Assembly (NCBI GenBank): GCA_026391835.1
Contig: JAPLDF010000036.1
Coordinates: 1 to 38,171, forward strand
Direction of reading: 5' to 3'
Source: Bacteroidota bacterium
Lineage (GTDB): Bacteria; Bacteroidota; Bacteroidia; Bacteroidales; FEN-979
DNA: 38,171 bases
A program made the position numbers and the translations under genes. The notes under the pieces are model-generated. The model was not told the DNA's origin and made no database searches. It saw nothing but the letters and a program-made list of their open reading frames with translations. Positions 1 to 38,171 of this stretch are shown one piece after another (position 1 is the stretch's first letter; every line of letters starts with the position of its first letter).

Positions 1-3
1 ATT

Positions 4-100
4 ATTGCTCATTGATCATTCCTCATTGCTCATTGATCATTCCTCATTGCTCATTGATCATTCCTCATTGCTCATTGATCATTCCTCATTGCTCATTGCC
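4..100. repeat. 21-bp tandem repeat, about 4.6 copies
   Basis: Four perfect copies of a 21-bp unit (ATTGCTCATTGATCATTCCT plus C) run from base 4 and end in a partial copy. The unit itself contains two near-copies of CTCATTG/ATCATTC. There are no unique spacers, so this is a simple minisatellite and not a CRISPR array. It lies just downstream of the tRNA 3' end and may continue beyond the left edge of the window. Confidence 0.95.
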
Positions 101-104
101 TTTG

Positions 105-178
105 TGGAGTATACCGGAGTCGAACCGGTGACCTCTGCATTGCGAACGCAGCGCTCTGGCCAACTGAGCTAATACCCC
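105..178 (-). tRNA. tRNA-Ala (anticodon CGC)
   Basis: The reverse strand folds into a complete cloverleaf. The acceptor GGGGTAT pairs with ATACTCC and includes the G3:U70 wobble pair that identifies alanine tRNAs. The D arm is GCTC...GAGC, the anticodon stem CTGCG/TGCAG has loop TTCGCAA, and the T arm is ACCGG-TTCGACT-CCGGT. The loop puts CGC in the anticodon position, reading GCG (Ala). The discriminator base is A and CCA is not encoded. The length is 74 nt. Confidence 0.95.
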
Positions 179-201
179 TGGGATTCTAAGTGGTCAGGGT
201 G

Positions 202-209
202 CAAAGATA
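202..209 (-). promoter_or_regulatory. -7 box for tRNA-Ala
   Basis: Reading leftwards the sequence is TATCTTTG, an exact match to the Bacteroidetes -7 consensus TAnnTTTG. It lies 23 nt upstream of the mature tRNA 5' end. No TTG is found at the usual -33 spacing, because that position is occupied by the AAATCGT repeat. Confidence 0.6.
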
Positions 210-210
210 T

Positions 211-485
211 TGATATTTACGAATTACGATTTTAGATTTTAGATTTCAGAAGAAAATAATAATTCCCGGAATCAAAAAAGGGTTCGTTTGCCTTTTCCCT
301 GCATCAGCGAGGCAAATGATATTTACGAATTACGATTTTAGATTTTAGATTTCAGAAGAAAAAAGTTGATTCCTGGAAATAATAAGAATTACTATACCTG
401 ACATCCCCAATCAGCACCTAAATCGTAAATCCAAAATCGTAAATCTAAAATCTAAAATCGTAATTCGTAAATCGTAATTCGTAAA
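211..485. repeat. ACGATTT-type repeats, two direct and one inverted copy
   Basis: This 275-bp spacer holds no gene. A block of about 46 bp beginning TGATATTTACGAATTACG occurs at 211-256 and again at 317-362. A third block at about 415-485 is largely their reverse complement (AAATC-G-TAAATC units). The family is built on a 7-bp unit, AAATCGT, with variants such as AAATCTA and AAATCCA, and it recurs throughout the window. The repeat runs right up to the stop codon of the cytochrome c gene (486-488). Confidence 0.85.
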
Positions 486-1469
486 TCATACTGCCGGCTT
501 CACCTTCCCAACTTTGTTCTTCACCGCCTTCAGGCTGTGCAAATACTTATAGATCGCAACCAGGTCAGTTGTATCCATTCCGGCATACATGGTCCAGGGC
601 ATGATCGACTGGATCTCTCCTTTTTGAAGGACCGGAGGTTTGTACGTGGACAGATCATAGCTCCTGAAGCGGAAGATGAAGGCCTCTTTCGACCACTTTC
701 CGATGCCGGTTTCTTCATCCGGCGTAATGTTCGGAGATACCAGCATACTCCCGTCCGGCATCTGGAACTCGCGTCCACCGGTGAAGGCAAGTGTTTTAAC
801 GATCTGGCCATGCTCCGCAGGGGTATGACATTCAACACAGCCCGATGCTCTTACCAGGTATTCGCCATATCCAAGGGTGTCTGATGAGGAGGGCCTGGCT
901 TGTGCCCTGGCTTTGCGCGGGATGAGATGCAGGATGACATTCATCGGGAAGGTCGGATTTGACCGGGATGATACAGACTCTATGGATGCGATGCTGCGGA
1001 TGTAGGCAATCACACTGAAAATATCTTCCGTATCAAGCGTCCCGTATGCCGGGTAGGGCATGATCGGGAACAACGGGTGCCCATCCTTGCTGACCCCGCT
1101 GGTAATGGCCCGGTAAATTTCAGCATCGCTCCAGTCCTTCAGGTGAAACGGGGTGATGTTTGTCGAGGTGAAATGCCCGGGGAAGCCCAGCTTCTCATCG
1201 AACACCTCCCCTCCCCTTCCCTCCGTACCCGGGATCAAGGGACCGGAAAATTTACTCCAGTCACGGGTTGAATGGCAATCCATGCAGACCATCACATGAT
1301 TGGCCAGGTATTTACCGCGTTCAATGCGCACATTCGTCGATTCCACCTTGATCTCTTTGACCGGGATACTGGGCAGGAACCAGACGATATACAGGATGAC
1401 AATGACAACAATCAACACCAGGGCGCCGGTGATCACACCGAAAATCATGGGCCATTTTTTCTTTTTCAT
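486..1469 (-). CDS. membrane-anchored dihaem cytochrome c
   Basis: A 327-residue protein with one N-terminal membrane anchor (about residues 8-31) and two c-type haem sites, CMDCH (C62, C65, H66) and CVECH (C211, C214, H215). Each is followed by a Met-containing stretch that could give the sixth ligand (IMPYPAY near 137; IMPWTMYAGM near 290). The two-domain layout resembles the cytochrome subunits that pass electrons from periplasmic dehydrogenases to the respiratory chain, but no dehydrogenase gene is adjacent, so the donor is unknown. The start follows a strong Bacteroidetes-type promoter, and the stop codon touches a repeat tract. Family assignment is firm; the physiological role is inferred. 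Confidence 0.9.
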   Translation of the reverse strand: MKKKKWPMIFGVITGALVLIVVIVILYIVWFLPSIPVKEIKVESTNVRIERGKYLANHVMVCMDCHSTRDWSKFSGPLIPGTEGRGGEVFDEKLGFPGHFTSTNITPFHLKDWSDAEIYRAITSGVSKDGHPLFPIMPYPAYGTLDTEDIFSVIAYIRSIASIESVSSRSNPTFPMNVILHLIPRKARAQARPSSSDTLGYGEYLVRASGCVECHTPAEHGQIVKTLAFTGGREFQMPDGSMLVSPNITPDEETGIGKWSKEAFIFRFRSYDLSTYKPPVLQKGEIQSIMPWTMYAGMDTTDLVAIYKYLHSLKAVKNKVGKVKPAV

Positions 1470-1504
1470 ACGGTTTGCATGTTAGTTGGTAAGAATAGAT
1501 AAAC

Positions 1505-1535
1505 CAAAATTAATCGTTTTTTCCGGCCATGTCAA
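1505..1535 (-). promoter_or_regulatory. promoter of the dihaem cytochrome c gene
   Basis: On the minus strand, TTG (1533-1535, in the context TTGACA) is followed after 20 nt by TAATTTTG (1505-1512). This matches the Bacteroidetes -33/-7 pair. The ATG lies 35 nt further on. Confidence 0.65.
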
Positions 1536-1642
1536 GAAATTCTCCCTTATTAAATTTCAACCGATTGCCTGCCAGCTCCATAATAGTATGCGTTTGCCCT
1601 GCGACATCACAATTTTGCGCCCCCGCTGCCCCGCTAATTCAC

Positions 1643-1650
1643 TACTTTTG
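1643..1650 (+). promoter_or_regulatory. -7 box of the tandem uvrA gene
   Basis: TACTTTTG matches TAnnTTTG exactly and sits 15 nt before the ATG at 1666. It argues for that start rather than the 60-codon upstream extension of the open frame, which has no homology-like content. No well-spaced TTG is visible. Confidence 0.6.
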
Positions 1651-1665
1651 CATCAAACTGCCGCC

Positions 1666-4600
1666 ATGCAAATCGATCCTTCCATCACTGTTAAAAACGC
1701 CTCCGAACACAACCTCCGTTCGGTCACCCTTGAATTCCCTAAAAACAAGCTGATCGTGGTCACGGGTGTGTCCGGTTCAGGCAAATCATCCCTTATCTTC
1801 GATGTGCTTTACCGGGAAGCTGAAAGCCGCTACCTTGGTTCATTCTCCTCGTTTGCCAGGCAGTTCATGGGCAAGCTGAAAAAACCGGATGTGGAGAAGG
1901 TGGAGGGACTTTCGCCGGCAGTGGCCCTCGACCAGAAATCGGTGGTCTCAAATCCCAGGTCAACCGTTGGAACCATAACAGGAATCTATGATTCCCTGCG
2001 CCTGTTGTTTGCACGTGCGGGACAACGGCCCGCTGAAGCAGTTCACTTCCCTGTGAACCGCAGCCTGTTTTCATTCAATTCGCCCGATGGTGCCTGTCCT
2101 GCCTGCAAAGGACTCGGTGTTGAAGACTTTCTCGATCCTGAACTGCTCGTATCTGACGGGACCAAAACCCTTCGCGAAGGAGCGTTGGTGATCACCGCGC
2201 CCAACGGCTACATCATCTATTCGCAGGTTACCCTCGATGTCCTTGACCAGGTGTGCCGGTCGGAAGGTTTTCATATTGACATCCCGTGGAAGGATCTCAC
2301 CCCGGAACAGAAACACATTGTCCTCTACGGCAGTGACAAGATTGAAATCCCGTTTGGCAAACACCCGCTCGAATCGCGGATGAAATGGAGCGGGATCACC
2401 GCAAAACCACGCGAACTGGGTTATTACAAGGGCATCCTTCCGGTGATGGAGACGATCCTTCAACGTGACCGTAACAAGAATATCCTTCGCTTCGTGAGAA
2501 GCGGGCAATGCAGTGCCTGCAATGGCCGCCGGCTGAACGAAAGAGCGCTTTCTGTTACCATCCACGGATACAACATTGCTGAACTTGCAGCGCTGCAGCT
2601 GGATGATCTCCGGGACACCCTTCAGGCAATCAGCTTCACAAAAGATGAAGCGTTCATCGCCAGGCCAATTGTAGCACAGGTGTCAAAGCAGGTTGATCTC
2701 CTGAAGCGGCTGGGACTGGCATATCTATCCACCGGCCGGGATTCAACCACCCTCTCCGGGGGCGAATCGCAGCGCCTTCGCCTGGCCACCATGGCCGGGA
2801 TGGGACTGAGCAACATGATCTGTATTTTCGACGAGCCATCGATCGGGTTGCACCCGCATGACATCGGGCAATTGATTGGAATTCTGAAGGAGATCCGCAA
2901 TAAAAACAACACAGTTATCGTGGTCGAACATGATGAGGAGTTCATCCGTCATGCCGACTGGCTCATCGATATTGGCCCCGGACCCGGTGTTCACGGGGGT
3001 GAAGTTTTGTTCAACGGCCCACTGGAGGAGGCTTTTAAATTGCCTGAACCCGAAATCCGGAAGAGCCGTACGTTATCCTTTCTGAATGGTTTTGAAACGA
3101 TCCCGGTACCTGTCATCCGCAGGCATGGTTCCGGGTTCATTGCCATTGAAGGGGCTGAGGCGAACAACCTCAGGAATATTGATGTTGCATTCCGGCTGCA
3201 GGCGCTGAATGTTGTAACAGGCGTGTCGGGTGCGGGGAAGTCAACACTGACAAACCATATCCTGGGGGCTTTTTTAAAGAACAGACTGCATCATGCCAGC
3301 GAAAATGTGGGTAAATTCAGGGAAATCAAAGGATGGGAAGCGATCGGGAAACTGATTTCGATCGACCAGTCGCCGATCGGGCGGACACCCCGCAGCAACC
3401 CGGCCACCTACACCGGCGTGTTCGACCTTATCCGTGATTTGTTTTCACAACTGCCCGAATCGATCCGCCGCGGGTACGACAAAAGCCGTTTTTCGTTCAA
3501 CACCCTGGGTGGGCGTTGCGAGACCTGTGAAGGTGCCGGCTACCAGCAGATCGGCATGCATTTTATGGGAAATGTGGAGGTTTTGTGCGAGGTTTGCGGG
3601 GGGCGCAGGTTTGATGCGGATACCCTCGAAATTGCTTACCCGGCCGACGTAACTTCAGGTCAGGGGAAAAACATCTCCGAAATTCTCGAAATGACGGTGT
3701 CGGAGGCGATCTCCTTTTTCAACGGCGAAGTTAGAATCCTGCGTTATCTTGAAACGCTTGACAACCTGGGGCTCGGGTACCTCACGCTGGGGCAGCGGTC
3801 TTCGACCCTGAGCGGCGGGGAGGCCCAGCGCATCAAACTGGCCACTGAACTGGCTAAGCCAACATCAGTGCACACCCTCTACATCATGAATGAACCGACC
3901 ACGGGCCTCCACCAGGCTGACACCGGCGTCCTGTTGCGGGCGCTCGACGGCCTGGTCAGCCAGGGCCATACGGTGATCCTGACCGAACATCACCCGGGGC
4001 TTATCGCTGCAGCCGATCATGTCATTGACCTGGGCCCGGGAAGCGGCCGCGACGGAGGATCTTTGCTTTTCTCGGGCACACCGGAGGAGATGGTTTTTTG
4101 CAAGGGATCGCTCACGGCAGACGCACTGAAAGAATATCTATGTCAGATTAACGATTTACGATTTACGAATGACGATTTACGATTTAGGAAAGAGGCGTGC
4201 CCGGGAGAAAAGAATGTTTCACAAACAATCGCCGATCAATTTGTTTCTGAAAATCGTAAATCTAAAATCGTAAATCGTAAATCAATTTTCCTTCACGGCG
4301 TTTCCACCCATAATCTAAAGCACATCAACACAGTCATCCCCCATAACAAGATCACCGTCATCACGGGGGTTTCGGGAAGCGGGAAGTCATCGCTGGCATT
4401 CGACACGATTTTTGCGGAGGGGCAGAACCGTTTCCTGGAGAGTTTTTCGCCCTATGTGCGGTCCCGCCTCGGTGTGATGGAACATCCCGACGTGGAAGAG
4501 ATCTCCGGCCTTACCCCCACGTTTGCCGTCAGCCAGGGCAGTACCGGCAACAACCCACGGTCAACTGCCGGCACCATGACCGGAATTTACGATCATTACA

Positions 4601-6735
4601 GACTGCTGTTTGCACGTATTGGGAGAAGGAACGGGAAAGAAGAATATCGAATATTGAACATTGATCAACGAAGTTCGAACCCGGAAATCGTAAATCGTAA
4701 ATCCAAAATCGTAAATCCCTCTTCCACCCTGTTTTCCTTCAACCACCAGCATGGTGCCTGCCCCGTATGCGACGGATTGGGTTTTCAAACCGTTTGTGAT
4801 GCGGACAAGCTGATAACCGATCCTCAAAAACCGCTGCCTGCCGGGGCGATGGACGGAACAAAAACGGGAAAATTCTACGGTGATCCCTACGGGCAGTATA
4901 TTGCCACGCTCCGGGCAGTAGGTGCCAGGCATGGTGTTGATTATAACCAACCGTGGTGCGATGTTCCTGAAAATGGCAAACAGTTGGCCCTGGAGGGTAC
5001 CGGTGATGAGCAGTATGAAGTCAACTGGCAATTCATGCGGGACGCCCGCACCGGCGAACATCATTTCAGCGGGCCATGGAAAGGCTTGCTAAACCTGGTA
5101 AATGACGAGTACCTGCGCAAGCATGCCGACCACCGCGGCGAAAGCATGATGGCACTCATGAAAACGGCATCGTGCCCGTCGTGCCTCGGGTCCCGGTTGC
5201 GAAGCGAAGCGCTGGATTATACCATTAACGGGGAGGACATTGCCGGGTTATCCTCATTTTCAGTGGGAAGGTCGATCGGATTTTTCAAATCGCTCTTCCA
5301 GGCATTTACCGCTCCCGGCGAGATGGAAATTGCCTCCCCGCTGGTGAATGAGATCTTGCGGAAGCTTGACTATTTATCAGGGCTGGGCTTGTCATACCTT
5401 ACCATCGACCGCATTTCATCAACCCTGTCGGGTGGCGAGGCCCAGCGCATCAGGCTGGCCGGGCAGCTGGGCTCAGGACTGACTGGTATTACCTATGTAC
5501 TCGATGAACCGACCATCGGCCTGCATCCAAGGGATACCGGCAACCTGATGCAACTGATCCGCTCCCTCCGGGATGCAGGGAATACGGTGATCATCGTTGA
5601 ACATGACCGTGATGTCATCCTGGCAGCTGATCATGTGATCGATATCGGTCCCGGGGCAGGTAAAAACGGCGGACAGGTGGTTGCCGAAGGAACCCCGGAA
5701 CAGGTGATGAACAATGTGCATTCAGTCACCGGGCCTTATCTTTCTGACAATTCCAACATGCTCGGGGCTGGCCACGGCAACAACCGCGGGGTCCTTCCTG
5801 CAAACAGCCGGCGCCCGTTAACCCGGGGGCTTACGATCCGAAATGCCTTTGCGAACAACCTCAAGGGGTTCGATCTCGAAATTCCCGCCGGCGGCATCAT
5901 TGCAATCACCGGCGTTTCGGGCAGCGGTAAATCGACGCTTTTGTTCGAGGTGGTCCTTGCCTCATGGGAAAATAAAAAACCAACAGGATGCTCATCCATA
6001 GAAGGATTTGATACGTTTCAGCGGGTTGTGGGAGTTCACCAGCGTACCGGGTTCAGTTCCCCGCTTGCCACACCGGCCACCTTCACCGGTATTTTTGAAC
6101 AGATCAGGAATTTGTTTGCATCCTTGCCGGATTCAAAACAATCGGGTTTCGGGAAAAACTCTTTTTCCTACCTGAACAGGGACGGGCGGTGCCCGGTTTG
6201 CGAAGGGACAGGGCAAATACGCATCTCCATGGATTTTCTGCCGGATGTCAGCATGGAATGCGAACAATGCCAGGGAAAACGTTACAGGCCGGAAATTTTA
6301 TCGTGCACATACCATGGGAGAGACATTGCGGATATCCTGAAAATGACGGTAGACGAGGCCCGTCACTTCTTTGCTGACCAGCACAACCTTTGCCGGCAAC
6401 TGGGGGTACTTGAACAGGTGGGGTTGGGCTATCTTCAGCTCGGTCAGCCGCTTGACACCCTTTCGGGCGGCGAAGCACAGCGGCTTGCCCTGGCTTCCGA
6501 ACTGATGAAGCCCGGAAAGGGCGCAACGCTCTATCTTTTTGAAGAGCCTTCCACCGGGCTGCATTTCCGCGACATTGAATACCTGCTCGCCCTGTTTCAG
6601 CAACTGGCCGACATCGGAAACACCCTGCTCATCATCGAACACGACCCCATGATCATCGCCCAGGCCGACCATGTCATTGAACTCGGTCCGGAAGGGGGTG
6701 ATGCCGGTGGATATCTCGTTCACCACCAGGGATAA
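1666..6735 (+). CDS. uvrA: tandem UvrA: two UvrA2-like proteins in one chain
   Basis: A 1689-residue ABC-type DNA-damage-recognition ATPase with four nucleotide-binding modules. Residues 1-825 and about 873-1689 are each a complete UvrA-like protein. Walker A motifs include GVSGSGKSS (near 34), GVSGAGKST, GVSGSGKSS and GVSGSGKST, and all four modules have LSGGE signatures. Zinc-finger CxxC pairs occur as CPAC/CSAC, CETC/CEVC, CPVC/CPSC and CPVC/CEQC. Both halves run directly from LLFARxGxR to LFSFN, so the UvrB-binding domain of canonical UvrA is missing, as in UvrA2-type proteins linked to tolerance of DNA-binding drugs. Walker B is DEP in modules I and III, but NEP in II and EEP in IV. Repeat-derived peptides form the linker (about 826-873) and an insert (about 993-1017). 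UvrA normally dimerises, so this may be a single-chain dimer. A fused UvrA is known from Chlamydia. The start is placed behind the -7 box. Confidence 0.93.
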   Translation: MQIDPSITVKNASEHNLRSVTLEFPKNKLIVVTGVSGSGKSSLIFDVLYREAESRYLGSFSSFARQFMGKLKKPDVEKVEGLSPAVALDQKSVVSNPRSTVGTITGIYDSLRLLFARAGQRPAEAVHFPVNRSLFSFNSPDGACPACKGLGVEDFLDPELLVSDGTKTLREGALVITAPNGYIIYSQVTLDVLDQVCRSEGFHIDIPWKDLTPEQKHIVLYGSDKIEIPFGKHPLESRMKWSGITAKPRELGYYKGILPVMETILQRDRNKNILRFVRSGQCSACNGRRLNERALSVTIHGYNIAELAALQLDDLRDTLQAISFTKDEAFIARPIVAQVSKQVDLLKRLGLAYLSTGRDSTTLSGGESQRLRLATMAGMGLSNMICIFDEPSIGLHPHDIGQLIGILKEIRNKNNTVIVVEHDEEFIRHADWLIDIGPGPGVHGGEVLFNGPLEEAFKLPEPEIRKSRTLSFLNGFETIPVPVIRRHGSGFIAIEGAEANNLRNIDVAFRLQALNVVTGVSGAGKSTLTNHILGAFLKNRLHHASENVGKFREIKGWEAIGKLISIDQSPIGRTPRSNPATYTGVFDLIRDLFSQLPESIRRGYDKSRFSFNTLGGRCETCEGAGYQQIGMHFMGNVEVLCEVCGGRRFDADTLEIAYPADVTSGQGKNISEILEMTVSEAISFFNGEVRILRYLETLDNLGLGYLTLGQRSSTLSGGEAQRIKLATELAKPTSVHTLYIMNEPTTGLHQADTGVLLRALDGLVSQGHTVILTEHHPGLIAAADHVIDLGPGSGRDGGSLLFSGTPEEMVFCKGSLTADALKEYLCQINDLRFTNDDLRFRKEACPGEKNVSQTIADQFVSENRKSKIVNRKSIFLHGVSTHNLKHINTVIPHNKITVITGVSGSGKSSLAFDTIFAEGQNRFLESFSPYVRSRLGVMEHPDVEEISGLTPTFAVSQGSTGNNPRSTAGTMTGIYDHYRLLFARIGRRNGKEEYRILNIDQRSSNPEIVNRKSKIVNPSSTLFSFNHQHGACPVCDGLGFQTVCDADKLITDPQKPLPAGAMDGTKTGKFYGDPYGQYIATLRAVGARHGVDYNQPWCDVPENGKQLALEGTGDEQYEVNWQFMRDARTGEHHFSGPWKGLLNLVNDEYLRKHADHRGESMMALMKTASCPSCLGSRLRSEALDYTINGEDIAGLSSFSVGRSIGFFKSLFQAFTAPGEMEIASPLVNEILRKLDYLSGLGLSYLTIDRISSTLSGGEAQRIRLAGQLGSGLTGITYVLDEPTIGLHPRDTGNLMQLIRSLRDAGNTVIIVEHDRDVILAADHVIDIGPGAGKNGGQVVAEGTPEQVMNNVHSVTGPYLSDNSNMLGAGHGNNRGVLPANSRRPLTRGLTIRNAFANNLKGFDLEIPAGGIIAITGVSGSGKSTLLFEVVLASWENKKPTGCSSIEGFDTFQRVVGVHQRTGFSSPLATPATFTGIFEQIRNLFASLPDSKQSGFGKNSFSYLNRDGRCPVCEGTGQIRISMDFLPDVSMECEQCQGKRYRPEILSCTYHGRDIADILKMTVDEARHFFADQHNLCRQLGVLEQVGLGYLQLGQPLDTLSGGEAQRLALASELMKPGKGATLYLFEEPSTGLHFRDIEYLLALFQQLADIGNTLLIIEHDPMIIAQADHVIELGPEGGDAGGYLVHHQG
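4147..4283. repeat. inverted AAATCGT repeat pair inside uvrA
   Basis: The coding region between the two UvrA halves holds an ACGATTT-oriented tract (about 4150-4186) and an AAATCGT-oriented tract (4251-4283), about 65 bp apart. They are the same family found in the spacers at 211-485, 8870-8907, 9568-9600, 17130-17160 and 31265-31293. They are read in frame as NDLRFTNDDLRF and ENRKSKIVNRKS. The arms could form a long hairpin in the mRNA. Confidence 0.85.
4642..4717. repeat. compound intergenic-type repeat inside uvrA
   Basis: A GAATATCGAATATTGAACA-type element (also seen at 12093-12142, 13745-13783 and 31187-31225) is followed by AAATCGT units, all read in frame as residues about 993-1017. 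The insertion falls between LLFARIG and TLFSFN. This is where canonical UvrA proteins carry their UvrB-binding domain. Confidence 0.8.
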
Positions 6736-6773
6736 AAAAAACCGCCCCGTATCTGGGGCGGTGTCGCTTTTTG
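6733..6773. terminator. rho-independent terminator, stronger on the minus strand
   Basis: ACCGCCCC (6741-6748) and GGGGCGGT (6755-6762) form an 8-bp perfect stem with a 6-nt loop. On the minus strand the stem is followed at once by eight T residues, a classic terminator. On the plus strand the T run comes only after GTCGC, so it is a weaker end for the uvrA transcript. Confidence 0.8.
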
Positions 6774-6777
6774 CGAT

Positions 6778-6831
6778 TTAAATCATCCAACAATCATAAG
6801 ATTCTGGATCAGCCTTTGGCTTTAAACACAT
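6778..6831 (-). CDS. possible 17-residue micropeptide
   Basis: An ATG-initiated ORF encodes MCLKPKADPESYDCWMI, ending just before the terminator hairpin inside the putative small transcript. It has two Cys and one Trp and no membrane segment. An overlapping 11-codon ORF (MACFAHTGTCV) begins upstream. Nothing but position, promoter and terminator supports translation, and I do not recognise the peptide. Confidence 0.25.
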   Translation of the reverse strand: MCLKPKADPESYDCWMI

Positions 6832-6914
6832 GTTCCGGTATGAGCGAAACACGCCATAAAACAAAATGAGGGTTTTTCTTTTTTCGGTTTTTTTAAGTTT
6901 TAAAATTACAGACA

Positions 6915-6944
6915 CAAAGATAACTCAAATGTACCGGATGTCAA
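6915..6944 (-). promoter_or_regulatory. orphan minus-strand promoter
   Basis: On the minus strand TTG (6942-6944, in the context TTGACA) is followed after exactly 19 nt by TATCTTTG (6915-6922). It is one of the best -33/-7 pairs in the window, yet it points into a gene-free stretch ending at a terminator. Confidence 0.6.
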
Positions 6945-6970
6945 GGATTTTAACATTATTTAACATAACA

Positions 6971-8056
6971 TTATTTTCCCTGATAGGGTGGGTAGTCTGT
7001 GTACCCCTTTTCATCAGCCGAGTAAAATGTGTTGAAATCCCAGTCGGTGTTAAGTGGCCAGTCATTCAACATCCTTTCGGCAAGGTCGGGATTGCTGATA
7101 AACGGTCTCCCGAAAGCGATCAGGTCGGCAAGGCCGCTTTGCAGATCACGTTCGGCTGTCTCCTTTGAGTAACCCCCGGCAAGGATGAGGGTATTCTTCA
7201 GCTTTTCACGGATGGTTTGCTTGATTGCCAGCGGAACTTCGGGGGCGCCCATGGCACTGTGATCCACCAGGTGGATATAGAGTATGCCAAGTTTGTCGAG
7301 CTGGGCAGCAAGATAGATGTATGTGTCGTTGATCTCAGGGTAGGGAACCATGCCGCCATTCACCCCGTAAGGTGACAACCGGATGGCCACCTTGTCCATG
7401 CCGATGGCCTGTCCGACAGATTCAACGACCTCCAGTACAAACCGGCAACGGTTTTCAATGCTTCCGCCATATTCATCTGTCCGTACATTGCTGAAGGGCG
7501 ATAAAAACTGCTCCAGCAGGTAGCCGTTGGCGCCATGGAGTTCCACCCCGTCGAAACCGGCGGTGATGGCATTGATGGCCGACTTCATGAACTCTTTTTT
7601 TGTGGTTACGATGTCTTCGCCTGTCATGGCCTGTGGGATGGGCAGATCCTGCATACCCTGGCTGTCGGTATACATCTGCCCGGAAGCTGCAATGGCCGAA
7701 GGAGCGATTAATTCTGCTCCCTGGGGAAGGTTGTCCTGATGTCCCATTCTCCCGGCATGCATGAACTGGACGAAGATCTTTCCTCCTTTGGCATGAACAG
7801 CTTCGGTGGTTTTCTTCCAGCCGGCAACCTGTGCTTCGCTGAAGATGCCTGGGATCCTGGCATAACCTAAACCGTTTGGTGAGGGGGATGTGCCTTCGGT
7901 AATGATCAGGCCGGCGCTGGCACGTTGTTCATAATACGTTGCAATAAGATCGTTTGGCACGTTGCCGATGGCTCTGCACCGGGTCATCGGGGCCATCACC
8001 ACCCTGTTTTTTAATTCTATGCTTCCAAGCGTGTACGGACTGAATAATTTCTGCAT
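6971..8056 (-). CDS. Old Yellow Enzyme family NADH:flavin oxidoreductase / alkene reductase
   Basis: A 361-residue FMN-dependent TIM-barrel enzyme that typically reduces activated C=C bonds in enones or nitro compounds, using NAD(P)H. It opens with LFSPYTLGSIELKNR, then shows APMTRCRA, QFMHAGR (about 97-103), the substrate-binding HGANGYL (His174, Asn177) and DEYGGSIENR, all typical of the OYE/NemA class. The ORF could begin 13 codons earlier, but family alignment favours the Met at 8056. It is transcribed divergently from the tyrosine-degradation operon, with back-to-back -7 boxes only 22 bp apart. A role linked to aromatic metabolism is only inferred from this position. Confidence 0.9.
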   Translation of the reverse strand: MQKLFSPYTLGSIELKNRVVMAPMTRCRAIGNVPNDLIATYYEQRASAGLIITEGTSPSPNGLGYARIPGIFSEAQVAGWKKTTEAVHAKGGKIFVQFMHAGRMGHQDNLPQGAELIAPSAIAASGQMYTDSQGMQDLPIPQAMTGEDIVTTKKEFMKSAINAITAGFDGVELHGANGYLLEQFLSPFSNVRTDEYGGSIENRCRFVLEVVESVGQAIGMDKVAIRLSPYGVNGGMVPYPEINDTYIYLAAQLDKLGILYIHLVDHSAMGAPEVPLAIKQTIREKLKNTLILAGGYSKETAERDLQSGLADLIAFGRPFISNPDLAERMLNDWPLNTDWDFNTFYSADEKGYTDYPPYQGK

Positions 8057-8092
8057 TTTCAAAATTAAGTTAAATGAATATAATAATTTTTG

Positions 8093-8100
8093 CAAAAGTA
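8093..8100 (-). promoter_or_regulatory. -7 box of the OYE reductase gene
   Basis: TACTTTTG on the minus strand matches TAnnTTTG and lies 36 nt before the ATG. Together with the scoA box at 8123-8130 it makes a compact divergent promoter. Confidence 0.55.
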
Positions 8101-8122
8101 CGCTTTTTATTTAGAATTAGTA

Positions 8123-8130
8123 TAAATTTG
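8123..8130 (+). promoter_or_regulatory. -7 box of the Phe/Tyr degradation operon
   Basis: TAAATTTG matches TAnnTTTG and lies 18 nt before the scoA ATG at 8149. It is the only box match I found ahead of the seven co-oriented genes, so they may share this promoter. Confidence 0.55.
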
Positions 8131-8148
8131 CGGGAGATTCTGTTAACA

Positions 8149-8844
8149 ATGAACAAAGTAGTCAACAATGCCCATGAGGCAATCAAAGGGATAGAAAGCA
8201 GGATGACCCTGATGCTGGGCGGGTTCGGCTTATGCGGGATCCCCGAAAACTGTATTGCAGCGCTTGCTGCCAGCGACATCACCGGGCTTACCTGCATTTC
8301 GAACAATGCGGGGGTAGATGGGTTCGGTCTTGGGATGCTCCTGCGACGGCACCAGATCCGCAAGATGATCTCTTCGTATGTGGGTGAGAACAAGGAGTTT
8401 GAACGGCAGCTGCTCAGCGGTGAACTTGAGGTGGATCTTATCCCCCAGGGAACACTTGCTGAACGCATCAGGGCCGGCGGGGCAGGCATCCCTGCATTTT
8501 TCGTTCCGGCCGGGTATGGCACCGAAGTGGCGGACGGGAAGCCTGTTCGTGAATTCGACGGGAAAATGTATCTCGAGGAACACTGGCTGAAAGCCGATTT
8601 TGCCATCGTAAAGGCCTGGAAAGGAGATACCCACGGCAACCTGGTCTACAAATCTACGGCCAACAACTTCAACCAGGTTATGGCCACTGCCGGAAGGATC
8701 ACCATTGCCGAAGTGGAAGAACTTGTACCGGCCGGCACGCTGGATCCCAACCATATCCATACGCCGGGCATATTCGTCCAACGGATTTTCCAGGGAACCA
8801 ATTATGAAAAAAGAATCGAATTTGCCACAACCCGCCCTGATTAG
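8149..8844 (+). CDS. scoA: 3-oxoacid CoA-transferase subunit A
   Basis: The 231-residue alpha subunit of succinyl-CoA:3-ketoacid CoA transferase. With subunit B it moves CoA from succinyl-CoA to acetoacetate. The glycine-rich GGFGLCGIPEN, SNNAGVDGFGLG, GTLAERIRAGGAGIPAF and FVPAGYGTEVADGK are typical of the family. The start is the Met of MNKVVNNAHEA, behind a -7 box; a 25-codon upstream extension is rejected because it covers the promoter. It is the first gene of the Phe/Tyr operon and, with its partner, would activate the acetoacetate that fumarylacetoacetase releases. Confidence 0.93.
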   Translation: MNKVVNNAHEAIKGIESRMTLMLGGFGLCGIPENCIAALAASDITGLTCISNNAGVDGFGLGMLLRRHQIRKMISSYVGENKEFERQLLSGELEVDLIPQGTLAERIRAGGAGIPAFFVPAGYGTEVADGKPVREFDGKMYLEEHWLKADFAIVKAWKGDTHGNLVYKSTANNFNQVMATAGRITIAEVEELVPAGTLDPNHIHTPGIFVQRIFQGTNYEKRIEFATTRPD

Positions 8845-8845
8845 T

Positions 8846-8907
8846 CAATTGTCACTTGTCACTTGTCATTCGTCAATCGTAAATCAAAAATCGTAAATCG
8901 TAAATCA
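8846..8907. repeat. short repeats between scoA and scoB
   Basis: The spacer consists of GTCACTTGTCACTTGTCATT-like units followed by AAATCGT units. If read through in frame, the AAATCGT part would add NRKSKIVNRKS to the front of ScoB. Confidence 0.75.
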
Positions 8908-8910
8908 CCT

Positions 8911-9567
8911 ATGTCTCTCGATAAAAACGGAATAGCAAAACGCATCGCCCGCGAGCTGCACGATGGGTATTATGTCAACCTGGGCATCGGGATACCGACG
9001 CTCGTGGCCAATTACATTCCTGCCGGGATGCAGATCGTACTGCAGTCCGAAAACGGGTTGCTGGGGATCGGGCCCTTCCCCGCAGCAGACGGCATTGATC
9101 CCGACCTGATCAATGCAGGGAAACAAACCATTACAGCAGTTCCCGGTGCAGCGTTTTTCGATTCCTCGGCAAGTTTTGCCATGATCCGCGGCGGCCATAT
9201 TGACCTTACTGTACTTGGCGCCTTTGAAGTATCCGATACCGGTGACATATCTTCCTGGAAGATCCCCGGCAAACTTGTAAAAGGCATGGGTGGCGCCATG
9301 GACCTGGTGGCATCGGCCCAGAACATCATTGTTGCCATGATGCACACCAACCCGCAGGGGGAATCAAAGTTGCTGAAAAAATGCACCTTGCCGCTGACCG
9401 GTGTCGGTGTCGTTAAACGCATCGTCTCCGATCTTGCCGTGATTGATGTCACCCCGCAGGGCTTTAAGCTCGTGGAGCGGGCCCCTGGTGTTTCGGTGCA
9501 GGAGATCATCAATGCAACGGAAGGCAGGTTGATCGTGGAAGGAGATATTCCCGAGATTGAATTGTAA
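8911..9567 (+). CDS. scoB: 3-oxoacid CoA-transferase subunit B
   Basis: The 218-residue beta subunit, which carries the catalytic glutamate that forms the enzyme-CoA thioester, here Glu47 in QSENGLLGIGPFP. YYVNLGIGIPTLVAN and RGGHIDLTVLGAFEVS are other family hallmarks. The first Met after the repeat tract (MSLDKNG) is taken as the start. A longer frame would begin inside the AAATCGT repeat and add a repeat-coded peptide. It pairs with ScoA 66 bp upstream. The stop codon is followed immediately by another repeat tract. Confidence 0.93.
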   Translation: MSLDKNGIAKRIARELHDGYYVNLGIGIPTLVANYIPAGMQIVLQSENGLLGIGPFPAADGIDPDLINAGKQTITAVPGAAFFDSSASFAMIRGGHIDLTVLGAFEVSDTGDISSWKIPGKLVKGMGGAMDLVASAQNIIVAMMHTNPQGESKLLKKCTLPLTGVGVVKRIVSDLAVIDVTPQGFKLVERAPGVSVQEIINATEGRLIVEGDIPEIEL

Positions 9568-9600
9568 TTTACGATTTACGAATGACGATTTACGAATGAC
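9568..9600. repeat. ACGATTT repeat between scoB and hmgA
   Basis: TTTACGATTTACGAATGACG-type units begin directly after the scoB stop codon. They belong to the same heptamer family as at 211-485 and inside uvrA. Confidence 0.75.
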
Positions 9601-9629
9601 AAAATACAACTGATCAAAATCAACTGACA

Positions 9630-10787
9630 ATGTCCCATTATTTTTCCCTTGGCCAGGTACCCCGCAAACGGCACGTGGTTTTTCGCAAGCCCGATGGAGG
9701 CCTATATGCCGAACAGCTGGTTTCGACGGAAGGTTTTTCCGATACGTATTCCCTGGTGTATCATTGCCACCCGCCCACCATGGTCACAAAGATCGACCAG
9801 GCTTACTCCGTGGCCCCTGTGGTTGCCGATGCGAAGAACATGCAGCACCGCTTGTTCCGCGGGTTTGACGTGGCTCCGGACGACGATTACCTGGAGAGCC
9901 GCATTCCTGTTCTGGTAAACAACGATTGCCATATCAGCCTTGCCGCCCCCCGGAAGTCGATGGCAGGTTACTGGTTTAAAAATTCGGGTGCCGATGAAAT
10001 GATCTTCATCCACCGGGGAACAGGGACATTAAAAACCATGTACGGAAACATCCCCTTCGGCTATGGTGATCACCTGGTGGTTCCCCGCGGTGTGATCTAC
10101 CAGGTGGAATTCAATACCGGTGATAACCGGCTGTTCATTGTCGAATCCTTCTCACCCCTTCGTTTTCCGAAACGGTATGTCAACAAAGAGGGGCAGCTGC
10201 TCGAGCATGCGCCGTTTTGCGAACGCGACATTCGTAAACCACAGGAGCTTGAAACCCATGATGAAAAAGGAGATTTCCTTGTAAAGATCAAGCGGGAGGA
10301 TATGATCTGGCCATACCATTTTGCCAGCCATCCGTTTGACCTGATCGGCTGGGATGGTTATCATTATCCCTACGCCTTCTCAATCCACGACTTTGAACCC
10401 ATCACCGGGCGGCTGCACCAGCCTCCCCCGGTGCACCAGACATTCGAAACGCCTGCTTTTGTGATTTGTGCTTTCGTGCCGCGACTGTATGACTACCATC
10501 CCGACTCCATCCCGGCACCCTACAACCACAGCAATGTCGATTCCGACGAGGTACTCTATTACGTTGACGGGGACTTCATGAGCAGGAACAACATCAAACA
10601 GGGGAACATCACCCTCCATCCTACCGGCATCGTCCACGGCCCGCAACCGGGCGCTGTGGAACGCAGCATCGGGGCCAGGGAGACCAGGGAACTGGCTGTG
10701 ATGGTGGATACCTTCCGCCCGCTTAAAATCACTGAACAGGCCTTCGCGATCGAAGAGGCGGACTATTACCGGTCGTGGATGGAATAA
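9630..10787 (+). CDS. hmgA: homogentisate 1,2-dioxygenase
   Basis: A 385-residue cupin-fold iron(II) dioxygenase that opens the ring of homogentisate to give maleylacetoacetate. It is recognisable from the N-terminal VPRKRHVVFR, the cupin stretch HRGTGTLKTMYGN...YGDHLVVPRGV, and the C-terminal metal region. There YNHSNVDSDEVLYY (His300, Glu307) and HPTGIVHGPQPG (His336) supply the likely 2-His-1-Glu iron site, by comparison with the human enzyme. It is shorter than animal homologues, as is common in bacteria. It sits between the CoA transferase genes and hpd in the Phe/Tyr operon. Confidence 0.93.
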   Translation: MSHYFSLGQVPRKRHVVFRKPDGGLYAEQLVSTEGFSDTYSLVYHCHPPTMVTKIDQAYSVAPVVADAKNMQHRLFRGFDVAPDDDYLESRIPVLVNNDCHISLAAPRKSMAGYWFKNSGADEMIFIHRGTGTLKTMYGNIPFGYGDHLVVPRGVIYQVEFNTGDNRLFIVESFSPLRFPKRYVNKEGQLLEHAPFCERDIRKPQELETHDEKGDFLVKIKREDMIWPYHFASHPFDLIGWDGYHYPYAFSIHDFEPITGRLHQPPPVHQTFETPAFVICAFVPRLYDYHPDSIPAPYNHSNVDSDEVLYYVDGDFMSRNNIKQGNITLHPTGIVHGPQPGAVERSIGARETRELAVMVDTFRPLKITEQAFAIEEADYYRSWME

Positions 10788-10880
10788 TGAAAACAATGCA
10801 GGCAATGAAAATAATGCAAACAATGTAAACAATGTAAACAATGCAGGCAATGCAGGCAATGCAGGCAATGCAGGCAATGT
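10788..10880. repeat. 9-bp AATGCAGGC-type tandem repeat
   Basis: About ten units of the 9-mer AATG(C/T/A)AGGC or AATGTAAAC follow the hmgA stop codon. The last four, AATGCAGGC, are nearly perfect. Nothing coding is seen here. Confidence 0.85.
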
Positions 10881-10910
10881 TTAAATATTAATAAACAGTT
10901 ATCCGGATTC

Positions 10911-10987
10911 ATTTTCAAATTTTCAAATCATCAAATTTTCAAATCATCAAATTTTCAAATCATCCAATTTTCAAATTTTCAAATTAT
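10911..10987. repeat. TTTTCAAATCATCAAA tandem repeat
   Basis: Units of about 16 bp (TTTTCAAATCATCAAA and shortened variants) fill the rest of the hmgA-hpd gap and stop a few bases before the hpd ATG. They are AT-rich and non-coding. Confidence 0.85.
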
Positions 10988-10991
10988 CCCT

Positions 10992-12092
10992 ATGAACACC
11001 CGCGAAGATTTTTTACCGATCAACGGTACCGATTATGTGGAATTTTACGTGGGCAATGCCAAACAGGCTGCCCATTATTATCAAACGGCTTTTGGGTTTC
11101 AGCCGCTGGCCTATGCAGGGCTGGAGACCGGGCTGAAGGACCGCACCTCTTACGTGATCCGGCAGGACAAGATCACCTTTGTCCTTACGACCTCACTGGT
11201 TCCCGATTCGCCCATCGCCGAACACTGCAAGCTACACGGCGACGGTGTGAAAGTTGTTGCCCTGTGGGTGGATGATGCGCGCAAATCATTTGAAGAGACC
11301 ACCAGGCGTGGTGCAAAAGCCTATCTCCAGCCAAAGGTCGAAAAGGATGCACACGGAGAAGTGGTAATTTCAGGCATCCACACGTATGGCGAAACCGTAC
11401 ATATATTTATCGAACGGAAAAATTACAAGGGGATATTCCTCCCGGGTTTTGTCAACTGGGAACCGCACTATCGCCCGTCCGACACCGGGTTGCGGTATGT
11501 CGACCACATGGTGGGCAATGTAGGCTGGGGAGAGATGAACACCTGGGCACAATTTTACCACGATGTCATGGGTTTCAACCAGCTGATCTCGTTCGACGAT
11601 ACCGACATTTCGACTGAATTCACGGCGCTGATGAGCAAGGTGATGGCCAGCAGCAACCTTTACATCAAATTCCCGCTGAATGAACCGGCCCATGGCAAGA
11701 AAAAATCGCAGATCGAAGAGTACATCGATTTTTACCAGGGCGGCGGGGTGCAGCATGTGGCCATGGCTACCAGCAACATCCTCGAAACAGTGGCAGCATT
11801 GAAAAGCCGCGGCGTAGAGTTTCTCAGGGTCCCAGATGCCTACTATGATGCCTTGATTGAACGGGTGGGAAACATCGAAGAAACCATCGAGCCGTTGCGC
11901 GAACTCGGCATCCTGGTCGACCGGGATGAAGACGGTTACCTGTTGCAGATATTTACCAAACCGGTGGAAGACCGGCCGACCGTTTTTTACGAGATCATCC
12001 AGCGCAAGGGTGCCAAATCCTTTGGGAAAGGCAATTTCAAGGCATTGTTTGAGTCGATCGAGCTGGAACAGGAACGCAGAGGGACCCTGTAG
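10992..12092 (+). CDS. hpd: 4-hydroxyphenylpyruvate dioxygenase
   Basis: A 366-residue iron(II) enzyme of the vicinal-oxygen-chelate fold that converts 4-hydroxyphenylpyruvate to homogentisate with loss of CO2. Two VOC domains are visible, and the C-terminal one holds the metal ligands His172 (YVDHMVGNV), His255 (GGGVQHVAM) and Glu334 (VFYEIIQR). The C-terminal gate helix FGKGNFKALFESIE is intact. Length and motifs are normal, so it should be active. It is the ring-modifying step directly upstream of HmgA in the pathway. Confidence 0.95.
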   Translation: MNTREDFLPINGTDYVEFYVGNAKQAAHYYQTAFGFQPLAYAGLETGLKDRTSYVIRQDKITFVLTTSLVPDSPIAEHCKLHGDGVKVVALWVDDARKSFEETTRRGAKAYLQPKVEKDAHGEVVISGIHTYGETVHIFIERKNYKGIFLPGFVNWEPHYRPSDTGLRYVDHMVGNVGWGEMNTWAQFYHDVMGFNQLISFDDTDISTEFTALMSKVMASSNLYIKFPLNEPAHGKKKSQIEEYIDFYQGGGVQHVAMATSNILETVAALKSRGVEFLRVPDAYYDALIERVGNIEETIEPLRELGILVDRDEDGYLLQIFTKPVEDRPTVFYEIIQRKGAKSFGKGNFKALFESIELEQERRGTL

Positions 12093-12142
12093 AATATCGA
12101 ATATCGAAAATTGAATAACGAATTTCGAATATTGAGCATGCT
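12093..12142. repeat. GAATATTGAA-type intergenic element
   Basis: GAATATCGAATATCGAAAAT and a related GAATTTCGAATATTGAG stretch directly follow the hpd stop codon. Related copies lie at 4642-4680 (inside uvrA), 13745-13783 (inverted) and 31187-31225. Confidence 0.7.
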
Positions 12143-12232
12143 CTGAAAAGTTATAAAACAAAAAATGCCACTAAGCCTCAAAGACAACAAAAAACACAAA
12201 GTATTCAATATCTGCAGTACATGCCTGGTGAA

Positions 12233-12393
12233 ACTTTGTGACTTTGTGACTTTGTGACTTTGTGACTTTGTGACTTTGTGACTTTGTGACTTTGTGACTT
12301 TGTGACTTTGTGACTTTGTGACTTTGTGACTTTGTGACTTTGTGACTTTGTGACTTTGTGACTTTGTGGACTTTGTGACTTTGTGACTTTGTG
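12233..12393. repeat. 20-copy octamer tandem repeat (ACTTTGTG)n
   Basis: Seventeen perfect uninterrupted copies of ACTTTGTG (12233-12368), one extra G, then three more perfect copies. The gap from hpd to fahA (12093-12498) contains this array and the element before it, and no gene. The minus strand is open through the array (SHKVTKSQ, 8-residue period), but this is a property of the repeat, not a gene. Copy number should be prone to slippage. Confidence 0.97.
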
Positions 12394-12498
12394 GCAAATA
12401 AATAATTTCGGAGTGGACTCAAAATTAAATGTTGCATTTGGAAGGCAGGGCTAACAGGAGTTAATTTGAGTGGTATGGCTAAGGAAACAGATGTTTAT

Positions 12499-13749
12499 AT
12501 GAAGAGTTGGATCGAGGTGAGCGGGAACAGTGATTTTCCGTTGCAGAATATTCCGTTCGGGATTTTTAAAACACCCGGCGGGCCTGCAAGGGCGGCCACC
12601 CGGATCGGCGATACCGTCGTGGATCTGCATGCAATGGCCATGAAGGGATTTTTCGACGGGTTGAACATTGACCATGATCTCTTTGGCAGGGACACGCTGA
12701 ACGCTTTGATCGCCATAGGCAAACCGGCGGGCCGTGCCCTCCGGTTGCGGATTGCTGAGATCTTTGAACAAAGCAACCCTGAACTTCGCGATCATCCCGG
12801 AATACAAAAGGATATCCTATTCCCAGCCGGATCGGTGCAAATGCAGATGCCTGTGCATGTAGGCGATTATACCGATTTTTATTCGAGCATCGAGCATGCG
12901 ACCAACGTGGGAATCATGTTCCGCGACCCGGCCAATGCGCTGCTTCCCAACTGGAAGCATATCCCGGTAGGTTACCATGGCCGGAGTTCTTCCATCGTGG
13001 TTTCCGGTACCAACATTCACCGCCCCAAGGGACAAACAAAAGCCGACACTGCTGAATTTCCTGAATTCGGGCCGTCCAGGCAGGTAGACTTTGAACTCGA
13101 GATGGCTTTTATCACCGGGAGAAAAACCGAACTTGGGCAATCTGTTTCAACGGAGGATGCCGAAGACCATATTTTCGGCATGGTCCTGTTCAACGATCTT
13201 TCGGCGCGGGATATCCAGAAATGGGAGTACGTTCCCCTTGGGCCCTTTCTTGCCAAGAATTTCGGATCGGTGATTTCACCCTGGATCGTGACACTCGATG
13301 CCCTTGAACCTTTCCGCGTGCCCGGGCCCACCCAGGAACCTACCGTGCTGTCTTACCTCCGGACCGAAGGAGACCACAATTTCGATGTTCAGCTCGACGT
13401 GCTGATCCAGCCTGAAAACCAGCCGGAACAATTGGTTTGCCATTCCAATTACAAATACATGTACTGGAACCTGGCGCAGCAACTGGCGCATCAAACGGTC
13501 AACGGCTGCAACATCAACGTGGGTGACATGTATGGCTCCGGTACAATCAGCGGCCCCACCCCCGACTCACTCGGCTCTATGCTCGAGATTGCCTGGAAAG
13601 GAACCAGACCTGTAAAAATGGCCGACGGCAGCGAACGAAAGTTCATCAACGACAACGACACCATCATCATGCGGGGCTACTGCATCAAAGACAACCTTCG
13701 CATCGGCTTTGGTGAAGTCAAAACCAAAATCCTGCCTGCAACTTCTTAA
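12499..13749 (+). CDS. fahA: fumarylacetoacetase
   Basis: A 416-residue hydrolase that splits fumarylacetoacetate into fumarate and acetoacetate, the last step of tyrosine breakdown. With the start at MKSWIEVSGNSDF the residue numbers coincide with the mammalian enzyme: Asp126 and His133 in GDYTDFYSSIEHATN, and Glu199 and Glu201 in VDFELEMAF. This supports 12499 over the in-frame ATG at 12475 or TTG at 12466. GYHGRSSSIVVSG and FNDLSARDIQKWEYVPLGPF are further hallmarks. It follows the octamer array. No maleylacetoacetate isomerase lies nearby, so the enzyme may act on the cis isomer or the isomerase is elsewhere. Confidence 0.93.
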   Translation: MKSWIEVSGNSDFPLQNIPFGIFKTPGGPARAATRIGDTVVDLHAMAMKGFFDGLNIDHDLFGRDTLNALIAIGKPAGRALRLRIAEIFEQSNPELRDHPGIQKDILFPAGSVQMQMPVHVGDYTDFYSSIEHATNVGIMFRDPANALLPNWKHIPVGYHGRSSSIVVSGTNIHRPKGQTKADTAEFPEFGPSRQVDFELEMAFITGRKTELGQSVSTEDAEDHIFGMVLFNDLSARDIQKWEYVPLGPFLAKNFGSVISPWIVTLDALEPFRVPGPTQEPTVLSYLRTEGDHNFDVQLDVLIQPENQPEQLVCHSNYKYMYWNLAQQLAHQTVNGCNINVGDMYGSGTISGPTPDSLGSMLEIAWKGTRPVKMADGSERKFINDNDTIIMRGYCIKDNLRIGFGEVKTKILPATS

Positions 13750-13783
13750 TTCAACCTTCGTTGTTCAATATTCAATATTCAAT
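13745..13783. repeat. inverted GAATATTGAA-type element
   Basis: TTCAACCTTCGTTGTTCAAT and TTCAATATTCAATC fill the 35-bp gap between fahA and the next gene. They are the reverse complement of the elements at 12093 and 31187. Confidence 0.65.
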
Positions 13784-13784
13784 C

Positions 13785-14426
13785 ATGACTCTCCCTACCC
13801 CCGAATACATTCACTTCGATCCCGCGGATACCTCCATCCCCAAATTCCACCACCTGATGCTTGGCGCCATCGCCCCGCGTCCGATCGCCTTTGCAAGCAC
13901 CATTGACAAGGACGGGAAACCCAACCTTTCCCCGTTCAGCTTTTTCAATGCCTTCGGCGCCAACCCTCCCATCGTGGCCTTTTCGCCTTCACGGCGCGGC
14001 ACCGACAATACCACGAAGCATACCTACGACAACATCAAGGAGGTTCCCGAGGTTGTGATCAATGCTGTGACCTTTGAGATGGTGCAAAAGATGAGCGACT
14101 CAAGCGCCGATTTTCCAAAAGGCGTCAACGAATTTGAGATGGTAGGGTTTACCATGGAACCATCCGACCTGGTGAAGCCTTTCAGGGTCAGGGAATCTCC
14201 GGTTCAGTTTGAATGCAGGGTACTCCAGGTGATTGAAACCGGAACCGGGCCCGCCGCCGGGAATCTCGTGATCTGCGAAATCCTGCGTATTCACGTAAAC
14301 ACTGAAGTATTGGATGAAAAAGGCAGGATCGACCCGAACAAAATCGACCTTGTAGGCAGAATGGGTGGCGAACATTATGTACGCGCCTCCGGAGCAGCGC
14401 TCTTTGAACTTGCCAAACCAAGATAG
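13785..14426 (+). CDS. flavin reductase-like FMN-binding split-barrel protein
   Basis: A 213-residue protein of the flavin reductase-like (DIM6/NTAB) family. Typical features are the stretch beginning LMLGAIAPRPIAFAST (about residues 28-43), SPFSFFNAFGANPPIVAFSP, and the C-terminal GRMGGEHYVRA. Such proteins bind FMN and either reduce it for a partner or act as oxidoreductases. It lies between fahA and phhA in the Phe/Tyr operon, where no known step needs flavin, so its job is open. The start is the Met of MTLPTPEYIHF after the repeat; the upstream Met lies within the repeat. Confidence 0.88.
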   Translation: MTLPTPEYIHFDPADTSIPKFHHLMLGAIAPRPIAFASTIDKDGKPNLSPFSFFNAFGANPPIVAFSPSRRGTDNTTKHTYDNIKEVPEVVINAVTFEMVQKMSDSSADFPKGVNEFEMVGFTMEPSDLVKPFRVRESPVQFECRVLQVIETGTGPAAGNLVICEILRIHVNTEVLDEKGRIDPNKIDLVGRMGGEHYVRASGAALFELAKPR

Positions 14427-14429
14427 TAC

Positions 14430-14449
14430 AGACGCGTTATGGCGCGTCT
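14430..14449. repeat. GC-rich inverted repeat upstream of phhA
   Basis: AGACGCG (14430-14436) and CGCGTCT (14443-14449) form a 7-bp perfect stem with a 6-nt loop, followed by a second GGCGCG-rich copy to 14466. No T tract follows, so this looks like a dispersed palindrome and not a terminator. Confidence 0.7.
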
Positions 14450-14485
14450 CGCACCATGGCGCGCCTCCACAAAAGAAGCAATGAT

Positions 14486-16228
14486 ATGGAAACAAACCCA
14501 ATCCTCGATAAATTGCCCAGGCACCTGATGAGCCTGGTGATCGACCAGCCATACAACGAATATACACCCCAGGACCAGGCGTTGTGGCGCTATGTGATGC
14601 GGCAGAATGTGCGCTACCTCGGGAAGGTAGCCCATGGAGCGTACCTGGAGGGATTGCGAAAAACGGGCATCAGCATCGAAACCATCCCGAGCATGTATGG
14701 GATGAACCGAATCCTGCAGGATATCGGGTGGGCAGCGGTAGCGGTAGACGGCTTTGTACCTCCTTCGGCATTCATGGCTTTCCAGGCATACAATGTGCTC
14801 GTCATCGCTGCGGATATCCGCCCCATCGACCAGATCGGGTACACGCCTGCGCCCGACATCATTCATGAAGCAGCCGGCCATGCACCCATCATTGCCGATC
14901 CCCGGTATGCCGATTTTCTGCAGAGGTTTGGTGAAATCGGTGCCAAAGCTTTTTTATCGACACAGGATTACGCCTTGTATGAAGCCATACGCCATCTTTC
15001 GATTATAAAGGCAGACCCCTATTCCAGCCAGGCTGAAATAAAGGAGGCTGAAAAACGGCTTGCCGACATATCAAACAACATGGGCGAACCCTCCGAACTG
15101 GCCCGCATCAGGAACCTGCACTGGTGGACCGTGGAATATGGCCTGATCGGCGATCCCGGTGACCCGAAAATTTATGGTGCCGGACTGCTTTCATCCATTT
15201 CAGAAAGCTACCAGTGCCTGCAGCCTGCTGTTAAAAAAATCCCGCTCACCATCGATGCCGCCAATTACAATTATGACATCACCGAGCCCCAGCCGCAACT
15301 TTTCGTCACTCCCGATTTTGAAACATTAAACAAGGTGCTCGACGAATTTGCCGAAACGATGGCCGTCAGGCGCGGCGGCGTTTATGGGCTTAAACAGGCG
15401 ATACGCTCAGGCAATACAGGAACTGCCGTTTATAGTTCAGGGCTCGAGGTTTCAGGCACTTTTACCCAGGTTCTTGAAAAAAACGGCGCCCCGGTATACC
15501 TGAAAACCACGGGACCGACAACCCTGAATTTTGCAGGGAAAGAGTTACCCGGCCATGACAAGGAGTACCATGCGCATGGGTTCGGTTCACCGGTCGGACA
15601 GGTGGCCAGCCTCTCGGTACCCCTTGAGGATTTTTCGGAGGAGGAACTGGACCAGATCGGGCTGACCGAAGGCGAACCGGTGAACCTTGCCTTTGAATCG
15701 GGATTGACGGTCGCCGGGAAAGTGCTCAGCAAAACCATCTGTGACGGGCGCCCTGTGCTGATCAGTTTCACCGACTGCTCGGTAACCTACGAAGGAAAAA
15801 CCCTGTTTGAAACCGGCTGGGGTACTTTCGACATGGCCATTGGAAATAGGATTGTTTCTGTATTTTCAGGCCCGGCCGATGCCGATGCCTTCGGACTCAC
15901 CTATCCCGCCCCGGAAGAGAAAACCCATAAGATCCGGCACGAGGAGAAAGCAAAAAAACTGCACGGGCTGTATCAGCAGGTACGTGATATTCGTGAGCAA
16001 AATTGTTCCTTTGCGCTACTGCCTTCAATCTGGCAGGAGTTGAAGCGCGATCATGCCGACGACTGGCTCTGCGCATTGGAAATACTGGAGTTGCTGAAAG
16101 AGAAGAAAATTGAGGATGCATTCACCCGCGAAGTCACCGAATTCCTGCTTTCAAAGAAGCCGAAAAACGAAGGGATGGCGAAACTCATCGACGATGGCTT
16201 TGCCATGCTCACTCCGGCCGCTTCTTAA
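14486..16228 (+). CDS. phhA: phenylalanine 4-hydroxylase with long C-terminal extension
   Basis: A 580-residue aromatic amino acid hydroxylase. It oxidises phenylalanine to tyrosine with O2, a pterin and non-haem iron. The catalytic domain covers roughly residues 25-330: HEAAGH gives His127 and His132, and WTVEYG gives Glu217, the standard iron ligands. Single-domain bacterial enzymes are about 260-300 residues. Here some 250 extra residues follow (about 330-580), with a beta-rich part (VSGTFTQVLEKNGAPVYLKT) and a helical tail, and no motif I recognise. There is no N-terminal ACT domain. It is the last gene of the operon and overlaps the convergent dedA gene by 20 bp. The start METNPILDK is preferred over the ATG at 14456, which lies in the GC-rich palindrome. 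Confidence 0.9.
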   Translation: METNPILDKLPRHLMSLVIDQPYNEYTPQDQALWRYVMRQNVRYLGKVAHGAYLEGLRKTGISIETIPSMYGMNRILQDIGWAAVAVDGFVPPSAFMAFQAYNVLVIAADIRPIDQIGYTPAPDIIHEAAGHAPIIADPRYADFLQRFGEIGAKAFLSTQDYALYEAIRHLSIIKADPYSSQAEIKEAEKRLADISNNMGEPSELARIRNLHWWTVEYGLIGDPGDPKIYGAGLLSSISESYQCLQPAVKKIPLTIDAANYNYDITEPQPQLFVTPDFETLNKVLDEFAETMAVRRGGVYGLKQAIRSGNTGTAVYSSGLEVSGTFTQVLEKNGAPVYLKTTGPTTLNFAGKELPGHDKEYHAHGFGSPVGQVASLSVPLEDFSEEELDQIGLTEGEPVNLAFESGLTVAGKVLSKTICDGRPVLISFTDCSVTYEGKTLFETGWGTFDMAIGNRIVSVFSGPADADAFGLTYPAPEEKTHKIRHEEKAKKLHGLYQQVRDIREQNCSFALLPSIWQELKRDHADDWLCALEILELLKEKKIEDAFTREVTEFLLSKKPKNEGMAKLIDDGFAMLTPAAS

Positions 16229-16835
16229 ATTTCACAATCCCGCGTACCAGGATGGTCATGGTGACAAGGGTAATGCCTAACACAAAATACTCGATGTTAT
16301 CAATGGAAGCCGGGATTTTCTTTCCCACCAGGTAACCAAGCGGTATCAGGGTTCCTGCCCACAGCACCGCTCCGACAATATTGAACATATTGAACTTCCA
16401 GAAGTTTATCCCGATGGTTCCCGCAAGAATGGGTACGAACGTACGGATGACCGGTAAAAAACGGCCGGCAACCAGGGCAATTCCGCCATACTTCTCGTAA
16501 TAATCCCGGGATTTTTCAAAGTGCCGTTGCTTAAAGAAAAATGTATCTTTTTTAAGCAACAGCCTTTGCCCGAAGATCTTCCCGGTAAAATAACCGGTAA
16601 AATTCCCCGCAATGGCAGCAAGGGCAACTGAGATTACCAATAGCCAGATATTCACAGCCAGGTCACTGCCGCAAAGCAACCCTGCCGTAAACAACAGGGC
16701 GTCACCCGGGAAAATAAAACCGATGATCAAACCTGTTTCAGCAAATATCACAATCAGCAGGAGTGCCAGTCCCCCATAATGAATCAGTTTTTCTGAATTC
16801 AACAGGATTTCAAAAAACTCCTTCAGGTTCTCCAT
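16209..16835 (-). CDS. DedA family membrane protein
   Basis: A 208-residue integral membrane protein with about five hydrophobic segments. DedA proteins are transporters or flippases involved in membrane homeostasis. The diagnostic features are FAETGLIIGFIFPGDALLFTAG, GNFTGYFTGKIFG, and the region GRFLPVIRTFVPILAGT, which holds the conserved arginines. Its 3' end overlaps phhA by 20 bp in convergent orientation. It lies 10 bp after the small gene at 16846-17067 and may be translated from the same transcript. Confidence 0.9.
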   Translation of the reverse strand: MENLKEFFEILLNSEKLIHYGGLALLLIVIFAETGLIIGFIFPGDALLFTAGLLCGSDLAVNIWLLVISVALAAIAGNFTGYFTGKIFGQRLLLKKDTFFFKQRHFEKSRDYYEKYGGIALVAGRFLPVIRTFVPILAGTIGINFWKFNMFNIVGAVLWAGTLIPLGYLVGKKIPASIDNIEYFVLGITLVTMTILVRGIVKFKKRPE

Positions 16836-16845
16836 TCAATTGAAC

Positions 16846-17067
16846 TCACTGCCTGGTGATCTCCTCAAAAATCTTCATGATCTCCTCTTTGTATCTTTCG
16901 GGTGCTTCCACATAGCCCCAGCCAATTTCCATTTCCATGATTCCGCCAAGCGCTGAATCATCCGAAATGACAATCCCGTGGGGTATTTTGCGATCGTTGA
17001 GAACTTCTTCAAGCAGGTTTGCCTCGAATTCGTTGTTCAAAACGAGAATTTTTTCATAGGTTTCCAT
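16846..17067 (-). CDS. small DUF2007-like hypothetical protein
   Basis: A 73-residue soluble protein (METYEKILVLNNEFEANLLE...). The pattern of a beta strand, then FEANLLEEVLNDRKIPHGI, resembles the short DUF2007-type 'putative signal transducing' proteins, in which xxEAxLLxxxLxxxGIP is typical. No catalytic residues are evident. The start is set at METYEK, because the longer frame reads into upstream AT-rich DNA. It probably belongs to the minus-strand unit with dedA, 10 bp away. Family assignment is tentative. Confidence 0.65.
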   Translation of the reverse strand: METYEKILVLNNEFEANLLEEVLNDRKIPHGIVISDDSALGGIMEMEIGWGYVEAPERYKEEIMKIFEEITRQ

Positions 17068-17129
17068 AGGTTCTATTTTTGCTCTAAGATACAACACTTT
17101 TAGGTAAGGGTCATGGGCTGGTTTTGGAA

Positions 17130-17162
17130 ATTTACGATTTACGATTTTTGATTTACGATTTA
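17130..17162. repeat. ACGATTT repeat downstream of the UPF0316 gene
   Basis: TTTACGATTTACGATTTTTG plus a further unit, of the same heptamer family as at 211-485. The repeat supplies the last two codons and the stop of the UPF0316 gene (KS-stop). Confidence 0.75.
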
Positions 17163-17758
17163 AGGGTTTTCTGGAATGGATTTAAAATTGAGAAGATTGA
17201 TTTGCTTTGCCGGTCGAAATAGCCGCCGCTGACAATTTTCACTTCGTCAATGGTATAGAAGGCTGTTGGATTATGCTCCCTGATGATGTCAATCACATAG
17301 GGTGCTTCCTTGCGCCAGATGGTTGTGAAGAGCATCTTGGTTGGCCCCATCATGCCGTCAACCGGTACCACGGTCACCCCAAAATTCTCAGCACGGAGGT
17401 GTTTGATCAGTTCGGTGGTGTCTTTTTTCGGAATAACCCTTATCACCACCGTTCCGATGGACAGTTTTTCTTCCAGGATAATCCCGAAGTAGTTGCCTGC
17501 AGCATATCCCGCGGCAAAAGCAAGATAGCAGTATACATTGTCGAGTTGCTTCATGATCTGCCCGATGGCCACCAGCCAGATAAATGATTCAAAAAATGCA
17601 AAAAACGGGGCCAGGTTTTTCATTCCCTTTGCCGCAAAGATGAGGCGAAGTGTACCAATCGACTGATCTACAATGCGAAAAAGAAATATCAGTAGCGGCA
17701 GAACCAGGTACATGAAGGTTGCATTATCGAAAAACCGGGAAAAATAGTCAAGGCTCAT
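17153..17758 (-). CDS. UPF0316 / DUF5698 membrane protein with DUF2179 domain
   Basis: A 201-residue protein. The first half has three hydrophobic segments (about 14-30, 50-68, 75-98) with RIVDQSIGTLRLIFAAKG, the mark of the UPF0316 membrane domain. The second half (about 100-185) is a soluble DUF2179-type domain containing GVTVVPVDGMMGPTKMLFTTI. Related domains occur in nucleotide-sensing membrane proteins, but the biochemical function is unknown. The final KS residues and the stop come from a repeat tract. Confidence 0.85.
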   Translation of the reverse strand: MSLDYFSRFFDNATFMYLVLPLLIFLFRIVDQSIGTLRLIFAAKGMKNLAPFFAFFESFIWLVAIGQIMKQLDNVYCYLAFAAGYAAGNYFGIILEEKLSIGTVVIRVIPKKDTTELIKHLRAENFGVTVVPVDGMMGPTKMLFTTIWRKEAPYVIDIIREHNPTAFYTIDEVKIVSGGYFDRQSKSIFSILNPFQKTLKS

Positions 17759-17883
17759 GGGGAAAATTTTATGATGTAATTAATGGACACGTAAGCTTAT
17801 CACAGAGAAGGATCTTCCTGATTCACAACTCCTTTGCACTTTGTTTTTGCATTTTGAATTTGCATTTTGCACTTTGATTTTTC

Positions 17884-18207
17884 CTAATTGCTTGAAAGTT
17901 TAAGCCCAATAACGCCCAGCACAATCAGCGTTGCGGAGGCAATCCGGAAAAAGCTGGCGGGATCCCTGAACAGGAGTATCCCAAGCAGGAATGCGCCAAC
18001 AGCACCCATGCCGGTCCAGATAGCATAGGCAGTGCCCATCGGGATGGTCTTCTGGGCGATCCAGAGAAAGATCCCGCTGGCAGTCATGCTTAATATGGCG
18101 AAAATAATCCAGCCAATCCTATGGCCTGGCTGGGTTTGCGAGAATTTCAGGCCCAGGGGCCATCCGATCTCCATCAATCCGGCAATAAACAAATAGATCC
18201 ACGCCAT
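17884..18207 (-). CDS. gdx: SMR family transporter of the Gdx/SugE type
   Basis: A 107-residue four-helix small multidrug resistance protein. Glu13 in GLMEIGWPLGLK is the conserved coupling carboxylate, and GTAYAIWTGMGAVGAFLLGI is the signature of the Gdx (formerly SugE) subgroup that exports guanidinium in exchange for protons. Length is typical. The 91-bp upstream stretch shows no guanidine riboswitch that I can recognise. It is probably co-oriented with UPF0316 and a small membrane protein. Confidence 0.9.
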   Translation of the reverse strand: MAWIYLFIAGLMEIGWPLGLKFSQTQPGHRIGWIIFAILSMTASGIFLWIAQKTIPMGTAYAIWTGMGAVGAFLLGILLFRDPASFFRIASATLIVLGVIGLKLSSN

Positions 18208-18298
18208 CGTTCAAACAAGTTAGTTGGTTTAAACGGCGAATTTACGAAAGATCGGTGCAGGAATAGTTGGTGAGTGAATGAGTTTGAAAGGAGTGTTG

Positions 18299-18553
18299 TC
18301 AGGAATTCTTCAAAACCGGCATAAAAAAACGGCGCATCCGTTGAATTCCGGCAACGCTGATGTACCCAAGGAGAAAGATGAATATACCAGAAAACAACCC
18401 GGGATGTGATGAAAACAGTTGTTTCCCGTCATTGAGCATGACCCGGTAAATCCCTTCAAAAGCATGCATGAGGGGGTTGAAAATCTGCGGGAACGCATTG
18501 ATGATAACCTGGAAAATGTCTAAAGATGCAAGGATGTGTGTGAAGGTTTCCAT
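18299..18553 (-). CDS. small membrane protein, function unknown
   Basis: An 84-residue hypothetical protein with a moderately hydrophobic N-terminal half and one clear membrane helix near the C-terminus (GLFSGIFIFLLGYISVAGI), followed by basic residues (RMRRFF). A TAnnTTTG box ends 18 nt before the start, which supports it as a real gene. I do not recognise a family. Confidence 0.6.
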   Translation of the reverse strand: METFTHILASLDIFQVIINAFPQIFNPLMHAFEGIYRVMLNDGKQLFSSHPGLFSGIFIFLLGYISVAGIQRMRRFFMPVLKNS

Positions 18554-18570
18554 GGGGTAAATATTTAGGT

Positions 18571-18578
18571 CAAAATTA
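18571..18578 (-). promoter_or_regulatory. -7 box of the small membrane protein gene
   Basis: TAATTTTG on the minus strand matches TAnnTTTG, 17 nt upstream of the ATG at 18553. Confidence 0.5.
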
Positions 18579-18615
18579 ATGAAGACGGGCCCCCATGGAA
18601 ACTCTTTTTCGATGA

Positions 18616-18634
18616 ACCCCCGAAAAAGGGGGGT
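18616..18634. repeat. ACCCCC/GGGGGT palindrome
   Basis: A 6-bp perfect stem with loop GAAAAAG lies between two divergent genes, so it is not a terminator for either. It resembles dispersed short palindromes. Confidence 0.6.
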
Positions 18635-18671
18635 GAATGAGGGGGTAAGAATGGCAGAATGACGAATTTGT

Positions 18672-18679
18672 TATCTTTG
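18672..18679 (+). promoter_or_regulatory. -7 box directly at the alkaline phosphatase start
   Basis: TATCTTTG matches TAnnTTTG and ends only 3 nt before the ATG at 18683. Transcription would begin at or next to the start codon, implying a leaderless mRNA. It rules against the in-frame ATG at 18659, which lies upstream of the box. Confidence 0.55.
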
Positions 18680-18682
18680 CAT

Positions 18683-20110
18683 ATGTTTCGTCCAAACCGA
18701 ATATTTCTTCTCCTGTCTCTGATTGCTGTTTTTTCCATTCTGAATGTTGCAGCACAGCAGAAAAAAAACCTTCCGTGCCCTAAAAACATCATTATCATGA
18801 TTGGCGACGGGGTAGGATACAACCACATCCTTGCAACCAATTATTACCAGGGGGTGCCGGGCCAGGTCCAGGAAAAATTCCCGGTAAAGCTTGCTATGGC
18901 ACACTATCCGGGCAAAGCCGGGGAATACGAAGCCGGCAACCCCGGTTCAAATTACTTTGCCACGGGCTACAACCCATCCCTGGCGTGGAAAGATACGGCA
19001 TACCTGAAACGGGATTTCACCGAATCCGCGGCCGCCGCCACGGCTATAGCAACAGGGTTTAAAACCTACAACAATTCCATCGGCATGTCGCTGGGACACG
19101 ATTCCCTCGAAAACCTCGTACAGTGGGCCAAATCGATCGGAAAATCGGCTGGTGTCGTCACGACTGTTCCATTCTGCCATGCAACACCGGCCGGATTTGT
19201 GGCACACAACCTCACCAGGACAAATTACTCACAAATTGCTGCCGAAATGCTGCTCGACAGCCGCTGTGATGTGATCATGGGCTGCGGCGATCCGATGTAT
19301 GACAATGACGGGTTACCTGTAAAAGGGAAATGGACCCATGCAAAATATGTGGTCGACAGTGCATTCTGGCTGCAATTCATCGCCGGCAGCGGGAAAAGCA
19401 TCACTTTTGGCGTCAGCGGCAAAACAAAGACCGTCAGGGATACCGACGGGGATAAAATTCCGGATCCATGGACTGTAATCCGCAACCTTGAAGATTTCAG
19501 GGCATTGCAAAAAGGGAAAACCCCGAAAAGGGTACTGGGCTGCCCCAAAACTGGTGCGACGATCCAGCAGGCGCGTACGGCAATGAATGGTGAAACAAAA
19601 GACTCACCTCCCTATACCACTCCCCTTGTTAAAACTGTGCCTGCCTTGTCGGAGATGGTTGGCGGGGCCCTGAATGTACTCGACAACAATCCCAAAGGTT
19701 TTTTCATGATGATCGAGGGCGGCGCAACCGACTGGGCATCGCATTCAAACCAGCAAGGGCGGTTGATCGAGGAGATGAACGGGTTTAATGAAAGCGTTGA
19801 AACGGTGGTTGCCTGGGTTGAGCGGAACAGCAGCTGGAAGGAGACCCTGCTCATCGTAACCGGCGATCACGAAACCGGGCTGCTCTGGGGCGAACAACCA
19901 TTTATCCCGCCCACGGACAATGGAAAAGGAAGCCTTCCCCTGATGGTGTTCTATTCAGACAACCATTCGAACTCGCTGATCCCCTTTTACGCCAAAGGTG
20001 CCGGAAGTGAATTGTACCGGAACTTCGCCGATGAATGCGACAGCCTTCGCGGCCCGTTCATCCAGAATACAGAGATCGCCCAGCTCATCCACCTGCTCTG
20101 GTTTAAGTAA
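18683..20110 (+). CDS. secreted alkaline phosphatase
   Basis: A 475-residue periplasmic phosphomonoesterase. The signal peptide is MFRPNRIFLLLSLIAVFSIL, with cleavage near Ala24. Metal and catalytic motifs are MIGDGVG (Asp42), TESAAAATAIATG (Ser115 as the nucleophile; the E. coli enzyme has Asp where Glu114 stands), MIEGGATDWASHSN, and TGDHETG. The enzyme would release phosphate from organic phosphomonoesters. The start at MFRPN is supported by the -7 box and by the signal peptide. It converges with the sensor kinase gene, with 19 bp between the stops. Confidence 0.9.
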   Translation: MFRPNRIFLLLSLIAVFSILNVAAQQKKNLPCPKNIIIMIGDGVGYNHILATNYYQGVPGQVQEKFPVKLAMAHYPGKAGEYEAGNPGSNYFATGYNPSLAWKDTAYLKRDFTESAAAATAIATGFKTYNNSIGMSLGHDSLENLVQWAKSIGKSAGVVTTVPFCHATPAGFVAHNLTRTNYSQIAAEMLLDSRCDVIMGCGDPMYDNDGLPVKGKWTHAKYVVDSAFWLQFIAGSGKSITFGVSGKTKTVRDTDGDKIPDPWTVIRNLEDFRALQKGKTPKRVLGCPKTGATIQQARTAMNGETKDSPPYTTPLVKTVPALSEMVGGALNVLDNNPKGFFMMIEGGATDWASHSNQQGRLIEEMNGFNESVETVVAWVERNSSWKETLLIVTGDHETGLLWGEQPFIPPTDNGKGSLPLMVFYSDNHSNSLIPFYAKGAGSELYRNFADECDSLRGPFIQNTEIAQLIHLLWFK

Positions 20111-20129
20111 CATCGAAAAAAATCACGTT

Positions 20130-22625
20130 TCACACGATGGAATTTCTCATCAGGGCCACTTTCTCATTCAATTGCTGTAGTAGCACCTGGACATTTTCGC
20201 GGTAATAACTGATCAGTTCCGGAAGTTTTTCCAGGTTTTCCATTTTAGTAGTACATTCGTGAATCTGGTTTATATTCAGGCTGAGCCCTCCGGACGAGAG
20301 CAGTTCAAGGCTGGATTTGATCTTATGGGCGGCCTTTGCCACCTCTCCGATGTTGTTTTGCGCATAGGCCGAAAAAAGTGCCGATGAATATTCCGGCGTA
20401 AGTTCGATAAATTTTTCAATCAGGCCAATCATCTCCGCCTGGTCGTCACCGAACAGTCTGGAGAGGTTGTCCAGGTCATAAAGCAGGTTGCCGGCAGTGG
20501 AAACAAGACGTACAGGGTTTGCCATTCCATCTGTGTCAGAGATGAAGCGCGGGGTTATCCCAAAAACTGACAACAACTGGCTGTACAGGATCTCCTCTTC
20601 AAAAGGTTTGGTCAGATACCCGTTCATGCCTGCAGCATATGCCTTTTCGATGGCATCACTGGTTGCAAAGGCTGTAAGCGCGATGACCGGGGTGACAATA
20701 TTTAGCTCCGTACGAATGAAGCGGGTGGCAGTTAACCCATCCATCACGGGCATTTGCATGTCCATCAGGATGAGGTCATAGCTCTTTTGCCTGATCAAAC
20801 GGATGGCCTCCTTGCCGTTTGCAGCGATCTCGACAGCGGTGTTCCATTTTTCAAGGATCGACCTGGCTATGAACTGGTTGAATTCGTTGTCTTCAACAAG
20901 CAGGATGTTTTTCCCCCTGAGGGTTTCCGGGTCAATGAAAATTTTCCGGTTCACCTCCCTGAGCACTGCTACATCGGTGGTGCCGAACTCAATGGTAAAA
21001 AAGAACCTGCTGCCTTTCCCTTTTTCACTTTCAACCTGCAGGGAACCACCCATAAGGCTCACGAGTTGCCGGCTGATGGCCAGTCCGAGACCGGTTCCGC
21101 CGTACACACGTGTAACAGTTTCATCCTCCTGTTTGAATTCTTCGAAAATATCCTGCAGGTTCTCTTCGCTGATCCCGATCCCGGTATCGGCAACTGAGAA
21201 AAGGAATGAAGCCCCACTATCGGTTTCCCGAATAAGTTTACATGTAAGATCGACACCCCCGTCGGAAGTGAATTTTATGGCGTTGTTCAAAAGATTGATC
21301 AGTACCTGCTGCAGCCTGTTAGGATCGCCTATGACAGCCCTGGGAAAGGACACATCCATCGAGGCTTTTAGTACAATGGTTTTTTCTTCGGCAACATGTG
21401 ACAAGAACTTGTACACCTTGCCAACCAGGTCCTGCAGGTTGAAAGGGATTTCCTCAAGTTCAACCCTGCCGGCTTCAATCTTCGAAAAGTCGAGAATCTC
21501 ATTGATAATGCCAAGGAGGTTTTCTCCCGAAAGGAGTAATTTGTCATTCAGTATCTTCTGTTCGGGACTCATGTTCGTGTCGCGCATAAGCCGTGAAAGG
21601 CCGATTACTGCGTTGAGGGGCGTCCTGATCTCGTGACTCATGTTGGCCAGGAACGTGCTTTTAGCCAGGGTTGCCGACCTGGCTTCGGACATGGCTTTCC
21701 GTAAGTCCTTCTCGGTCATCACACGGGCAGTGATATCGCGGTATTGCCAGAGGTTTCCAAGGAATTTCCCGTCGAGGAATATCGGAATATAATCACGCTC
21801 AAAGATCCGCCCGTCAGCAAGTTCGAGTTCCTCGCCGATGACAGGGATTTTATCCTGGAGAATGGCCGTGATTTGTGTGACGAAATGATCAGGATCGGTG
21901 AACAGGTTTTTGGATTGTTCTGCCGAATCGGAACAGTCGGAACCGACCAGGTAATCAGGTTCAACCGGAATGGCGAACATATCGCAGAAGGTCTTGTTGA
22001 TGAGGGCGATCCTGCGGTCCTGGTCTTCAACCAGGATGCCCGACTGGAGGTTTTTAATGAGGGTTTCAAGCCTCACCGTGAGGGCTGCCAGGTGATCATG
22101 CGCTTTTTTTTGTTCCGCATTGTTCACGATGGTGGCATAAATGCTGCCGGCAATATTGCAGATGAAGGAAAGAATGACCTCGTACTCCTCGGTGAAATAG
22201 TTTTTTTGTGAACTGACAATGCCAAAAGCACCCACGGGCTGGCTTCCGTTGAGCACCGGAATATAAAGCCTTGACCGCACAACGAAACTGCGCCTGGATG
22301 AAAGGGTAAGGTTTGAGTGGTCATTTTCGGTATCCGGGATATTGATGGTCTGCCCGGTTCTAAACACATAGCCCGGGTGCCGCTCCATCGCTGTATTGTC
22401 GGCGTCCATACGTTCTTCGTCAGAAAAACCCTTTGCAATCAGTAATTTGAGCCGTTTTTCCTGGAAATCATACAGGTACAGTCCCGACGATTCAATGTCA
22501 AGGAGATCATCCAGCACCTCCCCTACACTGGTGGCCAATTCCTCAATGGTGGTGATTTTTACAAAAGACTGCGAAAACCGGTTGAGCCTTTTCAGCAATT
22601 CTGTCTGATCCTTGATTTTTGTCAT
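20130..22625 (-). CDS. hybrid sensor histidine kinase: GAF-PAS-HisKA-HATPase-REC-HPt
   Basis: An 831-residue soluble hybrid kinase without membrane segments. Domains in order: GAF (about 10-170), PAS-like with FERDYIPIF and QYRDIT (about 185-300), HisKA with phospho-accepting His331 (NMSHEIRTPLNAVIG), HATPase (N box NLLNNAIKF; G boxes DTGIGIS and GGTGLGLAI), receiver with Asp622 (LILMDMQMPVMDG) and Lys673, and HPt with His767 (AAHKIKSSLELLSSGG). It can therefore run an internal His-Asp-His relay, and the final output regulator is not in the window. Its start lies 3 bp after the GlcG/HbpS-like gene, so the two are translationally linked, which suggests a cytoplasmic ligand- or redox-sensing pair. 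Confidence 0.93.
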   Translation of the reverse strand: MTKIKDQTELLKRLNRFSQSFVKITTIEELATSVGEVLDDLLDIESSGLYLYDFQEKRLKLLIAKGFSDEERMDADNTAMERHPGYVFRTGQTINIPDTENDHSNLTLSSRRSFVVRSRLYIPVLNGSQPVGAFGIVSSQKNYFTEEYEVILSFICNIAGSIYATIVNNAEQKKAHDHLAALTVRLETLIKNLQSGILVEDQDRRIALINKTFCDMFAIPVEPDYLVGSDCSDSAEQSKNLFTDPDHFVTQITAILQDKIPVIGEELELADGRIFERDYIPIFLDGKFLGNLWQYRDITARVMTEKDLRKAMSEARSATLAKSTFLANMSHEIRTPLNAVIGLSRLMRDTNMSPEQKILNDKLLLSGENLLGIINEILDFSKIEAGRVELEEIPFNLQDLVGKVYKFLSHVAEEKTIVLKASMDVSFPRAVIGDPNRLQQVLINLLNNAIKFTSDGGVDLTCKLIRETDSGASFLFSVADTGIGISEENLQDIFEEFKQEDETVTRVYGGTGLGLAISRQLVSLMGGSLQVESEKGKGSRFFFTIEFGTTDVAVLREVNRKIFIDPETLRGKNILLVEDNEFNQFIARSILEKWNTAVEIAANGKEAIRLIRQKSYDLILMDMQMPVMDGLTATRFIRTELNIVTPVIALTAFATSDAIEKAYAAGMNGYLTKPFEEEILYSQLLSVFGITPRFISDTDGMANPVRLVSTAGNLLYDLDNLSRLFGDDQAEMIGLIEKFIELTPEYSSALFSAYAQNNIGEVAKAAHKIKSSLELLSSGGLSLNINQIHECTTKMENLEKLPELISYYRENVQVLLQQLNEKVALMRNSIV

Positions 22626-22628
22626 AAC

Positions 22629-23051
22629 TTACTTCCCAATTGATACCAGGCCGGCCAAGGCACACTCCTGGTCTTTTATGTAATGTCCGCCACTGACGCC
22701 GATTCCCCCGATCACCTGGTTGTTCTCAACGATCGGAAATCCTCCGCCCATCAGCATGAAATCCCTGAAACCATGAACGCCTTCGCGCATGATGGGATCA
22801 TCCTTGATGAAATCGAACCAGGGTTCGCCTGTCGGCATGCCAAAACCGACAGCGGTAACCGCCTTCTTCCGGGATGCATCCACCGCAATGAGCGGGGCAT
22901 GGTCCATCCTTGTAAAGAGTTTTATGATCCCGCTTTCATCCACGATGGTCACGGCAACCGCGATACCGAGTTCGGCGGCCTTTGAAACGGCTGCCCCTGC
23001 AATACGCTGAGCATCAGCAAGACTGACAGACCTTTTGATATATTCTTCCAT
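22629..23051 (-). CDS. GlcG/HbpS family (DUF336) protein
   Basis: A 140-residue small alpha/beta protein (SLADAQRIAGAAVSKAAELG; IAVAVTIVDESG; DHAPLIAVDASRKKAVTA; GGGFPIVENNQVIGGIGVSGG), full length for the family. Streptomyces HbpS is a haem-binding relative that controls the SenS/SenR two-component system; GlcG itself is of unclear function. No signal peptide is seen, unlike secreted HbpS. It sits between the 5'-nucleotidase (25 bp) and the hybrid kinase (3 bp). Haem binding is only inferred from family. Confidence 0.9.
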   Translation of the reverse strand: MEEYIKRSVSLADAQRIAGAAVSKAAELGIAVAVTIVDESGIIKLFTRMDHAPLIAVDASRKKAVTAVGFGMPTGEPWFDFIKDDPIMREGVHGFRDFMLMGGGFPIVENNQVIGGIGVSGGHYIKDQECALAGLVSIGK

Positions 23052-23076
23052 TGGCTCCCTGGTATTTGGTTTTTTC

Positions 23077-24510
23077 TTATTGAACGATTGCCGCCCTTTT
23101 CACGCCATGATAATCGATCTTTCCTGCTACCCCGAGATACCTGATCAACGCTTCGGCTGTTGTAAGTGTCGACGGTGTTCCCGGGTCTTTATGATCAAAT
23201 TTGTAGGTGTATGCCATGTAATTGCTCATGGCCACCGAGTATTCTCCTGCAGGGTCAATGGGTTTGCCCGACATGTCGGACATCTCCACCTTCGCGCATT
23301 GTCCCTTCCCGTCGTCGGTCACCCGGTAGGTCATGCCCGAAACCTGCAGGTCAATGCCCTTTTCGTGCTGGTATCCATAACATATCAGTGACCTGATCTC
23401 GTCGGATTTCATCGTAAAGATGACGACCTGGTTGTTGAAGGGATCGAGTTTGTATATATCCTTCAGGGTGATTGCTCCCTGGGCCATGGAAGATACCCGG
23501 ATCCCGCCCCGGTTCTGAAAGGCGAAGTCGACCTGGAGCTGGCTGGTCAGGGCATCGGCCATCAGGCTGCCGAGCTCATCCTCCCCTTCGAGCGGTTTTT
23601 CGGCAGTTCCAACTATTTTATTGAATTCCTGGTTGTCGTTATACATGTCGATGAGCGCCCGTAACCCACGATCTTCCTTTTTCAGGGAGGAGACCAGGAT
23701 CACTTCGTCGTTCCGGCCGACCACTTTGCCGTCGGCAACCGCCAGGGTGGTTTTGCCCACGTATTTCAGATTCGACCCGGCCTGGACGATCATCACGCCG
23801 TTGGCAAACCTTGGCTGGTTCAGCAGGGTGTGCGAATGGCCACCGATAATCACATCGAAACCGGGTACCGAATCGGCCAGTCGGATGTCGTCGTCGATGC
23901 CAAGGTGCGACAGTGCAATCAAGATGGTATGCGGTTTTTTCAGCCAGGCAAATTCCCGGGCTTTGGAAAGTCCGTTGACAAATTTGACATCCTTCATGTT
24001 TGAGGGATGCGCGCTGGGCAAGCCGTTGTCGTCGAGCTGGATAAGTCCCAGCATTGCTACAGTATCCTTTCCCGCAGGGAGGAAGAAATATGGCCTGAGC
24101 TGTCCGACCACGGCATCAGAACCGTCCATGTTGCAACTGATAAAAGGAAATTTCGCCTGCTGCATCCGCTTTTTCAGCATTGTCTGCCCCATGTCGAACT
24201 CGTGGTTTCCCATAGCGCTCACCTCGAAGCCGCAGCGGTTCATCAGGTCGATCATCGGATAACCTTTTTCAGGGACCATGTCGACCACCGGGTTGCCGGT
24301 AAAATTATCGCCGGCCGACACCAGGTATACATACGGGTGGCCTTTCCGCAGGCTGTCGGCAAGGTAGGCCAGTTTGGCCATGTTGTCGATCTTGGAATGC
24401 ATGTCGTTGGTGTGGAGGATGATGATTTCGGTTTGTTTTCCCTGGGAAAATCCTGAAACGGAGAGCAGGAAAAACAGTCCTGCCAGCATTGTGACGTATC
24501 TTTTATTCAT
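23077..24510 (-). CDS. secreted 5'-nucleotidase / 2',3'-cyclic phosphodiesterase family (UshA-like)
   Basis: A 477-residue two-domain metallophosphoesterase. A signal peptide (about residues 1-22, ending GFSQ) is followed by the dimetal catalytic domain with HTNDMH (33-38), GDNFTGNP (67-74), GNHEFD (101-106) and GGHSHT (223-228). The C-terminal 5'-nucleotidase domain contains FQNRGGIR and the YKLDPFNNQVV region. It would hydrolyse nucleotides or sugar nucleotides in the periplasm. The start at MNKRYVTML lies 14 nt after a -7 box. It is the first gene of a three-gene unit with the GlcG/HbpS-like protein and the kinase. Confidence 0.92.
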   Translation of the reverse strand: MNKRYVTMLAGLFFLLSVSGFSQGKQTEIIILHTNDMHSKIDNMAKLAYLADSLRKGHPYVYLVSAGDNFTGNPVVDMVPEKGYPMIDLMNRCGFEVSAMGNHEFDMGQTMLKKRMQQAKFPFISCNMDGSDAVVGQLRPYFFLPAGKDTVAMLGLIQLDDNGLPSAHPSNMKDVKFVNGLSKAREFAWLKKPHTILIALSHLGIDDDIRLADSVPGFDVIIGGHSHTLLNQPRFANGVMIVQAGSNLKYVGKTTLAVADGKVVGRNDEVILVSSLKKEDRGLRALIDMYNDNQEFNKIVGTAEKPLEGEDELGSLMADALTSQLQVDFAFQNRGGIRVSSMAQGAITLKDIYKLDPFNNQVVIFTMKSDEIRSLICYGYQHEKGIDLQVSGMTYRVTDDGKGQCAKVEMSDMSGKPIDPAGEYSVAMSNYMAYTYKFDHKDPGTPSTLTTAEALIRYLGVAGKIDYHGVKRAAIVQ

Positions 24511-24524
24511 GCGGATCATTTGTA

Positions 24525-24532
24525 CAAAAGTA
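24525..24532 (-). promoter_or_regulatory. -7 box of the 5'-nucleotidase/GlcG/kinase operon
   Basis: TACTTTTG on the minus strand matches TAnnTTTG and lies 14 nt before the ATG at 24510. A TTG (24554-24556) sits 21 nt upstream, close to the usual spacing. Confidence 0.6.
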
Positions 24533-24540
24533 CAAAACAA

Positions 24541-24599
24541 CGGGGATTAATCACAAAATGCAACAGCCGCTATTAAAATTCAATAGCGGCTGTGCCCCG
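24541..24599. terminator. 12-bp hairpin with outer CGGGG/CCCCG arms
   Basis: ACAGCCGCTATT (24563-24574) pairs perfectly with AATAGCGGCTGT (24582-24593) around a 7-nt loop. CGGGG (24541-24545) can also pair with CCCCG (24595-24599). It lies between the micro-ORF and the next promoter on the minus strand, where TTGTTTTGT follows the outer arm, so it probably terminates upstream transcription. Confidence 0.6.
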
Positions 24600-24620
24600 T
24601 AAAAAATTAACCAAAAAAAA

Positions 24621-24722
24621 TTATTTTTCACATACGAATGTTCCGTCGTCCTTCAGACGGTCAATTTTCTTAACCTGGCCCTGGCGCAGGTAAACCATGA
24701 ATTGAAGCGTGTTGTCGGCCAT
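24621..24722 (-). CDS. 33-residue micro-ORF, unknown
   Basis: The ORF begins MADNTLQFMVYLRQGQVKK and ends DDGTFVCEK. It has balanced coding-like composition and is followed by a hairpin terminator. The frame is also open and protein-like for 12 codons upstream (LYTACSRATKFT), back to a repeat tract, so the true start may be TTG at 24756-24758, or this may be the 3' end of a gene truncated by the repeat. No -7 box is visible upstream. I recognise no family. Confidence 0.4.
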   Translation of the reverse strand: MADNTLQFMVYLRQGQVKKIDRLKDDGTFVCEK

Positions 24723-25109
24723 GGTGAATTTTGTTGCCCTGCTGCAGGCGGTGTACAATATACGGTTAAGTGTTAAGTTTCAAGTGTTAAGTGTTAAGTT
24801 TTAAGTTTTAAGAGTGATAGCGGGTTATAGGCAGATAATGGGTTTTGGAGTTCCTTGAAAAATCAAGGTGATCTGGAAAGAAGACACGGAAAAAAAATGC
24901 AGGTTGCCCGGGGATGGTTATTTTTTCTAAAAAAATTGGTTTTGGGTTTTTTAGCTTTTCCCTGTTACTCGCTTTGCCTCCCCGGTGAGCCGGGTAATAT
25001 CTGTTTCACGAAGGGCCACGAAGTGAACACGAAGATCCACAGAGAAAACAGAAAAGGAACATGCCGATTATTGAACGGAAAGAGTTATATTTGTTTGATG
25101 GCGGCGAAT
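24723..25109. other. gene-poor spacer with GTTAAGT repeats and CACGAAG-type sequence
   Basis: After the micro-ORF comes a tract of GTTAAGTGTTAAGTTT-type units (24764-24814), then unremarkable AT-rich DNA, a short CCCGG-TGAG-CCGGG palindrome (about 24981-24994), and CACGAAGGGCCACGAAGTG (about 25009-25028). I see no gene here. An open frame from 24855 reads through it into arfB but has no protein-like content before residue 82. Confidence 0.6.
25086..25093 (+). promoter_or_regulatory. -7 box of arfB
   Basis: TATATTTG matches TAnnTTTG. The in-frame ATGs lie at 25098 and 25110, so the leader is at most about a dozen bases. Confidence 0.5.
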
Positions 25110-25508
25110 ATGGATGAACGGGATTTTTTGGGTGAACTGCATTTCAGCGCCTCGCGGAGCAGCGGCCCCGGCGGGCAGAATGTGAACAAGGTGAGCACCA
25201 GGATGGAGGTGCGGTTTCATGTTGCGTCGTCGGCCCTGCTGTCGGATGCAGAAAAAGAGCTGGTTGCGGAGAAACTTGCCTCAAGGATCAATTTAGCCGG
25301 CGAACTGGTGCTTGTTTCGCAAACGAAACGGTCGCAGTTGCAAAACAAAGAGAAGGTCATTGAAAAATTTTACATGCTGCTCACCCGTGCCCTGACACCA
25401 CGGAAGAAGCGCACGCCGACAAAGCCATCCAGGGCTTCGAAGGAGGAACGGCTGGAGGCGAAACGGCAACAATCAGAGAAAAAGGAACGGCGCCGGGGTG
25501 GCGTTTAA
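25110..25508 (+). CDS. arfB: alternative ribosome-rescue factor ArfB (peptidyl-tRNA hydrolase)
   Basis: A 132-residue release-factor-like protein that frees ribosomes stalled on mRNAs lacking a stop codon. SRSSGPGGQNVNKVSTRMEVRF contains the catalytic GGQ loop. The basic C-terminal tail (PRKKRTPTKPSRASKEERLEAKRQQSEKK..., given here in part) is the part that enters the empty mRNA channel. MDERDFLGEL is taken as the start by resemblance to relatives that begin M-x-x-x-x-FLxEL; the ATG at 25098 adds four residues and is possible. It is probably co-transcribed with the next gene, 14 bp away. Confidence 0.9.
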   Translation: MDERDFLGELHFSASRSSGPGGQNVNKVSTRMEVRFHVASSALLSDAEKELVAEKLASRINLAGELVLVSQTKRSQLQNKEKVIEKFYMLLTRALTPRKKRTPTKPSRASKEERLEAKRQQSEKKERRRGGV

Positions 25509-25522
25509 AAACGGAGGTTTTT

Positions 25523-26896
25523 ATGAAAATTTTACTCACATGCTTTTTCATCATCCTTACCTGCCTTGCCCACGCCCAGGGCAGGCCACAGGTGAATTCA
25601 GCCAAAGTAAACCCGCTGCAGTTTGAGTGGGACACGCTCACCACTTACGACACTGCAGGGTTGCAGCAACAGACCACCCGGACATTTGATGCACATGGCC
25701 GGCTTTCTGCCATATTAATCCAGGCATGGACCACCGGCACCTGGCGGAATTCAGGGAAAGAGACATTTACCTATGATGCAGGCGGAAACCTGCTGGATCA
25801 TTTCCGCCTGACATGGAAAAACGGTGCCTGGGCGAATGGCGACAAAACCTGCAGCACATACGACTCTGCGGGGAAAACACTTACGACTGCCTTTGAATAC
25901 TGGTCCGACAGCGCATGGATCAAGTCGAGCCGGGTCTCCTTTCTCTACGACTCAGCCGGCCACATGGGAACCAGGATCTACGAATCCGGACATAACAACG
26001 CATGGGCTGTTACTTCACGAAATAGTTACACCTACGATGCATCAGGGAATGAACTGGTTGATTTCAGCGAACTGTTGAAAAACAACGTGTGGCAGAATAA
26101 CAACAGGTTTATCTCTACCTACAATGCAAACGGGAAAAAGCTGACCTATATGGCCCAGCTATGGAACTCGGTTGCATGGGAAAATGGGTGGCGGGACACC
26201 TTCAACTTTGATACAGCAGGAATCCTGCTGACCTATGTTCATGACCTGGGGTACAATACTGCCTGGCAGCCAAACTGGAAAGAAACCTACACCTGTGATG
26301 CAAATGGCAACAGGCTGACTACACTCGGGCAGGAACCCCAGGGCACCTCATGGGTCGACAGCGACCGGGCCACCTGCACCTATGATCTGACTGGAAACAA
26401 GCTTTCCGAAAAGTATGAAATCTGGTATATGAACTCCTGGCGCGACTATTTCCGGCAGACATATACCTATGACAACTACGGAAATTCAATCACCGGAAAA
26501 TACGAATGGTGGTTTTCAGGAGGCTACCAGCCCGAAACCGGCTATTTGTTTTTTTATAACCAGAAGCATGAAACCGGTCCGCTATTCAACCTGTATCGTT
26601 ACGAGGCGCACTATGTCTCTTTCATCAACGGGATGGACGGTCAGGCACCCCTTATCAGGAACCTCTTTGCATTCCCCAATCCTGCAACAACGGCCGTTAC
26701 CGTAATTCATCCCTCCTTCGGCGGAAATAAAAACGAAATGATCTCCCTGTGCGACCTCCGGGGGCAGGTTGTCCTGCAACAACCTTTGCAGCAGGCAAAA
26801 ACAGTGATTGACATCAGCAGGTTGAAAAAAGGCATCTATATATTACGGGCATCGTCTGCCAGCAAGTCGGAACAAATTAAGCTCATCATCGAATAA
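25523..26896 (+). CDS. secreted YD-repeat-like protein with T9SS sorting domain
   Basis: A 457-residue protein. The signal peptide MKILLTCFFIILTCLAHAQ is followed by about eight imperfect repeats of some 35 residues (about 65-340), each with a Y-x-YD-xxG-N core and a W-xxxx-W-x-N stretch. These resemble RHS/YD-type repeats without an RHS core or toxin domain. Residues about 385-457 (FAFPNPATTAVTVI ... KGIYILRA ... KLIIE) form a type A sorting domain for the type IX secretion system. The protein should therefore be exported to the cell surface. A rare GGAGG lies 8 nt before the ATG. Its ligand or function is unknown. Confidence 0.88.
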   Translation: MKILLTCFFIILTCLAHAQGRPQVNSAKVNPLQFEWDTLTTYDTAGLQQQTTRTFDAHGRLSAILIQAWTTGTWRNSGKETFTYDAGGNLLDHFRLTWKNGAWANGDKTCSTYDSAGKTLTTAFEYWSDSAWIKSSRVSFLYDSAGHMGTRIYESGHNNAWAVTSRNSYTYDASGNELVDFSELLKNNVWQNNNRFISTYNANGKKLTYMAQLWNSVAWENGWRDTFNFDTAGILLTYVHDLGYNTAWQPNWKETYTCDANGNRLTTLGQEPQGTSWVDSDRATCTYDLTGNKLSEKYEIWYMNSWRDYFRQTYTYDNYGNSITGKYEWWFSGGYQPETGYLFFYNQKHETGPLFNLYRYEAHYVSFINGMDGQAPLIRNLFAFPNPATTAVTVIHPSFGGNKNEMISLCDLRGQVVLQQPLQQAKTVIDISRLKKGIYILRASSASKSEQIKLIIE

Positions 26897-26906
26897 CTAC
26901 CGGAAC

Positions 26907-27728
26907 ATGGAAATTCCTTTTATGATTGAAAAGATCACCCGTGAACTGGTCGGATCGATTTTGATGAATCCCTCGGAGCCGCACCGGCACGACCATGAGG
27001 AGCTCATCATCGTGACCCATGGCCACCCGGCTCATTTCGTTGATTTCACGCAGGAGATGCTTGAGCCGCCCGTGATCGTGTATATTGCCCAGGGGAAGGT
27101 GCACAGTTTCATTCCCGATGAGGAAACGCTGGGCTGGGTCATCAGGTACACCAGCGACTTTATCCCGCAAAGCAATTTTAATTTTTATTCAACTTTTATT
27201 GATGACATCAACTTCAGGCTTGACAACGATTTTTGCAGCACCACGCTGCATGACCTGTGTGAAATCATGCTCCGCGAAAATGCACTGGAGCCGGTTGATT
27301 ACAGGATGATCAGGCATTTGCTGAATGCAGTTCTTTCGAAGCTTGAATCGGCCACCAAAAAACAGTTTCTCGACGAGAAGGCCACCGGGAGTTCCCAGCT
27401 CATCACCTTCAACAACTTCCTGCAAATCCTGGAATATAATTACAAACGCCCCGTCGGCGTTGAATTTTACGCCGAAAAACTCAACATGTCGGCCCGCAAC
27501 CTGAACCTGATCAGCCAGGCTGTCTTTGGGAAAAGCATCACCGAGATCATTGAAACACGGAAACTGATTGAAGCACGGCAGTTGCTCCTGAACTCAGAAA
27601 AAACGGTTTCCGAAATCGGTTATGAGCTGGGTTACAATGAGAAATCCTACTTTACACGGGTATTTCACAAGAAAACCGGGACCACCCCTACCGGCTTCCG
27701 CAACCAGATTCCTTCCGTCATTTCCTGA
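26907..27728 (+). CDS. AraC family transcriptional regulator
   Basis: A 273-residue regulator. The N-terminal cupin-like sensor contains PHRHDHEELIIVTHG (about 25-39). The C-terminal pair of helix-turn-helix motifs (about 170-265) shows YNYKRPVGVEFYAEKLNMSARNL and TVSEIGYELGYNEKSYFTRVFHKKTGTTPTGFR, the AraC signature. It begins 10 bp after the T9SS protein gene, and a second in-frame Met (MIEKITREL) is an alternative start. The following yceI/ygiD pair is a plausible target, by position only. Confidence 0.92.
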   Translation: MEIPFMIEKITRELVGSILMNPSEPHRHDHEELIIVTHGHPAHFVDFTQEMLEPPVIVYIAQGKVHSFIPDEETLGWVIRYTSDFIPQSNFNFYSTFIDDINFRLDNDFCSTTLHDLCEIMLRENALEPVDYRMIRHLLNAVLSKLESATKKQFLDEKATGSSQLITFNNFLQILEYNYKRPVGVEFYAEKLNMSARNLNLISQAVFGKSITEIIETRKLIEARQLLLNSEKTVSEIGYELGYNEKSYFTRVFHKKTGTTPTGFRNQIPSVIS

Positions 27729-27797
27729 TTGTACCACCACTCTTCCTGAAAGTGCAACCACGGGGGTTTGAGGCACTGTACCTTTGTCGAATGAAAA

Positions 27798-27895
27798 GCA
27801 CCTCATTACCTGGCACATTTTCCCAGATCATTGCACCTCATCAACTGGCACATTTCCCCGGGTAAATGCACCTCATCCCCTGGCCCCTTCTCCTG
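27798..27895. repeat. three 35-bp direct repeats upstream of yceI
   Basis: GCACCTCATNNNCTGGC begins copies at 27798, 27833 and 27868, exactly 35 bp apart. The third copy runs into the hairpin at 27884. Nothing coding is seen. Confidence 0.75.
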
Positions 27896-27930
27896 GAGGA
27901 GAAGGGGGATTCCTCTCCTGCCGGAGAGGA
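27884..27930. repeat. two adjacent perfect hairpins
   Basis: CCCCTTCTCC/GGAGAAGGGG (27884-27893 and 27898-27907) with loop TGGA, then TCCTCTCC/GGAGAGGA (27911-27918 and 27923-27930) with loop TGCC. Neither is followed by a T tract. They look like dispersed palindromic elements or mRNA leader structures, about 65 bp before yceI. Confidence 0.75.
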
Positions 27931-27993
27931 TAAGGTGAGTTAGTAAAGGTTTTAGAAATCAATTAGTATCAATCATTAAAATTAAACATAACT

Positions 27994-28581
27994 ATGAAAA
28001 CAAAAATCATCGCATTATTTTTCTTATCGCAATTTGCAATTGCAGCTACATGGGCGCAAACCTACACCGTTGACGCCGCAAAATCAACTTTAAACTGGAA
28101 AGCCGAAAAGATTACCGGGTTCCATGAAGGTACCATTGGCATTAAATCAGGCTCATTCAAAGTGGCAAGCGATAAAATTACCGCCGGATCGTTTGTGATC
28201 AGCATGAATACCATCGTTAACACCGACCTCACCGATGCAGAATACAACAAGAAGCTGATCGGTCACCTGGGTTCCCCCGACTTTTTTGACGTGGCCAAGT
28301 TCCCGGAAGCAACATTCACCATCACAAAGCCGGTTGATCTCACCAAGGCCGTGACCGAAGTACATGGAAACCTTACCATCAAGGGTGTTTCAAAGCCCCT
28401 CAGCTTCAAAACCGTTGTCAAGAAAGATGGTAGCTCCTTCGTTTTCATGGCAAACAGCATCGTTGTTGACCGCACCGCATACAATATCAAATACGGTTCA
28501 GGCACATTCTTCAGCGACCTTGGCGACAAAGTGATTTACGATGAATTCACGATAAAGCTGAAACTTGTTGCTGTACAATAA
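27994..28581 (+). CDS. yceI: YceI-like secreted lipocalin-fold protein
   Basis: A 195-residue protein. The signal peptide (about 1-21, ending TWAQ) is followed by a YceI beta-barrel: YTVDAAKSTLNWKAEKITG, GSFVISMNTI, HLGSPDFFDVAKFPEATFTIT, LTIKGVSKPLSF. The family binds long isoprenoid or lipid molecules in the periplasm; its cellular role is not well settled. It forms a pair with the downstream dioxygenase gene 6 bp away. Confidence 0.92.
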   Translation: MKTKIIALFFLSQFAIAATWAQTYTVDAAKSTLNWKAEKITGFHEGTIGIKSGSFKVASDKITAGSFVISMNTIVNTDLTDAEYNKKLIGHLGSPDFFDVAKFPEATFTITKPVDLTKAVTEVHGNLTIKGVSKPLSFKTVVKKDGSSFVFMANSIVVDRTAYNIKYGSGTFFSDLGDKVIYDEFTIKLKLVAVQ

Positions 28582-28587
28582 TCAGGA

Positions 28588-29463
28588 ATGGACCGGAAGC
28601 AATTTCTTGCATCACTCGCGCTTTTACCATTAACCGCAACAGCCATGAAACTGAATGATTTAAAAAAATTGTCACAATCGATGGAGCGCACCGGTACCAT
28701 GCCGGTGCTCTTTATCGGTCACGGCAGCCCCATGAATGGCATAGAACACAATGAGTTTACCGACGGGTGGAAGGCAATGGCGGCAACGATGCCAAAGCCG
28801 AATGCCATCCTGTGTATATCGGCGCACTGGGAGACAAATGGCACCTATGTGACTGGCATGGCCAAACCCAAAACGATCCACGATTTCGGCGGGTTCCCGC
28901 AGCAACTGTACGACGTGCAGTACCCGGCCCCCGGCAGTCCGGAACTGGCGAAAGAGGTGCAGGGGGATATCACCGAAACAAGTGTCGGGCTCGACGACAA
29001 GTGGGGGCTTGACCATGGCACGTGGAGCGTTGTCAAACAAATGTACCCGGATGCATCGATACCGGTGATCCAGCTAAGCCTGGATTATGGACAAAGTGCC
29101 CAATCCCAGTACAACCTTGCAAAGGAGCTGGCCCCGCTTCGCCAGAAGGGCATACTGATCATCGGCAGCGGGAATATGGTCCATAACCTCCGCGCCGTCG
29201 ACTGGTCCGGGAAAACCCAGGGGTTCGACTGGGCAATTGAAGCAAATGAAATTTTTAAGAAGCTGATCGCCGGAAACGAACACCAGCAACTGATCAATTA
29301 TCAGAAGTTAGGCTCCGCCATCGGGCTGGCAATTCCGACGCCGGAACATTACCTCCCTTTGCTTTATGTGCTGGGCTTGAAAAACGGGGATGAAACCGCC
29401 ACTTTTTTCAATGATAAAATGATGATGGGTTCTCTTTCAATGACCTCGGTGAAAATTTCATAA
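28588..29463 (+). CDS. ygiD: 4,5-DOPA-type extradiol dioxygenase (YgiD family)
   Basis: A 291-residue member of the class III extradiol ring-cleavage dioxygenases. Candidate metal and active-site histidines lie in FIGHGSPMN (His45), CISAHWET, TIHDFGGFPQQLYDVQYPAPGSPEL, LDHGTWSV and GSGNMVHNLRAVDW. Homologues are zinc- or iron-dependent and cleave DOPA or other catechols. The N-terminus (MDRKQFLASLALLPLTATAM) looks like an extra signal-like segment before the normal domain start. It lies 6 bp after yceI. The real substrate is unknown. Confidence 0.9.
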   Translation: MDRKQFLASLALLPLTATAMKLNDLKKLSQSMERTGTMPVLFIGHGSPMNGIEHNEFTDGWKAMAATMPKPNAILCISAHWETNGTYVTGMAKPKTIHDFGGFPQQLYDVQYPAPGSPELAKEVQGDITETSVGLDDKWGLDHGTWSVVKQMYPDASIPVIQLSLDYGQSAQSQYNLAKELAPLRQKGILIIGSGNMVHNLRAVDWSGKTQGFDWAIEANEIFKKLIAGNEHQQLINYQKLGSAIGLAIPTPEHYLPLLYVLGLKNGDETATFFNDKMMMGSLSMTSVKIS

Positions 29464-29483
29464 GCGTAAACCGGTCTGCCGCT

Positions 29484-31127
29484 TTAAAGCTTTATGGTCC
29501 GCTCCAGTTCGCGGAGGTTTTCCATCTTTTTCTTTTGCAGGAAACTGTGGATGTCGCCCAGGTGTTCCTTCACCTGTTTGTTCCCGAATTCAAAAACCTT
29601 ATTTACCAGTCCATCCAGGAAATCGCGGTCGTGGGATACCAGGATCATGGTGCCATCGTAATCCTGCAGGGCGCTTTTCAGGATATCCTTGGTCTTCAGG
29701 TCGAGGTGGTTCGTGGGTTCATCAAGGATAAGCAGGTTCACGGGTTCGAGGAGCAGCTTGATCATGGCGAGGCGTGTACGTTCGCCGCCTGAAAGCACTT
29801 TCACCTTGTTTGAGGAGATGTCGCCGCCAAACATAAAGGCCCCGAGGATATCCCTGATCTTGGCCCGGATATCGCCTTTGGCCGCATCATCGATGGTCTG
29901 GAACACTGTTATCTCTTCGTCGAGCATCGAAGCCTGGTTCTGGGCAAAATAGCCGATCATGATGTTGTGACCGAGGGTGAGATTCCCTTTGTACCCTTTT
30001 TCGCCCATTATCGCCCTGACCAGGGTGGATTTGCCCTCGCCGTTTTTCCCGACAAACGCCACCCGTTCTCCACGCTCAATGCTGAGGGATACATCAGAAA
30101 ACACAATGTGGTCGCCATAATTCTTCGACAATCCACCCAGGATCAACGGGTAGCTGCCAGACCTGGGTGAAGGCGGGAATTTCAGCCGCAAAGCTGAAGT
30201 ATCTTCCTCGTCGATCTCAACAATTTCAAGTTTCTCGAGCATTTTCACCCGCGACTGCACCTGCAGCGTCTTGCTGTAGGTTCCCTTGAAGCGGTCAATA
30301 AACTCCTGCGTTTCGGCGATCATCTTCTGCTGCTCGTCAAACTTTTTCTGCTGCTGCTGGCGGCGTTCAAGCCGCAGTTGCTGGTACATGGTATAGTTGA
30401 CCTTGTAGTCATAGATGCGCCCCATGGTCACCTCGATGGTGCGGGTGGTGATGTTGTCGACAAAGGCCCTGTCGTGCGAGATCACGATAACAGCTTTGGC
30501 GCTGTTGATGAGAAATTCTTCCAGCCATTGTACCGATTCAATGTCCATGTGGTTTGTCGGTTCATCCAGCAGGATGAGGTCGGGTTTTTGCAGCAGGATT
30601 TTGGCCAGTTCGATGCGCATGCGCCATCCCCCGCTGAATTCGCCGGTCGGACGTGTAAAGTCGCTGCGCAGGAACCCCAATCCCAGCAATATTTTTTCAA
30701 TTTCCGCATCGTAGTTGATATCCGCGATGGAGTAGAACTTTTCGCTCAGCAACGAAACCTCTTCGATGATCTTGTAATATTCATCCGATTCATAGTCGGT
30801 GCGGAGGGTAAGCTGGCTGTTCAGGTCTTCGATCCGGTTTTTCATATCGAAAATGGACGAAAAGGCCAGGGAAGCCTCTTCAAACACCGTACGGCTGTCG
30901 ACCGTCAGCAGGTGCTGCGGAAGGTAGGCCACAACAGCACCTTTAGGGGCGGAAACCCGCCCTGACGTGGGAGGCCGTTCGCCGGCAAGGATTTTAAGCA
31001 GGGTTGATTTTCCCGCGCCGTTCTTTCCCATGAGGGCGATGCGGTCCTTTTCGTTGATGGCAAACGAAACATTTTTAAAAAGTGTGGTTCCTCCGAACTC
31101 AACGGTAAGGCCTTCTGCTGCAATCAT
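29484..31127 (-). CDS. ABC-F family ATPase
   Basis: A 547-residue soluble protein with two ATP-binding domains and no membrane part, of the ABC-F group that acts on ribosomes. Domain 1: Walker A GKNGAGKST (34-42), signature FSGGW (164-168), Walker B LLDEP (186-190). The charged linker, with RLERRQQQQKKFDEQQK, covers about 245-310. Domain 2: GKNGEGKST (360-368), LSGGE (445-449), ILDEP (467-471). All catalytic residues are intact. The closest general type is EttA/Uup-like. It could be a translation factor or an antibiotic-protection protein; nothing here decides. It converges with ygiD, with 20 bp between the stops. Confidence 0.9.
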   Translation of the reverse strand: MIAAEGLTVEFGGTTLFKNVSFAINEKDRIALMGKNGAGKSTLLKILAGERPPTSGRVSAPKGAVVAYLPQHLLTVDSRTVFEEASLAFSSIFDMKNRIEDLNSQLTLRTDYESDEYYKIIEEVSLLSEKFYSIADINYDAEIEKILLGLGFLRSDFTRPTGEFSGGWRMRIELAKILLQKPDLILLDEPTNHMDIESVQWLEEFLINSAKAVIVISHDRAFVDNITTRTIEVTMGRIYDYKVNYTMYQQLRLERRQQQQKKFDEQQKMIAETQEFIDRFKGTYSKTLQVQSRVKMLEKLEIVEIDEEDTSALRLKFPPSPRSGSYPLILGGLSKNYGDHIVFSDVSLSIERGERVAFVGKNGEGKSTLVRAIMGEKGYKGNLTLGHNIMIGYFAQNQASMLDEEITVFQTIDDAAKGDIRAKIRDILGAFMFGGDISSNKVKVLSGGERTRLAMIKLLLEPVNLLILDEPTNHLDLKTKDILKSALQDYDGTMILVSHDRDFLDGLVNKVFEFGNKQVKEHLGDIHSFLQKKKMENLRELERTIKL

Positions 31128-31186
31128 AGAACGTGGATGGTGGTGTTGAATTAAATGGTTTATGGCAATCGGGATGCGTTTTTGAA

Positions 31187-31292
31187 TCCCGAATATTGAA
31201 CAACGAATTTTGAATTCCGAACGAGGTGCCCCGGTAATTCAGGAAACTCCAATGTTATCCTCAATCGTAAATCCCCAATCGTAAATCGTAAA
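31187..31292. repeat. compound GAATATTGAAC and AAATCGT repeats between ABC-F genes
   Basis: A GAATATTGAACAACGAAT-type element (about 31190-31225) and a run of AAATCGT units (31264-31292) fill the 165-bp gap. The same pair of repeat families, in the same order, is inserted within uvrA at 4642-4717. The last repeat base abuts the stop codon of the ybiT-like gene. Confidence 0.75.
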
Positions 31293-32903
<1,611 letters not shown>

Positions 32904-32953
32904 TTAATTTTATGTTTGTTATGTTTGATAAAACGATGCCCGGAAAAAGGGTG

Positions 32954-32961
32954 CAAAGGTA
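32954..32961 (-). promoter_or_regulatory. -7 box of the YbiT-like ABC-F gene
   Basis: TACCTTTG on the minus strand matches TAnnTTTG, 50 nt upstream of the ATG at 32903. No well-placed TTG is seen. Confidence 0.45.
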
Positions 32962-33128
32962 CGCATTTATGATGGGAAAATTGCGTTTTTCTTATAGAAA
33001 AGCCGAATTAACCCTCCTGGTGACGATTATTGGTTGCAGGTGTTTAAAAAAGAAGGGAATTGGGAATGTTTGAACCTAAAGTTAAACCAACGAATGTCAC
33101 CGGGATCGCGCCTGCGATCAATGCACTG

Positions 33129-33158
33129 CCGGGCATATGCCTTGTTTGCATGTTGGGT
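33129..33158 (-). repeat. attC-like direct repeat, copy B
   Basis: On the plus strand the 29 bases from CCGGGCATATGC to TTTGCATGTTGGG match copy A (33749-33777) at 26 of 29 positions. On the minus strand the end reads ACCCAAC, which fits the RYYYAAC core of an integron attC site. A GATCGC-AGGC-GCGATC hairpin lies beside it (about 33104-33119), but a matching GTTRRRY core was not found. Confidence 0.5.
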
Positions 33159-33168
33159 ATTGACAAGA

Positions 33169-33606
33169 TTATTCTTTTTTTTCTAATTTAACATCATACC
33201 AAATACCAAGCCCGAATCTTGAACATCCACGGATTTTTTCAATTTCAACAGTAAGGTGATTTAGAAAATGAATTTTCTGACAGGAATTACCTTCAATCTT
33301 ACCAGGTAAAACTGAAATCATCAAGGTGTCTGTTTTTTCTACCCAGCTGAAGTTTTTGTATTTACAAAGTATTTGTGCATTTGATTCAATTGATCCCTGA
33401 CCATTGGCATTGAATGAAAGTATTCCATTTACATTATTCATTTTGTATTTTTTCACTTCTGCCCCCGGATATACCCCTCTTGCACAACTATCAACTTCTA
33501 CAATTTTCCAGGTTCCAACCAAAGAAAATTCCTGACATTCGGATTCCTTTACCCCAACTGATAGAAATAAAGAGATCAGAATAATAAATTGAAGGCATTT
33601 CTTCAT
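33169..33606 (-). CDS. secreted lipocalin-like protein
   Basis: A 145-residue protein. A signal peptide (MKKCLQFIILISLFLSVGV...) is followed by FSLVGTWKIVEVDSC, the opening strand of lipocalin-like domains, and a beta-rich remainder with ILSFNANGQGSIES and FLNHLTVEIEKI. Four Cys after the signal could form disulfides. A further 17 upstream codons are open but run into the attC-like element, so the start is set at MKKCLQF. The gene is flanked on both sides by near-identical direct repeats, as a mobile cassette would be. The ligand is unknown. Confidence 0.75.
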   Translation of the reverse strand: MKKCLQFIILISLFLSVGVKESECQEFSLVGTWKIVEVDSCARGVYPGAEVKKYKMNNVNGILSFNANGQGSIESNAQILCKYKNFSWVEKTDTLMISVLPGKIEGNSCQKIHFLNHLTVEIEKIRGCSRFGLGIWYDVKLEKKE

Positions 33607-33630
33607 ACCACCGGCATTTTTAAAGTTTGT

Positions 33631-33778
33631 GCCTAACGACCGGCCCAGTGATTTCATTTACATGTGATTTACAAGATGCTTCGTATCGTGATCTCCCGGT
33701 CAAATACAACCTGACCTCTTTGTACCCGGAAATTTAATTTCGTCCCTACCGGGCATATGCGTGATTTGCATGTTGGGC
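33631..33778 (-). repeat. attC-like element, copy A
   Basis: On the minus strand the element begins GCCCAAC (33778-33772, fits RYYYAAC) and ends GTTAGGC (33637-33631, fits GTTRRRY), the two outer cores of an integron recombination site. Its 148-bp length is within the long range for attC. The outer flanks are also imperfectly inverted (plus CCTAACGACCGGCCCA near 33632 against TGGGCCGTGCGTAGG near 33774). Inner L-box pairing is poor, so a transposon-end remnant is the main alternative. The lipocalin-like gene starts 24 bp after the GTTAGGC core, as in a gene cassette. Confidence 0.4.
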
Positions 33779-33931
33779 CGTGCGTAGGAAAATCCATAAT
33801 AAAGACCTTTTTCCATTTGCTTTCCCATAAAGCCAAGGTACAAAAAAAGTGAATACAGAAGAAAAATTATTCTAAAAATCGAAAGAACAACATGAAAAAT
33901 GAGACCAGGGTATTACAAAAACACCATGGCT

Positions 33932-34074
33932 GACTCCGTAGGAGTCGAATATTGGTAGAATTATTGCCACGGTCACCCTCATCGGCCCTGTAAGGGCCGG
34001 TAGTTTGAATTGTCCTCCCATTGCTACCGATATTTGATCCCCACGGGATCATTCCCTTACAGGGCTTGAGGCCC
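33932..34074. repeat. cluster of perfect triloop palindromes
   Basis: Four hairpins with 3-nt loops occur in 133 bp: GACTCC-GTA-GGAGTC (33932), CGGCCCT-GTA-AGGGCCG (33983), GATCCC-CAC-GGGATC (34036) and CCCT-TAC-AGGG (34054), plus GGGC-TTGAG-GCCC (34062). GAATATTGGTAG (33947) and CTACCGATATTTG (34024) make the first and third hairpins part of a larger inverted repeat centred on the second. It resembles the dispersed palindromic repeats seen between genes in Bacteroidetes and does not look like coding DNA. Confidence 0.75.
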
Positions 34075-34406
34075 CCCTTTATCAATTTCCTGTTATTTTA
34101 CCCTGATTCAACTTGCAGGAATTCAATTACAAAGGAATAGTATCGGGATGTCTCGTTTTAATAGATTTGTATAAAGAGTAGCCCCCCAGGGGGAAGGTCG
34201 GGAGTAGGTCATTATAAATCAGGAATTAATAAAAAATTAATAATCTCTTAATCATATATCGCACCTAATATGTGACCAGCAGCCGCAGAAAAGGCAGTCC
34301 TAAGGATAAACCATGGCAGCAAATCCGATGCAGTGGATCCAGGGTTGCGCTGGCAATCCCGGTAATATGCAATATGGGGCATCGTTACCAGGTCAGGCAC
34401 TCGTTT

Positions 34407-35315
34407 TTATTTTTTTATCCTGTCGTTTCTTACAGGGAATTTACCGTCAAAGTAAATTGGTATTCCGTTTCCGCCTTGTATCATTTTACCTGTGTCGGTC
34501 CCCGCAATTGCGTGTATATGCAGATGTGGCTGGGTGGTGCGTCCTGAATTACCTACCCGTGCAATTGGTTGCCCCTTTTTTACGACATCACCGGTTGATA
34601 CCATTATGGAGTTTTTCAACATATGGCCCATTACAATTAAATTATTTTCATATTCCAAAACGATGTAATTACCCCTGGGATTAAGATTATCTGCAACGCC
34701 AATAGGAACATTGTCCTGACCGTCTTTCGTTTTTACTATCTTACCGTCACAGGGACTAAATATCGTGTCACCATAAATGGCATATTTATTTAAGTCGCCA
34801 GGAAGGAACCCGTGCGCGCGCATTCCCCAGGCGTTTAATTTTACTATGTCTAAGGCGTATTGCTGTGATGTCGTATCTGAATGATGATAATTAATCAGTT
34901 CTGAATTTCCTCCCTGGCCGATCAAGCCATCTCTTAGCGGAAAAGCAATATCAATTCCCTTTTCTGCAGTCGAAAACCCACTTATTACTTCAATGCAACC
35001 CCAAAACAACAGAAGCGAGAATAGAAATTGTCCTGCGAATGTTGTCCAGCCCCATATTTTCTTCTTTTCAAATAGCACAAGTCTTTTGAATTGCATCAAT
35101 GCCTTTATTGTCGCAAGGATTAATAAGAACAGGAAAATGTAGCGAAGAAAATATGATAGAAAGTCCCATCGCCCGGTATAGAAGATGAATGTAAAATATA
35201 TCCAGACAGCCAGGAGTTTTAATATGAGGTTGATTTTTGATTTGCTATTTCTGAAGCCCACCCAATAAAGAAATAATACAAAGACAACTATGCTTGCGAT
35301 ATTAAGAGAATTCAT
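34407..35315 (-). CDS. membrane-anchored M23 family metallopeptidase
   Basis: A 302-residue protein. The N-terminal part (about 1-115) has four hydrophobic segments. The C-terminal LytM/M23 domain (about 125-290) shows NYHHSDTTSQQYALDIV (zinc-binding His and Asp), FSPCDGKIV, NLIVMGHML and the HLHIH motif after GNSGRTTQP. Such enzymes cut peptidoglycan cross-bridges, or are regulators or decoys of that activity; the metal residues here look intact. No cell-division partner is nearby. Base composition is AT-rich, like the rest of this block. Confidence 0.85.
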   Translation of the reverse strand: MNSLNIASIVVFVLFLYWVGFRNSKSKINLILKLLAVWIYFTFIFYTGRWDFLSYFLRYIFLFLLILATIKALMQFKRLVLFEKKKIWGWTTFAGQFLFSLLLFWGCIEVISGFSTAEKGIDIAFPLRDGLIGQGGNSELINYHHSDTTSQQYALDIVKLNAWGMRAHGFLPGDLNKYAIYGDTIFSPCDGKIVKTKDGQDNVPIGVADNLNPRGNYIVLEYENNLIVMGHMLKNSIMVSTGDVVKKGQPIARVGNSGRTTQPHLHIHAIAGTDTGKMIQGGNGIPIYFDGKFPVRNDRIKK

Positions 35316-35461
35316 TGCCTTTGTAGTCTTAAGAAGATTAGTGAGGGACCTGTTTTAACTAAAATTGGCTATCAACCCCATTTTTCTATTTCATAAATTG
35401 TGCTTCAATGTTATTAATCATTTAAAAAAGCAATGAGTAAAATTACTGGCATCTGACCCAA

Positions 35462-35872
35462 CTATAAATTGATAAAATCCTGAGCTGTCATAACCGGAAT
35501 TTGAGCCTTTTTATAATCCTTTAAATTTCGGGTTAATAGTACTTCAACATCATTCTCCAATGCACAGTAGTATTGAATTGCATCCTCAAAATCTTTGAAA
35601 TCCGAATTTAATGCGAGATCAATGATTTTTTCATTTATTGGCGCAATATTCACTAAAAGCTTAAATTTTCGAATAATTTGTTTTGCTTCATTCGAGGAAA
35701 GTTGCTTTGAGATTAAATAGTGAATGTTGGCAATTGTTAAGGCAGAGATGAAAATTTGAATTTTTCCGGCATCAGAAAGCGTAAATAACCTGGCAGCCGC
35801 CTGGTAGTGCGGTTCCCGGTTTGCAAGCATATCGTATGTAATATCCGTATCGGCAAAGATTTTGCGTTTCAT
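35462..35872 (-). CDS. PIN-domain toxin (VapC-like ribonuclease)
   Basis: A 136-residue PIN-fold protein. Acidic residues that would bind Mg are Asp8 and Asp10 in FADTDITYDML, Glu96 and Asp97 in DFKDFEDAIQYY, and Asp119 after LLTRNLK. This order fits the PIN_3 type of toxins. Its ATG overlaps the antitoxin stop by 4 bp (ATGA), so translation is coupled. It would cleave RNA and stop growth unless bound by the antitoxin; the target is unknown. Confidence 0.88.
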   Translation of the reverse strand: MKRKIFADTDITYDMLANREPHYQAAARLFTLSDAGKIQIFISALTIANIHYLISKQLSSNEAKQIIRKFKLLVNIAPINEKIIDLALNSDFKDFEDAIQYYCALENDVEVLLTRNLKDYKKAQIPVMTAQDFINL

Positions 35873-36114
35873 AAATACTTTTCGTTAAGATGTTTATGAA
35901 AACTCTCTTTGTGATTGAAGTTTGATGGAACATTGACAACACCACTGATCGACTTAACAAGGGGGGATATTTCCTCCGGTTCGGTTGATTCTGCAGTTAT
36001 CGCAGCCAGGTAATTTTCAATAATCCGGGATAAACTTGTTTCATGATCAGATGCATATTTTTTTGCCTGATCAATTACTGTCTTTTTCAGCTTTAATGTG
36101 AGTTTTGTATCCAT
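35869..36114 (-). CDS. DUF6364-type antitoxin
   Basis: An 81-residue protein. The N-terminal MDTKLTLKLKKTVIDQAKKY-type strand and helices, with ETSLSRIIENYLAA, have the form of a ribbon-helix-helix DNA-binding domain as in DUF6364 antitoxins. The acidic, flexible C-terminal half (TEPEEISPLVKSI ... NEKYL) would wrap the PIN toxin. It is the first gene of the pair and has its own promoter, over which inverted repeats lie, which suggests autoregulation. Confidence 0.82.
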   Translation of the reverse strand: MDTKLTLKLKKTVIDQAKKYASDHETSLSRIIENYLAAITAESTEPEEISPLVKSISGVVNVPSNFNHKESFHKHLNEKYL

Positions 36115-36134
36115 TGCTTTTCATTTTAGACGTA

Positions 36135-36165
36135 CAAAGATACGACATTAATACGTACGTGTCAA
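36135..36165 (-). promoter_or_regulatory. toxin-antitoxin promoter with overlapping palindromes
   Basis: On the minus strand TTGACA (TTG at 36163-36165) is followed after 20 nt by TATCTTTG (36135-36142). The spacer holds the perfect palindrome ACGTACGT (about 36153-36160), and CGTAC at 36131 is inverted with GTACG downstream. These are likely operator half-sites for the ribbon-helix-helix antitoxin. Confidence 0.6.
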
Positions 36166-36213
36166 GAGGGCTTAAAATCTGGGTTTGGCACTAACTGTAC
36201 ACGGGCGATGTTC

Positions 36214-36642
36214 CTATTTGCAATCTGAACCTGGTGGCTCGACACTGAATGTTCGCCATTCTGACCATTCTCCCCATTGCCCATCAACTCTGGCACGTAC
36301 TTTCCACTTCCATCCATTCAAATTTGCTTCCGGGACCCAACCGCCTTCATAAATAGTAACGCTTGTATTTCCTATATTCCTGTAATCAAATGCAGGGTTG
36401 AGGGCATTTTCGTGAATTACATAAAGATGATAATTCGACGCACCGGAACATGCTTTCCATTTGAACGTCCACTCCATATAATCTTTACACCCTGTTGAAT
36501 CATGCCATACACCATTATCCAATGTATCACTAATTGGAAAAATAAGAGTAGGGATACATATTACATCGCTGCTTTTGCCACAACCGTATCCAACCAAAAT
36601 GATACATAGTACTGAAGTAATAAGGCTTTGAATTTTGTTCAT
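36214..36642 (-). CDS. putative lipoprotein with fibronectin-III-like domain
   Basis: A 142-residue protein. The signal peptide MNKIQSLITSVLCIILVGYG is followed by GCGKSSD; Cys22 could be the lipidation site, though the -1 to -3 residues are not a perfect lipobox. The rest (MEWTFKWKACSGASNYHLYVI ... WKWKVRARVDGQWGEWSEWRTF) has the strand pattern of a fibronectin III-type domain. The start follows a 28-codon open stretch of no protein-like character. Function unknown. Confidence 0.7.
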   Translation of the reverse strand: MNKIQSLITSVLCIILVGYGCGKSSDVICIPTLIFPISDTLDNGVWHDSTGCKDYMEWTFKWKACSGASNYHLYVIHENALNPAFDYRNIGNTSVTIYEGGWVPEANLNGWKWKVRARVDGQWGEWSEWRTFSVEPPGSDCK

Positions 36643-36790
36643 ATCCTTGTCTTTTTGAATCAGGCAGACAAACAACCGGGTTATTTTTACCAATACAATA
36701 ATCCTTTCAGGTAAAGATGGTTTCATATCGCACTAAATATATAGATCTGGAAAGAATTTAGTTAAATACTGCTACAAAACATGATGTTAC

Positions 36791-38023
36791 CTAAAACCCT
36801 ATTCCAATCTGAATTCCAATACAAGAGACCTTCCCCAAACTTATCGTAGTGTTTGTTTCCGGGATAACAAACTCTCTCATAATATTTTTTGTCCCAAAAT
36901 CACATCTAACGTCAGCTGTAATGAGCGGGAACTTATGTCCAAAACCTCCAAATTCATAACCACACCCGAATACTACACTTATGAACTGTGGAATAGTAGG
37001 CAGTTCGCCGCTACCTACAAAGCTGCTTTGTGTTCCGGTAATTTCAAATTCTGCATAACGACGCAATGAAACTTTTGCCCCCCCATATGACCGAAATCTG
37101 TTTTTTTTACTTCTGATGCTTGTGAAATTTAAGAGTGCTGTCACATCCTGATATGCAAATGTCGCAGAAATCTGACCAAATTTTTCATGTGTTGCAGTAT
37201 ACTGCAAATCTTCTTTGATAGAAAATTGTGAACGATGATACTGTAGCTCAAATGCAAATCTATTGGTCATGTAGGCTCTAAGAAATGCACCGTAAGGTAC
37301 TGCAAGGAATTTTGTTTTATTGAGAGAACCACATCCAAATTCAACTAAAAGGCCAAAACCGAACCAACGATTTATACTGCCTGTGCCGGCATCAGGTTTA
37401 ATTACCAAAGTGGTATCTTTATCGCAATCTAACTTGAAGTCTCTCGGTATGTTGTTTGTCTTCGGAATGGCAATTTCTTCAATTATTTTCCTATTTCCGT
37501 TTGAGCACTTTGCTTCTATTCTTATATAAGAAACATTATATTTAACTCTATCTAGCATTAATTCAATCGCGTAGTTGCCGGATTTGTCCGTTTTGGCTGT
37601 CAATACAAGGTCAGCAATTTTAACTTCTATATTTGCTCCTGATAATTCCTTGTTGTATTTGTCTGTCACCTTACCTGTAATTAAAAGTTTCTCGTCTTGC
37701 CGTTTGTTTAATTTTACACGTAAAGTATTGCTCTTTTCCTCTGTAGTAACGTTAAAGGCAGCATCTTCGCTACTGTAGCCTTCCTTACTTACAATATAAC
37801 GGATTCTACCAATTGGAACAGAACCATCAAAGTAAGCAATTCCTTCTTTGCCAGTGGTCTTGGAAGCCCATCCCGCCTGTTCAATACGTATTGTGGCATT
37901 TGCAATTGGCGTTACTCCATCGAGCTCAGTTACAAATACGTAAAGTGAAGTATACTTTGTTTGACTTTGCAAATTTGTCAAACAAGAAATGAAAATGTAA
38001 ATAAATGCAAGAAGGTACTTCAT
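36791..38023 (-). CDS. outer-membrane-like protein with two carboxypeptidase-regulatory-like domains
   Basis: A 410-residue protein. A signal peptide (about 1-20) is followed by two Ig-like carboxypeptidase-regulatory-type domains (about 25-107, VFVTELDGVTPIANATIRI; and 113-200, ITGKVTDKYNKELSGANIEV). The remainder (about 218-410) is rich in alternating aromatic strands and ends in phenylalanine (IGIQIGIGF), as outer-membrane beta-barrels do. It is likely a surface-exposed barrel with periplasmic or extracellular Ig-like modules. No TonB box or plug is seen. The upstream 148 bp to the window edge shows no -7 box. Confidence 0.75.
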   Translation of the reverse strand: MKYLLAFIYIFISCLTNLQSQTKYTSLYVFVTELDGVTPIANATIRIEQAGWASKTTGKEGIAYFDGSVPIGRIRYIVSKEGYSSEDAAFNVTTEEKSNTLRVKLNKRQDEKLLITGKVTDKYNKELSGANIEVKIADLVLTAKTDKSGNYAIELMLDRVKYNVSYIRIEAKCSNGNRKIIEEIAIPKTNNIPRDFKLDCDKDTTLVIKPDAGTGSINRWFGFGLLVEFGCGSLNKTKFLAVPYGAFLRAYMTNRFAFELQYHRSQFSIKEDLQYTATHEKFGQISATFAYQDVTALLNFTSIRSKKNRFRSYGGAKVSLRRYAEFEITGTQSSFVGSGELPTIPQFISVVFGCGYEFGGFGHKFPLITADVRCDFGTKNIMREFVIPETNTTISLGKVSCIGIQIGIGF

Positions 38024-38171
38024 TTAAAGAACTGTAACTAATCAGTGGTTAAAAAATAAGGGTTATTAACAGGATTTGGCTGAAATGAACAGGTTGATTT
38101 CTGAAAATAATTTGATTTTTTGAAATCCAACACATACTAACATTTATTATTTTAAAAGTTGATAAACAACC

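Follow-up and report, generated by a model that had tools for sequence, protein, structure and literature searches.

How does a peptide encoded by intergenic-type repeats come to lie inside a UvrA-like protein, at the place where canonical UvrA holds its UvrB-binding domain, and what becomes of such a peptide in related species? The window analyzed here (the whole stretch of DNA, 38,171 nucleotides) carries a gene for a tandem UvrA-like protein in which a preliminary description had noticed two spacer-type repeats. That observation was confirmed, and its interpretation was partly supported. Our analysis indicates that heptamer spacer repeats probably occupy a few translation-tolerant loops, where the position persists while the sequence turns over.

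A tandem UvrA-like gene with heptamer arrays in one loop and one linker

The features of the gene are as follows.
1666..6735, + strand: tandem UvrA-like gene of 1689 aa, an uninterrupted ORF with Pfam UvrA_DNA-bind (2 stretches) and ABC_tran
~1666-4128, + strand: UvrA half 1, part of the 1689-aa tandem ORF
4129..4293, + strand: inter-half linker (residues ~822-876), inverted heptamer arms flanking a core
4140..4190, + strand: linker left arm, lag-7 ACGATTT heptamer array, peptide NDLRFTNDDLRFR
4249..4286, + strand: linker right arm, lag-7 AAATCGT heptamer array, peptide ENRKSKIVNRKSI, inverted relative to the left arm (inverted match score 25 versus direct 3)
~4285-6735, + strand: UvrA half 2, which aligns to solved UvrAs
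4618..4743, + strand: half-2 slot (residues 985-1026), the UvrB-binding-domain place of canonical UvrA, with low pLDDT
4640..4671, + strand: lag-7 GAATATC/GAATATT heptamer array in the slot
4675..4718, + strand: second slot array, lag-7 AAATCGT heptamers, with a single open frame

The repeat blocks lie where the preliminary description had placed them, with GAATATCGAATATTGAAC starting at 4642 and AAATCGTAAATCGTAAATCCAAAATCGTAAATC occupying 4685-4717, and the uninterrupted ORF translates them in frame into EEYRILNIDQRSSNPEIVNRKSKIVN. When half 2 was aligned with Geobacillus stearothermophilus UvrA (PDB 2R6F), the first aligned block extended to residue 137 (LLFARIGR), and alignment resumed at residue 283 (LFSFN), which puts the insert at the UvrB-binding-domain position, as had been proposed. 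The slot stands in the gap at 2R6F residues 138 to 282, and the 145 residues between the blocks are those that we take to contain the UvrB-binding domain, absent from half 2. In the predicted structure, residues 992 to 1014 of the slot have a pLDDT of <50, against a whole-model mean of 80.6. The linker arrays and their inverted arrangement are additional to the preliminary description, which had quoted the linker peptides.

A reading in which the repeat had taken the place of the domain did not hold, since the domain is also missing from half 1, whose loop in this gene is 19 aa, and from G019, G020, and G023, relatives whose slot is free of arrays. A loop of ~19 to 21 aa is kept in half 1 and in these three genomes. 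Because the three genomes without slot arrays have 21-aa slots, the loss of the UvrB-binding domain is older than the slot arrays. The halves lack this domain as class II UvrA does; the tandem protein is therefore UvrA2-like, and what remains at the slot, in place of the missing domain, is a short loop. Eight half-2 cysteines (C161, C164, C299, C302, C638, C641, C661, and C664) are invariant in 22 half-2 sequences, and their order matches that of Ecm16 and corresponds to zinc modules 2 and 3. The top Foldseek matches were UvrAs, with class I leading; 2VF7 ranked 17th and Ecm16 37th, and the fold search thus does not single out class II. The double-length UvrA model NF001885 / PRK00635 (length 1809), which we take to be chlamydial, gave 1086.7 bits against a cut-off of 3054, and the protein is thus not a member of that family. 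Among open-licence PubMed Central papers, searches on UvrA yielded papers on class II and none on tandem UvrA.

Heptamer arrays in the window and in the genome's spacers

The arrays are far more frequent than expected. The pattern AAATCGTAAATCGT (≤2 mismatches) has 36 matches in the window versus 0.37 expected, with a maximum of 3 in 100 shuffles, and GAATATTGAAC (≤1 mismatch) has 8 versus 0.97 expected; its exact copies lie at 4649, 13763 (minus strand), and 31191. A lag census of 678 kb sampled from the 5.35-Mb genome detected 78 arrays at lag 7, compared with 4 at lag 4, 0 at lag 5, 10 at lag 6, 30 at lag 8, 11 at lag 9, 0 at lag 10, 3 at lag 11, and 4 at lag 13. The 7-bp unit is enriched over neighboring unit lengths, of which lag 8 comes next. 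The shuffles and the neighboring lags rule out chance or low complexity.

Both DNA families of the insert are common elsewhere in the same genome, which bears out the spacer-type origin proposed for the peptide; AAATCGTAAATC alone has 273 matches over the genome. The arrays are mainly intergenic and dispersed, with 15 of 144 sampled arrays lying well inside ORFs of ≥150 aa (19 genomes; the uvrA region of the genome studied here excluded). Two spacers in the window illustrate their form.
320..492, no strand assigned: spacer inverted pair of one family, with lag-7 arrays of ACGATTT type at 320-361 and of AAATCGT type at 417-492
8837..8909, + strand: spacer separating the A and B genes of a CoA-transferase-like pair, with GTCACTT units that give way to AAATCGT units
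The left arm of the first has a 42-nt direct copy at 214-255. In the second, the AAATCGT units end just 5' of the next start codon, and a lag-7 array is present in this A/B spacer in 10 of 18 genomes examined.

It had been argued that stop codons filter such arrays, a perfect AAATCGT array being closed in every frame. This holds for four units, which leave no sense frame open, but not for three (21 nt), which keep one. Among 17 AAATCGT arrays in spacers whose core is ≥21 nt, 11 are open in one or more sense frames (mean over the 17, 0.82 of 3), and both sense-strand AAATCGT arrays of the gene are open in one of three frames, namely, the frame used. GTTAAGT and AATTTTT, which are closed on both strands, are spacer families in this genome and are absent from the uvrA arrays.

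The place is kept while the sequence changes

The uvrA ORFs were compared using one genome per species (25 ORF rows from 23 genomes). All 41 lag-7 arrays lay in the linker (26) or the half-2 slot (15), the limits of these sites having been drawn after the alignment had been viewed; the 41 counts represent 40 distinct arrays, as one linker array of G003 is read in two overlapping ORFs. Outside the linker and slot, no lag-7 array was present in 113 kb of uvrA ORFs from the 23 genomes, and lags 5, 6, 9, 10, and 11 gave none anywhere in these ORFs. Lag 8 gave four, one in the half-1 loop and three elsewhere. G024 (L027), whose sequence breaks off in the first part of half 2, was omitted from the main comparisons; it is fused across the linker, and lag-7 and lag-8 arrays are absent from it. 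G022 and same-order genomes lie outside the comparison.

By threshold, 13 of the 23 genomes have a lag-7 array at the slot. The heptamer families vary by species (AAATCGT, CGTCACG, GGCAGTT, GAAATCC, and GAATATC), and the repeat-coded peptides, such as AVGSRQL, PPSSLAP, and EYRISNN, have no common sequence. G006 and G011 have nonrepetitive slot sequence of similar length. The preliminary description had reasoned that orthologues of distant relatives with a common, conserved insert would point to a functional loop; among the 23 genomes, a conserved insert sequence was shared by no orthologue. It had also suggested recent, ongoing colonization, which the data do not establish; an array at the slot in 13 of 23 genomes suggests that the site has long been occupied while its heptamer changed. 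On a tree built without the slots, which has <80% support on 10 of 20 inner branches, slot family changed at least 10 times and presence at least 3 times, the palindromes of G016 and G021 being scored as present.

A single ORF crosses the linker in 22 of 23 judgeable genomes (G021 cannot be judged); the exception is G003, where the two halves are in different frames at a shortened linker, a difference between species. Eight of the 20 species measured have a 177-nt linker, across three different families, which is no more than suggestive of register-keeping replacement.

The slot family tends to be the one that is abundant in the respective genome (permutation p = 0.0008; 14 genomes, with uvrA hits removed, families assigned by eye, and two of the 14, G008 and G018, below the array threshold). 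Arrays are more numerous in these 14 genomes than in the remaining 9 (p = 0.0019), which, unlike the tree count, include G016 and G021 as genomes without an array. Abundance was taken from whole-genome pattern counts in the 23 genomes, used in place of earlier 17- to 60-kb samples of 18 relatives that were too small (four without a lag-7 array). In each of the 23 genomes, reversed-pattern controls gave 0 or 1 match on each strand. G007 has 245 AAATCGT matches in its genome, yet no lag-7 array in uvrA.

The same pattern in an unrelated enzyme

The pattern is replicated in NifS-SelD fusions. Across 23 genomes, all 23 lag-7 arrays in these genes are confined to the linker (16) and a single loop (7); G000, on which the site limits were based, contributes 3 of the arrays, and the other genomes alone give 20 of 20. 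No arrays were present in NifS-SelD at lags 5, 6, 9, 10, and 11. In a DegT-type aminotransferase, a loop carries an array in 2 of 10 homologues. The idea that one dominant family fills every site of a genome was not supported, as heptamer sharing between uvrA and NifS-SelD was no higher within a genome than in cross-genome pairs (p = 0.22 to 0.27; k = 6 to 8, 14 genomes).

How the arrays may persist

Our explanation starts from what was observed directly, namely, the position of the arrays, their in-frame reading, the differences between species, and the match between slot family and genome family. The insert is probably a tandem array of heptamers like those seen in spacers of the same Bacteroidales genus, lodged in frame in a loop that can accommodate additional residues. 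Entry or survival of an array would require both a site at which a floppy peptide does no harm to the protein and a heptamer that is stop-free in that strand and frame. A site once filled would stay filled while the heptamer family is exchanged, so that species would share the place and not the sequence. The peptide itself may be neutral filler. Turnover may occur by slippage and by copying from other arrays, through template switching or gene conversion, and in the linker copying might also take place between the two inverted arms.

It is also conceivable, with a rather unlikely chance of being correct, that the linker arms are an RNA or DNA hairpin element, selected as a hairpin in the mRNA (for pausing, attenuation, or processing between the two halves), possibly the relic of a spacer from a time when the genes were separate. 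Complementarity between the two arms is seen in 11 of 15 array-bearing linkers (z >4 versus mononucleotide shuffles), and an arm pairs better with its own partner than with the arms of other species (p = 4e-4). The RNA fold of the linker studied here (4135-4295) has −44.9 kcal/mol (z, −4.5), and z is ≤−2.8 in 9 of 20 linkers, including that of G019 with a different palindrome, while in-gene control windows average z ~0, with a lowest value of −3.7. Inversion is also seen in spacers, where 4 of 6 neighboring array pairs in the own-genome sample are inverted, 1 is direct, and 1 is unrelated. However, six array-bearing linkers (G017, G005, G012, G020, G016, and G015) have no excess, and a hairpin leaves the slot arrays unexplained, the slot pair of G000 not being inverted.

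We doubt that selection maintains the repeat-coded peptides for a role as flexible or basic linkers or as loops in contact with DNA, with the arrays as a convenient source. The filling of the same two places in many species, the recurrent 177-nt linker despite three families, and the richness of several peptides in R, K, N, and S would suit such a function, but the peptides lack a common sequence and the slot does without an array in G019, G020, and G023 and without repetition in G006 and G011. Highly improbable is a phase-variation switch, in which gain or loss of one 7-bp unit toggles the second half or the fusion. Seven is not divisible by 3, so a single-unit change is a frameshift, as the out-of-frame halves of G003 might suggest; against this, the ORF is single through the linker in nearly all genomes and the units are mostly imperfect, and imperfect repeat units lower slippage. 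That the pattern stems from faulty assembly or binning, or from low complexity by chance, has a negligible probability: all 13 records with titles are metagenome assembled, but the pattern recurs in uvrA and NifS-SelD of separate genomes, and the reversed-pattern controls and other lags are close to empty (0 or 1 per genome and strand) or empty (lags 5, 6, 9, 10, and 11), respectively.

We tentatively raise the possibility, without considering it probable, of a bacterial counterpart of the concerted evolution of satellite DNA, in which arrays are fixed at chromosomal sites, coding loops among them, while their units are exchanged one after another by a rewriting process (slippage together with copying among arrays, inverted arms included) that often preserves length and register. 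If this is true, conserved enzymes carry a species-specific, nonhomologous peptide at a homologous place. Across a genus, spacer repeats are hosted at the same tolerant sites of two or more enzymes that are unrelated to each other, the place being kept as the letters change. The sites thereby offer a natural map of loops and linkers tolerant of arbitrary peptides in UvrA-like and NifS-SelD proteins, a caution for homology-based annotation, in which peptides encoded by repeats should not be taken for domains, and a tractable system in which to study how bacterial 7-bp arrays get rewritten.

Comparison with known repeats and UvrA proteins

Heptamer spacer repeats and in-frame palindromic elements are already known; in-frame heptamer turnover at fixed loops was not found in the literature on repeats among open-licence PubMed Central papers. 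TAACTGA heptameric repeats are described in Beggiatoaceae, Cyanobacteria, and five Bacteroidetes, with one orientation stopping all frames and insertion perhaps tolerated between parts of modular proteins (PMC4679880), and GGGAATC and GGGGA(C/T)T heptamers are described in Xanthomonas and Nostoc, respectively (PMC4692102). Like the arrays studied here, these have dispersed 7-bp units that are mostly intergenic, some touching or lying inside genes (PMC4679880, PMC4692102). Unlike those repeats, the present arrays comprise many families per genome that differ between sister species at one site, occupy fixed in-frame sites in conserved enzymes, and form inverted, co-varying linker arms.

Rickettsia palindromic elements, which are 105 to 146 bp long and have terminal inverted repeats, likewise place spacer-type repeats in frame inside conserved protein genes (PMC2229807). 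The preliminary description had drawn this parallel, which is apt for the in-frame reading in conserved genes and otherwise an analogy only: here no single conserved element of ~105 to 146 bp was seen, and changing 7-nt heptamer families differ between species and sites. Terminal inverted repeats are a mark of MITEs; the linker arms studied here are inverted in 11 of 15 linkers, but consist of heptamer arrays without fixed sequence. As for the protein, it shares two UvrA copies per chain with double-length UvrA (NF001885 / PRK00635). With class II UvrA (Deinococcus radiodurans UvrA2 and Ecm16), it shares a UvrA fold without the UvrB-binding domain and with the cysteines of two zinc modules kept (PMC5128194, PMC10192343); it differs from these single-length proteins in having two halves fused in tandem, with repeats in loop and linker.

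Heptamer arrays in a tandem UvrA gene

The window is contig C8 of a 5.35-Mb genome in 86 contigs (G000). Its open reading frame (ORF) at 1666-6735 encodes 1,689 residues (P0001) and consists of two UvrA-like halves, in which Pfam recognized two UvrA_DNA-bind stretches and ABC domains. A scan for tandem heptamers (lag 7) placed four arrays inside this ORF:

4140-4190, ACGATTT array
4249-4286, AAATCGT array
4640-4671, GAATATC array, part of the insert described earlier
4675-4718, AAATCGT array, part of the same insert

The preliminary description had reported spacer repeats read in frame within the second UvrA half, and the repeat letters, reading frame, and position were all borne out. Across 678 kb scanned in this genome, 16 of 78 arrays lay within crude ORFs, four of the 16 in uvrA. 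Three further repeats were seen in the window: the 8-mer ACTTTGTG repeated 20 times with 98% match, apparently in spacer (12233-12393); 4.5 copies, with zero mismatches, of a 21-bp unit made of the heptamers ATTGCTC, ATTGATC, and ATTCCTC (4-98); and a 42-bp stretch of heptamer array that recurs, identical and in direct orientation (214-255 and 320-361, 64 bp between).

Position of the arrays among relatives

A protein search returned homologs in all 41 genomes, distant ones among them. Whole or partial tandem-gene ORFs were compared from 23 genomes (our own, 18 of the same genus, and 4 of the same family); all 13 relatives with record titles are metagenome assembled. An array was defined as a 21-nt window with lag-7 identity of at least 0.76. 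The 25 ORF rows (113 kb) held 41 arrays, 26 in the linker joining the halves and 15 in one loop of half 2 (the slot), with none outside these two sites, whose boundaries were set after the alignment had been seen; 40 arrays are distinct, as one in G003 was counted twice where two ORFs overlap. The same rows gave no arrays at lags 5, 6, 9, 10, and 11 and four at lag 8, including one from the G021 half-1 loop. By threshold, the linker carried an array in 15 of the 23 genomes; arrays below threshold could be recognized by eye in the slot of G008 and G018 and the linker of G013. G024, omitted from the initial set, carries no array, and its halves are fused across the linker. In G009 (L038), TIHADEKTIQAYEDTIHEEEGTI-type repeats, with no lag-7 array, add 64 residues after P0001 residue 301 in the first half.

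The reading frame appears as a filter on the families. GTTAAGT and AATTTTT, spacer families of our genome that are closed on both strands, were absent from the uvrA arrays of the 23 genomes, and CGTCACG in uvrA slots was read in its open direction. Sense AAATCGT persists by way of variant units, each of the two sense arrays in G000 being open in one of three frames.

The half-2 slot and the UvrB-binding domain

Half 2 aligned blockwise to solved UvrAs, and in 2R6F the first block stops at residue 137 and the next starts at 283; the 145 residues between them contain the UvrB-binding domain. The insert thus lies at the position of that domain, as had been proposed, but the idea that the repeat displaced the domain did not stand: half 1 and three relatives from other genera without slot arrays (G019, G020, and G023) also lack it, with loops of 19 to 21 residues. 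When half 2 was modeled with AlphaFold2 from 22 sequences (mean pLDDT, 80.6), the model fell below pLDDT 50 at its residues 121-143, which are the slot (P0001 992-1014), and also at 493-508 and 652-654. Foldseek matched this model best to UvrAs, class I entries leading. Class II UvrAs such as Deinococcus radiodurans UvrA2 and Ecm16 are described as lacking the UvrB-binding domain (PMC10192343, PMC5128194), a feature that the tandem halves share. Because half 1, the three relatives, and the class II proteins are all without the domain, the repeat sits in a loop that already had none.

Probable turnover of sequence at fixed sites

The preliminary description had called for a comparison with orthologs of close relatives; a slot array passed the threshold in 13 of 23 genomes, and its family varied by genome.

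Families in the slot (assigned by eye from the alignment) and in the linker arms
Slot, AAATCGT with GAATATC: G000, G009
Slot, CGTCACG: G001, G003, G008, G014
Slot, GAAATCC: G004, G013
Slot, GGCAGTT: G017
Slot, GAATATC: G002, G005, G012, G015
Slot, AAATCGT, short: G018
Linker, ACGATTT/AAATCGT: G000, G013
Linker, CCAATTG type: G008
Linker, GAATATC type: most other array-bearing linkers

The slots of G016 and G021 hold a GGGGAGGGG-type palindrome, adjoined in G021 by a lag-7 array of another family. On a quick maximum-likelihood tree (23 rows, slots removed), slot family required at least 10 changes, linker family 11, and slot presence only 3 (the two palindromes scored as present), counts that are rough because 10 of 20 inner branches had less than 80% support. 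They suggest that the place outlasts the sequence. The sister pair G011 and G006 (L015 and L016) has very few genome matches to the five heptamer families, and its slot and linker contain nonrepetitive sequence of similar length, perhaps decayed arrays.

The left and right linker arrays are usually inverted copies of each other. Among 15 linkers treated as array bearing (G013 included; G003 excluded as too short), arm complementarity exceeded z = 4 against mononucleotide shuffles in 11, and arms paired better with their own partners than with those of different species (P = 4e-4). Eight of 20 linkers, with three families among them, are exactly 177 nt long, and that of G000 is 177 + 21; this constancy of length may reflect replacement in place.

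For the linker site, selection on a hairpin is a real alternative. The G000 linker is predicted to fold as RNA at -44.9 kcal/mol (z = -4.5), and 9 of the 20 linkers folded reached z of -2.8 or lower, with control windows averaging about 0 (lowest, -3.7); six array-bearing linkers lacked a strong fold. A single ORF runs through the linker in 22 of 23 judgeable genomes (G021 was not judgeable). In G003 (L032, ~3905-3964), the linker has shrunk to a short palindrome and the halves lie in different frames, with no ATG, GTG, or TTG found by eye before the second half in its frame. The linker of G019 (L014) has no heptamers and contains a GGGG-rich palindrome (RNA fold z = -5.2).

Other genes and spacers

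Another array-bearing ORF in G000 encodes a fusion of a NifS-like cysteine desulfurase with SelD. With the limits of its linker and one aminotransferase loop fixed from G000, all 23 lag-7 arrays in 23 genomes were confined to these two sites, 16 to the linker and 7 to the loop, three of the 23 being G000's own; lags 5, 6, 9, 10, and 11 gave none in these genomes, and lag 8 gave two, both in the loop. Families vary here too (CGTCACG in G008, GAAATC[A/C/T] in G016, GGCAGTT in G021). A DegT-type aminotransferase was compared in 10 homologs from 9 genomes: one loop carries an array in two homologs (G000 and G016), the loop is 6 to 7 residues shorter in four, and the remaining four are array free. 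Spacers show the same behavior as the coding sites: 5' of a CoA-transferase-like B gene, a lag-7 array occurred in 10 of 18 genomes, with varying upstream units. In 11 of 18 genomes, AAATC was seen (by eye, no control; window 8845-8910 and L124-L141) within the final 20 bases before the B start codon, as if it were favored as an A-rich translation-initiation region.

Source of the heptamers

Counts of five doubled heptamers over the 23 whole genomes differed greatly (GGCAGTY, 158 in G017 and 0 in G000; CGTCACG, 175 in G017, 80 in G008, and 0 in G000). With uvrA matches removed, a permutation test over 14 genomes showed the slot family to be overrepresented in its own genome (mean z, 0.75; P = 0.0008). 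Array totals were higher in these 14 than in the remaining 9, a group in which G016 and G021 were placed (P = 0.0019). Two results speak against this link: G007 has 245 AAATCGT matches and no uvrA array, and the uvrA and NifS-SelD arrays of one genome were no more alike than cross-genome pairs (P = 0.22 to 0.27; 14 genomes). Doubled AAATCGT occurred in 21 of the 23 genomes versus 43 of 295 genomes sampled across the class (our own included), mostly with few matches per genome (maximum, 39 excluding our own).

On the simplest reading, a few loops and linkers that tolerate translation house heptamer arrays of the spacer kind, which persist there and change in sequence. Once settled, such arrays would keep their place while, we infer, their letters were altered by slippage or by template switching or conversion from one array to another, inverted arms included. 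In the open-licence literature searched, we found no published case of heptamer arrays that lie in frame at fixed loops and turn over there; heptamer repeats of spacers (PMC4679880, PMC4692102) and in-frame palindromic elements (PMC2229807) are both already known.
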